In this document: positions 1-64,000 of the stretch, one piece after another | How positions within the stretch are numbered: position 1 is the first letter of the stretch | How the letters are laid out: every line of letters starts with the position of its first letter | Assembly: GCA_004299845.1 (NCBI GenBank) | Contig: CP036201.1 | Location: 3,720,001 to 3,784,000, forward strand | DNA: 64,000 bases | Direction: 5' to 3' | Source of the DNA: Verrucomicrobia bacterium S94 | GTDB taxonomy: Bacteria; Verrucomicrobiota; Kiritimatiellia; Kiritimatiellales; Pontiellaceae | Position numbers and translations under genes: made by a program | The notes under the pieces: model-generated | Database searches by the model: none | What the model saw: the letters and a program-made list of their open reading frames with translations, nothing else | Told to the model about the DNA's origin: nothing

Positions 1-1284
1 AGGGAATTTGTACCCCCGCCGCCTCTGCCCTCCGAAGCAGAATCGGCCGCTTCCCGTATTGCAAAACGTTACAAAGCCTTAGCGGTCACTGACCGAATTG
101 ATTACGGTATTCAGATTAACGATGTGGTTGAGTTGAATGGAAAGCTATATCTTATATTGAACGGCAGTACGTATTGTAATGAGCTGTGGGAGTTTGATGG
201 CGATAATTCGCTGAACAAACTAATCGGGGTCTCGGATTTTGAGGCGATGGAGGCACAGGGCCAATCGGAATTAAAATTTGATACAGGCGACGAGTACGGC
301 AACCATGTCCGGGGTATCAGCTCATTGGCCGTAGCCGATAATAAACTATACTTTTCATTCAGTAATGGCCGTATATCAAACAGATTATTTCAATACAGTT
401 TTACAGAAGGCCCTTTGGTTATTGATGGTGTAACCAAGGTTAACCACCTCACCACATGGGAAAATTACGGCCTGGTTTTCAGTGCTGTCGCCGATAATAA
501 TGTAGAAGGTTTGTTTGCGGCAGACGAAAACGGGTCCCTCAAATTCTTAGTGGAGTGTAATCCTTTTTATCCCAATTTTATTCGGGATGGTATTCCTTAC
601 GGTCGTGCCCATACTTTGCCCGTAATTGATGGTAATCTCTGTATTACAGTTCATGGATGCCCGTATATTCTTAAACAGAATGGGGGATATAAAAGTTGGG
701 ATTTTCCTGAAAGATTCAGAGTCGGACGCTGGGCTAAAATAGAAAATGGTGTTTTTCTTGTAGAAAATTTATATGGCACATTCCTGCGTATTGAGAATGA
801 TTGCCGGACCATAAAAAATGAGCAATCACTACCTGAGTATATGCAGGTATATAAAATAAGCGATGATCTTAAATCGATAGGCAACACGGTTTATTTTAAT
901 GCAAAGTCGAAATCCTTTGAGTCCAAGGTGCTCTACTATAAGAATGAAAACGTATTCGGAGATGTGACGGAGGCGTTTGCAGAGAATGATATCGAGGTAA
1001 GAGACCTTGTTGCCTCTTTTCAGGGCAATCTGATTATTGGTAAATTTCTAAAAATTAAAGGTATGATCAGGTCTGTGCTGCAGCGTTTTAATCCTGAAAC
1101 CCAAGAGCTTGAAGACATCACGTTTTTGGATAAACCCATGGAAATTAACCGGAATAATGTCACTTTCAAATATAAAGCGCATTTGTATTTTGTAGGTAGT
1201 AATACTGAATATAAAAACTGTCTTTGGCGTTATGATGGAAAGAACGATCCGGAGCTTATTGAATTTAAAAACGTTTCTGAATAG
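1..1284 (+). CDS. hypothetical protein, propeller-like, 5' end outside window
   Basis: The reading frame is open from base 1, so the gene starts upstream and at least 427 residues are visible; an internal GTG at 124 would be a false start. No family is recognised. The sequence is rich in short beta-strand-like segments and recurring motifs such as LWEFDG near the start and LWRYDG near the end, typical of ELK/Kelch-like beta-propeller blades in extracellular proteins. Codon usage is more AT-rich than in the genes that follow, hinting at a different origin. No catalytic motif is visible. A propeller or read-out repeat protein is an inference. Confidence 0.6.
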   Translation, partial: REFVPPPPLPSEAESAASRIAKRYKALAVTDRIDYGIQINDVVELNGKLYLILNGSTYCNELWEFDGDNSLNKLIGVSDFEAMEAQGQSELKFDTGDEYGNHVRGISSLAVADNKLYFSFSNGRISNRLFQYSFTEGPLVIDGVTKVNHLTTWENYGLVFSAVADNNVEGLFAADENGSLKFLVECNPFYPNFIRDGIPYGRAHTLPVIDGNLCITVHGCPYILKQNGGYKSWDFPERFRVGRWAKIENGVFLVENLYGTFLRIENDCRTIKNEQSLPEYMQVYKISDDLKSIGNTVYFNAKSKSFESKVLYYKNENVFGDVTEAFAENDIEVRDLVASFQGNLIIGKFLKIKGMIRSVLQRFNPETQELEDITFLDKPMEINRNNVTFKYKAHLYFVGSNTEYKNCLWRYDGKNDPELIEFKNVSE

Positions 1285-1559
1285 CGAGTGAATTTAAATG
1301 CTTCGGGCACGGAGATCTATTCGTCATGACGAAATCTGGCAGCGTTTTTCTCAGGAATCAGGGACACCTTAACATGGAACGACTCTTCGGTCTGAAGTAG
1401 GCGATCTGAAAAACCGCTCAGCATACATCGTCGCTGCTGAGGTGGAATGACCGGAGGGGTCCCTTTTTTACTGAAGACCTCTTATTCAACGGTGCGAAAC
1501 CATTTGTACGTTATCGGTACCGGTGTGTCGGTGACGGGCGCAGGGGATGTGATGAAAGG

Positions 1560-2357
1560 ATGAAGAGGATGCGTATTTTTTTTCTAGGGGTTGCACTTTT
1601 CGGGGGGATGATTTTTGCGGCTCAGGCGGATCATGTGTTCACGCTGGGGGATCGCTCATTCGAGGGGACGGTGCAACGGCTGTCCAGTTCGCAAGGCGTG
1701 GTTGAAATTGAGTTTGCCGACGGGGATAGGCAGGTTTTTGAAATTCAGTCGTTCAGTGCGGAGGATCAGGAATATTTGCAGAAGCTGGACGATATTCAGA
1801 CCCTGATGCTGCAGCAGGCACAGGCTGAAAAATCGGGTGCACCGGTTGCGCCGATTGAGTCGAAGCTGAATGCAAAGATTCTGGAACTGTCGCATTGGGA
1901 GGATCCGCAGGCGGACTCTGGACTAGGCATTATTTCGGGTTTGGTGCTGTCTGTCTTCATTCTGTCTAGTTTTGCGATGATTTATTTCGGGCGTCGTTTG
2001 GAGGGGATTCGCCGCAGCATGGAAAATGAATGGCCGCATGTGCCGGCGCAGATAACCGGGATTCACCGTTCAACGTCTACGCGGGGAGGGGAGTTTCGTC
2101 GGGAAGACACGCTTTCTGTTAAATTTGAGTATGGCGGCAGGTCCTATAAAATTATGAGTCAGTACGTGAATCTGGCCGATAAATATATTGCCGAAGATGG
2201 AACGACCGAGGTGCTGCTCTGTACGGAGGACCCGGAAAAGTCGGTGCATTATGTGGCAAAACTACAGTATATGGCGCCGCGCGTTATTATGGGGGTGGGA
2301 GTCTTGTTCCTGTTTTGTCTGGTATTGGCCGGTCTGCTGGTTTTCTGTATGAAATAA
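1560..2357 (+). CDS. secreted/membrane protein with DUF3592-like domain
   Basis: 265 residues. An N-terminal signal peptide (about 1-23, ending AAQA) is followed by a small beta-rich domain (about 24-65) and a coiled linker. Then come a transmembrane segment (about 122-145), a segment resembling DUF3592 (about 158-235; pattern W-P...A-x-I-T, Y-G-G-R-S-Y, V-L-L-C-T-E-D-P-E-K-S) and a final transmembrane helix. DUF3592 domains are usually extracytoplasmic and of unknown function. The ATG at 1560 is preceded by a GAAAGG ribosome site; an ATG a few bases upstream runs straight into a stop. It stands alone between two noncoding gaps of about 280 bp in which nothing convincing is seen. Confidence 0.6.
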   Translation: MKRMRIFFLGVALFGGMIFAAQADHVFTLGDRSFEGTVQRLSSSQGVVEIEFADGDRQVFEIQSFSAEDQEYLQKLDDIQTLMLQQAQAEKSGAPVAPIESKLNAKILELSHWEDPQADSGLGIISGLVLSVFILSSFAMIYFGRRLEGIRRSMENEWPHVPAQITGIHRSTSTRGGEFRREDTLSVKFEYGGRSYKIMSQYVNLADKYIAEDGTTEVLLCTEDPEKSVHYVAKLQYMAPRVIMGVGVLFLFCLVLAGLLVFCMK

Positions 2358-2640
2358 GGTTGTGGCTTGTGGAAGTGGTTCAAGGGGATGATGGCACAAC
2401 ATGGAATGATGAGGTTTTCTGTGTTGTATGCGAGTAAAGCTGTTGTCGGAAAGATGATCCTCAGCCCGTGATGAACATCAGGAAAAGGAAATTTCCGTAT
2501 TTTTCGGGCGTATAGTCCCGGTGGGATCCGGAGGGGGCGGCGAATAAGTATGCTGTTGGAACAGCTGGAAAATCATGCCCGGAAAGCACACAATAAAAAG
2601 TGAAATGGAATTTATCGGTTTGTAATAAGGTGGTGGAATT

Positions 2641-4305
2641 ATGTCTGATACTGATTATTCTCGGAAAATATCATCGAGGGGTCATTTTTCGGTTTCGGGA
2701 GTGCTGATCCGTCCCGGAACGAGGGAAAAGTTCGGAGCCAGAATAGAGGTTCAGCAGGGGAGAATTCATTCGATTATACGGGATGATCGTGTTGCAGGGC
2801 CCTTCATTATGCCTGGTTTTATCGATGCGCATGTCCATATTGAAAGTTCCCTGATGATCCCGTCGCAATTTGCACGGGTGGCCGTAAAACACGGTACCGT
2901 TGCCGTCGTTGCGGATCCCCATGAGGTAGCGAATGTGGCGGGTGAGGCCGGCGTGCGGTTTATGGTTCGCAATGCGGAAAGCGTTCCGCTGTATTTCTTC
3001 TTCGGGGTTCCATCGTGTGTTCCGGCCTCACCGCTTGAAAAGAGCGGGGCGGTGTTGTCGGCAGCGGATGTGGAACGTTTACTGGCAGAGGAAGATTTCC
3101 ATTTTCTGGCTGAGATGATGAATTTCCCCGGTGTTGTTGGAGGTGACGATGAGGTTCATGCTAAATTGCGGGTCGCTCGTGCCGCCGGCAAACCCATCGA
3201 CGGCCATGCACCGGGGCTGGAAGGAGAGGATCTGCGGAAATATGTTCAGTCGGGGATTTCGACCGATCATGAATGCACGACGCTTGAAGAGGCACTCGCC
3301 AAGATTGAATCAGGTCAGAAAATCCAGATCAGGGAGGGGAGTGCTGCGCGTAATTTTGACTCGCTTGCCGCGTTGATCCCACAATATCCCGAATCGGTAA
3401 TGATCTGTACCGACGATTGTCATCCCGACGATCTGGAACGGAGGCATATGAATAAAATTGTGTCCCGTGCAGTGGCCAGGGGATACGATCTGTTTGATGT
3501 TTTGACCGTGGCAACTGCAAATCCGGTTCCGCATTACGGACTGCCCGTTGGCCAGCTTAACGAAGGCGACCCCGCAGATTTCATTGTGGTTGATGATGTG
3601 GTGGATTTCAATGTTCTGGAAACCTATATAAACGGGGTTAAGGTTTTTGATCAGAACGGGGTGCTGTTCGAACCGGGAAAGATGATCCCGCCTCAATTTA
3701 CATTCAGGGATGCTGTTCCTGATACGGATTCCATAAAAGTGACGGCGTCTTCGGAAACGATGAATGTGATCAAGGCCGTTCCCGGTGAATTATTAACCGG
3801 CTGGAAAACCGTACCGGTGGTTCCCGGGGCTGAAATTGTATCCGATACGGAGAAGGACCTTCTGAAGATTGTGGTGCTGGACCGCTATGAAAATACCCCG
3901 CCTGCAATCGGTTTCATCACGGGCTTCGGATTGAAATCAGGTGCGCTTGCCGCAAGTATCGCCCACGACAGCCATCACTTGCTTGCGATAGGGGGTGACG
4001 ACCAAAGCATCGTGAATGCATTGAGCTGGATTGTTGAGCATAAAGGGGGGCTGTGCTATGCCTCTGAAAGCGACGTAACCGGAATCACGCTGCCCTTTTA
4101 CGGCTTGATGAGCGACCGGCCCGGAGAGGAAATCAGCCGGCTTTATCAGGAATTGAATGCTGAGGTGGTGCATGCGGGGTGTACAATCGGCGCGCCCTTT
4201 ATGACGGCATCCTTCATGGCTCTGACTGTGATCCCCGCCCTTAAAATAAACCATAACGGACTGTTTGATGTCGCACAGTTCCGCAATATTCCGCTTTGTA
4301 CCTGA
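2641..4305 (+). CDS. ade: adenine deaminase
   Basis: 554 residues, the normal length for the Ade family of the amidohydrolase superfamily, which converts adenine to hypoxanthine and ammonia in purine salvage. The N-terminal metal-binding motif GFIDAHVHIESS lies near residue 60, followed by HGT, DPHEVANV, the long GHAPGL segment, TDHE and TDDCHPDDL. The second half has the C-terminal composite domain with GFGLKSGALAASIAHDSHH and GGLC. Start is ATG with AAGGTGG upstream. A 283-bp noncoding gap precedes it; I looked there for a purine riboswitch and did not accept one. The cytosolic enzyme appears monocistronic or weakly linked to the next gene. Confidence 0.95.
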   Translation: MSDTDYSRKISSRGHFSVSGVLIRPGTREKFGARIEVQQGRIHSIIRDDRVAGPFIMPGFIDAHVHIESSLMIPSQFARVAVKHGTVAVVADPHEVANVAGEAGVRFMVRNAESVPLYFFFGVPSCVPASPLEKSGAVLSAADVERLLAEEDFHFLAEMMNFPGVVGGDDEVHAKLRVARAAGKPIDGHAPGLEGEDLRKYVQSGISTDHECTTLEEALAKIESGQKIQIREGSAARNFDSLAALIPQYPESVMICTDDCHPDDLERRHMNKIVSRAVARGYDLFDVLTVATANPVPHYGLPVGQLNEGDPADFIVVDDVVDFNVLETYINGVKVFDQNGVLFEPGKMIPPQFTFRDAVPDTDSIKVTASSETMNVIKAVPGELLTGWKTVPVVPGAEIVSDTEKDLLKIVVLDRYENTPPAIGFITGFGLKSGALAASIAHDSHHLLAIGGDDQSIVNALSWIVEHKGGLCYASESDVTGITLPFYGLMSDRPGEEISRLYQELNAEVVHAGCTIGAPFMTASFMALTVIPALKINHNGLFDVAQFRNIPLCT

Positions 4306-4375
4306 TTCCGGGGCGGTTTTCGAGTGAACTGTACGTAGGGATGTTTCTTAAAATAAAACGGCGCAGATTCTGCTA

Positions 4376-5140
4376 ATGTTTTTTGGTATGAAAGAGGAGC
4401 GCCCAATCTGGATGAGAATAATCCCCGATCTGCTGGCTTTTGCCATCGGTCTGGCAGCGGCCTATTTTCTACGATGGGAAACGGGGGATCTGGTCTGGAG
4501 TTTGTGGTTTTGCAGTTTAATGGTGGGGTATCTGACGATTCTCGTCACGATTGGAAGCGGCATCTATATCGGTCTTCATATGATGACGCACCGGGAATTC
4601 GAACGGAAATACAGAATTCCCGCCATTCTGGGCGGTGGTGCGGTGGCGCTGTTTTTTATCGCCTTTTTTTCGTTTCACTTCTGCGGGTTTCATGCCGGTC
4701 ACTCCGCATTTCTTGCCTCCTTTTTTCCGGTTCCGGGAATGCCGGAGGGCGGATTTTCCGGTTTTTTTATGAATCCGTTCGGATTGCTGACCGGAGCATT
4801 TTCGACCCTGCTCCCGATATACGGAGTTTTTCTGATTCCCGCTCTGATTGCTGAACGGAAAAATCTGTTGAAGCCGGTTGCGGGGGCTATGAATATTGTG
4901 CAGAAAACGCAGGGGATTACGGATATTAAAGCGTTGCGCAAAAACGGGGCTTCCGAATCCAGGAAGAAATCAGGGGCTGATTTTATGATCGGGCCCTATA
5001 AAAATGTTATTCGCATGCACCTGCTGATTTTCTTTTTTGCAGGAGCTCATTTTATGAAGCTGGACCATTTTGCGGTCTATGCTGTGGTCTACGCAGTTTA
5101 TTTTTTTCCCTGGCGGGAACTCTTCCGGAAACAAATCTAA
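4376..5140 (+). CDS. multi-pass membrane protein (DUF6498-like)
   Basis: 254 residues with about six hydrophobic segments (roughly 15-35, 40-65, 80-105, 120-160, 205-225, 230-245). The segment FFSFHFCGFHAGHS and the overall length resemble DUF6498 membrane proteins of unknown function, but that assignment is tentative. The start used is ATG at 4376; a second in-frame ATG at 4388 is possible. The stop overlaps the stop of the convergent nth gene by four bases (CTAA, 5137-5140). No function can be given. Confidence 0.6.
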   Translation: MFFGMKEERPIWMRIIPDLLAFAIGLAAAYFLRWETGDLVWSLWFCSLMVGYLTILVTIGSGIYIGLHMMTHREFERKYRIPAILGGGAVALFFIAFFSFHFCGFHAGHSAFLASFFPVPGMPEGGFSGFFMNPFGLLTGAFSTLLPIYGVFLIPALIAERKNLLKPVAGAMNIVQKTQGITDIKALRKNGASESRKKSGADFMIGPYKNVIRMHLLIFFFAGAHFMKLDHFAVYAVVYAVYFFPWRELFRKQI

Positions 5141-5793
5141 GCTTTGTTGGCGATGAAAGGCTTTTTGCGGTTGGGATGGGTGGTGCGGCAGATTTCGCAT
5201 TTGGTGCCGTCGCAGCCGCGGGCGGTGCAGTATTCGCGCCCGTAGGTGATGATCTGCAGGTGCAGTTTTTCCCAGTCTTCCGGCGGCCATAGTTTTTTAC
5301 AGTCTCTTTCGGTCTGCTCGACATTTTTACCTTTGGTCAATCCCCAGCGCTGGGCGAGGCGATGAATGTGGGTATCGACCGGAAAGGCCGGAATTTTGAA
5401 GGCATGAATCATGACAACGCTGGCGGTTTTATGTCCAACCCCTGGAAGTTCCTCCAGCTGTTCAAAGGTACGCGGCACCTCACCGTCATATTTTTCCACA
5501 AGCATCTCGGAGAGTCGCTTGATGTTCTTTGCCTTACTGTTGGCCAGCCCGCAGGTTTTGATGGTTTCGAGAATTTTCTCTACAGACAGTTTCGCCATAT
5601 CGTGCGGGTTGTCGGCTAACGCGAAAAGGGCCGGCGTTACCATATTCACCCGCGCATCGGTACATTGCGCCGACAGCAGTACGGCAATCAGCAGGGTATA
5701 GGCGTCTTTATGATCCAGCGGGATCGGGAGTTCCGGATAGAGTTCGTCGAGTTTCCGGGCAATATATTCCGCACGTTCTTTTCGTGTTTTCAC
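5137..5793 (-). CDS. nth: endonuclease III, DNA glycosylase/AP lyase
   Basis: 218 residues. A base-excision repair enzyme for oxidised pyrimidines. It has LLSAQCTDARVN near the N terminus, the helix-hairpin-helix LPGVGHKTASVV carrying the catalytic lysine, and VDTHIHRLAQRWGL with the catalytic aspartate. The C-terminal cysteine cluster is unusual: the cysteines are spaced C-x4-C-x4-C-x2-C rather than the canonical C-x6-C-x2-C-x5-C, so the iron-sulfur loop is remodelled or degenerate. Start is GTG and shares one base with the stop of the upstream methyltransferase gene, so the two are translationally coupled at the end of a long minus-strand operon. Confidence 0.93.
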   Translation of the reverse strand: MKTRKERAEYIARKLDELYPELPIPLDHKDAYTLLIAVLLSAQCTDARVNMVTPALFALADNPHDMAKLSVEKILETIKTCGLANSKAKNIKRLSEMLVEKYDGEVPRTFEQLEELPGVGHKTASVVMIHAFKIPAFPVDTHIHRLAQRWGLTKGKNVEQTERDCKKLWPPEDWEKLHLQIITYGREYCTARGCDGTKCEICRTTHPNRKKPFIANKA

Positions 5794-6635
5794 TATTTCA
5801 CTCCCACCACATAGGAGACCCAGCCCTGGACGTTTTCGTAGGTTTTACGGAGGCGGTAGATTTCATCGGATTCGCCATCGTCATCGAAGTCGTGCAGATA
5901 GACCTCGGCTTTTGAGAAGCCGGCTTCGATTAAAACCTCCTGCAGTTCCATAAGAGTCCATAGGCGCCATTCATAGGTGAATGCTTTTTCAATTCTGCCA
6001 TAGCCCGGAACGTCGAAATGAATATGGCAGGTGGTGTCGTGGTTGATCGGGTTGTAGTAGGCCTGATCCCAGATGTATTCAAAGTCCGGTATCTCCAGTC
6101 CGTCGGGGGTGGTCAGACCGGGAATCTCCCGGACATCATCCTCTTTTTCCATAATGGCTTCGGTGCCGCCATAAATATCGAGAATAAAGAGGCCCTCTTT
6201 GTTGAGGCATTTACAGACGCGTTTGAAATAATCACGCAGTACCTCGCGCTTTTTAAAGACACAGAAGGAAAAGTTCAGCGCAAAGGTTATATCGACTTTC
6301 GGCGTGGTTTCCTCCAGGACATCGCCATGAATGAGGTGCAGCCGTTTGCGCTGTTTTTCGGTCAGGCCGGAAACATTGTTCTTTATGCCCCAATCCAGCG
6401 TAGGTTTGTGCAAATCAATTCCCCAGGCTTCATTCAGCTTATTCCGCTGGGCCCAGCGTGCCGCCAGTTTGGCTGTCCCGCAGAAGTCTTCGCGTACGGT
6501 CAACGGTTTCCGCTTCCAGTGTTTACGGTAGACCCGTACTCCGAAATCAAGATCGGTGTCCACGTTCTGAACGGAAGCTTCGTAGAGCCAGTGAATATCA
6601 GGAAATGCTTTACTCTTCTTTTTTTTCTTTGCCAT
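5793..6635 (-). CDS. class I SAM-dependent methyltransferase
   Basis: 280 residues. A Rossmann methyltransferase fold is indicated by VREDFCGTAKLAARWA (variant motif I), the acidic strand end WGIDLHKPTLDWG, IHGDVLEE, and a motif IV-like ALNFSFCVFKKR followed by LFILDIYGG. A lysine-rich N terminus (MAKKKKKSKAF) precedes the domain. The substrate cannot be read from the sequence; a small molecule or rRNA/protein target are all possible. The gene lies between suhB-like and nth in one minus-strand operon, 22 bp from the former and overlapping the latter by one base. ATG start with a GGAGGATTC-like region nearby on the opposite strand only; the start is supported mainly by spacing. Confidence 0.8.
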   Translation of the reverse strand: MAKKKKKSKAFPDIHWLYEASVQNVDTDLDFGVRVYRKHWKRKPLTVREDFCGTAKLAARWAQRNKLNEAWGIDLHKPTLDWGIKNNVSGLTEKQRKRLHLIHGDVLEETTPKVDITFALNFSFCVFKKREVLRDYFKRVCKCLNKEGLFILDIYGGTEAIMEKEDDVREIPGLTTPDGLEIPDFEYIWDQAYYNPINHDTTCHIHFDVPGYGRIEKAFTYEWRLWTLMELQEVLIEAGFSKAEVYLHDFDDDGESDEIYRLRKTYENVQGWVSYVVGVK

Positions 6636-6657
6636 GGGAGGATTCCGTGATTCTGCA

Positions 6658-7446
6658 TTAACAGGGTTCGGTGTAAATCGATTTCAGGTCATCGAAGATA
6701 TTCCGGTTTGAAGCCACTACCGTGGCGGAACCGGCCGGTTCCGTATCCTGAAAAACCCGGGTAACGCCTCCGGCCTGTTCAACGATCAGAGTTGCGGCGG
6801 CATAGTCCCAGAGAAAAATACTGCCCTCGAAAAAACCATCGGCAGTACCGTCAGCCACATGGCAGAGGTCCAGCGCGGCGGCACCCATCAGCCGCAGTTT
6901 TTTTGTGTTCAGCGTCAGTTTCCGGAAACGGCCGAAATAGAGATCCGGGTTAACTTCAATTTCTTTTGACAGTCCGGTTAAGATCAGCGCTTTTTTCAGG
7001 GCGGGGGTTTGGGCTGTCCGGATCGGTTCTCCGTTCAGCCGGGCTGTATCGTCACGATGAGCCGTATAGCAGGCATCGTAGTCGGGAGCATAAACGCAAC
7101 CGGCAACCACTTCTCCTTTATGCCGGACGGCCACGGATGAGCACCAGTATTCAAGGCCGTGCGAAAAGTTCATGGTGCCGTCAATGGGATCAATGATCCA
7201 TTCGTAATCACTCAGCTGATTCGGTGCAGCATCTTCCTCGCCGAGAATTCCGTGTTCCGGAAAGGTTTCCGAAATGACGGCTTCGGCCTTTTTCTGACTT
7301 TCAACGTCGAGTACCAGCTTAATATCGTGTGCAAATGTTTCGTTGGTTTCGGTGCGACGGGCTTTATTGTTGTAGGCATGCCCGCCTGCCGCTTTGGCTG
7401 CGGCTACGGCAACATCGAGGAGATCAGTTAAAGATAACGTATTCAT
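6658..7446 (-). CDS. inositol monophosphatase family protein (SuhB-like)
   Basis: 262 residues, normal for the family. Metal-binding motifs are all present: GEEDAA (about residue 70), WIIDPIDGTMNFSHG (about 85-99) and the C-terminal WDYAAATLIVEQAGG (about 210). These enzymes dephosphorylate myo-inositol-1-phosphate or related sugar phosphates or nucleotides, and SuhB also acts in rRNA antitermination complexes; which applies here cannot be decided. The N-terminal helix VAVAAAKAAGGHA is typical. It is part of the minus-strand operon running from nfeD to nth. Confidence 0.9.
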   Translation of the reverse strand: MNTLSLTDLLDVAVAAAKAAGGHAYNNKARRTETNETFAHDIKLVLDVESQKKAEAVISETFPEHGILGEEDAAPNQLSDYEWIIDPIDGTMNFSHGLEYWCSSVAVRHKGEVVAGCVYAPDYDACYTAHRDDTARLNGEPIRTAQTPALKKALILTGLSKEIEVNPDLYFGRFRKLTLNTKKLRLMGAAALDLCHVADGTADGFFEGSIFLWDYAAATLIVEQAGGVTRVFQDTEPAGSATVVASNRNIFDDLKSIYTEPC

Positions 7447-7500
7447 CCGGGTATTAAGCTAAACCCCGGAGGCATTGGCAACTTCCAATCTTTGGAACTC

Positions 7501-8091
7501 TCAGCGACGGGCTGTATGTTCAAATGAAGTATCGAAAGCCCTTGGAGGATCGAGCACCACTTTGGCGAGTATCGCCTTCCGAAGTTCCGCCGGTTTGCTG
7601 AGTGAAAAGTGGATAGAGCCGGCGGTGCTGCTTCGCATAACCGGCATGGCGGGTATATTGCCCGCAGTAAAAGAGGATTTCATGACCGGCATAGCCTTCA
7701 TGGCTGACTGTAAAGGCGAGGTGTGAACGAGTTTCACCTCTGTAGAGGGGTGAGTCTCGGCCGGTTCCGCCACAGGGATGCTTTCGGTTGTCAATGACTT
7801 GTCTTCGGGTTCGGCTTTCTGAGCCGCTTCATAAGTAGTCTGTTCCGCGGTAAAGTCCGTTTTTGCATAGTCGTCCGGCGGGTCCGGCAGATCGGCCGGG
7901 CTTTCAACGGGATCAAGTTTCTTGGCGAGTTCTCCAAAAAAATCCTCCAGCGGAGAAGAGGGGCGGTGCTTAGGCAGGTTCTCTCCCTCAGCCGGCGGCG
8001 GTTGTTCCTTCGCCCCGCGTTCTATCATAAACTTTGCAAGGTTGATCAGCGCGATAATGATGAATACGAAAAACGGAATTAAGTCATCCAT
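7501..8091 (-). CDS. hypothetical single-pass membrane protein downstream of FloA
   Basis: 196 residues. One N-terminal transmembrane helix (about 4-22) is followed by a proline- and acid-rich, probably disordered tail with phrases such as PPPAEGENLPKHRPSSPLED and a short helical C terminus. No family is recognised. Its position 70 bp after floA and the single membrane anchor suggest an accessory of the FloA/NfeD membrane-microdomain system, but this rests on context only. Similar short anchored proteins with disordered tails often follow flotillin genes in this group of bacteria, so the reading frame is probably real. Confidence 0.6.
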   Translation of the reverse strand: MDDLIPFFVFIIIALINLAKFMIERGAKEQPPPAEGENLPKHRPSSPLEDFFGELAKKLDPVESPADLPDPPDDYAKTDFTAEQTTYEAAQKAEPEDKSLTTESIPVAEPAETHPSTEVKLVHTSPLQSAMKAMPVMKSSFTAGNIPAMPVMRSSTAGSIHFSLSKPAELRKAILAKVVLDPPRAFDTSFEHTARR

Positions 8092-8161
8092 AGAACCTCC
8101 TTCAATAGGAATCCTGAAACCGTTTCCGGTTATTAAAGACCGGATTCGGTTTCAGTATTTC

Positions 8162-9175
8162 TTAGGATTTACTTTCGCTGTCTTCATCACCGCTGGCGAT
8201 CGATTCGCGCATGGAGGTGTCGGCTACGATATTTTGCATACGGTAAAAGTCCATGACTCCAAGATTTCCTTTGCGGAATGCTTCGGCCATGGCCAGTGGA
8301 ACTTCGGCCTGGGCTTCGATTACTTTGGCCTGCATTTCCTGTACGCGGGCGCGCATTTCCTGCTCGGCGGCAATGGCCATGGCTTTGCGGCCTTCAGCCT
8401 CGGCCTGCCGCATAATCTTGTCGGCGTCGGCGCGGTCGGTTTCCAGTTTTGCACCGACGTTGGCAATCTGGCCGACGCCGGCCACGGAAACATCGGCAAT
8501 ATCGATTGAAACAATTTCAAAAGCGGTCTGTGCATCTAAGCCGGATTCAAGCACCTTGCGGCTGATTAAATCCGGATTTTCAAGTACATCCTTATAGGAG
8601 CCCATGGAGCCGATAGCCGAGACAATGCCCTGTCCAACACGAGCGACAATGGTATCTTCTGTGGCTCCGCCCACCAGACTGTCAAGGTTGGTGCGAACGG
8701 TTACACGGGCTTTAACCAGGAGGCGGATGCCGTCTTTGGCCACGGCATCCAGCATGCCGGTTGCGGTTTTAGAGGGATCCGGGCAATCGATCACTTTGGG
8801 GTTTACGGAAGTTTGTACGGCATCCACAATATTGCGGCCCGCCAGATCGATGGCGGCAGCCTGCTGAAACTTCAGTTCAATATTGGCTTTGTCGGCTGCA
8901 ATCATGGCACGAACAACGTTCTGCATGGAGCCGCCTGCCAGGTAATGAGCCTCCAGCATGCCGGTGGTCATGGTTAATCCGGCTTTCATCGCAGAGATAT
9001 AGGTAAGTACCACTTGGTTTGGCGGTACGCGCCGCAGTTTCATACCGATCAGGTCGCGGATACGGACCGGGGCTTCGGCAAACAGCGCGCGGACCCAGAG
9101 GTTGATCACGGAAATGGCCAGGGCAAAAAAGACCAGCAGGAACAGAATAAGCGGAATGAGAATTACATAGATCAT
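8162..9175 (-). CDS. floA: flotillin-like protein FloA
   Basis: 337 residues, the usual FloA (UPF0365/YqfA) length. An N-terminal hydrophobic segment (about 2-27) anchors it in the membrane. It is followed by the family-typical stretch with [29 protein letters not shown] and AAIDLAGR, then an SPFH region and an alanine/glutamate-rich helix ([20 protein letters not shown]) that drives oligomerisation. FloA scaffolds functional membrane microdomains. Its start overlaps the stop of the bactofilin-like gene by four bases and nfeD lies just before that, so NfeD, the bactofilin-like protein and FloA are probably made together. NfeD-flotillin pairing is well established in Bacillus (YuaF/FloT). Confidence 0.92.
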
Positions 9176-10356
9176 TTTTCATCCTCCTTGGGATTGTAGT
9201 TTTCGTCTCTCAACTTCTGAAGTTTCTTTAAATTGACCGGAACCTGAAGAATCAGCCTCCGCTTTTCGATAAGTGCGAGTATAAACGATCCCATGCCCAG
9301 TAGCAAGACGATGATCTGGACGGGAATTCCGATGATTGGAAATATCGTTGTTCCATAGATGACGGCCAGACCGATCGAAACCACGCCGATGATTTTGCCG
9401 AGGGAATTATTTATTTTCCGCAGAATCAGACTTCCGATCACAAGGGCCAGCAGGATACGGCTGAGATACACCATGGCCGCCCATGAGCCCAGCAGCAGGA
9501 TGCCCAGCGGTATGCCGATGAGAGAGGTGATACTCATCATACCGAAAAGAGGCAGGCCGAGGGATGCAATCAGGCCGATTAAAAGACATTTCCCGGGGGC
9601 CTGTTTGATCAGCTGTGCCGACATGGAGGTGGTCATCGGGAACAGTGTGAGGAACGGAATGCCGACCAGTAATGCCGCCAAAAAGCTGATCAGAATTTTG
9701 TTGAGCCGCTCGGCAGAGAGCAGATCCGCGGCCGGCGGGGTTGAAACGGTGCCGCCGATAACATCGGCGTCCAGAAACAGTTTTCTCGGGGCTCGGTATT
9801 CAAAATCGCCTTCGATCCGGGCTCCTTTGGCGAAGACAATGTCCTGTGCGCGTACGGAAACACTGCCTTGAATGGTTCCGGCAAAGGTAACGGTCTGGGC
9901 TGAAACTTCGAGGTCGCCTTCAATATGCCCCTCCTGTACCACACTCATGGCCCCGTAGACGAGGGCATTTCCATGGATATATGCATTGGTACCGAGAACA
10001 ATGGTGTTGCCTGCCGCCAGCAGGTTTCCGGCAATACCGCCGTCCACCTTGATGGTCGGGGCATACATGCGCAGGTTTCGTTCGCAGCTTCCGGTCTGTT
10101 CGATTTCCGTGACGTTGGCCGCCAGCACGTTACCCTGGTAGATGCCGGAGAGCTGCAGCGGGAATGCCGTGCCGATAAAAAGATCATTTTCAAACGTGCC
10201 GGAAACATCCGCTTCGTTGGCATAAACCCACTGCTCATTTTTGACCGAATCGCCCAGGCTTACCGTATAGACGTTGGTGGAAATCCAGGGAACGGTGGCC
10301 TGCACATGCACAGCGGTGGAGACTGCGAGTGTGGAGAAAAATAATTTTAAACGCAT
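9172..10356 (-). CDS. bactofilin-like (polymer-forming) membrane protein
   Basis: 394 residues. Signal peptide (about 1-20), then about 190 residues of right-handed beta-helix-like repeats with alternating glycine and hydrophobics (phrases such as [17 protein letters not shown] and [16 protein letters not shown]), as in bactofilins/DUF583 polymer-forming proteins. Four to five transmembrane helices (about 225-375) and a short charged C-terminal tail follow. Because of the signal peptide the beta-helix should lie outside the cytoplasm, unlike cytosolic bactofilins. It lies between nfeD (one base apart) and floA (four-base overlap), which ties it to the membrane-microdomain module. The function is inferred from this context. 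Confidence 0.75.
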
Positions 10357-10357
10357 A

Positions 10358-10828
10358 TTACACTTTCACGACGGAGATATGACCGCCGGAGGTTGAGGAA
10401 ACCCGGATGCGCTGGCCGGCTTCAATCCATTCGCCGTCGGCCATAACATCCATCCGCTTTCCGTTAAAGACAGCAATACCGGACGGGCGCAATGTGGAAA
10501 CAGCTTTACCTTCAGTGCCGACCTCGATCTTTTCTTCCATCGGCGATTTGTAATCGGCCTGATTCACCTGGAGGGAAAGGCTTTTTCCGATCCGGCTTTT
10601 CGGGAAATAACGAATCCAGACCACGAAGGTCAGAATACCGAACAACAACAGCCCGACGGCACTGATCAGGTTCCAGGGTTCGGGAAAATTCCTCAAGCCG
10701 ATCACGGCCGCAACGATCCAGGCCACGGATCCGAAAATGCCGAGGATGCCGCCGGGAATAAAAATCTCCATGCCGATCAGCACGAAGCCGACCAGCAGAA
10801 GGGTGAAATAAAGGGTAATCGGTTCCAT
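10358..10828 (-). CDS. nfeD: NfeD family membrane protein
   Basis: 156 residues, the short NfeD form without the ClpP-like protease domain. Three to four transmembrane helices (about 5-25, 28-45, 52-72) are followed by a C-terminal OB-fold with the motif VGTEGKAVSTLRPSG, VFNGKRMDVMADGEWI and a closing beta strand ISVVKV. NfeD proteins partner with flotillin/stomatin family proteins, and here floA is two genes downstream. The ATG sits about 95 bp after the FtsB-like gene, so this may be the first gene of the operon. Confidence 0.9.
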   Translation of the reverse strand: MEPITLYFTLLLVGFVLIGMEIFIPGGILGIFGSVAWIVAAVIGLRNFPEPWNLISAVGLLLFGILTFVVWIRYFPKSRIGKSLSLQVNQADYKSPMEEKIEVGTEGKAVSTLRPSGIAVFNGKRMDVMADGEWIEAGQRIRVSSTSGGHISVVKV

Positions 10829-10922
10829 GAGCCGAATAATAGGGAAGAACAGGGAAAGTTAAAGTGTTGAATGTATCGATTTCGAGGCGTGCGGGAATAA
10901 ATGCCGGAATTCCGGGGGTGAA

Positions 10923-11231
10923 TCAGTACCCTCCGGATTCCTCGGGAAAGTGGAAAATGGTTTCGTTAGTGCGGGCATAACCGACTTCGTGCGCCACTTT
11001 TTCAACAAATTCCGGATCTGTTTTGAAACGCCGCTGTTTATCGATGAGTTCCTGTTCGGCTTCCACTGTGATTTCGATGCGCTGCTGCAGCGAATCGCAG
11101 GTCTGCTGGTATTCCTGCAGTTGACGCACTTTGGGTGTGAATGCCAGTACCACCCCGACGCCGGCCATGATGATGATGGCGATCAGCACGATGCGATTGA
11201 TCAGGTTCCAGTATTTTTCCGTCTGCTGCAT
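10923..11231 (-). CDS. FtsB/DivIC-like septum formation initiator
   Basis: 102 residues. A short cytoplasmic N terminus, one transmembrane helix (about 14-31), then a coiled coil (about 35-75, LQEYQQTCDSLQQRIEITV) and a C-terminal region with RFKTDPEFVEKVAHEVGYAR. This matches the DivIC/FtsB family (septum formation initiator), part of the FtsQLB divisome sub-complex. The gene following enolase is often ftsB in other bacteria, and the same order is seen here (eno upstream on the same strand), which supports the call. The terminator between the two genes suggests separate transcription. Confidence 0.8.
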   Translation of the reverse strand: MQQTEKYWNLINRIVLIAIIIMAGVGVVLAFTPKVRQLQEYQQTCDSLQQRIEITVEAEQELIDKQRRFKTDPEFVEKVAHEVGYARTNETIFHFPEESGGY

Positions 11232-11363
11232 AGAAAGTAACGATCAGGTCGTGATGCGAAATAGTATAGTTGAAATATAGCGTGAAACTGAACGGCGACA
11301 AGGAAGTTTTAACGTTGGTGAAAATGCTTCCCGGGAGAGAAAGCCGTGTTCCCTCTCAGAAAG

Positions 11364-11388
11364 AAAAAGGCGCCCCTGGGGGACGCCT
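11364..11388 (-). terminator. rho-independent terminator after eno
   Basis: On the minus strand the hairpin AAGGCGTCCCC / GGGGCGCCTT has a very short loop and is followed by a T-run. It lies about 25 bp after the enolase stop codon. Confidence 0.8.
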
Positions 11389-11415
11389 TATGCGCTGAAA
11401 AATCAAGCGTTCAGC

Positions 11416-12843
<1,428 letters not shown>

Positions 12844-13016
12844 TTAAAACGGAGTAATTTCCCCAAAACGAGCGGCGAATATAACGGTGCTCTAAAAAGG
12901 GGGCAAATCAATAAGGACTAGAAAACGACAAGGGAAACTGTTTACTGAAATCTATACAGGGCGGAGCGGCCGGGGTAAGGCATAACTGCTTCGGGTGTAT
13001 AGGCACAATGAAAGCT

Positions 13017-15839
13017 CTACGGTGTACTGATTTCGACCTTGTAGAACTGCTGTGGCAGGGCATCCGGATCTTCGATAATTTCCGTTTCGCCGGATCCGGG
13101 AAAGCGGGCGATCTCTGTCCAGCTTCCGGCCTGCAGGAGATCGGCACTGCGCATAACCCGGTAATTCCGGCCGGGTTGTGTCGGACATTCCACCTGCATG
13201 CCGCCGTCCAAAAGCGGGATGCCGCTGATGAAGTTCCGGCCGTCGCCCACGAGGGCTAGCCGGACATTTGTAATTTTCCCGCCAGCTGCCGGGAAGCGCA
13301 GTTGAACGGTGTTGTCGCCTTCGGTCAGTGTGTCGGCCGGAACCGGAACAGCAAACTGTTTCCAGCAGCGTACGACGCCGGCCGCGTGAGTGATATCCGG
13401 GGCGTTGGTCAGGCTGATGCTGTTGAACGTGATTTCCGGATTGTAGCTGAAACCGTCGGCTTTATGCAGCGTATAATAAAGTGTTCCGCCGCTGATGTTC
13501 TCATTGACGCCCGCGGGAATATGGATGGTAAAGGTTTCATCGGTATTCGCATCGATGTCTTCCAGCACTTTATTTCCATAATAACTGTCTTCAAATTCCA
13601 GCGGCAGTTCAGGGGTTCCGGAAAGCGTGAAACGGACGATCGCTGTGGCTTCGGTTTCCAGCAGAATATTGGTTGTGGAGGTCAGCGGTGTATAGGCTTC
13701 GTACACGAGGTTGCTTCCGTTTCCATACAGCTTTTTGATCACAGCATTCGTGATGGTGGTTCCAGCCGGAAGGGTGTTCTGCAGGTTGACTGAAAACGGA
13801 TTGTTGTAGTTGTTATGCAGCACGACGTAGAGCTGATCTTCATCCAGGAAGGCGCGGCTCAGGAGGTGGTAACTGCCGGAGCGGTTGAATAGATAGTCAC
13901 CGTTCAGGTCGCCCCAGAAATAGAGATAATTATAGGCCGGTGATTTTTCCCAGGTTTCGGTGTCATAATTCCAGACAAACATGGCATTGCGGTTGGCAAC
14001 ATCCCAGTGTGTCAGCATCAGAATAAAGACGCTCATTTTGTCCATAATGTCCGGCCGGTCCATCATCTTTACGAGCATCGCATTGCAGGATTTCAGATAA
14101 GTGAAATAATTGGTCTCATCCCAGCCGAGAATACCGTATTCCGACATCACAAAAGGCCGACGGTCGCCCCAGCGGATTTCATGTTCGTTTTCCCAGAGGT
14201 CGATAAATGATTCGAGGCGGCCTTTGGACCAGACATTATAGTGGCTGTATTGCGCGTCATAAACCGTGGAATAACTGCCCTGATCGGCTTTCGTGAAATC
14301 ATGCTCATAGGCGTGAAAAGCATAGGCGCCGATTTTTTTACCGCTCAGCTCGATGAACTTTTTATTGGTATTCATCCAGGTGGTGAAACTGCTGTCGGGA
14401 CCGTCGCGGAATGCATAGGCATCCGTCGGACCCGCCACTTTGACATCGGGCCAGTCGACCGCCATCCGGTCGGCTACGGCATTGTGGAATTCGGCAAGTT
14501 TGTCCCAGGAATCGGAATCCCAGTGCCAGCCGAAGTTATTCTGAATGGTGCTTTCGTTCATCACTTCATACCAATAAGGCATGAGTGCATTGACATCATG
14601 AATTTTTTTGAAATAGGCCGATGTGGCTTCCGCATGGGACTGATGATTGGAGACCGTGAGCACACCATGGGTCAGATTGGTCGGCCAGCAGATAAATTCG
14701 GCAAACCGTCCGTGTCCGGCTCCCGACATGACGGTTCTGTGGTGCGGAGCGAGCTCTTTGGCATAAATCAGCCGGCCGGGGCTGTAGGTTGAGTACACTT
14801 CATTGGTATCAAGAAATCCGGGACGGAGAGGGTCTTCGGAAAAATAGGTATAATCGTTTCCGTTCCAGTATTTTTCAAAATCCCAGGTGCCGCGGGAGGG
14901 CAGCATGTTTCCGTCTTCATAGACCCATTCGTTCGGGTCTTTTCCGTCAATGCTGATCCAGTCGGCAGATCCGGTGTCCTGATAGATGCCGAACCAGGTG
15001 TCGCGGTTGAATCCGGAAAAACCACCGATGGCGCGTTTGCGGGTGATGTCAATGGAAACAATGACGGAGTTGGTTTCGGAACCGGACTGTGAAGGGATGA
15101 TGAAATCGGGATTCGGCGGCGGTTCTGCGGTGGTGTATACCGTCCAGCGGTCAATTTCCACTGCGCTGTCTTGTGATGCACTGAGATACTGTATGCCCGG
15201 CCGCATGACATCATTCCACGATCCGTCGTCGGTTGTTTGTGACCACGAGGCTTCAAACGACCCGAGATTCACCCCTTTGGTTAAATTGGTTGCAAAGGCC
15301 AGACCGGTAAAAGTATTCGATACGGCGGAGCGGGTGATGTACTGGGTGAACGTAATCCAGTCGCCGGTATCCGATGAGTTCACTGTAATCCGGTTGGTCG
15401 CAGCTTCGCTTCCGAACCAGTAGGTTCCGTTTGCCGCCGTGTGGAGATAGGAACCGATGGATGGAGTTTTTCCGCCGGGGTTGACACTGTTGTGCGCAAA
15501 GCCTGCGCGAAGCAGATCGCCGTCGCTGAAAATGCCGTCGGCATCTGATATGCGCAGGGTGGTTTCGATCACAGCGGATTCGCCGATACCGAGTGAAAAA
15601 GAGGCCCAGCCGGTTGCACGGTTCCATTGGTTGCTGCATACGGCTATCCCCGTTCCGTTGACCTCCACAGCATACCATCCGCTCTGGGTGTCCAGTGCGG
15701 CGGTGCCATCCAGCGTGCCGCCCTCGGAAAAGCCTTCGGAGGCGATAAAATCGAGATTAAGTACATCCGTTGCATACACGGCTGCGGCAGTCATCAGGGC
15801 GGTTATGCTGAGTGTGGAGAACAGATGTTCTTTTTTCAT
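13017..15839 (-). CDS. secreted GH86-type agarase/porphyranase
   Basis: 940 residues from ATG 15839 (GAGGA ribosome site at correct spacing; the in-frame ATG at 15884 is upstream of the signal peptide and rejected). Signal peptide 1-22, then an N-terminal jelly-roll-like domain (about 25-240), a TIM barrel (about 250-650) and C-terminal beta domains. Likely catalytic acids are Glu429 in WYEVMNES and Glu567 in FVMSEYG, as in GH86 enzymes that cut agarose or porphyran internally. The last about 60 residues (YRVMRSADLL...GSWTEI...FYKVEI) are a domain common at the C termini of secreted Verrucomicrobia/Kiritimatiellota proteins. GH86 is judged from pattern, and other clan A glycosidases remain possible. 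A LacI-type palindrome lies upstream. Confidence 0.75.
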   Translation of the reverse strand: MKKEHLFSTLSITALMTAAAVYATDVLNLDFIASEGFSEGGTLDGTAALDTQSGWYAVEVNGTGIAVCSNQWNRATGWASFSLGIGESAVIETTLRISDADGIFSDGDLLRAGFAHNSVNPGGKTPSIGSYLHTAANGTYWFGSEAATNRITVNSSDTGDWITFTQYITRSAVSNTFTGLAFATNLTKGVNLGSFEASWSQTTDDGSWNDVMRPGIQYLSASQDSAVEIDRWTVYTTAEPPPNPDFIIPSQSGSETNSVIVSIDITRKRAIGGFSGFNRDTWFGIYQDTGSADWISIDGKDPNEWVYEDGNMLPSRGTWDFEKYWNGNDYTYFSEDPLRPGFLDTNEVYSTYSPGRLIYAKELAPHHRTVMSGAGHGRFAEFICWPTNLTHGVLTVSNHQSHAEATSAYFKKIHDVNALMPYWYEVMNESTIQNNFGWHWDSDSWDKLAEFHNAVADRMAVDWPDVKVAGPTDAYAFRDGPDSSFTTWMNTNKKFIELSGKKIGAYAFHAYEHDFTKADQGSYSTVYDAQYSHYNVWSKGRLESFIDLWENEHEIRWGDRRPFVMSEYGILGWDETNYFTYLKSCNAMLVKMMDRPDIMDKMSVFILMLTHWDVANRNAMFVWNYDTETWEKSPAYNYLYFWGDLNGDYLFNRSGSYHLLSRAFLDEDQLYVVLHNNYNNPFSVNLQNTLPAGTTITNAVIKKLYGNGSNLVYEAYTPLTSTTNILLETEATAIVRFTLSGTPELPLEFEDSYYGNKVLEDIDANTDETFTIHIPAGVNENISGGTLYYTLHKADGFSYNPEITFNSISLTNAPDITHAAGVVRCWKQFAVPVPADTLTEGDNTVQLRFPAAGGKITNVRLALVGDGRNFISGIPLLDGGMQVECPTQPGRNYRVMRSADLLQAGSWTEIARFPGSGETEIIEDPDALPQQFYKVEISTP

Positions 15840-15916
15840 ATTCATTCCTCTTTTCCTGCTGCAATTGATCCGGCGGAAATTCATGTGTAAAAAGTCCCGT
15901 ATATTGGGGTGACCGG

Positions 15917-15947
15917 CTGCAAAATGTCAACGTTAACAGTTTTGCAG
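15917..15947. promoter_or_regulatory. LacI-family-like operator palindrome
   Basis: Core TGTCAACGTTAACA is a one-mismatch version of the LacI/GalR-type palindrome, flanked by CTGCAAAA on the left and TTTTGCAG on the right (one-base asymmetry). It lies 78 bp upstream of the GH86 start and 62 bp before the divergent phospholipase-D gene, so it may control either. No LacI regulator gene is in the window. Confidence 0.55.
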
Positions 15948-16008
15948 ATCGTTATCTGTGCCGGGGATAGGTTGATTTACATCGGAATCGCTATAGAATC
16001 TGCGGCCT

Positions 16009-17820
16009 ATGTTGAGGAAACGAAACAGAAGCAGGTGGTTGAGCCCGGCGATATTGCTGGTACTGGGGCTGCTGGCCGGCTGTTCAACGATTCCCGAACG
16101 TGATCTGGAAAATGCGTTTACGTATCAGCGTCTGAAGCGGCACGACGTACACGAGATCGAACCGGTCGAATCCGAATTTCTCGATCTCGCTTCCAAAGCC
16201 TGGAAAAACAGGGAACATGGAAATCCGGCGGAGTACATCAGTATTCTGGAACTGGGCGACGACGCGCTGCTGGCCCGGATTCACCTGATTCGTGCCGCGA
16301 AGCAGTCGATCGATCTGCAGACGTTTATCTGGAAAGACGATGCCGCCAGCCGCTTTGTTTTCGATGAGCTGGTGCGGGCGGCCGAACGCGGGGTTCTGGT
16401 GCGGATGCTGATCGATGCCATGGTTACCCCTGCGGATTCGGAGCAGCTGGCCCGGATGGCACGGGCACACCATAATCTGGAAATTGCCCTGTATAAACCT
16501 ATGGCGGAAACATCGTATGTCGGCCGAATCGGGTTCTGGAAAAATCTGGCTTTCAAGACGCGGCGCATGAACCGGCGCATGCACAATAAGCTGCTGCTGA
16601 TTGACGGACGGGTCGGGATCTCGGGCGGCCGGAATTATCAGGGCAGATACTATGATCGGGATACGGATTTTCTGTTCCGTGATCGCGATGTGATCGTGGC
16701 CGGGCCCGCGGTGAGGGATATGCAGGATTCTTTTGAGCTGTTCTGGCAGGATAAAGACGCCGTTTTCCTGACCCAGTTCCCGGACGTGCAGGAGGAATTT
16801 AAACAGTTGCAGGAGGAGTCCGTGCGGCTGTCTGATCCGGCCGATGCCTGGGCATTTGAAGAGATTGACCGCCTGGCTGACAGTTATTCCATCTGCAGCC
16901 ATCGGAACTCGCTGAACATCTATGAAGCCGATCGCGTCCGTTTTGTATATGACACTCCCCGAAAGTTCCGCGGGAAAAAAGAGCGTATGAGTTTTGATGA
17001 TTATTTTGAGGAGGTTCTTCTTCAGAGTGAAGATCGGATGGTGTATCAGACGCCCTATCTCATCTACAGCCGCGAACAGCGCCGTGCATTCAAAGAGATC
17101 CGTAAAAAAAATCCGAAATTCCGCATCATTGCCTCCAGCAACAGTCTGGCTTCAGCTGATCATCTTCCGGTTTACGGGGTTTCCTTCAAACACCGGAAGG
17201 AACTCTATAAGAAAGCGGGAATTGATATTTACGAGGCCAAGCCTTTTCCCGCTTCGCAACGTGAATATGTCTATGACTACGACCGGATTCTTGATCGGGC
17301 GGTTCAGAAAGCCGGAATCACCGACCGCAGCGAAATTCCCGATATCGAGCGTGCAGGACCGATACTCTGCATCCACTCCAAATCTTTTGTGCTTGATGGA
17401 AAAATCACACTGATCGGATCGCACAATTTTGATCCGCGATCGGCCAGCCTGAACACCGAGTGCGGGGTGTTCATTTTTGATGAAGACGTTTCAGCCGTTA
17501 TTGAACGGCAAATTCTAAAAGCATGCGAGCCGTCTAATGCCTGGACTGTGAGTAAAGGAAAGCACATTCCGGTCATCTCGTACTTTAGTGGTTTTATTGG
17601 AACCATCTCAACCGCACTCCCGGTCTTTGATGTGTGGCCCTACCGCTACACCACAAACTATGAACTGAAAAACGGGTGCGAAGTACTGAGTCCGCGTGAT
17701 CCGGCATTTCAGGAAAATTATACCGATGTCGGTTATTTTCCGGAGGTCGACAGTTCGGTTAAAGTGATTCAGACCCGACTTGCCAAAGGGTTCCTGGGCT
17801 GGGGCCGGCCTTTCATGTAA
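16009..17820 (+). CDS. phospholipase D family lipoprotein (ClsC/YmdC-like)
   Basis: 603 residues. An N-terminal signal with lipobox LLAGC (Cys about 25) indicates a lipoprotein. There are two HKD half-sites: His192-x-Lys194-x4-Asp199 in HNKLLLIDG and His456-x-Lys458-x4-Asp463 in HSKSFVLDG, each followed by the GG/GSHN strand (GISGGRN and LIGSHNFDPRS). This is the two-domain arrangement of the cardiolipin synthase C-type branch, whose members transfer phosphatidyl groups. Other substrates, including nucleic acid, cannot be excluded, though a lipoprotein anchor favours lipid. The next gene begins 13 bp downstream and may be co-transcribed. Confidence 0.85.
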   Translation: MLRKRNRSRWLSPAILLVLGLLAGCSTIPERDLENAFTYQRLKRHDVHEIEPVESEFLDLASKAWKNREHGNPAEYISILELGDDALLARIHLIRAAKQSIDLQTFIWKDDAASRFVFDELVRAAERGVLVRMLIDAMVTPADSEQLARMARAHHNLEIALYKPMAETSYVGRIGFWKNLAFKTRRMNRRMHNKLLLIDGRVGISGGRNYQGRYYDRDTDFLFRDRDVIVAGPAVRDMQDSFELFWQDKDAVFLTQFPDVQEEFKQLQEESVRLSDPADAWAFEEIDRLADSYSICSHRNSLNIYEADRVRFVYDTPRKFRGKKERMSFDDYFEEVLLQSEDRMVYQTPYLIYSREQRRAFKEIRKKNPKFRIIASSNSLASADHLPVYGVSFKHRKELYKKAGIDIYEAKPFPASQREYVYDYDRILDRAVQKAGITDRSEIPDIERAGPILCIHSKSFVLDGKITLIGSHNFDPRSASLNTECGVFIFDEDVSAVIERQILKACEPSNAWTVSKGKHIPVISYFSGFIGTISTALPVFDVWPYRYTTNYELKNGCEVLSPRDPAFQENYTDVGYFPEVDSSVKVIQTRLAKGFLGWGRPFM

Positions 17821-17833
17821 CACGGAGAGCTTA

Positions 17834-19387
17834 ATGTCGAACATGCGATTCACCCGGGACCTGCTGCTGGTACTCGTCATTTTATCCGTCGCCATTATTA
17901 CGCCTGTGGCCTACTTTGCATCGCAGGCCAGCCGCGATATTTCCGAGCAGTTCATTGAAAATGCAGCGGATCAGGCGGTCGCAAGATTTCAGTCGATGAC
18001 ACTTTCGGTGGAAGCCACGCTGGGGCTCATGCGCGACTGGGGGGCATCCGGCGAACTGCATCTGGAAAAGGATGATGAACTGGCGAGACTTCTTTTTCCC
18101 GTATTCAGCCGGGAGCCGCTGCTCAGTGGAATTTCCGTGGCGAATATCGATGGCAACAGTTTTTATCTGCAGCGCGATGGCGACCGTTTCCGATCAAGAC
18201 TCGTCAGGCTGGATCAGGCCGGAGAAAATACAGAGGAAAAGCTGTGGAGCTCGGACTACGAACTGCAGGAGACAACAGTCTCTGCGTCGACCTTCGATCC
18301 GCGCAACCGCCCCTGGTTTACACCTGCGCTCGCCTCCGATGATGTCTGCTGGACGCAGCCCTACACCTTCTTCGGAATGCAGAAAGCGGGGATTTCCGCG
18401 TCCACATCGTTTGTGCGCAGGAAAGACAACCGGCAGATCGTGGTGGCATTTGATATTCTGCTCGGACAGCCTTTTCAGGAATTTTTTAAACTGGCTCCAA
18501 GCGAACATTCTCGCGTGATTATCTTCCGGCACGACAACATGCTTTTTATACCGGGATCCAGGGAATCAGAATCCGGTTTTACCTCCATGACTGATGTGGA
18601 GGACGCGCTGGTTCGGAAAGTGCATGCAAACTGGACCGGCGAAAAGGCGCTGGCAGATAAAGTCGTTTCTGTATTTCATGAGGGCCGGGTCTGGTGGTGC
18701 GGTTTCCGGCCGCTGGACATCGAAAACCGGAGCACCTGGATTGGTGTAATGGTTCCTGAAAATGACATCATTCAGCATGCCGGCCGCCGGATGTACCGCG
18801 TAATTGGAATGGGTGTGCTATCCCTGCTGGTTGCCTCCGGTCTTGCCGTTTGGCTGGTCTATCGCAACCGCCATCCCTTTTCAGGAGCGATTCTTTTTGA
18901 TCCTGAAGATCCCGAAGCCTGTATCCGCCGGCTCATCGGGCAGGGGGAAAACCGCGCCGTCGAATTCAAATCCACCATGCGCATGAATCTGCACACTGAA
19001 AAACCGGGAAAGGAAATTGAGCTCGCCTGGATCAAAGGTGTAGCCGGTTTTCTCAATACCGACGGCGGCGTTCTGCTGCTCGGGGTGACTGATGATGGTG
19101 AAATCACCGGTCTCGAACGCGATGTTTTTGAAAGCGAAGACAAATGCCGCCTCCACTTCAAAAATCTCATCAGTAAACATATCGGTGCCGACCTTTCCAA
19201 ATACATTCGCTTTCTCCTTGTTCCAATCGAGGGAAAAACCGTTGGCGTCGTCAACTGCGTCCGGGCAGAAGAACCCGTGTTTGTAAAAGACGGAAACAAA
19301 GAACACTTCTATATCCGCAACGGTCCTTCCTCCGACGAACTGCCCGTCAGCCAGGCCCTCAATTATATTAAACGCCGAAAACGATAG
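17834..19387 (+). CDS. dCache sensor fused to AlbA_2 (Schlafen-type) domain
   Basis: 517 residues from ATG 17834, preceded by GGAGAG; an earlier in-frame ATG (17780) lies inside the previous gene. Transmembrane helix about 10-30, an extracytoplasmic double-Cache/PDC-like domain (about 35-315; hallmark FDPRNRPWFTPAL and the following QPYTFF strand), a second helix (about 332-352), then a cytosolic AlbA_2 domain (about 370-517; ENRAVEFKST, GFLNTDGGVLLLGVTDDGEITG, FYIRNGPSS). The domain order is that of a one-protein transmembrane signalling device. AlbA_2 domains bind nucleic acid or act as Schlafen-like regulators; here neither partner nor ligand is known. Most similar sensors end in kinase, GGDEF or MCP domains. 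Confidence 0.8.
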   Translation: MSNMRFTRDLLLVLVILSVAIITPVAYFASQASRDISEQFIENAADQAVARFQSMTLSVEATLGLMRDWGASGELHLEKDDELARLLFPVFSREPLLSGISVANIDGNSFYLQRDGDRFRSRLVRLDQAGENTEEKLWSSDYELQETTVSASTFDPRNRPWFTPALASDDVCWTQPYTFFGMQKAGISASTSFVRRKDNRQIVVAFDILLGQPFQEFFKLAPSEHSRVIIFRHDNMLFIPGSRESESGFTSMTDVEDALVRKVHANWTGEKALADKVVSVFHEGRVWWCGFRPLDIENRSTWIGVMVPENDIIQHAGRRMYRVIGMGVLSLLVASGLAVWLVYRNRHPFSGAILFDPEDPEACIRRLIGQGENRAVEFKSTMRMNLHTEKPGKEIELAWIKGVAGFLNTDGGVLLLGVTDDGEITGLERDVFESEDKCRLHFKNLISKHIGADLSKYIRFLLVPIEGKTVGVVNCVRAEEPVFVKDGNKEHFYIRNGPSSDELPVSQALNYIKRRKR

Positions 19388-19441
19388 CTATCTATTCTGA
19401 GCTCCACGATCGTGGGTTCTGGATGATATACTTTTAAGAAG

Positions 19442-20209
19442 ATGAAACTATTTGATGCGCATAACCACATACAGGACAATCGGCTTTTTTCCGACCTGGG
19501 GGCAGTCATGCAGCGGGCGGCTGATGTCGGTGTGGTTAAGATGGCGGTAAAGGGCTGTTGCGAAGCTGATTGGCCGCGTGTGATTGAAATCTGTACACGC
19601 TATAGCGGCACTCATTCTTCATTCGGACTGCATCCGTGGTTCATTCAAGAGCGTTCGGAGCAATGGCTAAAGACGCTGGAAAACCTGCTGATTCAATATC
19701 CGGATGCCGCCGTCGGTGAAGTCGGGATCGATCATGCCGTTGAAGACCGCGACGACGTAGCGCAGGAAAAGGTGTTTTTTCAGCAGTTGGACCTGGCGCG
19801 GAAACTGGAGCGCCCGGTTTCGATTCACTGCCGTCGTGCATGGGGGCGACTGATCGAACTGCTGGATGATTTCGGAGAACTGCCACGCGGAATGCTGATT
19901 CACTGTTTCGGGGGATCGGCCGAGGTGGCTGTAGAACTGGTGAAACGCGGGGGCTATATTTCGTTTTCCGGTTCCATCACCCGCCCGAATGCCCGCAAGG
20001 CCGGACCGGCCATACGTGCGGTACCCGATGATCGCATTCTTATTGAAACCGATTCCCCGGATATTCTGCCGTCCACGGCAAAGGGGCCTTTGAATGAACC
20101 GGCGAATGTGAGACTGGTATTGGAAAAGGCCGCCGAATTTCGCGGTATTCCGGAGGAGAAGCTGGCCGAACTAACGTTCCGGAATGCCGGGCGTTTCTTC
20201 GGGATCTGA
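19442..20209 (+). CDS. TatD family metal-dependent hydrolase
   Basis: 255 residues, normal for TatD-type deoxyribonucleases. Motifs: FDAHNHIQDN (metal ligands), SSFGLHPWFI, VGEVGID, SIHCRRAW, LIHCFGGS and ILIETDSPDILP. The family has 3'-5' exonuclease or D-aminoacyl-tRNA-related hydrolase activity depending on member. The start is ATG but no strong ribosome site is visible. The C terminus overlaps the convergent gene at 20171-20614 by 39 bp. Confidence 0.88.
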   Translation: MKLFDAHNHIQDNRLFSDLGAVMQRAADVGVVKMAVKGCCEADWPRVIEICTRYSGTHSSFGLHPWFIQERSEQWLKTLENLLIQYPDAAVGEVGIDHAVEDRDDVAQEKVFFQQLDLARKLERPVSIHCRRAWGRLIELLDDFGELPRGMLIHCFGGSAEVAVELVKRGGYISFSGSITRPNARKAGPAIRAVPDDRILIETDSPDILPSTAKGPLNEPANVRLVLEKAAEFRGIPEEKLAELTFRNAGRFFGI

Positions 20210-20614
20210 TTCGTAGATCACGTCGACGGACTGCAGTTCTCCGGCATCGTTCGGAGCAATGGTTTCCACTTTCAGCACGCGGATGTGCGGGAATTCGGTA
20301 TTGATGAGCAGGGCTGCTGGACGGGCATCGAAGTGGATTTCGGTTTTGGTTTCGCCGTCCTCGAGATATTCGATGCGATAGGCCTGTTCGGTTTCGGGAT
20401 CCAGTTTGCGCAGTCGGACCGCAACAGCTTTTTTCGGGGCGGCTTTGCGCTTCGGTTTTTTCCGCTTTTGGCGCGAGGGCAGACTGTCCGGCGGTGTAAG
20501 CGGATAAGGCTCGCCGCCAAGGATGACGTTGATCTGCCGTTCCAGGTCGAATATATCGACCAGGAGATCTTCGCGCTCCATCAGCTTCTGATTAATCTGG
20601 ATCTGGTTATTCAT
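20171..20614 (-). CDS. hypothetical protein, paralogue-like small operon member
   Basis: 147 residues from ATG 20614 (a GTG seven codons earlier is possible). An N-terminal helical region with the phrase REDLLVDIFDLERQI is followed by a proline-rich hinge (GEPYPLTPPDSLP), a basic stretch (KRKKPKRKAAPKKA), then a beta-rich region. No family is recognised. The helix-plus-proline arrangement resembles the next gene upstream (20677-21066), so the two are probably distant paralogues. It is the last gene of the minus-strand operon headed by ftsK. The basic segment suggests nucleic-acid binding, an inference only. Confidence 0.55.
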   Translation of the reverse strand: MNNQIQINQKLMEREDLLVDIFDLERQINVILGGEPYPLTPPDSLPSRQKRKKPKRKAAPKKAVAVRLRKLDPETEQAYRIEYLEDGETKTEIHFDARPAALLINTEFPHIRVLKVETIAPNDAGELQSVDVIYESDPEETPGIPER

Positions 20615-20676
20615 TTGAGGAACCGCGGGATACACCGGTAAATACGAAAGAAATTCCGTTCAGTGTATTCAGCGGT

Positions 20677-21066
20677 CTATTTTTCTTCCGATGTATTCCC
20701 GGTTTCTTCTTCCGCAGCTACGGTTGTTTCTTCAACTTCTGTTGCAGCCTCTTCCTTTTCGACCGGTTCTTCCTCAATCCCTTCCGGTTCCGGTTTCGGA
20801 GCGGGTTTCGGTTTCGGGCGGGAGGCCGGTGTCGGTTTTGCAAATCCGGCGACGGGGACCGGCGGTTCGGGATATACAAAAACGCCTTCTTCGCCCACCA
20901 GTTCCTCAACCTGGAGTTCAATCGCTTCAATCTGCCGGTAGGCCTCTTCGCGTTTGACCAGCAGGTCATCAATTTTCACACGAGCTTCGAGCGCCTCGCG
21001 GATGGTTTCAGCGTCGGCCTGCAGAATAATATCGCGGGCGCTCAGCGGGATCAGTTTTTTTGCCAT
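20677..21066 (-). CDS. hypothetical helical protein with proline/glutamate-rich tail
   Basis: 129 residues. Residues about 1-65 are helical with KREEAYRQIEAIELQVEELVG, followed by a VYPEPPVPV hinge, a lysine/proline-rich segment and a long glutamate/valine/threonine-rich acidic tail. No family is recognised. The arrangement parallels that of the neighbouring 147-residue gene. The LRV-repeat gene lies 29 bp upstream on the same strand. Low complexity makes homology calls unreliable. Confidence 0.55.
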   Translation of the reverse strand: MAKKLIPLSARDIILQADAETIREALEARVKIDDLLVKREEAYRQIEAIELQVEELVGEEGVFVYPEPPVPVAGFAKPTPASRPKPKPAPKPEPEGIEEEPVEKEEAATEVEETTVAAEEETGNTSEEK

Positions 21067-21095
21067 AGGTTCAACCTCTGATTCTTACTCAGTTT

Positions 21096-22544
21096 CTATT
21101 TAAAAAAGTTCACAATTTTCGAGACGAGGGTTTCTTCGCCGTCGGGTTCATTAAATTCGGTGTCGTTGTCCGTTTCAGGCAGCTGTTCCAGTTTTTCCCG
21201 GGCGCGTTCCGCTACAGCCGGATTCCAGTCCTTGGAAAGTTCGGTCAGTGCAAAGCGGGTCAGGATCGGATTTTCACAGAGGGCCAGCCGAACGCAGACG
21301 GCGTCATCGCGCGTCAGTTTCCGGACATGGGAATTGGTCAGTTCTTCGGCTGCACAGGCAAAGGCCCGGAGGGAAGGGCGTTTGTGTGCCAGCAGCTTTT
21401 CAAGCAGCTCCGGTTTGGTCCGGGTAAACGTCACGCCTTTCAAGGCCAGGTGCGCGATCGCTTCCATATCCTCGCGATCGTTTACAAAAATATTCACCAT
21501 CTCTTCGTCAAGATCGTTGCGGTAAATCATCTGCAGCCGGACGTCGTCCGATTCGTGATGGCAGAGCTCGATTTTTACGCTTTCCGGCAGATTCGGATTT
21601 CCAGCCAGTGCGCGGCAGGCGGCGGGATCATTCGAGGTGGCTATGAGCAGGGCGACCTCTTCATCGATTTTCGGATTAGCTGCCAGTGCGGCACGGACCC
21701 CGGCCGAAGAATCGGCCGCCAGAATGTGCTGAATTTCGACCGGCAGTGCCGAATATCCGGCTGTTTCGGCGCGTAACGGTTCACTATCCGATTCTGCGCG
21801 GGCCAGCAGCTCGGCCGCATCGGGCTCATACAGATCCTTCACCGCATTTTTCACCAACGGGTCGGGACTGAAACGCAGGGTATCAATCAGTTCCGGCTTC
21901 AGTTTGGAACGCCCCAGAAGCAGGCGCTGCATTTCCAGGTCGTCTGAAGCCGCCCAGCCCTGCAGCAGTTCATCGTCCACCCGACCGAAACCCAATATGG
22001 CGGCACGGACCACCGCACTGTTGTCGGCCGAAAGGGCGTGTGCAATTTCGGCAGGCAGTTTGGCGGAAAAGGCCAGCGATGCGCGTACCGCCGGTTCGGG
22101 GTCGCAGGCCAGTGCGGCGCGATAGTTATCATTAATTGTGCTGTTTCCGGCGAGCGATGCCCGCACCGTCAGGCTCGGGTCGTTCAGCAGTTCCGAGGTA
22201 ATCTTCGAATTTTGCAGTTTATTGGCCGCCAATGCTGCGCGGACAGCAGGGCCGCCTTCACGCGCCATACGGACCAGGAGAAGATGGGAACAGCGTGGAT
22301 TGGTCGCGATAGCGGCCTGGATTTCCGGGTCGGCACAGGCATCAGCAAGGTCCTCCAGCACCTGGCTCGGTACGGTGGGATAAAGGGCCAGAAACAACAG
22401 GACATCGCGTTCGGGATGCTCACTGTAGAGATCGATCAGTACACGGCTGGGCAGCAGGTTGTGACGGTATTGCTTCACAACCTCGCGCGGGCCATCGTTT
22501 TGGATGGCCTCCAGCAGTTCGTCTTTATGGATGTCAGCAGGCAT
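21096..22544 (-). CDS. LRV (leucine-rich repeat variant) repeat protein
   Basis: 482 residues of about 20 tandem helical repeats of roughly 22-24 residues with the pattern D-x-x-V-R-A-A-L-A-x-N-P-x-(L/I)-P/D-x-E-(I/L)-x-x-L/I-A, for example PAVRASLAFSAKLPAEIAHA and AGVRAALAANPKIDEEVAL. This is the LRV/HEAT-like solenoid family first described in Azotobacter, and such solenoids usually bind other proteins. No catalytic motif is visible. The gene starts two bases after the ftsK stop, so it is co-translated with FtsK. An acidic C-terminal tail ends in VSKIVNFFK. The partner is unknown. Confidence 0.75.
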   Translation of the reverse strand: MPADIHKDELLEAIQNDGPREVVKQYRHNLLPSRVLIDLYSEHPERDVLLFLALYPTVPSQVLEDLADACADPEIQAAIATNPRCSHLLLVRMAREGGPAVRAALAANKLQNSKITSELLNDPSLTVRASLAGNSTINDNYRAALACDPEPAVRASLAFSAKLPAEIAHALSADNSAVVRAAILGFGRVDDELLQGWAASDDLEMQRLLLGRSKLKPELIDTLRFSPDPLVKNAVKDLYEPDAAELLARAESDSEPLRAETAGYSALPVEIQHILAADSSAGVRAALAANPKIDEEVALLIATSNDPAACRALAGNPNLPESVKIELCHHESDDVRLQMIYRNDLDEEMVNIFVNDREDMEAIAHLALKGVTFTRTKPELLEKLLAHKRPSLRAFACAAEELTNSHVRKLTRDDAVCVRLALCENPILTRFALTELSKDWNPAVAERAREKLEQLPETDNDTEFNEPDGEETLVSKIVNFFK

Positions 22545-22546
22545 GA

Positions 22547-24463
22547 TTAATAACTGTCGATCAGAATTTCCCTCGGGGTGCTGCCGATCTGCGGGCCGAC
22601 AATCCCACGGCGTTCCATTTCTTCAATCAGATTAGCGGCGCGGTTGTAGCCGATCCGCAGACAGCGTTGAATATAGGAGGTAGACGCCCGCTGGTCGCGC
22701 AGAATAATTTCAATGGCCTGGTCGAGCAGCTCGTCCGAAGCCTCGGCATCCTGCAGGGCATAGGCTTCATCGCTGTCGCACGGAGCCAGATCGGTGATGG
22801 AGGTTTTAAAGTGCTGTTCCCGCTGTTCGGCGCAATGTTCCACAACCCGGGCGATTTCAGCATCATCCACCCACGGGCCCTGCACACGTTTGAGGGTTCC
22901 GATTCCCGGCGGACTGAAAAGCATATCGCCTTTGCCGCGCAGCGCCTCGGCGCCGCGGCCGTCGAGAATGGTGCGTGAGTCGATCTGCGACGAAACCTTG
23001 AAAGCGACGCGGGTCGGGAAATTCGCTTTGATCATACCGGTGATGACGTTCACGCTCGGGCGCTGTGTGGCAATGATGGTGTGAATGCCGACGGCGCGCG
23101 AAAGCTGGGCAATGCGGGCCAGGGCGGTTTCCACATCGGCACCGGTGGTCAGCATAATATCCGCCAGCTCGTCAATAATAACCACCAGGTAGGGCATACG
23201 TTTCATGCCGAGCTCATCCATTTTGGCATTGTAGCCTGCAATATTCCGGGCACCGATCTTCGCCATAGTTTTATAGCGTTCTTCCATTTCGCGCACGGTC
23301 CATTGCAGGGCGGGCACCACCAGCTTTGCTTCTGTAATTACCGGGCGTACGAGGTGTGGAAGTTTTTCGTAGGCCCCGAATTCAACGCGCTTCGGATCGA
23401 TGAGAATCAGCTCCAGTTCATCCGGAGAAAATTTGCTGAGCAGGCACATCAGGATGGTATTCATGCAGACTGATTTGCCGCTGCCGGTTGCGCCGGCAAT
23501 CAGCATATGCGGTGCTGCATTCAGATCGGCAATACAGAGGCTTCCACCCAGTTCCATACCCAGCATCAGCGGAATGGCGGCGGAGGTTTCCTGCCAGTCC
23601 CGGGAACGCAGCAGTAGGCCGAGATTGAGCGGTGCGGAATTGCCGTTCGGGATTTCGAGGCCGACATACGGTTTCCCGGGAATCGGCGCCTGAATCCGGA
23701 TACTCTCGGCCGCCAGCGCCAGCGCCAGATTGCTGCTCAGGGAACTGATGGCTTCCACTCGGACGCCGAGACCGGGTTTCAGGCGCAGCTGTGTGACGCG
23801 CGGTCCGACGACGGCATCCCAGACGGTGGCATCGACCGCAAAGTTGTCGAGGGTATCCTGAACCGCCTGTTTCTGGTGCTCCAGTTCTTCAGGATCGATA
23901 AAGATGAGATCGGTGTTTTCCGGTTGATCAAAAAGATCAGCGGCGGGACGGTTGTAGTCATCTTTGACTGCGGCAACCTGTTCATGAACTTCGTGTTCCG
24001 GTTCAGCAAGTTTGATCGGTTCAGGTTTGGCAACGGCGGTTACCGGCAGCGGCTCCTCTTTGATTTTGCTCAGTTTCTGCTGCACGGTGTCGGCATGCTG
24101 CCGGATGCGCTCAATAGCGGATTCCCGCTCAATGGAAAACTGTTCCTGAAGCGCGGCCCGTGCGGTCATGCGGTCCGCATATTCGGTCCGCCAGGCGGCA
24201 AGCTGCTCCTCGCGCAGCATCCGCTGCTCCTCGGCAGCGGCTTCGGCGGGGTCAGCAATATCTTCAAATTCGGTTTCGTCTTCTTCGACGGGGGCCCGTT
24301 CAAAACCTGCGGCCGAGAGCAGGCTGTCGCCGATCCGGGCCATAAACGACCGTACCGCGCGGGCGGAAAAAGGGTCTGATCCCTTGGTGTCCAACGGCTT
24401 GCGATTCGTGTTTTCGAGGTCTTCTGAAGTGACTTGCGGCATAAAACTTTCAAGGTGTTTCAA
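22547..24463 (-). CDS. FtsK/SpoIIIE-type DNA translocase lacking membrane segments
   Basis: 638 residues. About 1-200 is charged and low-complexity, with no transmembrane helices. Then come an alpha-like domain (LRLKPGLGVRVEAISSL), a RecA-like motor with Walker A GATGSGKS (about residue 322) and Walker B LVVIIDELADIM, and a C-terminal winged-helix gamma domain (STSYIQRCLRIGYNRAANL) that would read polar DNA motifs. FtsK moves the chromosome during division, normally tethered by four N-terminal helices. Here either a separate anchor protein is used or this is a soluble paralogue. It heads an operon with the LRV protein and two small proteins. Confidence 0.88.
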   Translation of the reverse strand: MKHLESFMPQVTSEDLENTNRKPLDTKGSDPFSARAVRSFMARIGDSLLSAAGFERAPVEEDETEFEDIADPAEAAAEEQRMLREEQLAAWRTEYADRMTARAALQEQFSIERESAIERIRQHADTVQQKLSKIKEEPLPVTAVAKPEPIKLAEPEHEVHEQVAAVKDDYNRPAADLFDQPENTDLIFIDPEELEHQKQAVQDTLDNFAVDATVWDAVVGPRVTQLRLKPGLGVRVEAISSLSSNLALALAAESIRIQAPIPGKPYVGLEIPNGNSAPLNLGLLLRSRDWQETSAAIPLMLGMELGGSLCIADLNAAPHMLIAGATGSGKSVCMNTILMCLLSKFSPDELELILIDPKRVEFGAYEKLPHLVRPVITEAKLVVPALQWTVREMEERYKTMAKIGARNIAGYNAKMDELGMKRMPYLVVIIDELADIMLTTGADVETALARIAQLSRAVGIHTIIATQRPSVNVITGMIKANFPTRVAFKVSSQIDSRTILDGRGAEALRGKGDMLFSPPGIGTLKRVQGPWVDDAEIARVVEHCAEQREQHFKTSITDLAPCDSDEAYALQDAEASDELLDQAIEIILRDQRASTSYIQRCLRIGYNRAANLIEEMERRGIVGPQIGSTPREILIDSY

Positions 24464-24689
24464 AAGCAGATCTGTATACAGAAATTTACCGGCTTCAGGC
24501 GAGCGAATTCAGCTGTTTTCCCGGTTCGGAACCTGATAGAATATATTTTCCGTAAAAATATGAAAATAGGGGCGCTGTCTTAAAACGACCGTTTTTTTTC
24601 GTCCCTTTCGGACGTCGTTGAGCGTTAAATGAAAACTGGTACGGCGAATTTGCGGTACCATCATTTTTGAACTGAAACCGGAGTGGTTT

Positions 24690-25205
24690 ATGAAGTTTCT
24701 GCGTGGTTTTTTTATGTTTCTCGGTGTGCTGGCATTGACTGCCGCCATTGGAATCGGAATCTCGTTCTGGGTCAGACCCAGTGAAGTTCCTGTGGCTGAG
24801 GGGGCGGGTGCGATCAGTCCGGAAATGCTTGAGCAGGCGCGCATCGTTTCCGAGCGGGTCGGAAAACGTATGGCCTGGATGATGATATTGATTTCTGCGG
24901 TTCTTCAGCTGTTTGCATGGATTGCCGCGCTCGCTAAAACGAAGGCCATCAGGCGGGCGGGAAACGATCCGGCCCATACGCTGGAACTTCTCGAAGCCAT
25001 TGATATCTATTATGATCTGCCGCTTTATTTCGGCCTGCTCGGTTCCGTGGGAAGCTTTATTGTGATGACCTATTTCCCGGATGCCGGTCTGATGTTCGCG
25101 TATGCTTCGACTGCCATGGGGATCATTGTTTCCGTCATTCTGCGGCTGGGCTACCATACACCGCTCAAGCAGGAACTGCTGACGGCATCGGCTGATGCGA
25201 AATAG
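24690..25205 (+). CDS. small four-helix membrane protein
   Basis: 171 residues with four predicted membrane segments (about 4-27, 58-80, 112-132, 138-155) and short loops. No family is recognised. ATG start preceded by GGAGTGG. It ends nine bases before the coiled-coil protein gene, so the two form an operon and may work together at the membrane. Divergent from ftsK across 226 bp that should hold both promoters. Confidence 0.6.
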   Translation: MKFLRGFFMFLGVLALTAAIGIGISFWVRPSEVPVAEGAGAISPEMLEQARIVSERVGKRMAWMMILISAVLQLFAWIAALAKTKAIRRAGNDPAHTLELLEAIDIYYDLPLYFGLLGSVGSFIVMTYFPDAGLMFAYASTAMGIIVSVILRLGYHTPLKQELLTASADAK

Positions 25206-25214
25206 GGAGAAACG

Positions 25215-26804
25215 ATGCGGCGGTCAATTTTAATCTGTATGCTGGACGTGATGGTCCTTTCCGTACTGGCACTGAATGCCCGGCACACGGCGGGAGGTGG
25301 AGCGGGTAATATTCCTGTTCCGACGGGGCGCGCGGCCCGGCTGATTGAAGAAGGATTACGCAATGAAGCCGGCTATCGCGAGGAAATCGCCCGCCTCGAA
25401 GCCCGGCTGAAAGAATCCGCTGAGATTTCCCGCAAGGCCCTGGAGCAGGCCGCTCAGGCAGAAGCGCGGGCGGAACGCCAGCGGGCGGAAAATCTTCAGG
25501 CGTTGGAAAAACTGCGTGCGGCGGAGCTGGCGGCAGCGAAGGCGCGATCGCAGGCCGATGTTGCCGCCCGCGAGGCGGAACTGGTGAATCGGCAGGCGGA
25601 AGAGGCGCGGGCGAGAACCCGTGAGCTCGAAGCCCGCGAACGAGAGGCCAAAGCGCAGGCCGAGGCCGCGCTGGCCCGTGTGGCGTTAGCTGAAAAGCTG
25701 GCTGAAGAGGCCGAACGGCGGGCAAAGGAAATTGAAAAATCAGCCGATTCGCGCGAATCGGAAATTCTCGCGGTCAAAGCAGAGGTTGCGCGTGCAAGGG
25801 CGGAAAAGGAGGTGGCTGAGCAGCGGGCGAAAGAATTGCGTACCGCACTGGCCGATCGCGAGGCGGCACTTCATGCCGCCCGGGCCGCCGAAGCGGAAGC
25901 TGCGGCTAAAGCTGCCGTTGCACTTTCTGAGAGAGAACGGCTGGTTCAGAAAACGGAACAGGTTACCGAGGAACTGGTCGAAGCACGGGTTTCGGTAGAG
26001 ACGCTGAAAAATGAGGACAAAGAGAAAGAGGCGGCTCTGGCCAAACTTGAAGCAGAGAAGAAAAAAGCGGAAGCCGAGCAGAATGCATCGGTTTGGGTTC
26101 GTCGGGATGAAGCGATGCGTCGGGTGATGGTCAGTTATACGGAGCAGAACGCTTCCAGCGGACGGCTGTACCGCGTGAATAAACAGTTGTTTATGCCGCT
26201 CGTACAGGTAGGCGGTTTTACGCTGGTACCGGCGGAGTTCAAAGCGCTGGGCCTGAAGAAATCCTTTTTCGGCGGCGGCCTTTCCGATCGTATAACCGCT
26301 GTTCGCGGTGTGGCTGCGCCGATGGTGGGGGAAGCGCAGCCGGGATCATTACGCACCCTGATAGTTCCCGCAGATGAACCGCAGGTCTGCCTGGCTCATA
26401 CCAGTGCGGCGGCTGATAGTGCGCTTAAGCCGGTGACAATGGCGGGGATTAAAAAACGCCGTATGCGGACGGCGATGCTGTTCAGTTACAGCGATGTCAA
26501 TGCGTATGGGCTGGTGGAAATTGTTCCCATGCTGGGCATTGATTATCTGAATATCCGGCCGATCAGCGGTGCGCGGCCGCAGGTCGGCGATTATCTGCTG
26601 ACCGACCGCGGTGAATTCATAGGCGTCATGGTTGAAAACGAAGTCTGCTATGTACTGCCGCAGGAGCTGGCTTCCGAGCCGAAACCCGTCATTATTCCGC
26701 TTAGGGCCTACGGAAAGCAGGAGGGTTATCTGACCGAATTTGTGAAACGCCTGAACGAAGCAAGGAAGCTCGTGGATGAGCAGTCCAGAACGCGCGGGTT
26801 CTAA
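25215..26804 (+). CDS. membrane-anchored coiled-coil protein
   Basis: 529 residues. One N-terminal hydrophobic segment (about 5-20), then a very long alanine/glutamate/arginine-rich coiled coil (about 45-295, with repeats such as AEARAERQRAEN and REAELVNRQAEEARARTREL). A folded C-terminal domain of about 230 residues follows, with VNKQLFMPLVQVGGFTLVPAEF and DYLLTDRGEFIGVMVENEVCY. The C-terminal domain resembles no family I know; its IxxVxG-type strands recall a trypsin-like-protease-derived beta barrel but without a catalytic triad. Preceded by GGAGAAACG. Probably acts with the small membrane protein 9 bp upstream. Stop overlaps the convergent FKBP gene by four bases. Confidence 0.65.
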   Translation: MRRSILICMLDVMVLSVLALNARHTAGGGAGNIPVPTGRAARLIEEGLRNEAGYREEIARLEARLKESAEISRKALEQAAQAEARAERQRAENLQALEKLRAAELAAAKARSQADVAAREAELVNRQAEEARARTRELEAREREAKAQAEAALARVALAEKLAEEAERRAKEIEKSADSRESEILAVKAEVARARAEKEVAEQRAKELRTALADREAALHAARAAEAEAAAKAAVALSERERLVQKTEQVTEELVEARVSVETLKNEDKEKEAALAKLEAEKKKAEAEQNASVWVRRDEAMRRVMVSYTEQNASSGRLYRVNKQLFMPLVQVGGFTLVPAEFKALGLKKSFFGGGLSDRITAVRGVAAPMVGEAQPGSLRTLIVPADEPQVCLAHTSAAADSALKPVTMAGIKKRRMRTAMLFSYSDVNAYGLVEIVPMLGIDYLNIRPISGARPQVGDYLLTDRGEFIGVMVENEVCYVLPQELASEPKPVIIPLRAYGKQEGYLTEFVKRLNEARKLVDEQSRTRGF

Positions 26805-27250
26805 AGAACCTTTTCCAGGCGGATATCGAAAATAAGGGCGGCATACGGACCGATTTTATCGCCGGCCCCACGTTTTCCCCAGGCCAGATCGGGCGGGACG
26901 ACAAAACGGAATTTTCCGCCTTCTTTCATCAGCGGAAGTCCCTCTTTCAGTCCGTCGATGGCTTCTTCCAGAGTGAAGGTATCGGTTTCGGTGCTGTGAT
27001 AGGTGTCTTTAATGACGGTGCCGTCGACGAGCAGAATGCGCTGGTTGACTTCGACCGTGCTCCATTCATCGGGCGATTTCCCGGTCCCCGGTTCTTTGAC
27101 GGTATACTGCAGGCCGCTGGCGGTTTCGATGACGTCCGGTCTGGAGCGGTTCTTTTTCAGGAAGGCCTCCGTCTCGGCGCGGTTCTGCCCGGCGCCTCCG
27201 CGCCCGCGCTTCTTCCCGGCATTCTTATTGTTGTTTTTCTGGCGTCCCAT
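26801..27250 (-). CDS. FKBP-type peptidyl-prolyl isomerase
   Basis: 149 residues. A basic N terminus (MGRQKNNNKNAGKKRGRGG) precedes an FKBP domain (about 40-149): GLQYTVKEPGTG, then VEVNQRILLVDGTVIKDTY, the LKEGLPLMKEGGKFRFVVPP strand and hairpin, AWGKRGAGDKIGPYAALIFDIRL. No signal peptide is present, so a cytosolic location is likely. The lysine/asparagine-rich head may bind RNA or ribosomes, an inference. It lies 77 bp downstream of pgm, separated by a long inverted repeat. Confidence 0.88.
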   Translation of the reverse strand: MGRQKNNNKNAGKKRGRGGAGQNRAETEAFLKKNRSRPDVIETASGLQYTVKEPGTGKSPDEWSTVEVNQRILLVDGTVIKDTYHSTETDTFTLEEAIDGLKEGLPLMKEGGKFRFVVPPDLAWGKRGAGDKIGPYAALIFDIRLEKVL

Positions 27251-27261
27251 CGGATAATAAA

Positions 27262-27322
27262 ATCCACAGATTTCACGGATTAGAAGGATTATTAATCTGA
27301 GAAATCTGTGTAATCAGTGGAT
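27262..27322. terminator. long inverted repeat between pgm and FKBP gene
   Basis: Two 20-base arms (27262-27281 and 27303-27322) are complementary at 17 of 20 positions around a 21-base loop, the left arm beginning ATCCACAGATTTCACGGATT. It lies just after the pgm stop, so it probably ends that transcript. The AATCTGTG-type sequence is a common intergenic repeat motif in this phylum. Confidence 0.55.
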
Positions 27323-27327
27323 CTGTT

Positions 27328-28968
27328 TTAAGCCAGCGCGGCATTCACAATCTCTTTGGCTTCGGCCTGGATCTGTTTGAGGTGGTCCTCGCCCTTGAAG
27401 CTTTCGGCGTAAATTTTGTAGACGTCTTCGGTGCCGGACGGGCGGGCGGCGAACCAGCCGTTTTCGGTGCAGACCTTGAGGCCGCCGATGGCCGCGCCGT
27501 TGGCGGGCGCATGGGTCAGCTTCTGGGTGATGGCATCGCCGGCGAGGGTTTCGGCGGTGACCTGTTCCGGGGAGAGGGCGGCGAGTTTGGCTTTTTCTTC
27601 GCGGTTGGCCGGGGCATCGACGCGGGCATAAACCGGTGCACCGAATTTTTCGGTGAGTGCGGCGTAATGTTCGCCGGGATCTTTGCCGGTGACGGCGAGG
27701 ATTTCGCAGGCGAGCAGGCAGAGGATGATGCCGTCTTTATCGGTGCTCCAGACGGTGCCGTCTTTGCGGAGGAAAGATGCGCCGGCGGATTCTTCGCCGC
27801 CGAAGCCGTAGGAGCCGTCGACGAGGCCGTTCACAAACCACTTGAATCCGACCGGGACTTCTTTGAGTTCGCGGCCGAGGTCGGCGGCTACGCGGTCGAT
27901 CATGGAGGAGGAGACGAGCGTTTTGCCGACGGCGGCGTCTTTATTCCAGCCTTCGCGGTGGCGGTAGAGATAGTTGATGGCGACGGCGAGGTAGTGGTTC
28001 GGGTTGAGCAGGCCGGCGGATTTGGTGACGATGCCGTGACGGTCGTAATCCGGGTCGTTGCCGAAGGCGATGTCGAAGTCGTCTTTGAGTTCAATCAGGC
28101 TGGCCATGGCGTAGGGTGAGGAGCAGTCCATACGGACTTTGCCATCGCCGTCGACGGTCATAAAGCTGAAGGTGTAATCGACGGTGTTGTTGCGGATGGT
28201 GAGATCCAGTCCGTATTTTTCGGCGATCGGTTTCCAGTAGCGCAGGCCGGAGCCGCCCATGGCGTCGGCGCAGATTTTCAGGCCGGCTTTTTTGATGGCT
28301 TCCATGTCGATGACGTTTTCGAGGTCGTCGACGTAGGGGGTGATGAAGTCATAGCCGACAGTGGTGTCGGCGGCGAGGGCTTCGGGGTAGTAAAGCGATT
28401 CCACTTCGTTGTTCTGCTCGGCCAGCAGTTCGTTGGCGCGCTCGGCAATCCAGCCGGTGGCATCGGTATCGGCCGGTCCGCCGTGGGGCGGGTTGTATTT
28501 GAAGCCGCCGTTGTCGGGCGGGTTGTGTGAAGGGGTGATGACAACGCCGTCGGCGAGGCCTTCGGTCTTCCCTTTATTATAAGAGAGGATGGCGTGGGAG
28601 ATTACCGGGGTGGGCGTGTAGCCGCCGTCTTTATCCATCATGACCGTAACGCCGTTGGCGGCAAAAACCTGTAGGGCGGTTTTTTCGGCCGGGATGGAGA
28701 GGGCGTGGGTATCTTTTCCCATGAAGAGCGGGCCGGTGATGCCCTGGGCGGCGCGGTATTCGCAGATGGCCTGGGCGATGGCCATAATATGGTCTTCGGT
28801 AAAGCTGGTTTTCAGTGAGGTTCCGCGATGGCCCGAGGTGCCGAAAGCGACACGCTCGTCGGGATTGGAAACATCGGGCTGCGTTTCATAATATAGGCTG
28901 ATCAGCTCGGCAACGTCGGTGAGGTTTTCCTTCTTAACGGGTTTTCCTGCGTCTGGATGAATGGCCAT
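27328..28968 (-). CDS. pgm: phosphoglucomutase (alpha-D-glucose phosphate-specific)
   Basis: 546 residues from ATG 28968, preceded by AGGAGAAAAAA; earlier in-frame ATG codons (29073 and 29007) are rejected because this start gives the E. coli Pgm length and the [11 protein letters not shown] terminus. Interconverts glucose 1- and 6-phosphate. Signature motifs: [11 protein letters not shown], the phosphoserine loop [13 protein letters not shown], metal loop [10 protein letters not shown], sugar loop GGEESAGAS and phosphate-binding [14 protein letters not shown]. All key residues are present. Confidence 0.96.
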
Positions 28969-29069
28969 TTTTTTCTCCTGAAATTGATCGGTTGAGCCGG
29001 GGTTCATACCAGAGGGGCCGAACGGGCTCAACGCAAAAGCGATTCCGGAGAAATTTAAACGCAGTTCAA

Positions 29070-29875
29070 TCAACCGGTGATCGGCTCAATCCCCATAATT
29101 TCGAGTACACTGTTTTCGACGCGTTCGGGAGAATAGTCCGGCAGGTTCCCGGGTACGGCGAAAAACGGAATGCCGGCTGCTTTCAGGTATTCGATGGCCG
29201 GGAGGGTTTTTTCGCGGAATTCGGCGAGTCGTTTTCTGAGGCTTTCCACATTATCGTCGCTACGCTGAACAATGTTGCATTGTTTCAGGCATTCGTTTTT
29301 GCGTTCATCCGGCGGCGGGCGGAATTCCATATGAAAGAGTTCGCCGCAGGATTTGCAGATCCGGCGGCCGAGGGTGCGGTTGATGATGAGTTCGTCCTCG
29401 TTCTCGACCAGGAGGATGGCATCGAGTCGTACGTTTTCGCGCCGGATAAGTTCTATCAGGAAGCGGGCCTGTTCTTCGGTGCGCGGGAAACCGTCGAGTA
29501 CGGCCCTTTAAAATCCATAGCCCGGAAGGCGGACTCGAAGAGGGCGTTGGTGATGCGGTCCGGAACAAAGAGTCCCTGATCTACATAATATTTTGCTTTC
29601 AGCCCCAGCACGAGGGCATCGGCGTCCGGTGCTGCGGTAACATCGAGCATGTCTTTAATTTCTTCATCGGCAATAAAGTCGCCGGCTGCGTTGTCGTAGA
29701 AGTGGTTGAGATCGCCGTTGTAACCGAAGGTATTAAACAGGCCGAGATAGTGGCGGAAGATATCGCCGGTCGAAAGCTGTTTGAGGCCGAAGCGGCGAAT
29801 GAGTACATCGGCCCGTGGCTGCTTGCCCGATCCGCTTTTTCCCATCACCGCCATATTCTGTACGTCACTGAACAT
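29070..29875 (-). pseudogene. adenylate kinase-like nucleoside monophosphate kinase, one frameshift
   Basis: Two frames together encode a 268-residue protein. Frame one (29875 down to about 29507) has P-loop GKSGSGKQ, QLSTGDIFRHYL and DGFI-type NMP-binding region with an unusually long insertion (GLFNTFGYNGDLNHFYD). Frame two continues with LDGFPRTEEQARFL, NRTLGRRICKSCG (zinc LID) and QRSDDNVESLRKRL. Frames join at CCC 29504-29506 on the plus strand; adding one G on the coding strand restores the whole family sequence (GAVLDGFPRT). Because conservation continues on both sides, a homopolymer error or a very recent mutation is more likely than an old pseudogene. Start ATG 29875 has GGAGAAATAAA upstream. 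Confidence 0.75.
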
Positions 29876-30079
29876 TTTATTTCTCCAAAAAAATCCCGAA
29901 AGAGGTTAGGGAGGATAAATCGGCATTGCAATACCTATTAAGTGAATTGTTCGGTTATAAATTCCGGGTGAAATAATAGTGGTTGCAAAATGTCCTCGTG
30001 TTAATGTCTTTTTTAATCCTTGGAAGTGCTGGGGATGTTGTTTTTCAATGTTTGATTATTTTTAAAAAGGAGGACGGGG

Positions 30080-31594
30080 ATGAGTGATTCCATTGATTTT
30101 AAACCGCCCGGAGCTCGGGTGAATATTGCATTATTGAGCTCTTTGCCGGTACTGATCGGCGGCGGCCTTGCCGCATTGTTTATTTTTGTCTGGTTTTTCT
30201 GCCGGATTGAGCCGGGGGCCGGGGAGATTGCGGTACTGATTCGTAAAACCGGGGAGGATCTGCCGCCCGGTCAGGTGATTGCGCTGGAAGAGGGTCAGAA
30301 GGGCATTCAGCTGGATGTGCTTCCGGAGGGGCGTTATTTCCGGAATCCGTATACCTGGGGCTGGCGGATGCATCGCATCCTGGACGTACCGGCGGGCAAA
30401 CTGGGGGTGATTACCCGGCTTTTCGGCAAGGAGCTTCCTCCCGGTAAAATTATGGCGGGTGATGGCGAGAAGGGTATTATGGAAGAGATTTACCGTCCCG
30501 GTAAATACCGTGTGAACCCTTATGCCTTCAAGGTGCATACTTTCGATGCCATTAATATTAAACCCGGTTATGTTGGTGTGGTTACCGCGCTGACCGGCCG
30601 CGATGTGCTGAATTATGATCTTCCGGAGGATAAGCGGAATACATTCAGGGTGGACCCCGGGCTGAAAGGGGTGGCCGGCGAGCTGTTGCCGCCGGGAACG
30701 CACTATCTGAATCCCTATATGTATAACTCGGTTGAAGTGGACTTGCGCAGTCAGCGGTTCGATATGTCGGGTCGGGATGTCATCAGTTTTCTGACGCTGG
30801 ACGGGTTTACGGTCACAGTTGAGGGCTACATTGAATTCGGTATTCAGCGCGAGGAGGCGGCCCTGCTGACCCATCGCGTCGGCGACATGGATGATATCAT
30901 AAAAAAACTGATTCTTCCGCGGGCCCGCGGGTTCAGCCGGATTGAGGGCAGCAAGCATCCGGCGGTGAATTTTATTGTGGGTGAAACGCGTCAGAAGTTT
31001 CAGAACGACCTTGAAGAGCATCTTCGATCTCAGTCAAAGGGCTGGGGTGTCGATATAAAAGCCGTCGGCGTGCGTAAAGTGATTGTCCCTGATGAGATTG
31101 CCTCGATCAACCGCGATCGCGAACTGGCGGTGCAGGAGGCGGCGAAGTATGAGCAGCAGATCATACAGGCTAAATCCAAGGCGGAGCTGACCAAGCAGGA
31201 GATGCTGGCTATTCAGAACCGGGAAAAAGTGGAGGCTGATACCAAGCGGATTCGTGCGGTGATTGACGCCGAACAGGATCAGAGTGTGCGTCTGATTGCG
31301 GCTCAGAAGGAGCTGGATGTGGCGAAGGTGGAATATGAGGCTGCGTTGTTTCAGGCGGATGCGATTCTGCTGACTGCAGATGGGGAAAAGGATGCCATTA
31401 CTGCACGGAACGAGGCAGAGGCTTCGGTTCTGAAATCGCGGGTGGATGCGTTCGGAACGGGCAGTGCATTTGCTCAGTATACGTTGTATGAGAAACTGGC
31501 TCCGAATATTCTGTCGGTGCTCAGTTCGGATTCCGAAGAGGGGCTCGGTTCCATTTTCAGCACATATGCTCCGGCGAAAGGAGGGGTGGAATGA
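30080..31594 (+). CDS. SPFH/Band 7 membrane protein with three N-terminal repeats
   Basis: 504 residues. Strong ribosome site AAGGAGGACGGGG. One transmembrane helix (about 18-42), then about three tandem repeats of roughly 55 residues, each with PG-x-(V/I)-G-V-(V/I)-T, LPPG and (P)G-(R/K)-Y-x-x-N-P-Y (about 45-215), an SPFH domain (about 220-345), and a long helix rich in Glu/Ala/Gln/Lys (about 345-470). The repeat-SPFH-long-helix order recalls major vault protein, although here with a membrane anchor. It overlaps the next gene by four bases (ATGA), so the two are made together and likely form a hetero-oligomer. Confidence 0.8.
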   Translation: MSDSIDFKPPGARVNIALLSSLPVLIGGGLAALFIFVWFFCRIEPGAGEIAVLIRKTGEDLPPGQVIALEEGQKGIQLDVLPEGRYFRNPYTWGWRMHRILDVPAGKLGVITRLFGKELPPGKIMAGDGEKGIMEEIYRPGKYRVNPYAFKVHTFDAINIKPGYVGVVTALTGRDVLNYDLPEDKRNTFRVDPGLKGVAGELLPPGTHYLNPYMYNSVEVDLRSQRFDMSGRDVISFLTLDGFTVTVEGYIEFGIQREEAALLTHRVGDMDDIIKKLILPRARGFSRIEGSKHPAVNFIVGETRQKFQNDLEEHLRSQSKGWGVDIKAVGVRKVIVPDEIASINRDRELAVQEAAKYEQQIIQAKSKAELTKQEMLAIQNREKVEADTKRIRAVIDAEQDQSVRLIAAQKELDVAKVEYEAALFQADAILLTADGEKDAITARNEAEASVLKSRVDAFGTGSAFAQYTLYEKLAPNILSVLSSDSEEGLGSIFSTYAPAKGGVE

Positions 31595-33303
31595 AACTTT
31601 CAGCCAAAGGAATTGCAGGGCTTATCGGCAGTCTGATTTTTATTATCGGGGGCATAGCTATTATGTTTATCTGGGGCTTCTGCCGTTTTTATGTGGGGCC
31701 GAATGAGATGGCGATCATCACGGCAAAAGTGGGGGAACCGCTGGCTCCGGGGCAGATTCTGGCGAAACCGGGGCAGAAAGGTATTCAGGAGGAACCGCTG
31801 GGCGAAGGGCGCCATTTCCGTTTTCCACTTTTTTATGAGTGGGAGATTGAGGATGTTCTGATTATCGAGCCGGGAAAAGTCGGGGTTGTAACATCGAAGG
31901 TTGGTGAAAAACTGCCCACCGGAGAATTTATTGCCGTGCGCGGGCAGAAGGGTATCTGGCGCGATGTGCTGGGACCCGGTAAATATCGGATGAACCCGTA
32001 TGGATACAATATTGAAATTGTGGACGCCATCAGTATTCCGATCGGATATGCAGGAGTGATTACCTCCCGTTCCGGCGATCAGGCCCCTTCGGGACAGTTT
32101 GCAGGAAAGCATCAGAAAGGGGTTCGCAAGGATGTGCTCCAGCCGGGACTTTATTATGTAAATCCGCAGGCTTATAAAGTGGACGTGCTTGAAGTCGGGA
32201 TTAACCAGGTTTCGCTGCTGGGTCAGAGCGGAAGCAAGGTCGTGACCAAAGCGCGCCAGCTGGGCCAGAATCAGGCGCTGAATGTGCTGCAGAATAATAT
32301 GCTCGAAAAACAGGAGCGGAAACGGGCCGATTATTTCAGCAAACGTGCACGTTCTCTGTTCCCGCAGAAACGGGGTAAGGAGGTTGATTTCACAGTGGGG
32401 AAACAGTTGAAATCGGTTGCTCCGGCCTCTTTAGACGAAGGGGAGATAAACCTTGCTGAGCTGGTCAGTTTTCCGTCGCGCGACGGATTTGAAATCAGTC
32501 TGGATATGACGCTGGAGTTTGAACTGGATCCCGGTGATATTGCAGGCATTTACCGTCGTTACGGCGATCTGCCGGCTGTAGTCGATAAAATCATCATGCC
32601 GCAGATTACTTCGATTTCGCGCAATAAGGGATCCGAGTATCGTGCCAAGGACTTCATTGTGGGTGAAGGCCGCGAAAAGTTTCAGGAAGATCTGACGGAG
32701 TCGCTGGAGCTGGAGCTTGGGGAGAAGGATATCCGGGTCTATAACGCGCTGATCCGTCATGTAGTGGTACCGGATCAGATCCGCGCTCCGATTCAGCAGG
32801 CGAGTATTGCAGTCGAGCAGGACCTGACGAATAAAGAACGGCAGAATACCGCCCGCAAGGAAGCGGAACTCAATACGCAGCTTTCGTTGATTCAGCAGCG
32901 CGGGGAGCAGGTGATGCAGGAGACTGAAAAGCTCAAGGCTGAGATTGCGGCGGATCTGCAGAAGCAGGTGGCCACGATTCAGGCGGAGACGCTGAAGAAG
33001 GAGGCTGAAATCCGCAAAGCCACTGCAGCCATCAATGCGGATAAAGTGCGTGTGCTCGGACAGGCCGAGGCTACCGCGCTGGAAAAGACCGATGGCGAAC
33101 GGGCCAAAGGGCTTCAGCTTAAAACGGCAGCTTTTAATGACCCTCTGGCCTATGCAAAATGGATTTTTGCGGACAGTCTGAATCCGGAAATGAAGCTGAA
33201 TATCATTCATGCCGGAGAAGGCACACTCTGGACTGATCTGGAAAAAACCGGTTTTGCGGAACTCGGCGGCGCGAAACAGCTGAAAAGCAAACAGAATCAA
33301 TAG
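31591..33303 (+). CDS. second SPFH/Band 7 membrane protein of the pair
   Basis: 570 residues, paralogue of the preceding gene. N-terminal helix about 8-30, then the same set of about 55-residue repeats (PG-K-V-G-V-V-T, LPTGEF, GPGKYRMNPYGY and so on, about 35-220). A basic spacer (about 220-290) follows, then an SPFH domain (about 290-410; DGFEISLDMTLEFEL, IRHVVVPDQIRAPIQQA) and a long amphipathic helix (about 410-500; KLKAEIAADLQKQVATIQ). Translationally coupled to its partner by an ATGA overlap. A membrane scaffold of stacked hetero-oligomers is inferred from family and architecture; no enzymatic motif is present. Confidence 0.8.
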   Translation: MKLSAKGIAGLIGSLIFIIGGIAIMFIWGFCRFYVGPNEMAIITAKVGEPLAPGQILAKPGQKGIQEEPLGEGRHFRFPLFYEWEIEDVLIIEPGKVGVVTSKVGEKLPTGEFIAVRGQKGIWRDVLGPGKYRMNPYGYNIEIVDAISIPIGYAGVITSRSGDQAPSGQFAGKHQKGVRKDVLQPGLYYVNPQAYKVDVLEVGINQVSLLGQSGSKVVTKARQLGQNQALNVLQNNMLEKQERKRADYFSKRARSLFPQKRGKEVDFTVGKQLKSVAPASLDEGEINLAELVSFPSRDGFEISLDMTLEFELDPGDIAGIYRRYGDLPAVVDKIIMPQITSISRNKGSEYRAKDFIVGEGREKFQEDLTESLELELGEKDIRVYNALIRHVVVPDQIRAPIQQASIAVEQDLTNKERQNTARKEAELNTQLSLIQQRGEQVMQETEKLKAEIAADLQKQVATIQAETLKKEAEIRKATAAINADKVRVLGQAEATALEKTDGERAKGLQLKTAAFNDPLAYAKWIFADSLNPEMKLNIIHAGEGTLWTDLEKTGFAELGGAKQLKSKQNQ

Positions 33304-33333
33304 TCCGGGCGGAACTGGGCCGGCGAGGCCGGC

Positions 33334-34167
33334 TCAGTCTTCGAGGTCCTCCGCTTTTTTTGCGGTTTTGATTTCCGGAAGCTCAAAGCCGGTTTCCGCA
33401 GCCTGTGTGGCTTCCGGAACATTACGCACTTCAATGATGTAGCGTTTGAGCATTTTTTTCTGTTCACCACTCAGGCGGGGGAAACTGTAAATGCCGTCAT
33501 GATCCCAGGACTTGGTTCCTTCGATGATTCCGAGACGACTGATGAACGTCTGCAGCAACTGGTCGTGAGGGTAGCGATAGGTGGTATCCTCTTCGCTGAA
33601 GGTCACCCAGACATCGTAGCCAAGCCATTCTTTTTTGAAGATCAGCCGGGAGGATTCCTGTTCGGAATCGATAACGTCATCTTCGTGCAGAGCTTCCCAT
33701 TCCGCTTTGACTTCGGCAAAGACAGCTTTGGATTTCCCGCAGTGCGGACAGGAACGAACCCCTTTATTGAGAAAGCCGGAAATGAGATAGGCTTTCGAAC
33801 AGTTCGGACACATCACGGCGGCATTGTTGCCGTGGCAGTCCGCCACTTCCACTTTGGGTGCGGCGGATTCGGCGGCACCGGTTTCGCCGTCAAACTCTTC
33901 AATAGCCGCCAGCAGCTGTCGGCCTTTCGTGATGATTTCTTCGTTGACCATGAGGTCGGGGTGAAGATCGGCGGGCTTAAATCCGTTGGGCATACCGGTC
34001 TTTTTATTGACCACCCAGGAGGTGTATTGACGGTTCGGACCGAGAATTTCGTTCCAGTCTATTTTGTCGAAGGTACCGAAACCCAGGTAACTTTTGATCG
34101 CATCATAGGTTGCGCGCTGCTGTGACGCATTGAGATAGTCGAGTGCTTTTCTGATATCACCTTTCAT
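33334..34167 (-). CDS. hypothetical protein with zinc ribbon
   Basis: 277 residues. Central CxxC-x-CxxC-type zinc ribbon, CPNCSKAYLISGFLNKGVRSCPHCGKS (first pair near residue 119, second pair near residue 139), is flanked by an N-terminal region with DLHPDLMVNEEIITKGRQLL and a C-terminal alpha/beta region (FPRLSGEQKKMLKRYIIEV). A run of acidic residues ends the protein. No family is recognised; a role in nucleic-acid or protein binding is possible. GGAGG ribosome site precedes the ATG. It is convergent with the SPFH operon and divergent from ppiC. Confidence 0.6.
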   Translation of the reverse strand: MKGDIRKALDYLNASQQRATYDAIKSYLGFGTFDKIDWNEILGPNRQYTSWVVNKKTGMPNGFKPADLHPDLMVNEEIITKGRQLLAAIEEFDGETGAAESAAPKVEVADCHGNNAAVMCPNCSKAYLISGFLNKGVRSCPHCGKSKAVFAEVKAEWEALHEDDVIDSEQESSRLIFKKEWLGYDVWVTFSEEDTTYRYPHDQLLQTFISRLGIIEGTKSWDHDGIYSFPRLSGEQKKMLKRYIIEVRNVPEATQAAETGFELPEIKTAKKAEDLED

Positions 34168-34337
34168 ATAAAACCTCCGTTGTCCTTATATGAGATACTA
34201 TGTCTTTCTAGGGTGACAACAATAAAATCGTCCAAATCGACCGCCCGTCCGGTTCCCAATGGCAGGAAATGGGCGCTTGCGCTTGGCCTGTTTGCCCTGC
34301 ATGGTTCCGTTTTCAACCAAACAGAAGGAGAGAAATT

Positions 34338-34618
34338 ATGGCATCAGCAGCAGCACGTCATATTCTGGTAGCATCCGAAGCGGACTGTCTTACCCTGAAA
34401 AAGCAGATTGAAGAGGGCGGGAGTTTCGCGGAGCTCGCGAAACAGCATTCCAAATGTCCGTCCGGAGCCGAAGGCGGTAATCTGGGACATTCGGACCGGG
34501 GCAGATGGTCCGGGAATTCGATGAAGTGGTGTTCAGTGCGCCGGTCGGTGAAGTGCAGGGTCCGGTGAAAACCCAGTTCGGATATCACCTTGTGGAAGTC
34601 ACAGCCCGTACCGACTGA
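34338..34618 (+). pseudogene. ppiC: parvulin-type peptidyl-prolyl isomerase, one frameshift
   Basis: Start ATG 34338 after AAGGAGAG. Frame one gives ARHILVASEADCLTLKKQIEEG and FAELAKQHSKCPSG with GGNLG; frame two continues with FGPGQMVREFDEVVFSAPVG and TQFGYHLVEVTARTD. Adding one G to GGG at 34484-34486 gives exactly 93 residues, the length of E. coli PpiC, with no internal damage. This cytosolic parvulin isomerises X-Pro peptide bonds. The intact family sequence on both sides argues for a sequencing homopolymer error. Confidence 0.8.
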
Positions 34619-34672
34619 TTTTTCAGATTCACTATATTTCCGGAGATTAAAAGATGCGGTCTTCGGAATCGC

Positions 34673-34705
34673 AACCGCCTGTTCTTTGGGATAGGCGGTT
34701 TTTTT
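34673..34705 (+). terminator. rho-independent terminator after ppiC
   Basis: Perfect 8-bp stem AACCGCCT / AGGCGGTT with a 12-base loop (34681-34692), followed by a T-run to 34705. It lies 55 bp after the ppiC stop. Confidence 0.85.
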
Positions 34706-34777
34706 GATATCGTTAACATTAAGGCATGGGACCTGCTTTTTCAGCGGAAGTTTATCTGAAACATGAGGACGTAATTA

Positions 34778-35587
34778 ATGAAACAGACTGGATTGATTGT
34801 TTGTGTGACGATAGCTTCGCTGATGAATCTGCAGGCGGAGGAGTGTACTTTCAATGGATACGATGAGGGGCCGCTGCATCAGCAGCAGGGCTGGTGGGTG
34901 GACCGGAAGGATATAGGGACGAAAAACTTTATTGTGATGGATCAGCTGGGGATTACGCAGACCATTGGCGATAAAGCTCTCATCATTAGCGGATCTGAAA
35001 ATTTCATGAAGATTACCCGCAAAAAAAATATGGTAACCTGGAAGCCGGATGATACGGCAGTTTTTGAACTGGACTTTCAGTTCGGTCTCAATGGGGGAAA
35101 CGTGGATAAACCCAAAAATGGTCTGTCCATGCTTTTCGGTGATCCTAAATTCAGAACGGAAAGCCGTTGGTTGCTTAATATTGGAATCAATCCCGACGGA
35201 AAATGGATGATTCGTGGCAATGCACCACATTGGGAAAACCTGCCGCCTTTACCTCCCGAAACGTTTGTGGCTCGGCCGGAGGAAGGGATGAGTGCGGTTT
35301 CTCCGTGGTTCCATTTAAAATTTACAACGAAAAAGGAGAAAGCGCGGGGTATCTTTCGGAGTAATCTGCTGATTACTGATGCCGACGGAAACACCGTTCT
35401 GAATCATGATTTTAAAGATGCTCCTATTGAAGGGGATAAAGGTACGCTGTGGGATTTGGAGACGTTCAGCTTTGCCTTTTCGGCTAAAGACGATATCAAT
35501 GGACTGGTCTGCATTGATAATGTCAACCTGACATCGATTAAAGGTGAACGGAAAGTCACCGGGTTGAAAGATCTGCTCAATCCTTAG
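34778..35587 (+). CDS. secreted protein of unknown function, jelly-roll-like
   Basis: 269 residues. Signal peptide 1-20 (ending NLQA). The mature part is beta-rich with lectin/LamG-like features ([46 protein letters not shown]), as in many extracellular carbohydrate-associated proteins of this phylum. No catalytic residues are identified. ATG preceded by GAGGACG. The 3' end overlaps the convergent ruvB gene by 11 bp. Confidence 0.6.
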
Positions 35588-36566
35588 AGGGCGGAACCAA
35601 TCCGAATTTTGCATATGCACGGTCCGTGGCAATGCGTCCCTGGGCCGTGCGTTGCAGATAGCCTTCCTGAATCAGGTAGGGCTCATAAACCTCTTCGATG
35701 GTGTCGGCTTCCTCTCCGACAGAAACCGACATGGAATTGATACCTACCGGGCCGCCACCGAATTTTTCAATAATACAGGAGAGAATGCGTTTATCCATCT
35801 CCTCCAGACCGTCGCCGTCGATGTCGAGCAGATTCAACGCCTGATCGGCAAGATCGGCCGTGATGATATTGTCGGCTTTCACCTGTGCATAGTCACGTGC
35901 GCGCCGCAGCAGGTTGTTGGCAATACGCGGGGTACCGCGCGAGCGCGACGCAATTTCCATGGCTCCGCCGTCTTCAATCTCCACGCCCAGAATGTGAGCT
36001 GAACGTTTCACAATTTTGCAAAGGGTGATGGCATCGTAATAGTCGAGACGGTTGACGAGCCCGAAGCGCGAGCGCATCGGAGCTGAAAGCATGCCGCTGC
36101 GGGTGGTTGCACCGATCAGCGTGAACGGTTCAATATTCAGTCGGACGGATCGGGCATTGGGGCCCTGATCAATCACGATATCGATCACGAAATCTTCCAT
36201 AGCGGAATAAAGATATTCCTCAACCGCGCGCTGCATGCGGTGGATTTCATCAATGAACAATACATCGCCGCGCTCCAGACTGGTCAGCAGGCCGGCGAGA
36301 TCGGAAGGTTTATCGATGACAGGTCCGGAGGTGCATTTGATATTGACGTCCATCGCTTCGGCAAGAATGTAGGACAACGTGGTTTTTCCAAGGCCCGGAG
36401 GGCCTGAAAGCAGTACATGGTCGAGGACATCATTGCGCTGGCGGGCCGCCTGCACAAAAAGTTCGAGCCGTTCGCGGATTTTATCCTGTCCTGTGAAGTC
36501 TTCAAAGCGCGAGGGCCGAAGCTTCTGTTCAAATTCCTGATCCGGTGTGATGATTTCGTTATTCAT
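35577..36566 (-). CDS. ruvB: Holliday junction DNA helicase RuvB
   Basis: 329 residues from ATG 36566 (an ATG four codons upstream is less likely). Walker [10 protein letters not shown], Walker [11 protein letters not shown], sensor and arginine-finger region [10 protein letters not shown] and MRSRFG, then the winged-helix DNA-binding end with [15 protein letters not shown] and [17 protein letters not shown]. Drives branch migration with RuvA, whose gene lies 83 bp upstream on the same strand; no ruvC is in this cluster. All catalytic residues are present. Confidence 0.97.
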
Positions 36567-36648
36567 AAGCGGAAGCATTCAGCCATAGAAACACACGGAT
36601 TGTCACGGAATACCCGATAAAATTAGGGCTTTTCCGTGGGCTCCGCGA

Positions 36649-37242
36649 CTATCTGGTCAGGGCGAGGCGGATGATCTCTTCAACGGTGGTATCGGGTTTG
36701 ATCTTTTTGGCGACGGCTTTGATCATTTTAGCGGCGTCGTCGGGTTTCTGACCGAGCGCGGTAAGGGCGAGCGCGGCATCGTGCATACGGTTATCGCCAC
36801 CGGTTGTTGCGGCCGGAGTGAAGGCGTCCAGTTGATCACCGGCATCAAATTTATCGCGCAGCTCCACAACAATGCGCTCTGCGGTCTTTTTGCCAATCCC
36901 TGAAATAGAGGAGATCATTTTGATATCGCCGTTGATCAGGGCATTCTTCAGTTCACGCACCGGAAGTCCGGACAGTGCCGAGATTGCAAGTTTGGGACCT
37001 ACCCCGCTGATGGTCAGGAGTTTCAGGAACATGTCACGCTCATCCTCGGTGCAGAATCCGAAAAGCCGCTGATCGGCATCTGTAATATGGTGGTGTATCA
37101 GAATGCGGCAGGTTTCGCCTTCCAGGGGGAGGCTGTCATAGCTGCTGAGCGGAATAAATACTTCGTAACCGACTCCGGAAACATTCATGACCACACGGCC
37201 AAGCTGTTTAGTATCAAGTTTGCCTTCAAGAAACGTAATCAT
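36649..37242 (-). CDS. ruvA: Holliday junction DNA helicase subunit RuvA
   Basis: 197 residues, normal for the family. N-terminal OB-fold (MITFLEGKLDTKQLGRVVM, GYEVFIPLSSYD), two helix-hairpin-helix motifs (TISGVGPKLAISALSG and ISGIGKKTAERIVVEL) and the C-terminal domain III (DAALALTALGQKPDDAAKMI) that touches RuvB. Forms the tetrameric junction-binding platform. The gene begins just next to REP-like repeat array 1, so its promoter lies at or in the array edge. Confidence 0.96.
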   Translation of the reverse strand: MITFLEGKLDTKQLGRVVMNVSGVGYEVFIPLSSYDSLPLEGETCRILIHHHITDADQRLFGFCTEDERDMFLKLLTISGVGPKLAISALSGLPVRELKNALINGDIKMISSISGIGKKTAERIVVELRDKFDAGDQLDAFTPAATTGGDNRMHDAALALTALGQKPDDAAKMIKAVAKKIKPDTTVEEIIRLALTR

Positions 37243-37354
37243 AAAGGGAATGTTGCCGGAATCCAGAGGTGAAATACAGCCCTTTCAACATTCCTTTCAA
37301 TTTTTCCGGACGAACCGCCGGGCTGCCTGTGTTGTGGTGGGAGCAGGTCAGGTC

Positions 37355-37970
37355 CGACGTTTCCTTCCCGCTGGTCAGGTAAACGTCCGCTACACCGGGG
37401 CCGCTTTGGGGAAGAAATGCCGTTGGTGTAGGGGACGCTTACCCGTAAGGAAAGCGTCGGGAGTTTGAAAGACAACCGCCGGGAGATGAAGTTGAGCGGG
37501 TTGATTCGACGTTTCCTTCCCGTTGGTCAGGTAAACGTCCGCTACACCGGGGCCGCTTTTGGGGAAGAAATGCCGTTGGTGTAGAGGACGCTTACCTGTA
37601 AGGGACACGCAGTGAGTCTGAAAGACAACCGCCGGGTGCTGAGGTTGAGCGGGTCTGTTCGACGTTTCCTTCCCGTTGGTCAGGTAAACGTCCGCTACAC
37701 CGGGCCGCTTTTGGGAAAGAGGTGCCGTTGGTGTAGGGGACGCTTACCCGTAAGGGACACGCAGTGAGTCTGAAGGACAACCGCCGGGTGCTGAGGTTGA
37801 GCGGGTCTGTTCGACATTTCCTTCCCGTTGGTCAGGTAAACGTCCGCTACACCGGGGCCGCTTTTGGGAAAGAAGTGCCGTTGGTGTAGAGGACGCTTAC
37901 CCGTAAGGGACACGCAGTGAGTCTGAAGGACAACCGTCGGGAGTCTGAAAGATGACCGTCGGAGCACCGG
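37355..37970. repeat. REP-like tandem array 1 (4 copies of ~152 bp)
   Basis: Copies begin at 37355, 37507, 37660 and 37812 with CGACGTTTCCTTCCC or close variants. Each unit contains two homologous hairpin elements in inverted orientation. The left one reads CGACGTTTCC...GGTAAACGTCCG then CTAC; the right one reads GTAG, AGGACGCTTACC...AAGGAAAGCGTCG. About 33 bases separate the facing GTAG ends and a 45-base linker joins units. The array fills the gap between the divergent ruvA and typA genes, so it lies in or near their promoters. The open reading frames crossing it are not genes. Confidence 0.85.
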
Positions 37971-38059
37971 AGTGAATATTGGTTTTTATATTTTTGTTAC
38001 GTTGCTTTTCAGCAGGAAAGCTATATCTTCGCGCCTCATTTTGCATTTTGGAGAAACCC

Positions 38060-39862
38060 ATGGAAATCAGGAATATAGCAATTATTGCGCACGTCGACCA
38101 CGGCAAGACGACGCTGGTGGATGAAATTATCAAACAGGCGGAGCTGTTCCGCGAAAACGAGGAGATGCAGGACTGTCTGCTCGACAGCAATGATCTGGAG
38201 CGTGAGCGTGGTATTACGATTCTTTCCAAAAACATCAGCGTCAACTATAAGGGCGTGAAGATTAATGTGATCGATACCCCCGGTCATAGTGATTTCGGCG
38301 GGCAGGTGGAGCGCGTGCTGAATCTGGCTGACGGTGTGCTGCTGTTGGTTGACTCTGCCGAAGGGCCGATGCCTCAGACGCGCTTTGTGCTGGATAAAGC
38401 TTTGGAATTGAACCTCAAGCCGGTGGTGATTATCAATAAAATCGACAAGCCGGATGCGCGTCCGGATATTGTGCATGATCTTGTTTTCGATCTGTTCTGC
38501 GAGCTGGATGCCAACGATGAACAGCTCGATTTTCCGATGCTTTACTGTTCCGGTAAAGACGGCTGGGCCGACACCGTACTTGACGGGCCGCGTGATTCGA
38601 TGCTGCCGCTGATGGATGCGGTGCTGGAACATATTCCTGCACCTAAAAAGGTTGAAGGCCCCGTGCAGATGCAGGTGACGTCCATTGATTATAATGATTA
38701 CGTCGGCCGTATCGGTGTCGGCCGTGTGTATCGCGGTACGCTCAATACCAAACAGCCGTTGATGCATATTCGTCGGGACGGGAAGCAGGAGCAGACCCGG
38801 ATTAAGCAGCTGTTTACGTTTGAGGGGCTTGGACGCAATGAAGTGGAGGAGGTGCCCTGCGGGGATCTCTGTGCGGTGGTGGGAATTCCCGACATTGATA
38901 TCGGGGACTGTATCACAGATTTTGAAACCCCGGAGACGCTGCCGCCGATTCATATTGATGAGCCGACACTGTCGATGACTTTCAGCGTGAACGATTCTCC
39001 TTTTTACGGACAGGATGGTCAGTTTGTCACCAGCCGTCATCTACGGGAACGTCTGCTGAAGGAGACGGAGCGCGATGTGGCGCTGCGGGTGGAGGAGACT
39101 GGTGGTGATTCGTTCCGGGTCAGCGGTCGTGGGGTGCTGCATCTTTCGATTCTGATAGAAACCATGCGCCGTGAAGGGTTTGAAATGTCGGTGGCGCAGC
39201 CGCAGGTCATTTTCAAAGAGAAACATGGTAAAAAAGAAGAGCCGATCGAATTGCTTCATGTTGATGTTCCGGATGAATATGCCGGTAAAATCATTGAAGT
39301 CGCCGGAACCCGTAAGGGAGAAATGGTGGACATGGAACAGCACGGTCTGCGCAAGACCATCCGGTTTCATATTCCCACCCGCGGCCTGATCGGTCTACGT
39401 TCCAAAATGCTGACGGCTTCCGCCGGCGAGGCCATTGTGACGCACCGGTTTCTGCATTACGAACCGTACAAAGGTGAAATCCAGCAGCGTCAGAACGGTG
39501 TACTGATATCGCAGGGCAAGGGGCCCGCCGTTCCGTTCGCGATCGATGGTCTTCAGCAGCGCGGCATCTTTTTCATCAATCCCGGAGAAGAGTGTTATGA
39601 GGGAATGATCGTCGCTGAACACTGTCTCGACAATGATCTGGTTGTGAACCTGCAGAAAGCCAAGCAGCTCACTAACGTTCGTGCATCCGGTACAGACCGT
39701 GCCATGAAAATTGCTCCGGCACAGGTGAAGAGTCTGGAAGAGGCGCTCGAATATATCAATGAAACGGAACTGGTCGAAATTACGCCGAATCATATCCGGA
39801 TGCGGAAAAAACTTCTGCTTGAGCATGAGCGTAAAAAAGCGTCCCGTCAGAAATCCAGTTAA
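38060..39862 (+). CDS. typA: TypA/BipA translational GTPase
   Basis: 600 residues from ATG 38060 (GGAGAAACC upstream); the open frame extends upstream but the family begins MEIRNIAI. G1 AHVDHGKTTLVD, G2 RERGITI, G3 DTPGHSDFGGQVERVL, G4 NKIDKPDARP; then EF-G-like domains II-V and the BipA-specific C-terminal domain (NVRASGTDRAMKIAPA, LEEALEYINETELVEITP). A ribosome-binding GTPase important in stress and cold adaptation and 50S assembly. All motifs intact; no close operon partner. Confidence 0.97.
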   Translation: MEIRNIAIIAHVDHGKTTLVDEIIKQAELFRENEEMQDCLLDSNDLERERGITILSKNISVNYKGVKINVIDTPGHSDFGGQVERVLNLADGVLLLVDSAEGPMPQTRFVLDKALELNLKPVVIINKIDKPDARPDIVHDLVFDLFCELDANDEQLDFPMLYCSGKDGWADTVLDGPRDSMLPLMDAVLEHIPAPKKVEGPVQMQVTSIDYNDYVGRIGVGRVYRGTLNTKQPLMHIRRDGKQEQTRIKQLFTFEGLGRNEVEEVPCGDLCAVVGIPDIDIGDCITDFETPETLPPIHIDEPTLSMTFSVNDSPFYGQDGQFVTSRHLRERLLKETERDVALRVEETGGDSFRVSGRGVLHLSILIETMRREGFEMSVAQPQVIFKEKHGKKEEPIELLHVDVPDEYAGKIIEVAGTRKGEMVDMEQHGLRKTIRFHIPTRGLIGLRSKMLTASAGEAIVTHRFLHYEPYKGEIQQRQNGVLISQGKGPAVPFAIDGLQQRGIFFINPGEECYEGMIVAEHCLDNDLVVNLQKAKQLTNVRASGTDRAMKIAPAQVKSLEEALEYINETELVEITPNHIRMRKKLLLEHERKKASRQKSS

Positions 39863-40008
39863 TCCTCCGACCTTGGAAATCCCGCACGCTGTCTTCGCCC
39901 TTTCCAGCGCAGGCAGAGTGCCGGGGATGGAAGCAGAGGGATAAAGATTGATTTCTTTTATGTGCAGTCTAGAGTTTCTTTATGCCAGCAAGGTACGGAG
40001 AAAATACG

Positions 40009-40305
40009 ATGGAAAAAAGATTGTATGTAGGGAACCTGAATTATACCTCCACCGAAGAGGAGATCGAAAATCTGTTCAAACAGGCCGGTGAAGTTGAATC
40101 CTGCCATCTGATGCTCGATAAATTCACCAGTCGTTCACGGGGATTTGCATTTGTTGAAATGGCTTCAGCTGAAGAGGCGGACAACGCCGTTAAGCTGTTT
40201 AACAACAAGGATTTTCAGGGCCGTCCGTTGCGGGTGAATATTGCCCGTCCGCGCGAAGAACGCCCTCCGCGCCGCGACCAGAACGTCCGGCGTTCCGAAC
40301 GCTGA
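40009..40305 (+). CDS. RRM-type RNA-binding protein
   Basis: 98 residues from ATG 40009 (GGAGAAAATAC upstream; an ATG nine codons earlier is rejected). One RNA-recognition motif with RNP2 RLYVGNLNY (near residue 3) and RNP1 RSRGFAFVEM (near residue 43), then a basic, proline-containing tail (RPREERPPRRDQNVRRSER). Such small RRM proteins occur in cyanobacteria and PVC bacteria and may act as RNA chaperones. Followed at once by a perfect 13-bp inverted repeat. Confidence 0.9.
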   Translation: MEKRLYVGNLNYTSTEEEIENLFKQAGEVESCHLMLDKFTSRSRGFAFVEMASAEEADNAVKLFNNKDFQGRPLRVNIARPREERPPRRDQNVRRSER

Positions 40306-40314
40306 TTATGTTTG

Positions 40315-40364
40315 GACAGGATTAACAAGAAGAGCAGGATCCTGAAAATCCTGTTAATCCTGTC
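40315..40364. terminator. bidirectional inverted repeat between RRM gene and tldD
   Basis: Perfect 13-bp arms GACAGGATTAACA and TGTTAATCCTGTC flank a loop containing a BamHI-type palindrome GGATCC. It lies between convergent genes and is probably a bidirectional terminator; GGATTAACAGGAT is a common intergenic repeat in related genomes. Confidence 0.6.
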
Positions 40365-40370
40365 TGAATT

Positions 40371-41956
40371 TTACCCGCAGGTGATGCCGGACCACAGAAT
40401 CCACGGTCCGCCGCAACCGGCTTCAACCCCTTCTTTATGGTATTTTCCGCATCCGCCCCATTTGTTAATGGGTTCCCCGCCGGCTTCATTCGTTGGGTCC
40501 TCTTCCGCGATGACACTTTTAGCAATGATGGAATCCAGCAGTCGCGGAACGGGGTCGGACAGTTCAATATGCCCGCCCTGCGGACCGAGAAAGAGCCGGC
40601 CGGTCCGTTTGCCGTTTTTTATTTCTTCGAGGTATTCCGTTCCGGCAGTGAGGCCCATCCCTTTGGGATCCTCCATTCCCCGGCTGCATGTTCGGCTATG
40701 AAACCGTCTCCACACAATTCGATGAGTTCATCGAGTGTTTTATCGCCGGCCGTGAAGTAGGTGTTGGTCTGGCGCGGCATCAGTGGGCGTTTCCAGCTTT
40801 CGCGTTTGCCGTTTGACTGCCGCGGCGCCGGTCCGTTGATATCGCCGACGATGGATGACATCAGGTCATTCATCGGCGATGAAAGTTCACCTTTATCCAG
40901 AATAACCTGGGGCCGGACAATGAACCCTTCATCGTCAAAAAAGTGAGTGCCGTTGACCCCGTAGGGTATCGTCCCCATAGCAAAGACGCCGGCATTGTTG
41001 ATGATGGTCGCCTGTTCGTTACCGACTTTGACCCCTTTTTTTCTCAGACCTGGCGCACAGCTGCGTCCAAGGCGGCAGGTATCGCCCTCCTGTGTATGGC
41101 CGAAGGCTTCGTGGGCAATGACTCCGGTCACATCCGGGCCGGTAATAATGCGGTAGCGTCCGGGTTTGATGTGTTCGGCATGTTCCACTTTGTCGGCGGT
41201 TTCCACCAGCTTGGCGATCAGTGTATCAGTAATGGTTGCGCCGACTTCGGCACCGGTCATCCCGCCGATAATATCGCGCACATTTTTACCCGACGGTGTA
41301 ATTGCATAAATATAGTAGAGGCTGGAAAAGAGCGACTGTGACATCATGCGGGTGCGGTCGACAAACAGGCGGCTTTTAACTTTGCGGCGGATCATACAGC
41401 CGGCCGATGCCAGTTTGTCGCCGCCTTTTTCCATGATGGCTTCTTTGATCACTTTGGAACGCGCGGCGGTTTCGGCCCGGTTCATCGATTCGGAAATGGA
41501 CGGATCGTAGGTGCTGCCGAAATGCACGGGGGTATCAGCCTCGGGCAGTTTGCCGTTGATCAGTATCTGTTCGCGGACCGGTTCCGCAAACTGATTGATC
41601 GGTTCATCGGTCCAGGTCGGCGGTGTGTAGACGGACGGATTTTCCAGCGACTGGAAATAATCGAGCGCTTCGGAGCGCAGCGTCACTGCTGCGGAAAGAA
41701 GAGCGGTTTCATCAAAGTGGTTGGTGGCATATTCAAAGTTGCGCTGTCCGGCAAGGATGCGCAGAACCAGCCCGCGGTCCATCGTCAGCCCGCTTGCTTC
41801 GGTCTGGCTGACGTGACTCTGGAACTGGTCGAGATCCTCCAGGCAGGCGAAGGCATAGATTTTATCTTCAACGCCCTGTTCCATCGTTTTAACGAGTTTT
41901 CCAAGGAGTGGAAAAAAGGAACGGAGTTCGTCGGATAGGGGATAATATTTTTTCAT
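40371..41956 (-). pseudogene. tldD: TldD-type metallopeptidase, one frameshift
   Basis: Frame one (41956 to about 40679) carries the metalloprotease motif HEAFGHTQEGD and the TldD core (PGRYRIITGPDVTG, HFFDDEGF). Frame two ends the protein with GMEDPKGMGLTAGTEYLEEI, KRTGRLFLGPQGGHIELS and GGPWILWSG. Adding one G to the run at 40678-40681 (plus-strand CCCC) joins them into 528 residues, a normal length. TldD with PmbA forms a heterodimeric protease that matures modified peptides and degrades antitoxins such as CcdA. The pmbA-like gene lies 15 bp upstream. Probably intact in the organism. Confidence 0.78.
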
Positions 41957-41971
41957 GTTGATAGACCTCGT

Positions 41972-43332
41972 TTAGTTGCCGGCAATGGATACGCCTTTGG
42001 TGATAAGCATCGCATCGGGACCTTTATATCCGAGCGGCGGGGCATAGCTGCTTTTCGGAACGTTAACGGTGCCGATGCTGGCCGACAGACGGCAATCGGT
42101 GAAATTGTCTTTCAGGTTGCCGGAAACAACGCCGCCTTTCACCAGCGTAACCGTTCCGTCGGCCGCGACGTGTTTGCCGAGTTTGATCTCGGAGCTCCAG
42201 GTCAGCTTCTGCGCATCGATCAGCAGAGAGGAAAATTTAATGATCTGTGTGTATTCCAGTCCCTGGATATTTTTCGTGTCGAGGGTACCCGGCTCCACGA
42301 CAAGGTTGCCGCTCAGGCCGTTGGGTTCGAGGCCGAGATACTGACCGAAGCGGTTGCCGATGATCCGGTTTTTTACGGTGTTGTTTTCAATCAGCGTTCC
42401 GCCCGGGCCGGCAGACCGTCAATGGCGTAAGCCGAAGAGAGTACCATGCAGGGAATCGTCGGATCGAGGCTGAGATGCAGCGGATCGCCGTCACCTCCAC
42501 CGAAGGTATCTCCAATGTTGAGAAATGGGATCTTGATGTATTCGTTTTGGCAGTTGAGCTGACTGAGCAGAGCATCGAGCATTTGCGAAAGAGCATCTTT
42601 TTCAATCAGGATCGTGGCGTTATCCTGCGTATTCGGTTCGGCGCTGTCGCCCAGCGTGGCCACCTGCAGGGCACATTCATTAATGAAGTTTTTGACGTTC
42701 AGGTCGGCGACGGTTACCGATGTGGTGTGTTCGTGCACTTCTTTGTCGTTTTCCTGTCCGGCCTTTTCCATGGCGGCTTCGAGGTAGAGCTCGCTCAGTT
42801 CGGTTTCGTAGGCGAGGCCTTCCGAGTTGGTCCGGGCGCTGATGGAATAGTTGACGAAGAGCTCGGCGGAATTAAGGGCACAGCCTTCGGTTTCCGCAAA
42901 GGCGGAGCTGAACTTCTTTTCGATTTCGGCGGCGACCTCTTCAGGATGATCGCGCACATTCGGATCGCAGGTTTCAACCCTGGCCGGTTCTTCAGCCGGC
43001 GGTTTGGCGAGGGTCCATTTTTTGTTCTGGCTGCAGGCTGCCAGCGATACGGCATTGTCGATCTGTTCCGTGACGGGAAGATAGGTGACCAGGTCAATCA
43101 TGGACGTGCCGACCAGGCCCTCTTTTTCCGATGGCGTGTAGACCGAAAGTTTATAGTCTTCGCCCTCAACCCGCCGGCTCTGGTGACAGTGCAGCGTGGC
43201 GCCATCGGGTGAAGAATAGAGCCGTTGCAGACTGCGTGACTCCGTGGCGTTCAGGCTCCAGCCGGTCAGTGTGCCGGTCTTTACGGCTGCATTCAGGGCA
43301 TCAGTGACTTCATTGATAAATTTCTGGTTCAT
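41972..43332 (-). pseudogene. pmbA: PmbA/TldD-type partner subunit, one frameshift
   Basis: Frame one (43332 to about 42405) has the N-terminal PmbA-like region and ends SSAYAIDGLPAR; frame two (to 41972) continues GTLIENNTVKNRIIGNRFG, then EPGTLDTKNIQGLEY and the C-terminal beta region. One extra G at plus-strand CCC 42402-42404 restores a 453-residue PmbA-like protein. The HExxxH motif is absent, as expected for the non-catalytic partner. Start ATG 43332 has GAGGATTT. With tldD it would form the heteromeric protease. It lies directly downstream of REP array 2. Confidence 0.72.
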
Positions 43333-43430
43333 AAATCCTCAGTGTTTCGTTGAATAGCGCAGAGGATAAATGAATGGAGGAAAAGTTCCGCAATTAATTG
43401 TGTAAAAAAATGGAGTTGAGCGGGTCTGTT

Positions 43431-43735
43431 CGACGTTTCCTTCCCGCTGGTCAGGTAAACGTCCGCTACACCGGGGAGCTTTTTGATGAAGTGTTGTTGG
43501 TGTAGAGAACGCTTACCCGTAAGGAAAGCGTCGGGAGTCTGAAGGACAACCGTCGGGTGCTGAAGCGGAGCGGGTTGATTCGACGTTTCCTTCCCGTCGG
43601 TCAGGTAAACGTCCGCTACACCGGGGGAGCTTTTTGATGAAGTGTTGTTGGTGTAGAGAACGCTTACCCGGAGGGACACGCAGTGAGTCTGAAGGACAAC
43701 CGTCGGGAGTCTGTAAGACAGCCGCCGGGGAAGGT
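43431..43735. repeat. REP-like tandem array 2 (2 copies of ~150 bp)
   Basis: Copies begin at 43431 and 43581 with CGACGTTTCCTTCCCG. Same two-hairpin unit as array 1, with a shorter central region (GGGGAGCTTTTTGATGAAG). It lies between the pmbA start and the stop of the MFS gene. Confidence 0.85.
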
Positions 43736-44892
43736 CATTTTTTTACGCACAGGGCAGGCGGGATGGCGAAGAGACCGAGCAGGGCGGTGATTTTATAGGT
43801 GAGCAACAGGCCGCAGTGGTCGGCCGCAAAGCCGACTAGCATGGCGATGGCGGAGCCGGCGGCAAAATTCATGGTCATAAAAAGGCCGTTGGCGAGCGAG
43901 GGGCGGTCGGAGTTAAGATCGTGGATCATGGCCATGAAGACCGGTGTGCTGGCAAAAAAGAGCAGGCCCATCAGGATCAGCAGAAGCCAGAGGACGATTC
44001 CGCCGGAGAGGGTGAAGAGATACATCAGTGCCGGGGAAATCAGCATAATGCCGAGCAGAACTTTTCTGCGGCCGATTCGGTCGGAGAGGCTTCCTGCACC
44101 GAGAGCACCGAGTGCGGCGGCGAGTTCGAGTACGGCCAGCGCGATGGCTGCGGTTTTCAGCGAATGGCCGTGATCGACCATATAGGAGGGGAGAAAGAGG
44201 GCGAGTGCTGATTTGGAGAAGCCACGAAAAAACATAATCGGCAGGATGGTGCTGAACAGCGGGGTCATGCCCCGGAAGGATTTTAAAAGCGGTTCTTTGG
44301 CGGGGGTACTGAAATGGAGAAGGTCTTCTTTGCGGATGGTGCGCAGGTTGAGGAAAAGGAGCAGCGATGCTATCAGGCCGACGGGAATAAGCCGCCAGAT
44401 GCCTTCGAGTCCCCACCAGGAGACCGCAGCGGTGACGAGGAGTGGTCCGACGGTACGGGCCAGTTCTCCACCGAACATGAAAAAGCTCATGCCGCGTCCG
44501 ACTTTATCGCCGGATACACGCCGCATCAGTACGGGAGCGGTGACGTGATAAACCGCGGCGGTGATTCCGCTGACCAGCATCAGCACGGCCAGCATGATGA
44601 TTGACGGAGCCAGACCGATCAGGCTCATGGAGACAACCGCAACCACCGGACAGAGAATAATGCCGGAGCGAATCAGTATCCGGTCGGCAATGATGCCGAA
44701 GAGCGGATTGAAGAGGGCGGGGATGCGTTGCACCACGGAGAGTGCTCCGGCAAGGGCATAAGTGAACCCCAGCTTTTCACTCAGCAACGGAAGCAACGGT
44801 GCAAAAAATGAGGTATAGGTGTCGTGCAGCAGATGGGTTGCGGCAATGGAACTGACATGGCCGCTTTGAAAACGTTTTTCGGCCGGGCTCAT
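43735..44892 (-). CDS. MFS transporter, fosmidomycin-resistance (Fsr)-like
   Basis: 385 residues with about 12 transmembrane helices and an early HDTYTSFFAPLLPLLSEKLG motif typical of the Fsr branch of the major facilitator superfamily (multidrug and fosmidomycin efflux); the MFS loop GIIADRILIRSG and the second-half ALGAGSLSDRIGRRKVL are visible. The substrate cannot be read. The start overlaps the stop of the EFR1-like ferredoxin gene by four bases, so an efflux/redox operon is likely. ATG start. Confidence 0.85.
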   Translation of the reverse strand: MSPAEKRFQSGHVSSIAATHLLHDTYTSFFAPLLPLLSEKLGFTYALAGALSVVQRIPALFNPLFGIIADRILIRSGIILCPVVAVVSMSLIGLAPSIIMLAVLMLVSGITAAVYHVTAPVLMRRVSGDKVGRGMSFFMFGGELARTVGPLLVTAAVSWWGLEGIWRLIPVGLIASLLLFLNLRTIRKEDLLHFSTPAKEPLLKSFRGMTPLFSTILPIMFFRGFSKSALALFLPSYMVDHGHSLKTAAIALAVLELAAALGALGAGSLSDRIGRRKVLLGIMLISPALMYLFTLSGGIVLWLLLILMGLLFFASTPVFMAMIHDLNSDRPSLANGLFMTMNFAAGSAIAMLVGFAADHCGLLLTYKITALLGLFAIPPALCVKK

Positions 44893-45662
44893 TGGCCGAG
44901 AAAAATTTCGGGTTCGCGCCGTTCGGAAAAATGGTCGTTCAGTTTCTGCGCGGTCGCCCTGATGGGTTCAAGGGTCAGACTGCGGGCATCTTCCGGACAG
45001 AAGCGCAGGCAGGCCATGCACCAGATGCAGTTGTCAGGGTCGGCTTCGGCCACAGAATTTTTGATCGACATCCCCTGCGTAGGGCAGAGTTCAACACATT
45101 TGCCGCAGGCGGTGCAGCGTTCCGGATCGACCGATGTGGCGGATCCGGTCAGGTTTTTCTCCGGTTTATAGGGTCGGTTTCCTGGTACGGTTTCGAGTTC
45201 TGCGGTTCCGATCTGTCGGCCAAAGGCTTCCGCCTTCTCGAGGTCGGCGGCATCGGGCCGGCCTTTGGAAAGCGGAAGCTGCGAAGTTGAAAAAGAATGT
45301 TCGCCCAGGAACGTGCCGGCGGCAACCGGACGGAATCCCTGTTTACGGCAGAGATCGTAAAGCTCAATCAACGCATCGTCATAATGACGGTTGCCATAAA
45401 CCACAACGGGAACCGCCGCTGCGCTGTTTCCTTTGATGGAAAGAAAGCGTTGTACTGCCAGTTGCGGCAACCGGCCCGCGTAGACCGGCATACCGATCAG
45501 AACGAGGTCGTTTTTTCTGAAAACGGGAAGTATTTCCGGGGATCGGCAGGTGAGGTCGGTTTCACTTTGTACGGTGCCGTTGGTACCGCACGCGATGGCT
45601 TTCAGGGTTTGGCGGGTGGTCGTTGTAGGGGAGAAATAGATCAGGTGTATTTTATTGTGCAT
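44889..45662 (-). CDS. EFR1-type flavodoxin-ferredoxin protein
   Basis: 257 residues. N-terminal flavodoxin-like domain (about 5-160; LIYFSPTTTTRQT phosphate loop, GMPVYAGRLPQLAVQRF) and a C-terminal 2x[4Fe-4S] ferredoxin domain with C-x2-C-x2-C-x3-CP (CTACGKCVELCP) and a second cluster CIWCMACLRFCP. EFR1-family proteins are electron-transfer proteins of anaerobes, so an anaerobic lifestyle is suggested. Translationally coupled to the downstream MFS gene. The exact partner is unknown. Confidence 0.88.
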   Translation of the reverse strand: MHNKIHLIYFSPTTTTRQTLKAIACGTNGTVQSETDLTCRSPEILPVFRKNDLVLIGMPVYAGRLPQLAVQRFLSIKGNSAAAVPVVVYGNRHYDDALIELYDLCRKQGFRPVAAGTFLGEHSFSTSQLPLSKGRPDAADLEKAEAFGRQIGTAELETVPGNRPYKPEKNLTGSATSVDPERCTACGKCVELCPTQGMSIKNSVAEADPDNCIWCMACLRFCPEDARSLTLEPIRATAQKLNDHFSERREPEIFLGQ

Positions 45663-45797
45663 TTTTCAGTCCTCAAAATATTCGATAACGGGTTGTGAGC
45701 ATATGCTTAATATGCGTACAGGCAAGCCCGTGTTTTTAAAAATTGTAAGGTCCGGTTTTATTGGGGCAGGAAATGGGGAGCGGAGTGTTGCCTGGTT

Positions 45798-46630
45798 CGA
45801 CGTTTCCTTCCCGTTGGTCAGGTAAACGTCCGCTACACCGGGAAGCTTTTTGATGAAGTGTTGTTGGTGTAGAGGACGCTTACCCGAAGGGAAGCGTCGG
45901 GAGTCTGAAGGACAACCGTCGGGAGTTGAAGCAGAGCGGGTTTGTTCGACGTTTCCCTCCCGTTGATCAGGTAAACGCCCGCTACACCGGAAAGCTTTTT
46001 GATGAAGTGTTGTTGGTGTAGAGGACGCTTACCCGAAGGGAAGCGTCGGGAGTTTGAAAACAACCGTCGCGAGTTGAAGCTGAGCGGGTTTGTTCGACGT
46101 TTCCCTCCCGCTGGTCAGGTAAACGTCCGCTACACCGGGAAGCTTTTGAAGAGGAAATACCGGAGGTGTAGAGGACGCTTACCCGTAAGGAAAGCGTCGG
46201 GAGTCTGAAGGACAACCGTCGGGAGTTGAAGTTGAGCGGGTCTGTTCGACGTTTCCTTCCCGCTGGTCAGGTAAACGTCCGCTACACCGGGGCGCTTTTG
46301 AAGAGGAAATGCCGTTGGTGTAGAGGACGCTTACCCGTAAGGAAAGCGTCGGGAGTCTGAAGGACAACCGTCGGGAGATGAAGTTGAGCGGGTCTGTTCG
46401 ACGTTTCCTTCCTGCTGGTCAGGTAAACGTCCGCTACACCGGGGCGCTTTTGAAGAGGAAATGCCGTTGGTGTAGAGGACGCTTACCCGTAAGGAAAGCG
46501 TCGGGAGTCTGAAGGACAACCGTCGGGAGTTGAAGCTGAGCGGGTCTGTTCGACGTTTCCTTCCTGCTGGTCAGGTAAACGTCCGCTACACCGGTTGTGT
46601 TGGTTGTAGAAACGTCCGCTACACCGGCGG
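45798..46630. repeat. REP-like tandem array 3 (6 copies of ~150 bp)
   Basis: Copies begin at 45798, 45947, 46095, 46247, 46399 and 46551; the last is truncated. Periods of 148-152 bp. The unit is the same as in arrays 1 and 2, with some copies carrying CCCTCCCG or CCTTCCTG variants in the left hairpin. It lies between the start of the ferredoxin gene and the stop of the oxidoreductase gene. Confidence 0.85.
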
Positions 46631-46638
46631 CAGGAATA

Positions 46639-47583
46639 TCAGACCGTAACGACGGCTTTTCCGACGGTGCGGCCGGATTCGAGCTGGCGGTGGGCATCCT
46701 GCAGTTTATCGAACGGGAAGGTCACGGAGATATGCGGTTTCAGCGTTCCGTCTTTCAGCATACCGGCTAGCGTATTCATCTGATCGCCATTGGATTGAAC
46801 CAGGATAAACTCAATGTTGATGTTCCGGGCTGCTGCTTCCTGAACTGCTGCTTCGGGGAAATCCGGGGCGGGCAGGGAAACCATACCGCCGCCGTCTTTG
46901 ATCACCTTTACCGATTTCGTGATGTTTTCTCCGCCCATGCCGTCGAGCACAAAGTCGATACCGGTCAGGACCTCTTCAAACTGCACTTCGCGGTAGTCGA
47001 TATGTTCATCGGCACCCATGGCCATGCAGAAGTCGCGGTTTTTAGCTGATGATGTAGTGATAACATGCGCACCCATTTTTTTTGCCATCTGAATGGCAAA
47101 GTGGCCGACGCCGCCGGATCCGGCATGGATCAACACACGGTCATCCGCTTTAATACGGCCAGTCAACACCTGCAAAGCCGTGAGAGCCGCCAGTGTCGTT
47201 GCTGCAGCCTCTTCGAAAGAGCAGTTTGCCGGCATCTTGGCAAGGTGATCCGCCGGGGCGGCCACATATTCCGCATAAGCTTTTCCATGTCCTGGAAAAT
47301 TCACCATGCCGAAGACCTTGTCACCAACTTTGAAGTCGGTGACGTCTGCTCCGGTTTCGGCGACGACGCCGGCGATATCCCAGCCGATAATGACCGGGCG
47401 ATCTTCGGTCTGCATGATCATGTTGAGGACTTCTTCATGCGGTCGTACTTTCACGTCGACCGGGTTGATGCTGATGGCTTTGGTTTCCACCAGAACTTCA
47501 TCGGCTTTGATTTCGGGTTTTTCAATGTCGGACAGGACGAGGTTTTCCACGCCGCCGGCTTCATGTAGTACGTATGCTTTCAT
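46639..47583 (-). CDS. zinc-type/quinone oxidoreductase (MDR family)
   Basis: 314 residues, medium-chain reductase fold. KAYVLHEAGGVENLVLSD at the N terminus, then GWDIAGVVAETGADVTDFKVGDKVFG, the NADP(H) loop VLIHAGSGGVGHFAIQMAK and C-terminal VTFPFDKLQDAHRQLESGRTVGKAVV. The structural-zinc cysteines are absent, as in quinone oxidoreductases. Last gene of the operon headed by the nitroreductase at 49261, so probably a reductase for quinones or reactive aldehydes under the TetR regulator. Confidence 0.85.
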   Translation of the reverse strand: MKAYVLHEAGGVENLVLSDIEKPEIKADEVLVETKAISINPVDVKVRPHEEVLNMIMQTEDRPVIIGWDIAGVVAETGADVTDFKVGDKVFGMVNFPGHGKAYAEYVAAPADHLAKMPANCSFEEAAATTLAALTALQVLTGRIKADDRVLIHAGSGGVGHFAIQMAKKMGAHVITTSSAKNRDFCMAMGADEHIDYREVQFEEVLTGIDFVLDGMGGENITKSVKVIKDGGGMVSLPAPDFPEAAVQEAAARNINIEFILVQSNGDQMNTLAGMLKDGTLKPHISVTFPFDKLQDAHRQLESGRTVGKAVVTV

Positions 47584-47672
47584 GTCGGTTTCCTATTCGT
47601 TGAGTTGATGGTAGGGAATGAATGGGGGATGGGGCTAAATTTATACCGGTACAGTACCGGCTTATCCGTTGT

Positions 47673-47966
47673 TTATGATCCTGTGATTGGAGTCATGGTA
47701 TTCACTGTAAACTCCTCGGTTGCACCTTCTGTTGCTGCAATAAAGGCCTGGAAGTGGTCCGAGTCCGCATGCCGCTGAAGCAGCTCCGGGGAATCCCAGT
47801 TTTCATACACCACAAAAAGTGTAGGGGTATCGTTGTCCTGATGTACGACATAGTCGATGCATCCTTCGTCGTTGGCTCGGGTCTGTTCCGCCAGTTTCAG
47901 CAGTTCGGATTTCACCCGGTCGACGGTGTTTTCCCTGGCTTTGATGGTTGCAATTACGGTCAGCAT
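47673..47966 (-). CDS. antibiotic biosynthesis monooxygenase (ABM/YgiN-like)
   Basis: 97 residues, single ABM domain: TVIATIKARENTVDRVKSEL, YVVHQDNDTPTLFVVYENWD, LLQRHADSDHFQAFI. Family members such as YgiN oxidise quinols without cofactor. AGGAGAAAAGAA precedes the ATG. Lies in the electrophile-response operon between the oxidoreductase and the nitroreductases. Confidence 0.85.
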   Translation of the reverse strand: MLTVIATIKARENTVDRVKSELLKLAEQTRANDEGCIDYVVHQDNDTPTLFVVYENWDSPELLQRHADSDHFQAFIAATEGATEEFTVNTMTPITGS

Positions 47967-48031
47967 TTCTTTTCTCCTTGGTTTATAGATGAATTGCTGA
48001 ATACACGGAGTATTCCGCGTATTCAGCGGGG

Positions 48032-48580
48032 TTATACAAAGCGCAGGATTTCGGCGGCTTTCATACGCGGGGTAGGGGGCGGTGTTTCATCCGGCCAGCC
48101 ATAGACAATCAGTGCGGAAACCGTTTCGCCTTCCGGCAGATTCAGCAGTTTCGGCAGGGTTTCTTTGTCGATCACCCCGAAAATACAGGTGCCGACGCCT
48201 AATGCATGCGCCGCCAGACAGAAGGTCTGACAGGCGATACCGGCATCGAACGACTCCCAGGCCTCGGGGTCGGAGAGTTCAATGTCGAGTTTGGCGGGAT
48301 CGATCCGTCCGCTTTTACCCTTCACATGACTCAGTACGCAGACGCCCGGTGCATTTGCCAGCGTTTTCATATTATAGGCAAATCCCTTAACGCCTTCGCC
48401 GGCAATCTGCTGAATCATTTCGGGATTATCCACCAGCGTGTAGCGTGCAATCTGGGTGTTGGCCCACGACGGCGCCCAGCGCGCAATATCGATGATTTCA
48501 TGCATCGTTTCCCGGTCGACCGGATTTTCTTTGAATTTACGCACGCTCCGGCGTGTTTTAATCAGTTCAATAGCTTCCAC
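48032..48580 (-). CDS. nitroreductase family protein (short form)
   Basis: 182 residues. FMN-binding RRSVRKFKENPVDRETM at the N terminus, ARWAPSWANTQIAR, CLAAHALGVGTCIFG and LIVYGWPDETPPP near the C terminus. Start is GTG with GAAGGAG upstream at correct spacing. Probably NAD(P)H-dependent reduction of nitro or quinone compounds. 24 bp from the upstream nitroreductase gene. Confidence 0.88.
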   Translation of the reverse strand: MEAIELIKTRRSVRKFKENPVDRETMHEIIDIARWAPSWANTQIARYTLVDNPEMIQQIAGEGVKGFAYNMKTLANAPGVCVLSHVKGKSGRIDPAKLDIELSDPEAWESFDAGIACQTFCLAAHALGVGTCIFGVIDKETLPKLLNLPEGETVSALIVYGWPDETPPPTPRMKAAEILRFV

Positions 48581-48604
48581 GGTGAACTCCTTCTGTTTTT
48601 TTAA

Positions 48605-49261
48605 TCAGTCCAGGATGGTAAAGATATCCGATTCCGGAAGGCGGGATTTCGGGAGGCCGGCGTTGAAATCGGAGTGTTTGCGGTAACCGAGCGATACGAG
48701 GGCGACGGGGCTGTATCCTTTTTCACTGAGGCCGAATTCCTCATCCAGAGCCGCTGCATCCAGCCCTTCCATCGGAACGGCATCCATGCCCAGCGCGGCG
48801 GCGCCGAGCAGCACTGTACCCATATTGAGATAGACCTGTTTTTCCATCCAGCTGCGGGTATCCTTAAGTTCATTCCGGTGGATATCTGCAAAGGTGATAC
48901 GGGCCTGGTGCATCATGTCTTTGAACGAGGGCTCCGCAAAACGACCGTCCTTTTCCTCCTGTTCGAGCAGATGCTGCAGATAGGCATCATCCAGATCATT
49001 TTTCACACAGAACACAATGACATGCGAGGCATTCAGTACTTTCGGTTCATTGAACCGGAAGGCGTCCTGCGTGCCCCGGGCGACGCGGCGTTTGCCTTCC
49101 GGAGTATCGGCAATGATAAAGTGCCAGGGTTGCAAATTTACGCTTGATGGGCTTTTGCGGAGCAGACTTTTGATCTGTTCAAACTGCTCGGCGGGGATTT
49201 TTCTGTCGGGGTCGAATTCCTTTGTGGAATAACGCCATTCTGCAACTTCATTCAGGTTCAT
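48605..49261 (-). CDS. NAD(P)H-dependent nitroreductase (NfsB-like)
   Basis: 218 residues, the NfsB-like length. RYSTKEFDPDRKIPAEQ with the FMN-binding start, SPSSVNLQPWHFIIADTPEGK, EKQVYLNMGTVLLGAAALGMDAVPMEG and the C-terminal VALVSLGYRKHSDFN. AGAGGAAAAAC precedes the ATG. The 15-bp palindrome at 49295-49309 lies 34 bp upstream, so this is the first gene of the TetR-controlled operon. Confidence 0.9.
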   Translation of the reverse strand: MNLNEVAEWRYSTKEFDPDRKIPAEQFEQIKSLLRKSPSSVNLQPWHFIIADTPEGKRRVARGTQDAFRFNEPKVLNASHVIVFCVKNDLDDAYLQHLLEQEEKDGRFAEPSFKDMMHQARITFADIHRNELKDTRSWMEKQVYLNMGTVLLGAAALGMDAVPMEGLDAAALDEEFGLSEKGYSPVALVSLGYRKHSDFNAGLPKSRLPESDIFTILD

Positions 49262-49294
49262 GTTTTTCCTCTCTGTTGGGAGTTCGTTATAAAA

Positions 49295-49309
49295 TAGACC
49301 GGTCGTCTA
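49295..49309. promoter_or_regulatory. TetR-family operator, copy 1
   Basis: TAGACCGGTCGTCTA, an imperfect palindrome (TAGAC-x5-GTCTA with a palindromic centre), lies directly upstream of the nitroreductase operon. The same 15 bases occur at 49945-49959 beside the TetR gene. Confidence 0.75.
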
Positions 49310-49333
49310 GAATATGTTCAAATTTTTTTCAGG

Positions 49334-49930
49334 TTAATTCATGTGTTTTTTAATGCGGGCTTTAATCTGGTCAACGGTATGGCGCACCGGCTCCGGGCTC
49401 CGGAAGATGACCGCCCGCTGTGCGGCACCCGCCCAGTGGTCCTGGATCAGTGCGGCTTCCGCGGCCGTATCAAAATCCGCCGGAAGCTGACCGGCGTTAA
49501 CGGCATCGTCGAGCACCTCGCGATAGATGCTGATCCAGTCATTAAAGCCCTTGATCAATTCCTCACGCATGCCCTCGCTGATTTCCGAAATTTCATTGCC
49601 GAGCTTGATTGCCAGACAGGGAAATTTCCCCGGATTTTTCTCCATGAAAGCAATACTGCCCTCCAGATAGTTGAAGAGCCGCTTCAAGGCATCCGGCTCC
49701 CGTTTCCGGTTCAGCATGAAAGACCGCTTATGTGCGCTGGCCTCGGCCATATAATGCTTCATCATTTCAATACCGAACTGTTCCTTCGACTCAAAATAGT
49801 GATAGAACGATCCCTTCGGCACCTGCACCGCCTCCAGCAGCTGCTTCAGGCCGACTGCGTGAAAACTCCGCTCCAGCATCAGCTCCTCTGCTGCTTCAAG
49901 AATCCGTTCTCTGGTAGGTTTTTCACTCAT
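49334..49930 (-). CDS. TetR/NemR-like transcriptional repressor
   Basis: 198 residues from ATG 49930; ATG codons upstream are unlikely because the helix-turn-helix normally starts about ten residues in. HTH: RILEAAEELMLERSFHAVGL, KQLLEAVQVPKGSFYHYFES. The ligand domain has FPCLAIKLGNEISEISEGMR, which matches the NemR branch where one cysteine in this region senses electrophiles and hypochlorite. It represses genes for reductive detoxification, and the neighbouring nitroreductases, ABM monooxygenase and quinone reductase fit. It has its own operator at 49945-49959. The ligand is inferred. Confidence 0.85.
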   Translation of the reverse strand: MSEKPTRERILEAAEELMLERSFHAVGLKQLLEAVQVPKGSFYHYFESKEQFGIEMMKHYMAEASAHKRSFMLNRKREPDALKRLFNYLEGSIAFMEKNPGKFPCLAIKLGNEISEISEGMREELIKGFNDWISIYREVLDDAVNAGQLPADFDTAAEAALIQDHWAGAAQRAVIFRSPEPVRHTVDQIKARIKKHMN

Positions 49931-49944
49931 GATGCGTTGCATAT

Positions 49945-49959
49945 TAGACCGGTCGTCTA
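49945..49959. promoter_or_regulatory. TetR-family operator, copy 2
   Basis: TAGACCGGTCGTCTA, identical to the copy at 49295, ends 14 bp upstream of the tetR start codon and suggests autorepression. Confidence 0.75.
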
Positions 49960-50450
49960 GTAAGGCAAGAAAAAATGTGTAGAAATAACTTCCGCACATT
50001 TTCCGAATGATCCGCGCCTGATCTTCTTCTCTGTTTTATTCAGATTATCATGACGGTATGGAGTGTTTAAATCACTGACCCCTTCGGCAGCCGAATACTG
50101 TCTTTATTTCATAAACCGATCTACAGGTACTCTATGTTGAAATCAGGGATCTCTGAGAGGCTTTCAACACATTGATAAGTTCTTTTACCAAACTGAAACA
50201 GATGAAAGGGCTGTGCAGACCGAGGCGACTTTATAATTGTTCTGCCTTTAAGTTTTTGTCATACTTGAACTCTATGTTTTCAGCGGAATGAACGGTGTAC
50301 AGGGAGAAAAATAATTATATCTGTCCAGAACGTTTTGTGGGAATAAAAGAATTTTATCACTGTTGTATGGTGCCGCGAAATGAACCTGAATAGAGCATAG
50401 CTATGCTTCTCGATATGCACCAGCAAAGCTCTGTTTCAGGGCGGGAGTGA
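49960..50450. other. long noncoding gap before the CRISPR-Cas locus
   Basis: No convincing gene in about 490 bp. It is more AT-rich than the flanks. The only structure seen is a perfect 14-bp palindrome AGCATAGCTATGCT at 50394-50407, about 44 bp before the first CARF gene, which could be an operator or pause hairpin. It should hold the promoter of the CRISPR-Cas operon. Confidence 0.5.
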
Positions 50451-51566
50451 ATGCAGATGGAAAATAACAAGGTGGTTCTGATCGGCGTGGTTGGGATGTC
50501 GCCGGCGGTTTTAACGGAAACAGTATGGGCTTTATCGAGAGAAAATCCTCCGGTGGTTCCTGATGAAGTAGTAGCTATCACTACATCTCAAGGGCGGGAA
50601 CAGATCGTACAGCAGCTGTTCGGACATGACAGTGTTTGGGATTCACTGCGGGATGCTCTTGGAGAATCGGCTGCTGAAAAACTTCGCTTCGATATCGAGA
50701 AATCTATCCGCATGATTCACGGTTTTGCGGATATTGCTTCGCCGGAAGAAAATGAGCAGTGCGCTGATTTTCTGCTGCAGCAGCTTCGACCCTATGCAGA
50801 AGAGGAAAAAACACAAATCATTGCCTCGATTGCCGGAGGAAGAAAAACGATGAGCGCACTCATGCTCTCCTGCATGAATCTGCTCGGAAGGGAACAGGAT
50901 CGGGTATGCCACGTCCTCGTGAATGAACCTTTCGAAAAGAGACTCAAGCCGGCATTCTACTTTCCGCAACCTGGAGTAATCCATGAGTACGAAGATCAAC
51001 GCACACAGGAAGTGAAAAAATATGCATCAGAAGATGCTGTCATTGCGCTTTCAGACATTCCTTTCGTCTGTGTTTCCAAGTGGCAGAATCTTAAATATGC
51101 GCCCAGCTCTTATTCTGCATTGGTTCGTTGGATCAATACGGGTGAATTTGATTTTCCACATATATGGATTAATCCCCATTCCCGAATGCTGGGAATCCGC
51201 GAATCGGAGGATTCGGAAACACTCGGGAAACTCACTTTTGGCCTGCTCTATTTTTGGCTTGGTTGGATGAAGCAATCGCCAGCCATTGAAGGCTGGAACA
51301 GTTTCCGGGATTATTTGGAAAAACATCTGCAGGACCAGCCGATTGATGAGCTGGATTATGAATGGGCTGGAGCCTTTGAAGATAAATATTTTTCTGATGG
51401 TAATTTCGTCATTGACGACGATATTTTGCGCAAACGGATGGGCGATGTCCGCAAAAAGCTGGAAGCCCTTTTCCGCTTCCCTCAACTGGCCAAGACACTC
51501 GTTCCTGATCTACAGAAACAGGAAGTCTTCAGCTTTCCGTTAAGCAATATTGAATGGAAAAACTGA
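50451..51566 (+). CDS. Cas_NE0113-family CARF protein
   Basis: 371 residues. N-terminal CARF fold with VLIGVVGMSPAVLTETVWAL and the ligand-loop GGRKTMSALML (about residue 127), like family Cas_NE0113 (PF09623/TIGR02584) found in type III loci. The C-terminal half (FVCVSKWQNLKYAPSSYSAL, LLYFWLGWMK) has no nuclease motif I can recognise. This family has been linked to ring-nuclease or cOA-sensing roles; which applies here is open. GGGAG upstream supports ATG 50451 or 50457. First gene of the type III-B locus; a 55-bp gap precedes the next gene. Confidence 0.75.
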   Translation: MQMENNKVVLIGVVGMSPAVLTETVWALSRENPPVVPDEVVAITTSQGREQIVQQLFGHDSVWDSLRDALGESAAEKLRFDIEKSIRMIHGFADIASPEENEQCADFLLQQLRPYAEEEKTQIIASIAGGRKTMSALMLSCMNLLGREQDRVCHVLVNEPFEKRLKPAFYFPQPGVIHEYEDQRTQEVKKYASEDAVIALSDIPFVCVSKWQNLKYAPSSYSALVRWINTGEFDFPHIWINPHSRMLGIRESEDSETLGKLTFGLLYFWLGWMKQSPAIEGWNSFRDYLEKHLQDQPIDELDYEWAGAFEDKYFSDGNFVIDDDILRKRMGDVRKKLEALFRFPQLAKTLVPDLQKQEVFSFPLSNIEWKN

Positions 51567-51621
51567 ATTGCGGACGTCCGAAAAAACGGGGATCAGTCCG
51601 AACCGGTTTATAACCCTTCCC

Positions 51622-51996
51622 ATGCACAGCACTTCACACATTCTGATCGGAAACGCCTTCCCGCTGACGCTTGTCAAGCGTGCGGTTCGGATTGTGCCGG
51701 TTTCGCAGGAGGTGTTGCGGGAGGCGGCGCGCGGCAAAACCGTTGTTTCGTTCTGGGGGCATGCCAACACACTTGCCGCCGCCGAGGCGTTTTGCGGGCT
51801 TCCGCTGCTTCCGGCCTCTCCGCGTCCCGCCCTCGAGCTTTCCGTCGACGGCCTGCCCCGGCTCAACGGCCAGACATTTTCCGAATGCTGGATCGTTTCG
51901 CCGGAATACACCGCAGGATACCGTCCCGAACCCGGTGCTGAAGTGCCCGCCGACAACATCATCGGCTGGAAAATTTTAAAAATAACGTGGGAGTAA
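51622..51996 (+). CDS. DUF1874-like ring nuclease (Crn2/AcrIII-1-type)
   Basis: 124 residues from ATG 51622 (the frame is open upstream to 51550, where only a TTG is available). Pattern matches the DUF1874 family (viral AcrIII-1 and bacterial Crn2): N-terminal HILIGNAFPLTLVKRAVRIV, the GHANT motif with His at residue 47, the FCGLPL segment after it, and a beta-rich end SECWIVSPEYTAGYRPEPGAE ending in KILKITW. The equivalent histidine is the catalytic residue that cleaves cyclic tetra-adenylate in AcrIII-1. It stops 2 bp before the Card1-like gene, so activator and quencher are made from the same transcript. No ribosome site is obvious. Confidence 0.65.
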   Translation: MHSTSHILIGNAFPLTLVKRAVRIVPVSQEVLREAARGKTVVSFWGHANTLAAAEAFCGLPLLPASPRPALELSVDGLPRLNGQTFSECWIVSPEYTAGYRPEPGAEVPADNIIGWKILKITWE

Positions 51997-51998
51997 AT

Positions 51999-53123
51999 AT
52001 GCAAAAGTATCGAACTCAGATTATCATCGTCTCGGGACAGATGATCCCGAATGTAACTCCGGTCATGGATGATGCCATTTGTCCGGAAAAGGTGATTATA
52101 TGCGCCAGCAACGCCATGCGCGAACGAGCCCGTATCCTGAAAACCTTTTTTACCGCAAAGCAGATAGAAGCCGAAATCTTTGAGCTGGGTGATGCCTATG
52201 CGTTTGAGGAATTGCAGAACCGCTTCATGGAACTGGCCATTCAATGCGAAGGGGAAACGTCCCTAGCCGTCAATCTGACGGGAGGAACCAAACTGATGAC
52301 CATTGCCGCCCAGATGGTTTTTGAAAAGCGTCCGTGCTTTTATGTCATTCCGGAAAAGGATCAGATCATCATGCTGGATGCGGCCAATCCAGCCCTGTAC
52401 GAGATTGCCGATAAAATACAGCTGCGCGATTTCTTCGCCATTCATGGATACACCGTGACCGGCCAGAAACGGAAAAAGAAAATTTCCGCTTCAACCGTCG
52501 ATTTAGCGGAAACGCTGCTGAAACAATTCGACCGGTATAAAACAGAGATTGGAAAACTGAACTACCTGGCGGCAAAAGCGGAAGACGCCTATTCCTTGAC
52601 GGTGAAAAATGAAATTTCAGACGCCACCTGCGACCTCCTGGATCTTTTCTATAAGCAGGGCAGTATTTCTTATTACGACGATAAAAAAATCGAGTTTGCC
52701 TCCAGCGAAGCGCGCGATTTCTGCAAAGGCTTCTGGCTCGAGGACTACATCCTGAGCGAACTGTCCAAAGCGGATGAGGTCATCGGGCTGCAGGACTGGG
52801 CCGGATCGATTCAAATTGAAAGTGCCTCCGGCACCAAAAACGAAATCGATGCCGCCTTCCTCTATAACAACGAGCTTTACGTTATCGAATGCAAAACCGC
52901 GCGCATGGACGATAAAGGCGATGATGTGCTCTATAAAATTGATACCATCCGCGGCTATGCCGGGCTCTATACAAAACCGATTATCGCCACCTTCAAAGAA
53001 CTGAACAAATACGAGCGCCAGCGCGCCCGGGACCTGGGCATCACCCTGATCGAAGGCCGCAATCTCAACCGCTTTGCCGAACATTTAATGAAAAAAATCC
53101 ATCCGAAAGGAGAAACCGAATGA
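51999..53123 (+). CDS. Card1/Can2-type CARF nuclease
   Basis: 374 residues from ATG 51999 (GGGAG five bases upstream; a GTG at 51987 is rejected). CARF domain about 1-145 with VSGQMIPNVTPVM and NLTGGTKLMTIAAQMVF (GGTK at 95-98). A helical linker about 150-250 is followed by a DUF1887-type PD-(D/E)xK nuclease: Asp284 (NEIDAAF), Glu297-x-Lys299 (VIECK). Card1/Can2 proteins are DNases/RNases switched on by cyclic tetra-adenylate made by Cas10. Stop overlaps the Cmr2 start by four bases. Likely a strong cell-wide effector. Confidence 0.85.
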   Translation: MQKYRTQIIIVSGQMIPNVTPVMDDAICPEKVIICASNAMRERARILKTFFTAKQIEAEIFELGDAYAFEELQNRFMELAIQCEGETSLAVNLTGGTKLMTIAAQMVFEKRPCFYVIPEKDQIIMLDAANPALYEIADKIQLRDFFAIHGYTVTGQKRKKKISASTVDLAETLLKQFDRYKTEIGKLNYLAAKAEDAYSLTVKNEISDATCDLLDLFYKQGSISYYDDKKIEFASSEARDFCKGFWLEDYILSELSKADEVIGLQDWAGSIQIESASGTKNEIDAAFLYNNELYVIECKTARMDDKGDDVLYKIDTIRGYAGLYTKPIIATFKELNKYERQRARDLGITLIEGRNLNRFAEHLMKKIHPKGETE

Positions 53124-55597
53124 GTGAGGATTATTGGAAAAAGAAATTGATGGCTTACCTGCACGATCCGCCGTGCAAATGTTTTGACATTGGGGCGCAT
53201 GAACGAATTGCGGAAGGGTTCCGCAATGAAGCGGGAATTGAGCCGGCAGCTTATCAGGCGTTTGCTAAAATCTGCGATCACACGGCTTCTGCGGCTGACC
53301 GTTTTCCGTTTCCGTCCCGAAAGTGTTCGTCCAAATTTACCGGCGGCGAAGATTTTCCATTCAAGCATCCGTTTTGTAACGCGACACTGAAATTCCATGT
53401 TCCGGTGGAAACGGCGGAACTGGCGGAAGAACAGTTCCAAAAGGCCATCGGTGGGATTCCGTGTGACCTAGACTGGAAATCGAAGTTTTTCCTCTACTGG
53501 CGACGCTGGCCGGAGGAAGCCGCGAAGCAAGATCGGCGTTTGGCCTATCTGCCGGCGGATACACGCATTCCAGATCATACTATTTGGAATCACATGGGGC
53601 TGACCTCCGCTTTTCAGGCTTGTGTGAATGAAAGCGGGGACTTGAAACCGGCCTTTCTGCAGTTTCAACTGGGGCCGGTGCAGGAGTTTATTGCGGCTGC
53701 AAAAAGTACGCGTGATCTGGCGGCAGGCAGTTATCTGCTCTCTTGGCTGATGGCCCACGCCATGAAAGCGGTGGCTGATGAAGTCGGGCCAGATGCCGTG
53801 ATCTTTCCGAATCTGCGTGGACAGCCAATCTTCGACCTGCTCAACAAGTCGCTTTACGATCAAATCCGGTTTGCTGGGAAATCGGGAGCGGAAGAATCGC
53901 TCTGGCAACGAATGTATGGTGACGGGATCGATGGGCTGCTTCGGCCGACGCTGCCGAACCGTTTTTGCGCGCTGGTTCCGGCGTGGCAGGCGAGGGAAAT
54001 CGCGGGCAACGCGGAAAAGGCTGTCCGGAACGCTTTGCTGGAAGCCGGAGAAAAGGTGTGGCCGCATGTGGGCGAGGGATACAAAGTGCGTGACCGCATC
54101 GAGTGGGCGGCGTTTACACCCACTGAAATCGATCGGAAACGCTGGGTGAATCAGTTGGAAACTTTTCTTCAGATTACATGGACGGCAGGACCGTGGAAAG
54201 AACGCTCGGATCGATCCAGCAAAAAATGCAACCTCCATGAAAAACTGGCGCGTGAAATCATTCCGGAGGCGGATCGCGACCGCCGGTGTTACCTTGACCA
54301 GGATCCAGAAAAAGAACTCAACGCAGGATTTTACTGGCAGGAACATATCGAAGATTCCGGACGACAGTTGGCTGGTCGTCGCAATCTGCGCGACTTCTTT
54401 CAGATTCCGGAAGACAAAAAACAAGCCGGTTCTAAAAAGGATCGACTGACAGGGCGCGAGGAGGAGATCGGCGAAACGGGGTATGGTGCGTTGAGCATCC
54501 TCAAGCGCATGTTCCATAAACAGGTGCTGTTTCCTCAGCTGGGCTGCTCTGAACAGGCTTTCTGGAAAGCAGCTGGCTATGAAGATACCCGCTCTGTCGC
54601 AGAGAAAAACCGGTTGTCGGCCACAGAGCGTCAGAAAGGAAAAGGTAAATCCGCCAATCCGTATATTGCGCTGCTGGCGCTGGACGGCGATGAGATGGGG
54701 CGCTGGATGTCAGGTGAAAAAGCACAGCGGTTCGTGGATAATCTGGCAGGCAAGGCTCCCGGCTATTTTATGGGACTGCCCGGTTTCGATCCGAAGCTCA
54801 AACGGGCACTTACGCCGGCGTATCATCAGCAGTTTTCCGAGGCGCTTTCCAATGTCGCGCTTCATATGGCGGCTCCGGTTGTGGAAGGGTTCGGAGGACA
54901 GCTGATCTATGCCGGTGGTGATGATGTTCTGGCCATGTTGCCAGCTACCGAAGCGTTGGAATGTGCCTGGGCGCTGCGCTGCTGTTTTCGAGGAGAAACA
55001 CTGCCTGATCATCTGCAGAACTGCGTTAAGCTGAACAGCCGGGGCGATGGCTTCGTAGATGCTGGATTGGGGTATCCGCTGATGGCACCTGGGCTGGAGG
55101 CGGATGTCTCCTGCGGAATCGCAATCGGGCATTGTAACCATCCGCTGCAGGCGCTCGTCCGAGAGGCTCAGAAAGCGGAGAAACGGGCAAAAAACCGGTA
55201 TGAACGCGCAGCGTTCGCACTATCCCTTGTCAAGCGTTCCGGAGAAACCCTGCACTGGGGCGGGAAGTGGACAAGTAATGCTCTGCCGCTTTACCTAGCG
55301 TTTGAACAGTTCAGTGAAGACGAAAAGCTGTCTGGTCGTTTCCCGTACGCTTTGGCGGAGTTGCTGAAGCCGTACCGTCTGGATGCCGAAGAGAAGTCGC
55401 CGAAATCATTCCGCGATGTGGTGTGGTCGGAATTCTGCCATGTGCTGTATCAGCAGAGCGATGGAAGGCTGTCCCCCCGGGATCTGCCGCTGGCCGATGG
55501 TTATCTCGACCATTGCGTTGAGTCGAACCGCTGGGCTGACTTTCCCAATCTGTTTCTGGCCGCAGCCTTTATCAACCGTCCGAGAGGAGAAGAATAA
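53120..55597 (+). CDS. cmr2: Cmr2 (Cas10), type III-B large subunit
   Basis: 825 residues. HD region starts at residue 15 (YLHDPPCK) with ICDHTASAAD near 53. Two palm-type cyclase domains: ALDGDEMGRW with Asp522 and the catalytic GGDD at 599-602 (YAGGDDVL). Both nuclease and cyclase motifs are intact, so cOA synthesis is expected. A cluster of cysteines and basic residues lies between. Cmr2 with Cmr3-6 and crRNA forms the effector complex. ATGA overlap with the Card1-like gene. Two bases after the stop comes cmr3. Confidence 0.95.
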   Translation: MSEDYWKKKLMAYLHDPPCKCFDIGAHERIAEGFRNEAGIEPAAYQAFAKICDHTASAADRFPFPSRKCSSKFTGGEDFPFKHPFCNATLKFHVPVETAELAEEQFQKAIGGIPCDLDWKSKFFLYWRRWPEEAAKQDRRLAYLPADTRIPDHTIWNHMGLTSAFQACVNESGDLKPAFLQFQLGPVQEFIAAAKSTRDLAAGSYLLSWLMAHAMKAVADEVGPDAVIFPNLRGQPIFDLLNKSLYDQIRFAGKSGAEESLWQRMYGDGIDGLLRPTLPNRFCALVPAWQAREIAGNAEKAVRNALLEAGEKVWPHVGEGYKVRDRIEWAAFTPTEIDRKRWVNQLETFLQITWTAGPWKERSDRSSKKCNLHEKLAREIIPEADRDRRCYLDQDPEKELNAGFYWQEHIEDSGRQLAGRRNLRDFFQIPEDKKQAGSKKDRLTGREEEIGETGYGALSILKRMFHKQVLFPQLGCSEQAFWKAAGYEDTRSVAEKNRLSATERQKGKGKSANPYIALLALDGDEMGRWMSGEKAQRFVDNLAGKAPGYFMGLPGFDPKLKRALTPAYHQQFSEALSNVALHMAAPVVEGFGGQLIYAGGDDVLAMLPATEALECAWALRCCFRGETLPDHLQNCVKLNSRGDGFVDAGLGYPLMAPGLEADVSCGIAIGHCNHPLQALVREAQKAEKRAKNRYERAAFALSLVKRSGETLHWGGKWTSNALPLYLAFEQFSEDEKLSGRFPYALAELLKPYRLDAEEKSPKSFRDVVWSEFCHVLYQQSDGRLSPRDLPLADGYLDHCVESNRWADFPNLFLAAAFINRPRGEE

Positions 55598-55599
55598 TC

Positions 55600-56819
55600 A
55601 TGTGCTGGTATGAACTGAAACTTGAGCCGCGCGATGTCCTGTTTTTCCGTGATGCACGTCCGATGGAAGCCTCGTCGGTCGGTAGCGGCGCCAACTGGCC
55701 GTTGCCCAATGTCTTGCACGACGCTCTCATTCAGGGGCTGAAACGGCAATGGCCAGAACGGCAGCCGTGGGAAGTGGAACATCGAAATGCGAATAAAAAT
55801 GACAACCGTTCTGAAAAGGAGTTCCGCAGCCTTCGTTTCGGCGGACTGAAGACCGCCGGGCTTTTCCCGGCTCAAGGCGACGAAATCTTCTTCCCTTGCC
55901 CGCTGGATCTTGATCCGGAGGGGACACGATGCAGCTGATAGATCGGCCTGAGGAAAGCAACCTGCCCGCGTTCATCGAAAAGGTGGCCGTGCTTACGGGA
56001 AAACCAAGTAAGAAAGAGCTTCCGCACTGGATCAGCAGTACTCAGTTTTCGGCCTATCTGAACGGGAATTCAGTCGAGCTTGAAGAAAATCCGGAACCGC
56101 TGTTCGATATCGAAACGCGTCCGGGAATCGGCATAGATCCCGAATGCGGCTCCGTCGATACCGGAGGAGAGGGAGAGGGCGGAAAATTCTATCTTGCCGA
56201 ATATCTGCGTCTACGCGATGGGATTTCGTTACGCGGTTACGCCAAATGTGAATCTTCTTTGCGCGGTGAAGTGAAAGCCGATGTACTCGAAAAGCTTTTT
56301 GAAGGATCTCGCCACGTACCGCTTACATTCGGAGGTCAGCAGGGTGTTGTTGGCCTGTCATGTGTACGGCTCGAAAAACCGTTACAGGGGCTTGTTGCCG
56401 AAAATGCATCCGATGGCTGCTGGGTTAAATGGATTCTGCTCGCACCTGCGGTGTTTTCCAATGGGTGGAAACCGGACTGGGTTGATGAAAACGGCATCGT
56501 CCGGTTACCCGCCGAGCGTCCGCCGCGAAAGCCCGGCCAAACCCGCGAGGAGTGGCGAAAAAGTTTTACGGAGGCACCGAAGGCTGTTCTGGCCGCCGCC
56601 TGCAGCGGGAAACCGTTGCCGTTTTCCGGTTGGAATACTCGAATTGGCGGGCCGCGTCCCGCTCGGCTCGCGGTTCCCGCCGGATCGGTCTACTGGTTCC
56701 GTGCGGAATCTCCAACGGATGCGGCCACTCTTGTCAAAGTCCTGCAGGGACGCTGTATGAGCAGTTTTTACGGAGAAAAAGGTTTCGGTCTCGGAATATG
56801 TGTTCAACAAAAAATGTAA
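55600..56819 (+). pseudogene. cmr3: Cmr3, RAMP protein, one frameshift
   Basis: Frame one (55600-55923) has the RAMP start YELKLEPRDVLFFRDARPME, then WPLPNVLHDALIQGLKRQW; frame two (to 56819) starts before MQLIDRPEESNLPAF and carries HWISSTQFSAYLNGN, FDIETRPGIGIDP and the glycine-rich end GEKGFGLGI. One extra G at GGGG 55920-55923 gives a continuous 406-residue protein. Cmr3 holds the crRNA 5' tag next to Cmr2. With the rest of the operon intact and no in-frame damage, a consensus error is likely. GAGGAGAAG precedes ATG 55600. Confidence 0.8.
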
Positions 56820-56859
56820 GATCGGCCTGCAGGTCGAACGAGTGAAAAGGAGAATAAGC

Positions 56860-57714
56860 ATGAAAAAAATGACGATGACCCTGTTTGCAAGAACCCCCGT
56901 GCATGTCGGCGCGGGCAACTCTGTCGGTGCGGTCGACTCGCCCATCCAGCGCGAACGCCATACCCGCATCCCCATCATCCCCGGCTCCTCCCTCAAAGGG
57001 GTGCTCGCCGACCTCTGGAATGAAAAGGACAGCAACGGAAAATGGGTGCGGAGCCCAACCGGCAAAGAGCTGTTCGGCGAGGATGAAGGAGGAAAAAAAG
57101 TGGATGGGAAAGAAATACAGGCCAAAGCCGGCAGCCTGCTCATCGGCGAAGCCCGCGTGCTCGCCTTTCCCGTCCGCTCCGCCAAAGGCATGTTTGCCTG
57201 GATCACCTGTCCGCTGGTGCTGGAACGATTTGCGCGGGATAGGGACATTCAATGCCCGGATCTGCCTGCGCTGACGGAGAACCAGTGTCTCTCTTCGGGC
57301 AGCATCCTGCTCGAAAATACAGCGGTTCTCGAAGAGTATCGTATTGAGTCGGTCGGCGACGCAAATGCCATTGTAGAATTACTCAAATCGGTTTGCTCCG
57401 ATTCGGTCTGGAGCAGCATGCCGGAACGGCTGGTGGTGCTTTCGAACGACTTGTTCTCCTATTTTGTTGAGCAGGCCTGTGAGGTGGTTTCCCGTATTCG
57501 CATCAATGACGAAACGGGCGTAGTTGCCAAGGGTGCGCTCTTTAATCAGGAGCAGGTGCCCAGCGAAACACTTTTCTATAGTGCAATATTTGTGGATGAT
57601 ACAAAAATTCCGGATGCTGAAGATAAGCTGAAGGACATGCTTTCAGCAGGTTTTCTGCAGGTGGGGGGCGATGCGTCAACCGGTTTGGGCTATTGCAGTG
57701 TGGAGGTGCTCTAA
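56860..57714 (+). CDS. cmr4: Cmr4, Cas7-like backbone subunit
   Basis: 284 residues from ATG 56860 (AAAGGAGAATAAGC upstream; ATG 56800 lies inside cmr3). RAMP signature PVHVGAGNSVGAVDSPIQRE with the Asp in GAVDSP equivalent to the RNA-cleaving residue, IPGSSLKGVLADLW with the Lys and Gly loop, and FLQVGGDASTGLGY at the C terminus. Cleaves target RNA at six-nucleotide intervals. Stop and the next start share ATG/TAA overlap at 57714. Confidence 0.93.
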   Translation: MKKMTMTLFARTPVHVGAGNSVGAVDSPIQRERHTRIPIIPGSSLKGVLADLWNEKDSNGKWVRSPTGKELFGEDEGGKKVDGKEIQAKAGSLLIGEARVLAFPVRSAKGMFAWITCPLVLERFARDRDIQCPDLPALTENQCLSSGSILLENTAVLEEYRIESVGDANAIVELLKSVCSDSVWSSMPERLVVLSNDLFSYFVEQACEVVSRIRINDETGVVAKGALFNQEQVPSETLFYSAIFVDDTKIPDAEDKLKDMLSAGFLQVGGDASTGLGYCSVEVL

Positions 57715-58109
57715 TGAAAAATCTGGATCAGATCCGCGCGAAAAACGCACTCTATGCTGCGAAGACAACCCGCTTCAGCGGAACGGAAGGCGGTGGCATT
57801 ATTAAAAAGGTTCCGACCATGATTCGAGAGAACGGACTGCTCGGTGCATTGGCTTTCGCGTGTGAAAAGAAAAAGGATGGCACCTATAAAAACGGCGACT
57901 TTCACAAGGTGTTTGAACAGATTCTCGTGCATCTTCAAGATGAGCGAATCGGGGCACTGAAAAAAGTGGGGGCGCATGCGGATGATTTGCTGGAGCATGC
58001 CGTTCTGATTTCTTCTGCCCAGCTTCGCGTGATTACGGATGAAGCGATGGCCTATCTTGCATTTCTGCGGCGTTTTGCTTCTGATGAAAACGGAGAGAGT
58101 GATGAGTAG
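57714..58109 (+). CDS. cmr5: Cmr5 small subunit
   Basis: 131 residues from ATG 57714. All-helical small subunit with AKNALYAAKTTRFSG near the start and a tail of helices (VITDEAMAYLAFLRRFA). Binds the major groove side of the Cmr backbone. It overlaps cmr4 by one base (TAATG) and cmr6 by eight, so the three are tightly coupled. Confidence 0.88.
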   Translation: MKNLDQIRAKNALYAAKTTRFSGTEGGGIIKKVPTMIRENGLLGALAFACEKKKDGTYKNGDFHKVFEQILVHLQDERIGALKKVGAHADDLLEHAVLISSAQLRVITDEAMAYLAFLRRFASDENGESDE

Positions 58110-59613
58110 ATATCTGCCATTAACAACCGCGGTGAGGGAGGTCGCGGACCTCTTGTCCGATCAGCCGGATAAAGTCGTCAGTCTCTATGGACAACTGGCG
58201 GAAATTGAACATTCACCAGGATCAGACAACCAGAAGTCGAAACAGGCCGCTCCGCTGCTAAGTAAACTCTGTGCTCTGGAATTCAATCGGGTGGAGTCCG
58301 CGTCGTTGCGCCTGGAAAAGTTCGTTCATTTGGGCGCCACGACCAAAGACAATGAAATGAACGAAGTCTGTAAGCGGATCAACAAGCTCGATCTACGGTG
58401 CGAGGACTGGCATCTGCCCGAGTCGCTTTGGCGTGACGGCATCGAACTCGTGATGAAGTTGGAGGGGCGCCTTGCGATCCATCTGGCGGGCGGGGTGCTG
58501 GAAAATACGGGGATGTGCATCCATCCACATTTCAACTGTCCGTATCTTCCCGGCAGCGGCGTCAAGGGCGTTGCCCGCCATGCAGCCTGGGCAAAGTGGA
58601 ACGAAACCAAATCATTCGAGGATGCACTGAAGGTGGCTTGGACGTTCGGCTATCCGACTGGGGATACCATGCCCCAAAAGGAGAAGGCTCGCACTCGCCC
58701 CGAAAAGGATTATCTGGACAATTTCCTGGCTCTCCGTAAACCGGAATGGTTCGGAAAAGAGGGCAGATATAAGTCCTTTGCAGGGTTGGTCTCTTTTCTG
58801 CCCGCCTTCCCGCTGGCAGGCGGATTTAAGGTGGTGGCCGATGTGCTGACTTGCCATCATCCGGATTATTACAAAGGGGAAAACGAGCGGGCCACGGATG
58901 ACGAATCCCCAATTCCGCAATTTTTTCCGGTGATTGAATCCGGCAGTCGGTTTCGTTTTGTACTGCGGCCGTTGAGGAGTGTCGGAGAAGCGGAACTGCC
59001 TTTCGGTGCTGAGGTACTGGAATGGGCGCGTGCATTTCTGATTGAGGGTATGACTCTTTACGGTGCGGGTGCCAAAACCGCCGCCGGATACGGTTGGTTC
59101 TCATATAACCCGGATGAGGAAAAAAGACGTCTTGCGCAGCAGGAGGAGGCGCGTAAACGCCGGTTACTGGAGGAAAAGTCCGTCGCCATCCAGTCGGAGC
59201 TCTATGCGCTGGCGGATCCGTCGCCGTTTCAGTTCGGCGAGATGAAGAAACGCTTCGACGAACTGGTTGCTATGGCAACGGCGGAGCGGATGGAGTTGCC
59301 CGGGAAACAGCGCATTGAAGATGCACTCAACCGCATGAAAAAGAAGTTGCCTCAGGCATCGCCGCTGGATCAGCTGCGCGAAAAATGGGCGAAGCAGAAT
59401 ATGAACGCGGTGATCAAAAGCGATATCGCAAAATTTGATAAGCAGAAGCCGGAACAGAAGAAGCTGATCGTGGAACTGCTGCGCGAGCCGGAGGGAGTCG
59501 GTGCGGAAATCTGGAGCCAGATCCGGCAGGGACAGAAGGGCAATATCGCTAAGGGTGTGACGGCTCTTCGAACCTATTGTAAAAACGAACTTAAACTGGG
59601 AAAAATGCCATAA
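58102..59613 (+). CDS. cmr6: Cmr6 with long C-terminal extension
   Basis: 503 residues from ATG 58102. The Cas7-like RAMP core (about 95-345) has HPHFNCPYLPGSGVKGVARHA and the end glycine loop AGAKTAAGYGWFSYN. Typical Cmr6 proteins have about 250-350 residues; here an N-terminal helical part (1-90) and about 150 C-terminal residues are extra. They are charged and helical (EEKRRLAQQEEARKRRLLE, then KQKPEQKKLIVELL), so coiled-coil or additional helical domain. The end overlaps the cmr1 start. Role in complex assembly next to Cmr1 is known for the family; the role of the extension is open. Confidence 0.88.
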   Translation: MSRYLPLTTAVREVADLLSDQPDKVVSLYGQLAEIEHSPGSDNQKSKQAAPLLSKLCALEFNRVESASLRLEKFVHLGATTKDNEMNEVCKRINKLDLRCEDWHLPESLWRDGIELVMKLEGRLAIHLAGGVLENTGMCIHPHFNCPYLPGSGVKGVARHAAWAKWNETKSFEDALKVAWTFGYPTGDTMPQKEKARTRPEKDYLDNFLALRKPEWFGKEGRYKSFAGLVSFLPAFPLAGGFKVVADVLTCHHPDYYKGENERATDDESPIPQFFPVIESGSRFRFVLRPLRSVGEAELPFGAEVLEWARAFLIEGMTLYGAGAKTAAGYGWFSYNPDEEKRRLAQQEEARKRRLLEEKSVAIQSELYALADPSPFQFGEMKKRFDELVAMATAERMELPGKQRIEDALNRMKKKLPQASPLDQLREKWAKQNMNAVIKSDIAKFDKQKPEQKKLIVELLREPEGVGAEIWSQIRQGQKGNIAKGVTALRTYCKNELKLGKMP

Positions 59614-60419
59614 TGAAAACACTCTTTGATGGAACGATGGAGATCATCACCCCCTGCTTCTGCGCCGGGGCGGATCAGTCCAAGGCGGAAATCCGCGCAC
59701 CCTCGATTCGAGGGGAACTGCGTTGGTGGTTCCGTGCGCTGGGGGGAACCCGGCAGTTGGAAGCTGAGGTGTTTGGCTCAATAAAAGTGACGAAGGGTGA
59801 GAGGGTAATTAGCGAGAATCAGGCAAGTACTCTGATTGTCCGTGTTTCCGATCTGCGCAAAACGGGGGCAGAGAGCGGGCAGATGCCGTCGAATCACCGG
59901 TTCTTTGTTAAAACCCGCTTGGACAGCGGCAGTGCGGCTATGATTCCGGCCGGGTGGAGTTTCAGGCTTCAGATTCTTCAGGCAAAGCATACGAGTTGTG
60001 ATGATTTGATCGATTTTGCCGTTCGATGCTTTATGACGCTTGGCGGATTGGGATTGCGTTCCAACCGCGGATTGGGAGCGGTCCAGACCATGACGAAGCA
60101 ATCGGATTTCCAATCTTTGGAAAATGATTTGTGCAGCAGGGGTTTTGAAGTTTTCACTTTTCCCGTTCAGCAAAGTGCGCTGGATGCGCTGGTTGTGCTT
60201 GAGGAGCAGATTAAGAGCTTTCGCGAACAGGAGGGTGTTCAGAAAGACAGCAACAATGCCATGGGATTCGTACAAAGAAGAAAGAGACATGCTTCCTGTT
60301 TGCGGACGCGCCCGCTGAAAATGGAGAATGAAACATTCCTGCCAATCATGTTTTATTCCGAGGCGGCCATGGGAAATGTGACTGGTTTGCGCAGTAAACT
60401 GAAAGCTCATTTCGCATGA
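59613..60419 (+). CDS. cmr1: Cmr1 RAMP protein
   Basis: 268 residues, at the short end for Cmr1. It starts TLFDGTMEIITPCFCAGADQ, then EIRAPSIRGELRWWFRALGG, the hallmark Cmr1 motif, and CFMTLGGLGLRSNRGLGAVQ near residue 150. Cmr1 caps the complex at the crRNA 3' end and helps Cmr6. Start overlaps the cmr6 stop by one base. A 39-bp gap precedes the CARF-HEPN gene. Confidence 0.93.
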   Translation: MKTLFDGTMEIITPCFCAGADQSKAEIRAPSIRGELRWWFRALGGTRQLEAEVFGSIKVTKGERVISENQASTLIVRVSDLRKTGAESGQMPSNHRFFVKTRLDSGSAAMIPAGWSFRLQILQAKHTSCDDLIDFAVRCFMTLGGLGLRSNRGLGAVQTMTKQSDFQSLENDLCSRGFEVFTFPVQQSALDALVVLEEQIKSFREQEGVQKDSNNAMGFVQRRKRHASCLRTRPLKMENETFLPIMFYSEAAMGNVTGLRSKLKAHFA

Positions 60420-60458
60420 TTTCTGAAGTGGGTTGAAAAACGAAGGGGAACGAATCTT

Positions 60459-61726
60459 ATGAGTAATTCAAATGTGTTATTGCTGAGTGTAGGCGGTTCG
60501 TCGGAACCGAATATTCATGTCATCAAGGAGCGGAAGCCGGAGAAGATTATCTTTTTTTCGTCGGAATCAAGCCGGGAAAAGGTAGAGCAGGAGATTCTTC
60601 CGGCGGTCGGCTATTTCCCCCGATGCGGCCATATTGTGACGCCGGATGCGGAGGATGTCGGGGTAAGCACGTTTGAACTGCTGAAAAAAATGCCGGAGGA
60701 ACTGCGCAAGCTGGGCGAAACGATCGACTGGCCGCAGCTCTGCGGCTATACCGGCGGCACCAAGACCATGAGCGCGGCGGTGGTCTGGGCCTCATCGCGC
60801 TTCCCGTGTGAACTGCTGTATGTCGGCGGTCAAAAGCGTTCCAAGGGGGGCTGGGAATTGTTGAAAACGGGTCGGAGCAGCTGGTGGCCATTGAAAATCC
60901 ATGGAACGCAGTAGGCTGGTTTGAGGTCCGCACGGCCTTTGAACTGTTTAATCGGGCGCAGTACAGTAATGCCGCCAAAGTGCTCTCAGAGCTGTTGCAG
61001 AAAGTGCAGGCGCATGAGGTGCGGGTGATCGTTGAGTTTCTCCGAGACATCATGCAGGCGGTCGCCGACTGGGATGCCTTTCAGCATGCCCGGGCGCTCA
61101 AGGCGATGGAACGGGCGGTTCGGGAGCTGCCAAAAGTGCAGGGGTTGATCGAAGCTGAATTTCCGGAATTGCACCTGCTGCTCGAATGGCTGGAAACTGC
61201 GCGCGATCATTTGCGGGCGCTGAAAATTGCAAAAGATGGAGCTCTTCCCCTGTCGGAACCCCTTTGCGAAGAGCTGTTGTCAAATGCTTTGCGGCGTGCC
61301 CGCCTTGAAGGGAAATATGAGGATGCGACTGCCCGGCTCTATTCGCTGTTTGAGAAAGAGGTAAAGCGGCGCTTACTTGAACAGCATAACCTCGACAATT
61401 CTGCCTGTCTTCTGGATTCTATCCCGGAAACCATTCGGGATGACTATTCACGATATGCCGATGAAAAGAACGTCTGCCGGTTCGGTCTGAAAGGGACTGT
61501 TCATCTACTACAGGCACTGGGTTCACAGGATCTGTTTGTGGAGCGTTATCTGGAAAAGGAAAAGGAAATCGACCGTGCCATCGGCGCCCGCAATGCCAGC
61601 ATTTTGGGTCATGGAACGCAGCCTATTACAGAAGCAAAATTTGATGAATTGCTGATTCTTGTGCTTTTTGTTTTAGGGGTAAAAGAAGACGAAGTGCTTT
61701 GCATTCCCAAAATTCAAAAAAGCTAA
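60459..61726 (+). pseudogene. CARF-HEPN protein (TIGR02710-like), one frameshift
   Basis: Frame one has the CARF fold (NVLLLSVGGSSEPNIHVIK, GYTGGTKTMSAAVVWASSR); frame two continues VENGSEQLVAIENPWNAV and a helical HEPN domain with the RNase motif RNASILGH (R-x6-H). Adding one G to GGGGGG at 60845-60850 gives 422 residues with KGGLGIVENG, the family-typical join. CARF-HEPN proteins (Csm6/Csx1-like, here TIGR02710 branch) cut RNA when cyclic oligoadenylate binds. AGGGGAACG precedes the ATG. Probably functional in the organism. Confidence 0.8.
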
Positions 61727-61743
61727 ATATGGCCTAGGATCCG

Positions 61744-62148
61744 TCCATTCACCACCGCCGATCGATCCGGTTGAAGTCGCACGACTATGCGGGCGGCGGT
61801 GTGTATTTGAACCTTTCCCTTCGGTCATTATTTTCTGGCGAAAATTATATGTCGCTTCGCTTGATGGTTACGGTGTGTGCGCATCGGGAATTCATAGAAT
61901 GGGCGGGCGACAGCCCGTTTTTTCTTCCGAATGTGCGGAAAATGCTGGAGGAGGAATGGCGCCGGGGAGGCGAGGTGCGTACAGGCGTGTATCCCGGACC
62001 CTTTGTCGACATGCCCGACCATGTGCATGGACTGCTGCGCATCGAGCCCGGGGCCTCCGAGCTCGGCCGTGTCGTCGGCGGACGTCCGTTTTTTCATATC
62101 CGGCCCGCGGTTCTGGTTTACTCCTTTGCGTTGAGCGAAAGGAGACTT
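61744..62148 (+). pseudogene. RAYT (REP-associated tyrosine transposase) remnant
   Basis: The frame reads HHRRSIRLKSHDYAGGGVYL, then after a ~20-residue anomalous stretch MVTVCAHREFIEW and VDMPDHVHGLLRIEPG, the HUH motif of Y1/RAYT transposases. The tyrosine-bearing second half is missing and the region runs into the next small gene. It is best read as a truncated, decayed copy. The same window holds REP-like arrays of the kind RAYTs mobilise. Placed between the CARF-HEPN gene and the adaptation genes. Confidence 0.6.
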
Positions 62149-62394
62149 ATGAATGAAGGGAAGAACAACAGCCGCGTCGGCCGGCCGCTTCGTCCGGAAA
62201 AAACGGCGGAAGCGGACAAAATTATGCGCCTGTGCTGTCCGGACTGCGGCGGACGGGAGAGCGTTGTGCTGCCGGCGGGGGCGGAAGGTACTGCGGTGCT
62301 GCTGGAAACGCTGCGCCGAGCATGTCCGGACTGCGGCGGCGGGAAACGCCGTCTGGAACGGATACGTCATATCAGCAAAAAGGAGCGGAACTGA
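62149..62394 (+). CDS. small double-CxxC protein upstream of cas1
   Basis: 81 residues from ATG 62149 with a clean ribosome site (AAAGGAGACTT). Two identical CPDCGG motifs (near residues 30 and 62) separated by about 28 residues suggest one zinc ribbon; the rest is basic (NNSRVGRPLRPEKTAEADK and KRRLERIRHISKKERN). No family is recognised. The stop is two bases before the cas1 ATG, so it is co-translated with Cas1 and may help spacer capture. The longer frame fused to the RAYT remnant is considered an artefact. Confidence 0.55.
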   Translation: MNEGKNNSRVGRPLRPEKTAEADKIMRLCCPDCGGRESVVLPAGAEGTAVLLETLRRACPDCGGGKRRLERIRHISKKERN

Positions 62395-62396
62395 TT

Positions 62397-63425
62397 ATGC
62401 CTTCACTGGTCTTTAACGGAAACCGTATCGAAGCACGGCGCGAGAGCCGCCGGATCATTCTGAGCCGGACGGGCGACGACTGCAGCACTGCGGCCAGCGT
62501 GTCGGTTCCGCTTAACGATGTCGACCGCGCTACGGTGGTGGGGCACCCGCATGTTTCTGTATCGGTGCTCCAGAAACTGATGCGCGAAGGGATTCCCGTT
62601 TCGTTTATATCCGAAAAGGGTCATTGGTACGGCACCCTGCATCCGGATGGCGACAAAAATGCGGCGCGGCGGTTGATGCAGTACCGGCAGCAGGAAAATC
62701 CCGCGGTTCGGCTGAGCTGTGCCAAAAAGGTCGTGCGCGCCAAAATTCGGAATCAGCGTCGCGTTCTGCAGCGCCTCGCCGCAAACCGGAACGAATCGAA
62801 GGCCTCCGCGCACCTCGACGCGGTCGATACCCTGCGCCAGCTGGCCCGCACAGCGGGACAGGCTCCCGATAATGAATCGCTGCGCGGCATCGAAGGCACT
62901 GCCGCCGCGCGTTATTTTCAACGGCTCGGCCTTTTCTTTCCCGAAGCCGTACCCTTCAACGGCCGCTCCCGCCGGCCGCCGCGCGATGCCGCCAACGCGC
63001 TGCTCTCCTGGACCTATACCATTGTGCTGAGCGAAGTCGATGCCGCTCTGCGCCTGCAGGGGCTTGATCCCTGTTTCGGGTGGCTGCACGAAGTCTCTGC
63101 CGGAACGCCGGCCCTTGCACTGGATCTGCTCGAACCGTTGCGCGCGCCCGTCTGCGACCTGCTTGTGCTCAACCTCCTCAACCATGGAATCCTCGGTCCC
63201 GCCGACTTTCATGTAAGTGCCGAAGACGGCGGAACCTACCTGAACGAAACCGCCCGTAAAAAATTCTTCGTCCACTATGAATCCCACATGCAGCGCAAAT
63301 TCAAACCAGCTCCCGATGCGCCGCATACCGACCTGCGCCAATGCATCACCCGCCAGGTCTGGGGTGTGCTGCGCCTCCTCGAAAATCCGGAAACCGATGA
63401 AGCCGGAATCTTCCTTATGCCATGA
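62397..63425 (+). CDS. cas1: Cas1 integrase
   Basis: 342 residues from ATG 62397 (AAAGGAGCGG upstream; the open frame before it belongs to another reading of the small gene). Catalytic residues: Glu166 in RGIEGTAAARYF, His231 in WLHEVSAG and Asp243/Glu246 in LALDLLEPLRAPVCD. Together with Cas2 it inserts new spacers. GC-richer codon use than the cmr genes, hinting that the adaptation cassette was acquired separately. Overlaps the possible cas2 upstream start by four bases. Confidence 0.95.
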   Translation: MPSLVFNGNRIEARRESRRIILSRTGDDCSTAASVSVPLNDVDRATVVGHPHVSVSVLQKLMREGIPVSFISEKGHWYGTLHPDGDKNAARRLMQYRQQENPAVRLSCAKKVVRAKIRNQRRVLQRLAANRNESKASAHLDAVDTLRQLARTAGQAPDNESLRGIEGTAAARYFQRLGLFFPEAVPFNGRSRRPPRDAANALLSWTYTIVLSEVDAALRLQGLDPCFGWLHEVSAGTPALALDLLEPLRAPVCDLLVLNLLNHGILGPADFHVSAEDGGTYLNETARKKFFVHYESHMQRKFKPAPDAPHTDLRQCITRQVWGVLRLLENPETDEAGIFLMP

Positions 63426-63508
63426 TGCGCATCGATGAATTCAGCCGTTATTTCCCCGCTCAGCCGGAATACGGCTTTTACGACCCAGCCGGGAAGGAGA
63501 TCAAACAT

Positions 63509-63784
63509 ATGCTCCACCTTGTGGCCTACGACATCGCCGACGCCAAACGCCTCCGACTCGTTGCCAAAACCTGCGAGGATTTCGGGGTGCGCGTGGAATA
63601 TTCCGTTTTCGAATGCGACCTGCCGCCGGAACGTTTCGAAGGTTTCTGGAACGAACTCAACCGGATTATCAACAAAGATGAGGATTCTCTGCTCGCTTAT
63701 CGGATCTGTGGCGAATGCGTTAAAAAAACGCGTTCTTCCGGAACCGTCGTCCGTCCGGAAAAGGCCATGCTCTACATTTTATGA
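63509..63784 (+). CDS. cas2: Cas2
   Basis: 91 residues from ATG 63509, preceded by AAGGAG nine bases upstream; the MLHLVAYDIADAKRLRLVAK start and VRVEYSVFECDLPPERF are standard Cas2 (ferredoxin fold, metal-binding Asp in YDIAD). An in-frame ATG at 63422, which overlaps the cas1 stop, would add 29 residues (MMRIDEFSRYF...). The shorter start fits family length and ribosome site better, but the longer product cannot be excluded. Structural partner of Cas1 in spacer integration. Confidence 0.9.
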   Translation: MLHLVAYDIADAKRLRLVAKTCEDFGVRVEYSVFECDLPPERFEGFWNELNRIINKDEDSLLAYRICGECVKKTRSSGTVVRPEKAMLYIL

Positions 63785-63839
63785 ACTTTTTCGGCGGCAC
63801 GTCAAAACCGCTAAAAACCCGGGGGTGCCGCCGAAAGTT
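63784..63839 (+). terminator. strong hairpin after cas2
   Basis: Inverted repeat with left arm AACTTTTTCGGCGGCAC and right arm GTGCCGCCGAAAGTT (two extra T on the left) around a 24-base loop, starting directly after the cas2 stop. It probably ends the cas transcript. Confidence 0.65.
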
Positions 63840-64000
63840 GTAAGTGCATTTATTTCAATGAATTGTGTTTATTTTTGTGAGGTTTTTCATCCGGATTTCG
63901 GCCGGAAAAAGAGGGGAAAAATGGACTGCCGCCAAAACGGGCTTGCAACCTCCTGGGAATCAATGACATAAAAGGGGTGCTGTCCGAATAGGGCAGAAAG
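63840..64000 (+). CRISPR. leader and probable first CRISPR repeat, cut by window edge
   Basis: After the cas2 hairpin, about 135 bases of AT-rich leader-like sequence run to a candidate repeat starting near 63977 (GTGCTGTCCGAATAGGGCAG). It contains a short inverted stem CTGTCC/GGGCAG around GAATA, typical of CRISPR repeats, and is cut off at the last base. No second repeat can be seen, so the array is inferred from position and stem only. Confidence 0.45.

Follow-up and report, generated by a model that had tools for sequence, protein, structure and literature searches.

A type III-B CRISPR locus with a candidate Crn2-like off-switch for a probable cA4 alarm

The type III-B (Cmr) locus at positions 50451 to 63784 of the window (the whole 64,000-nucleotide stretch of DNA analyzed) probably raises a cA4 alarm, answers it with two nucleases, and ends it with a Crn2-like protein that would cut cA4 via His47, with an NE0113 protein as a further sensor (probability of about 0.68). 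This off-switch candidate, a protein of 124 aa from an unrecognized branch of a known off-switch family, probably acts by destroying the alarm molecule. A layered cyclic oligoadenylate (cOA) response with an off-switch, as proposed in the preliminary description of this DNA, remains the best reading of the locus.

Gene content, alarm, and split genes

The locus, encoded entirely on the + strand, holds the type III-B gene set (Cmr1 to Cmr6) together with cas1 and cas2. Its Cas and effector genes were matched by curated family models; the 124-aa protein was without a match. The NCBIfam cutoffs were passed by Cas10/Cmr2 (825 aa; 53120 to 55597; TIGR02577, 217.7 bits versus a cutoff of 79.4), Cmr4 (56860 to 57714; TIGR02580, 208.6 bits), Cmr5 (57714 to 58109; TIGR01881, 31.6 bits versus 27.9), Cmr6 (58102 to 59613; TIGR01898, 86.5 bits), Cmr1 (59613 to 60419; TIGR01894, 49.9 bits), and Cas2 (63422 to 63784; TIGR01573, 50.2 bits), and cas1 (62397 to 63425) matched PF01867 with an E value of 1.4e-77. 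A search with PF10040 gave no match for Cas6. The CRISPR array, with a 37-nt repeat, begins inside the window (63982 to 64000) and lies nearly all beyond it, with 9 exact repeat copies up to genome position 3784635 and 1 degenerate copy.

Cas10 carries one HD motif, at residue 15, and the cyclase motif GGDD at residues 599 to 602, in agreement with the preliminary description. Among 15 Cas10 open reading frames (ORFs) examined next to genes for the small protein, GGDD was kept in all 15 and the HD motif in only 5. Cas10 and the Cmr subunits would detect phage RNA via crRNA, and the complex would then make cOA, most likely cA4.

Two effector nucleases could respond to this alarm. The first, which the alarm would switch on, is a Can2/Card1-type CARF-PD-(D/E)xK nuclease (374 aa; 51999 to 53123), for which the original assignment holds. 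It exceeded the cutoffs of PF09002 (78.4 bits) and PF23400 (57.8 bits), matched Can2 in the PDB (7bdv; E value, 2.5e-31) and the PADLOC model CARF4-PDDEXK (8.5e-96), and has the ExK motif as ECK at residues 297 to 299. The second is a CARF-HEPN RNase of the TIGR02710 family, which the alarm would also switch on, provided that living cells carry the gene unbroken. Both domains are there as described, along with an R-x6-H motif, but they lie in two frames and not in one protein. The CARF half (60459 to 60914; TIGR02710 positions 2 to 109) scored 40.9 bits, below the cutoff of 83.9, and the HEPN half (60884 to 61726; positions 109 to 374), which contains R-x6-H and also matched PF09670 and PF22205, scored 98.3 bits, above it.

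A frame change also divides cmr3 into an N-terminal piece (55600 to 55938; PF09700 positions 1 to 97) and a C-terminal piece in another frame (55929 to 56819; positions 121 to 339), both over the Pfam cutoff and neither over that of NCBIfam. With two genes of one locus split, the strain might have lost a working system, and cmr3 and CARF-HEPN would then be real pseudogenes of a decaying locus. The relatives lend some weight to this, given that cmr3 is in a single frame in 13 of the 13 that have both halves. Intact TIGR02710 CARF-HEPN copies occur in other genomes. We nevertheless regard decay as unlikely. The normally essential gene secA is also split in the same assembly (one secA gene considered), so that sequence error is plausible for both splits; the split in CARF-HEPN, where the two TIGR02710 matches abut at about position 60842, adjoins a run of six G; and no other cas gene checked is interrupted, with catalytic motifs present. 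A programmed frameshift in either gene was not favored because the relatives are single-frame and secA is split too.

The 124-aa protein

The small protein (51622 to 51996) had been called a DUF1874-like ring nuclease. At the level of family models, this label found no backing: no match was obtained in Pfam, NCBIfam, or PADLOC at E values up to 0.1, PF08960 included, and the resemblance lies only in the fold and in profile-profile comparison. A sequence search of the PDB returned only three unrelated matches with E values of 0.56 or worse, and a six-member profile of the family returned zero. PF08960 itself, which matched 9 of 9 viral DUF1874 proteins as a positive control, gave a weak match elsewhere in the genome of the window (E value, 0.136) and, across 288 genomes of the phylum, none above the cutoff and two weak matches; no ring nuclease was seen among the ORFs of one of these two (L042).

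The ring-nuclease call is probably right in substance. The AF2 model of the protein (pLDDT, 89.2) had 14 Foldseek matches in the PDB with E values of <0.01, and all were DUF1874/AcrIII-1/Csx1-Crn2 chains (best, 6scf; E value, 4.1e-5). In the VIA structure comparison, the predicted model matched 2j6b with Z 9.4 (104 residues; rmsd, 2.8) and 6scf with Z 9.2, and the sole unrelated entry stood at Z 2.0. When a profile of 18 family members was aligned by hhalign to one of 9 DUF1874 proteins, the result pointed in the same direction (E value, 1.1e-4; score, 30.9, whereas none of 30 column-shuffled controls exceeded 17.75 and reversal gave 14.22), with a probability of only 56% over 52 columns. The nine DUF1874 proteins came from 15 viral stretches, from which visual inspection had removed five ORFs that looked unlike DUF1874 and a duplicate (L051, which repeats L049). 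The family alignment (A2) was made without L037, where the frame of the small protein is broken, and L040, a partial match.

Across 18 sequences, the motif S..GH..T has invariant S43, G46, and H47 and a nearly invariant T50, and the profile alignment places His47 on the histidine of SAIGHE in DUF1874 proteins. That histidine corresponds to His495 of Csx1-Crn2 in 8y6z, a residue replaced by alanine in the mutant entry 8y7g; passages of PMC7293037 report no cA4 degradation by Csx1-Crn2 H495A. Canonical Crn2 also has R..EG with an invariant Glu, where the family has RPxxG and no evident counterpart of the Glu; the profile alignment stops short of RPxxG. The protein may therefore bind cOA without cutting it, as a sponge or as a regulator of Cas10 that has kept the Crn2 fold. 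A precedent is Csx15: one study found it nearly inactive, and a sponge function was put forward there as an alternative (PMC12409355). We consider binding alone less likely still than decay of the locus, given that the catalytic His is kept with S..GH..T throughout the 18 sequences. On the preferred reading, the protein, as a divergent relative of Crn2/AcrIII-1, would bind cA4 as a dimer and cut it with His47, and the response would end. The Can2 family has been described as lacking intrinsic ring-nuclease activity (PMC12409355); an off-switch in a protein of its own, such as the candidate paired with Can2 here, is in keeping with this.

Distribution of the small-protein branch

A search of 387 Verrucomicrobiota genomes turned up 27 carriers of the branch, all but two of them (25) Cas10 positive; the Cas10-Cmr2 palm model matched 63 of the 387 overall (57 over the cutoff). 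The enrichment among carriers had a Fisher P value of 4.8e-20, which counts related genomes as independent. The small protein and Cas10 were on one contig in 21 of the 25 genomes, 1.0 to 7.1 kb apart, and the adjoining effectors were CARF-PDDEXK, CARF-HEPN, or CARF-RelE proteins, CARF-RelE being the domain architecture of Cami1. L027 has a family member away from recognized cas genes. In L025, a fusion within a 558-aa frame was rejected because the family part, which follows unrelated upstream sequence, begins with an internal Met of its own. In passages of PMC11229360, Can1-2, Csx1, and Cami1 are described as activated by cA4, which is consistent with cA4 as the messenger.

NE0113 occurred in 34 of the 387 genomes, in 8 of the 27 carriers (lists compared by eye), and close by in 11 of 19 small-protein loci. 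With Cas10 in 25 of 27 carriers and NE0113 in 8, the small protein tracks Cas10 more closely than NE0113.

One viral copy was found, on IMG/VR contig UViG_3300005613_000049. Phage and plasmid records contained no relative of the window's protein at an E value of 0.01, and a further scan of viral sequences, this time queried with the viral copy, recovered only that copy. A family tree (46 rows reduced to 37 distinct) did not resolve its place, the forks being weak and open. It is conceivable, at somewhat less than even odds, that the 124-aa protein represents a ring-nuclease family in its own right, with the Crn2 fold but marked by GH and RPxxG in place of R..EG, which would be a common type III off-switch of Verrucomicrobiota taken up by viruses or supplied by them as a type III anti-CRISPR. 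Ring-nuclease surveys rest on sequence models; with the branch in 25 of 63 Cas10-positive genomes and a member unmatched in the three model libraries used, the share of type III systems with an off-switch may be underestimated. If active, the small protein would reveal what the Crn2 active site can do without, and the viral relative would be a candidate anti-CRISPR amenable to testing.

NE0113 and comparison with known systems

The Cas_NE0113/CARF5 protein (371 aa; 50451 to 51566) was correctly assigned to its family, with 94.7 bits against PF09623 (cutoff, 23) and 172.6 bits against TIGR02584 (cutoff, 80.65), a model that NCBIfam names "ring nuclease." A CARF domain (about residues 5 to 205) with the motifs MSPA and GGRKT comes first, leaving a C-terminal part with a length of about 165 aa. 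In a structure comparison covering mainly residues 5 to 219 of the AF2 model (pLDDT, 84.1), the nearest structures were Cad1-CARF (Z 15.7) and the ring nuclease Sso2081 (Z 15.4), effectively a tie. Passages of Makarova et al. 2014 (PMC4012209) count NE0113 as one of the CARF families that lack an effector domain at the C terminus, with a predicted role in transcriptional regulation. Beyond PF09623, 12 members (one partial) had only scattered single Pfam matches with E values of at least 0.08, none to a type III effector domain or a PhoB-type winged helix. hhalign gave a PhoB-like winged-helix hint in the C-terminal part (probability, 16.5; 20 columns; score, 24.1, versus a maximum of 13.7 in 30 shuffles) in a comparison with three regulators of the same genome, using a C-terminal set without the second copy of L033.

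NE0113 as a third toxic effector is the least probable of the alternatives: its CARF motifs and trailing C-terminal part would suit one, but the lack of Pfam matches to an effector domain among the 12 members, the description of the family as lacking one, the proximity to Cad1-CARF and a ring nuclease, and the weak winged-helix hint, which points to a regulator, all argue against it. The earlier count of three effectors and one ring nuclease was thus overstated; two effector nucleases stand, Can2 and the split CARF-HEPN, and nothing shows NE0113 to be another. NE0113 is more probably a sensor, regulator, or second ring nuclease; it would also sense cOA, acting either as a regulator or as a CARF ring nuclease that works more slowly. 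The protein is like Cad1-CARF and Crn1 (Sso2081) in its CARF fold, unlike Cad1 in having no detected deaminase domain, and unlike Crn1 in extending beyond Crn1 length.

Passages of PMC11229360 describe multi-effector type III loci that combine Csx1 with Can1-2, and here too a CARF-HEPN protein and a Can2-type nuclease share a locus. Co-occurrence in cA4 loci is presented there as relatively common and three effectors as rare, with the membrane protein Cam1 as the third, whereas in the present locus NE0113/CARF5 is the third protein with a CARF domain. The trio of NE0113, Can2, and CARF-HEPN recurs in one other locus (L038); the network thus appears ordinary, and the off-switch branch is its new part.

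Among small type III-locus proteins that are ring nucleases or candidates (Csx16, Csx20, Csx15, Crn1, Crn3, and Crn4; PMC12409355 and PMC12830947), the 124-aa protein is set apart by having no NCBIfam or PADLOC match, although these libraries may not model each of them. Its structural matches were to Crn2 only, which leaves room for the others; ring nucleases such as Csx16, Csx20, and Crn4 had no entry among those matches. With Crn2/AcrIII-1 (DUF1874; PF08960, STIV_B116-like), it shares the predicted fold, S..GH..T with the catalytic His, small size, and presence in type III loci and in one viral copy. It differs in escaping PF08960, in an identity of 12 to 18% in structural matches, and in having its conserved Arg positions farther apart, with RPxxG replacing R..EG. 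In the data searched, the branch is mainly cellular, whereas PMC12409355 reports only 7 cellular loci with Crn2, compared with 36 phage genomes that carry its homologue.

A Crn2-like family at the type III-B locus

The 124-amino-acid (aa) protein encoded at window positions 51622-51996 had been described as a DUF1874-like ring nuclease. Its fold and profile bear out the resemblance to DUF1874, but the DUF1874 model itself (PF08960) fails to recognize it, whether in its own genome or in five relatives that carry it. Searches of Pfam, NCBIfam, and PADLOC gave no match to the protein at E values up to 0.1, and a sequence search of the PDB returned no relatives. A fold was predicted from six sequences with a pLDDT of 89.2. 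Its 14 best structural matches in the PDB were all AcrIII-1, STIV B116, AFV3-109, SIRV1 114a, or Csx1-Crn2 entries, after which the E value jumped to 0.33. With VIA, the Z scores of Crn2-type entries ranged from 9.4 to 6.3, versus 2.0 for the sole unrelated entry. Five predicted viral structures also matched at an E value of 0.001 or better, those with names being uncharacterized phage or archaeal-virus proteins.

For profile comparison, nine viral proteins that carry the DUF1874 motif were selected from 15 fetched viral stretches; all nine matched PF08960. The profile of the 18-member branch aligned with that of these nine proteins over 52 columns (E value of 1.1e-4, probability of 56%, score of 30.9), while no score above 17.75 arose in 30 column shuffles, and reversing the profile gave 14.22. 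In this alignment, His47 pairs with the histidine of the SAIGHE motif, which is residue 495 of Csx1-Crn2 in PDB sequences and is replaced by alanine in the mutant entry 8y7g; Csx1-Crn2 H495A is reported not to degrade cyclic tetra-adenylate (cA4) (PMC7293037). Residues invariant in the 18 branch sequences include Ser43, Gly46, His47, Arg68, Arg101, and Gly105. In a stretch outside the profile alignment, the nine canonical proteins carry R..EG with an invariant Glu, whereas the new branch carries RPxxG. The active site of the branch may therefore differ from that of canonical Crn2, as judged from these motifs.

Association with type III systems and a viral relative

A scan of genome collections, limited by its exact peptide patterns, yielded 64 pattern-matching stretches, and 19 loci were confirmed. 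All taxonomically named ones fall within Verrucomicrobiota, Lentisphaerae, or Kiritimatiellae, broadly defined, and include one Chthoniobacterales. Type III systems account for 17 of the 19 loci, all of subtype III-B except one III-D-like locus with a CARF-RelE gene (L025). Outside these 17 are L027, whose surroundings contain no recognized cas gene, and L040, which matches only in part. At L027 (4976-5353), the family member is flanked by genes that, by eye, resemble metabolic ones; at L025 (5351-10366), it lies just 3' of kinase-like, vWA-like, and phosphatase-like genes (by eye) and adjoins the CARF-RelE gene.

Among 387 genomes of the phylum, 27 encode the small protein and 63 have matches to the Cas10-Cmr2 palm model (57 above the cutoff). 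The two occur together in 25 genomes (Fisher P value of 4.8e-20, with genomes treated as independent of kinship), leaving two carriers with no Cas10-Cmr2 palm match. Both genes are on one contig, 1.0 to 7.1 kb apart, in 21 of the 25 co-carriers and on different contigs in the other 4. The GGDD motif is kept in all 15 neighboring Cas10 ORFs examined, and the HD motif was seen in 5. A CARF-PDDEXK, CARF-HEPN, or CARF-RelE gene is present in 12 of the 17 type III loci, and the remaining five all reach a contig end. One locus (L038) has a trio identical to that of the window, namely, Cas_NE0113 (NE0113), CARF-HEPN, and CARF-PDDEXK.

A 118-aa relative that keeps the branch motifs LIGN.FP, SFWGH.NT, and RP..G is encoded on a 69-kb viral contig (IMG/VR UViG_3300005613_000049; L058, 7992-8348) in which no Cas10 match was found. 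It is a candidate anti-CRISPR; the family tree gives it no settled position. The window protein itself had no relative among 50,697 phage or 72,556 plasmid records.

Locus layout, CARF proteins, and interrupted genes

The source genome is a single contig of 4.1 Mb, of which the window represents bases 3720001 to 3784000. All genes of the type III-B operon (window 50451-63784) are codirectional, in the order NE0113/CARF5 (50451-51566), the 124-aa protein, Can2/Card1, Cas10, Cmr3 (two pieces, 55600-55938 and 55929-56819), Cmr4, Cmr5, Cmr6, Cmr1, CARF-HEPN (two pieces, 60459-60914 and 60884-61726), a REP-transposase-like remnant, cas1, and cas2. The remnant (61771-62394), assigned by eye or similarity to the REP-associated tyrosine transposase type, looks degenerate. 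Transposase-like genes also adjoin cmr1 or effector genes in four other genome stretches (L023, 16431-16850; L030, 8084-8584; L031, 16653-17675; L033, 16619-17614), their identity having weak NCBIfam support for L023 and otherwise being assigned by eye or similarity. Upstream of the operon, a unit of about 152 nt is repeated in tandem four or more times beside a reductase-like gene (46001-46594; the search started at 46000, and the array may extend further up).

A CRISPR array with a 37-nt repeat (nine exact copies and one degenerate) starts at 63982, at the window edge. A second array (genome 3670789-3672640, 47 to 49 kb upstream of the window start) has 24 copies of a repeat two mismatches from the first; no cas gene was seen by eye in its flanking ORFs, of which only the secA pieces were model searched. 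The sole Cas6 model tried, PF10040, had no match in the whole genome at E values up to 1. In another stretch (L002, 1724-2184), a 214-nt tandem repeat directly 3' of a CRISPR array contains part of the CRISPR repeat.

The preliminary description had listed a Cas10 with HD and GGDD motifs, both of which are present (residues 15-16 and 599-602), and three CARF effectors. Its Card1/Can2-type nuclease is confirmed by PF09002 and PF23400 matches above the cutoff, a retained ExK motif, and a solved Can2 as the best PDB match. Its CARF-HEPN RNase does match TIGR02710, but in two frames rather than one; these abut at model position 109 (window position ~60842), next to six consecutive G residues. NE0113 is not counted here as a third effector. 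Residues 5 to 205 of its predicted structure (12 members, one partial; pLDDT 84.1) form a CARF fold nearest to Cad1-CARF and the ring nuclease Sso2081, NCBIfam names the family a ring nuclease, and the parts consulted of Makarova et al. (2014, PMC4012209) group it with CARF families that lack an effector domain, with a predicted transcriptional role. We thus count two effector genes in the locus rather than three. The C-terminal part of NE0113 gave a faint PhoB-like winged-helix signal that found no support in Pfam.

The CARF-HEPN gene is a single frame of 413 to 523 aa in all five other genomes with matches above the TIGR02710 cutoff, and cmr3 is a single open frame in all 13 relatives that hold both halves. 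The locus may be decaying in the source genome. However, a frame change also interrupts secA, which is normally essential, in the present assembly (genome about 3687400-3689960, on the minus strand; L100, 14900-17463), and the two secA pieces match the secA model at 122-203 and 212-787. Indel errors in the assembly are therefore the simplest reading of the splits, and the split secA is a warning for the reading of other frame breaks in this genome.

Proposed signaling and comparison with known systems

We propose that binding of target RNA would start cA4 synthesis by Cas10, upon which Can2 and the CARF-HEPN RNase would degrade nucleic acid, while cA4 would be cleared by the Crn2-like protein. 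The role of NE0113 would be to sense cyclic oligoadenylate, as a slow ring nuclease or as a regulator. The choice of cA4 as the messenger follows from the effector families present, as treated in part of PMC11229360. Hoikkala et al. (PMC12409355) report, in the sections consulted, that Can1-2 lacks intrinsic ring nuclease activity and that 66% of Can1-2 loci contain a ring nuclease; this fits the neighborhood of Can2 here.

We met no description of the branch in the consulted portions of the open literature on Crn2/DUF1874/AcrIII-1 (PMC7293037, PMC7213978, PMC12830947, and PMC12409355; subscription papers, supplements, and preprints were outside the scope) or on NE0113/CARF5 (PMC4012209 and PMC12669630). 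The same holds for the portions consulted on ring nucleases in Verrucomicrobia, where the passage on this group concerns type V abundance. The architecture of the locus is a further case of multieffector cA4 loci.

Follow-up and report, generated by a model that had tools for sequence, protein, structure and literature searches.

The question raised by this locus is what is encoded by a small gene lying inside a type III-B CRISPR operon, directly ahead of a nuclease gene, in the 64,000-nucleotide stretch of Verrucomicrobia bacterium S94 DNA analyzed here (the window), and whether its product serves the operon in which it sits. Our analysis indicates that the gene very probably encodes a ring nuclease of the Crn2/AcrIII-1 fold working for the type III-B CRISPR system of its host, with cA4 cleavage as its putative activity. 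The features of the operon, in window coordinates, are as follows.

50451 to 51566, + strand: CARF protein of the NE0113/TIGR02584 family (TIGR02584 E 1.1e-50; PF09623 E 9e-27)
51622 to 51996, + strand: Crn2-like putative ring nuclease, 124 aa (open reading frame, 27-genome family, Crn2/AcrIII-1 predicted fold, profile match to DUF1874)
51760 to 51762, + strand: codon of His47, the equivalent of AcrIII-1 His47 (hhalign column match; invariant in 28/28)
51999 to 53123, + strand: Can2/Card1-type nuclease, CARF plus PD-(D/E)XK (PF23400 E 1.6e-15; PF09002 E 4.9e-22; Can2 7bdv E 2.6e-31)
53120 to 55597, + strand: Cas10/Cmr2, GGDD cyclase motif at residue 599 (TIGR02577 E 3.1e-64; motif)
55600 to 56819, + strand: Cmr3, split by a frame change near 55920 in a G run (PF09700 on both parts; comparison with L033)
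56848 to 57714, + strand: Cmr4 (PADLOC Cmr4 E 2.8e-63)
57717 to 58109, + strand: Cmr5 (PADLOC Cmr5 E 1.3e-16)
58093 to 59613, + strand: Cmr6 (TIGR01898 E 2.4e-24)
59613 to 60419, + strand: Cmr1 (TIGR01894 E 4.1e-13)
60459 to 61726, + strand: CARF-HEPN protein (TIGR02710, Csm6/Csx1 type) with a frame change near GGGGGG at about 60845 (TIGR02710 on both parts; PF09670 Csm6 HEPN)
62394 to 63425, + strand: Cas1 (PADLOC Cas1 E 9.8e-77)
63422 to 63784, + strand: Cas2, 120 aa (open reading frame after Cas1; homologues follow Cas1 in related loci)
63982 to 64000, strand not given: beginning of the CRISPR array (37-nt repeats, ten in all, of which nine lie past the window on the G000 contig)

The operon is of type III-B (Cmr), with Cas1, Cas2, and an array, and all of its genes are on the + strand. 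Between the last base of the stop codon of the 124-aa gene (51996) and the next ATG (51999) lies exactly the two-base gap noted in an earlier, sequence-only reading of this DNA; the Card1-like neighbor which that reading described is likewise borne out by the Card1-type CARF and PD-(D/E)XK domains (PF23400, PF09002) and by the match to Can2 (7bdv), the closest solved relative of this nuclease, which is expected to be activated by cA4. In the protein encoded at 50451 to 51566 (listed by NCBI as 'CRISPR-associated ring nuclease Csm6'), the TIGR02584 and PF09623 matches leave approximately 160 residues at the C terminus uncovered; this protein is a possible second degrader or sensor of cOA in the locus. 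The frame changes in Cmr3 (55915 to 55935, GGGG) and in the CARF-HEPN gene (60840 to 60910, GGGGGG) both fall at G runs, which fits a homopolymer error in the assembly, real inactivation or decay, or phase variation. In a promoter scan, promoter-like sites were no more numerous than in shuffled sequence, and the + strand had none; co-transcription of the ring nuclease gene with the operon is suggested by gene spacing. Elsewhere in the window, between two chromosomal genes, positions 45738 to 46627 hold six tandem copies of a 148- to 152-nt unit, most of them 80 to 90% alike.

The 124-aa protein contains the segments LIGNAFPLTL, VVSFWGHANTL, PRPALEL, SECWIVSPEY, YRPEPGAEV, and GWKILKITWE. The NAF motif and the GHxxT motif with His47, both pointed out previously, are found at residues 11 to 13 and as G46-H47-A-N-T50, so that the earlier numbering was exact; the Cys-Gly turn listed with them is present as Cys58-Gly59 but is not a feature of the family, as column 58 is variable in the 28 aligned sequences. 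Homologues can be aligned from Met1 onward, which favors 51622 as the true start. The pattern N-[AGST]-[FA]-x(28-45)-GHxxT-x(12-22)-R occurs once in the 313 open stretches of the window, whereas residue shuffles yield it 0.07 times on average, and both this pattern and the conservation of the reading frame exceed chance.

Among 388 sampled genomes of the same phylum, 26 genomes besides this one carry a homologue, with 39 to 57% identity and a conserved frame. A search with the family profile recovered the same 27 genomes plus one short partial stretch in G203, and homologues are also present in five species-level records from Verrucomicrobiota/Lentisphaerota, some of which overlap with the sampled genomes. 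The family spans 19 genera with an intact frame inside type III operons, and 18 positions listed here are invariant in the 28 aligned sequences (G10, F13, P14, L17, S43, W45, G46, H47, T50, R68, P69, P79, R101, P102, G105, W116, L119, and W123). An apparent N-terminal fusion in G015 (locus L038), in which a PP2C domain shares the open frame, was rejected because the stretch between the domains reads as a leader, stop-less by chance, and the start of other members falls close to this Met; long upstream open frames in L014 and L017 were discounted as fusions, as for G015.

Assignment to DUF1874, as the sequence-only reading had proposed, is supported in predicted fold and profile kinship but not in formal membership. 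PF08960 did not match the window protein at E ≤ 1, and a PF08960 scan of the 388 phylum genomes, including this one, gave 0 matches while the Bacillus subtilis control was positive. Searches with the single protein sequence against Pfam, NCBIfam, PADLOC, PHROGs, and the PDB returned no usable relative (PHROG 5063 was reached at E 0.17), and no relative of it was found in curated phage or plasmid records. When the family profile was compared with all PDB sequences, three entries appeared at E ≤ 10, all DUF1874 viral proteins (2x4i, E 0.015; 2j85, E 0.14; 6scf, E 0.86); each value is weak alone, but nothing besides DUF1874 proteins appears, and we therefore count the result as evidence. Alignment of the family profile to DUF1874 relatives with hhalign gave a probability of 94.6%, a P value of 6.8e-8, and a score of 49.5, against a maximum score of 19.6 from 100 column-shuffled profiles. 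In this alignment N11-x-F13 falls on N8-x-F10, GHxxT on GHxxT (H47 on AcrIII-1 H47), and R68 on R66. As an invariant residue in all 28 sequences that aligns to the AcrIII-1 histidine, His47 is supported as the probable catalytic histidine, in agreement with the earlier proposal. Since PF08960 does not recognize the window protein, we call it Crn2-like rather than a PF08960 member; it is a divergent sister lineage.

Structure prediction, the check which the sequence-only reading had set against its own fold claim, returned the DUF1874/Crn2 fold and no other. The AlphaFold model of the window protein (pLDDT 89.1, pTM 0.81) was built from a shallow alignment of 5 sequences. In a Foldseek search of the PDB the top 13 matches were all AcrIII-1, B116, AFV3-109, or Csx1-Crn2, the last of them at E 0.008 and the next match of any kind at E 0.4. 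VIA comparison of the same model gave Z 9.5 for 2j6b (103 residues, 2.8 Å), Z 9.3 for 6scf_F (107 residues, 3.1 Å), and Z 8.4 for 8y7g_B (106 residues, 3.1 Å), with the next unrelated fold at Z 2.0; values over AcrIII-1, STIV B116, AFV3-109, and Csx1-Crn2 ranged from 6.5 to 9.5, and all matches above Z 2.0 were Crn2/AcrIII-1 proteins. The predicted structure thus has the Crn2/AcrIII-1 fold, with 6scf, 2j85, 2x4i, 2j6b, and 8y7g at the top of every list. No CARF, SAVED, Csx, or Crn4 entry came up in the structural searches, an absence that does not exclude a family.

The clearest departure from AcrIII-1 lies in one loop. In 11 aligned AcrIII-1 relatives the loop R85-L/x-E88-G89 is near invariant; at the matching secondary-structure position the window family has R101-P-x-[VIP]-G105, followed by E107 in 23/28 sequences. 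R101 and G105 are candidates for the loop Arg and Gly, and there is no Glu at the position matching Glu88. The correspondence of RLEEG with RPxxG is drawn from topology, as the sequence profiles do not align that far, and if it is right the conserved Glu88 appears to be absent or moved in the window family.

The distribution of the gene follows that of type III systems. Cmr2-type Cas10 is encoded in 24/27 gene-positive genomes and in 30/361 negative ones among the 388 sampled (Fisher p 3e-20, with the relatedness of genomes not corrected for), so that 24/54 Cmr2-positive genomes have the Crn2-like gene; under a broader Cas10 model 25/27 gene-positive genomes are positive. The gene and Cas10 share a contig in 21/27 genomes, 0.6 to 7.1 kb apart, and are on different contigs in four. 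A ring nuclease would be expected in type III loci whose Cas10 is cyclase competent, which fits this placement and the GGDD motif in the Cas10 of the window. Family members also lie beside compact Cas10s (~500 aa) with Cas6 and RAMP genes (L038, L041, L047, and L048), loci of a type III subtype unlike the Cmr system of the window. Two copies have unrelated neighbors (L040:8945-9325, radical SAM/hydrogenase-like; L054:3209-3574, ZIP transporter), and no Cas10 was found in a search of their genomes, which are 91% and 72% complete, respectively. A 150- to 154-aa protein with the motif FGTxWxV...HPG is encoded near the ring nuclease gene at L038:15717-16181, L047:13512-13967, and L051:1471-1932; two of its three copies, when tested, had no Pfam match.

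A Card1-type nuclease is present in 10/27 gene-positive genomes, and the gene touches it in 5/27 (G000, G002, G017, G019, and G079), lying elsewhere beside Cas10 or otherwise in the operon. The gene order behind the "safety-switch" that had been proposed for the quencher and the activated effector is present in the window but not specific to Card1; the pairing is only one of several arrangements, and a crn2 gene next to can2 in type III loci has already been reported (PMC7969007).

One family member is viral. The phage contig IMGVR_UViG_3300005613_000049 (69,308 bp; IMG/VR) encodes at L083:2992-3348 a 118-aa homologue which is 43% identical, keeps the motif residues, and sits among small accessory open reading frames; the contig also encodes a terminase, a portal, an endolysin, and a dNMP kinase, and no Cas10 was found on it. 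The homologue forms a long branch whose position among the cellular members the tree does not resolve. Its own model, built from an alignment with the phage sequence first, gave the same match list (Z 8.1 to 6.9, next 2.1) and is not fully independent, since that alignment shares sequences with the one used for the window protein. By analogy with AcrIII-1 we regard the phage homologue as a candidate anti-CRISPR. A pattern match on a viral contig in L085 was rejected as a chance match with no family open reading frame. Two Erwinia phage proteins in BFVD, J7KCD4 and A0A1B2IEC3, resemble the window model (Foldseek probability 0.99, TM ~0.5) and are possible further phage proteins with a predicted Crn2 fold.

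From what is observed or computed, namely the gene, its conservation, the predicted fold, the histidine alignment, and the operon context, we infer dimerization, cA4 as the substrate, the cleavage chemistry, co-transcription, and the physiological role. In the proposed mechanism Cas10 would detect target RNA and make cA4, which would activate the Can2/Card1-type nuclease and, if intact, the CARF-HEPN protein; the 124-aa protein would bind cA4 as a dimer, and His47 would act as the general acid as cA4 is cut to linear di-adenylates. The lower cA4 level would then limit collateral damage and reset the system. Metal-independent cleavage of cA4 to A2>P by a dimer characterizes the Crn2/AcrIII-1 family. 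General-acid cA4 cleavage of the His47 type is established for AcrIII-1 and Crn2 (PMC7293037, PMC12830947, PMC12409355). Can2 is activated by cA4 and lacks ring nuclease activity of its own (PMC7969007), and an external off-switch is therefore to be expected. A phage copy without Cas10 also counts in favor of a ring nuclease, as the same is known for AcrIII-1. Against this reading stand the failure of PF08960 to recognize the protein, the lack of an evident counterpart of Glu88 in the matching loop, the shallow alignment behind the AlphaFold model, and the two copies in genomes without detected Cas10, although those genomes are incomplete.

The altered loop is also the starting point for an improbable alternative, in which the Crn2-fold protein binds cA4 while cleaving it poorly or not at all, and so sets the activation threshold of the Can2-type and CARF-HEPN effectors as a sponge or buffer. 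RP-x-[VIP]-G appears to stand in place of the near-invariant, Glu88-containing RLEEG loop, and AcrIII-1 inactivated by H47A retains tight cA4 binding (PMC7213978), but His47, Thr50, Arg68, and Arg101 are invariant in 28 sequences, more than binding alone should need, and E107 (23/28) may replace Glu88. Slightly less probable again is a Crn2-fold ring nuclease that acts on cA3, cA5, cA6, or SAM-AMP and not mainly on cA4: the pocket-lining residues are unlike those of AcrIII-1 (invariant W45, P69, P102, and W116), only 10/27 gene-positive genomes have a Card1-type nuclease, and Crn4 is a single ring nuclease that cuts several cOAs (PMC12830947). The effector adjacent to the gene in the window is, however, a relative of the cA4-activated Can2 (PMC7969007), and known ring nucleases associate with cA4 effectors (PMC12409355).

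That the gene is a phage anti-CRISPR recently captured by the operon, with no host function, seems to us very improbable. The Cas10-less phage contig with its 43% identical homologue and the suggested viral origin of Crn2 (PMC12409355) would suit such a history, but the gene has been kept with an intact frame in type III operons over 19 genera, is present in 24/54 Cmr2-positive genomes, and is flanked by cas genes and not part of a prophage. We retain a host-serving ring nuclease as the best explanation. A bolder version of it, which we hold as a tentative and rather doubtful proposal, would treat the lineage as a ring nuclease family in its own right, which keeps the Crn2 fold but has a rebuilt active site, lacking Glu88 and marked by invariant Trp/Pro and an RPxxG loop. 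Its cOA preference or product might then have changed, and it would act as a main type III off-switch of Verrucomicrobiota, with phages of these bacteria using it as an anti-CRISPR.

The kind of protein and its role are already known; what is new is a divergent lineage of Crn2-like proteins that the Pfam, NCBIfam, and PADLOC profiles do not detect. It is widespread in the type III loci of Verrucomicrobiota and has one copy on a phage contig. No paper naming the lineage was found in the literature collection searched; supplementary profile sets of recent CRISPR classifications lay outside that search and may include it. According to PMC12409355, Crn2 is seldom found in cells, with 7 loci in 38,742 complete genomes, and probably came from viruses. 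If our reading is true, cellular Crn2-type enzymes are commoner than thought (27/388 genomes of one phylum; 24/54 of the Cmr2-positive ones) and would be missed because the profiles do not reach them. The phage and host copies would form a testable anti-CRISPR/host pair within one family, and with the loop substituted it can be tested directly on which residues catalysis by the Crn2 fold depends.

Compared with known systems, the window protein is closest to Crn2/AcrIII-1 (DUF1874, PF08960; SIRV1 gp29, 6SCF/2X4I; STIV B116, 2J85; AFV3-109, 2J6B). It shares with them the predicted fold (Z 7.8 to 9.5), N-x-F near the N terminus, GHxxT with His47, a downstream Arg, a small stand-alone form, and occurrence of the family in type III loci and in phage. 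It differs in falling outside PF08960 at 12 to 18% identity, in family-specific features (G-N-x-F-P, F-W-G-H, R-P, E-C-W, R-P-x-x-G, and W116/W123), and, by the topological match, in having no Glu in the loop corresponding to RLEEG of AcrIII-1. Csx16, Csx20, Csx15, Crn1, Crn3, and Crn4 are, like it, small type III-associated proteins with a known or predicted ring nuclease or cOA-binding role. Their profiles in Pfam, NCBIfam, and PADLOC did not match the window protein, nor did the Csx16 models including PF09652 (Pfam, E ≤ 1; NCBIfam and PADLOC, E ≤ 0.1); Csx16 was reported to resemble 2J6B distantly, with Z 4.8 (PMC12409355), and the fold of Crn4 is unrelated (PMC12830947). The crn2-can2 pairs (PMC7969007) likewise place a Crn2-type gene next to a can2-type gene in a type III locus, but those are recognized Crn2 genes from other phyla, whereas the pairing is a minority arrangement here (5/27). 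The Marinitoga Csx1-Crn2 fusion (8Y7F/8Y7G; PMC7293037) is bacterial, comes from a III-B locus, and has a catalytic His (H495) and the Crn2 fold predicted here (Z 8.2 to 8.4); there the ring nuclease and its effector are made together, whereas in the window the quencher is a separate gene that adjoins a Can2-type nuclease and is not fused to Csx1.
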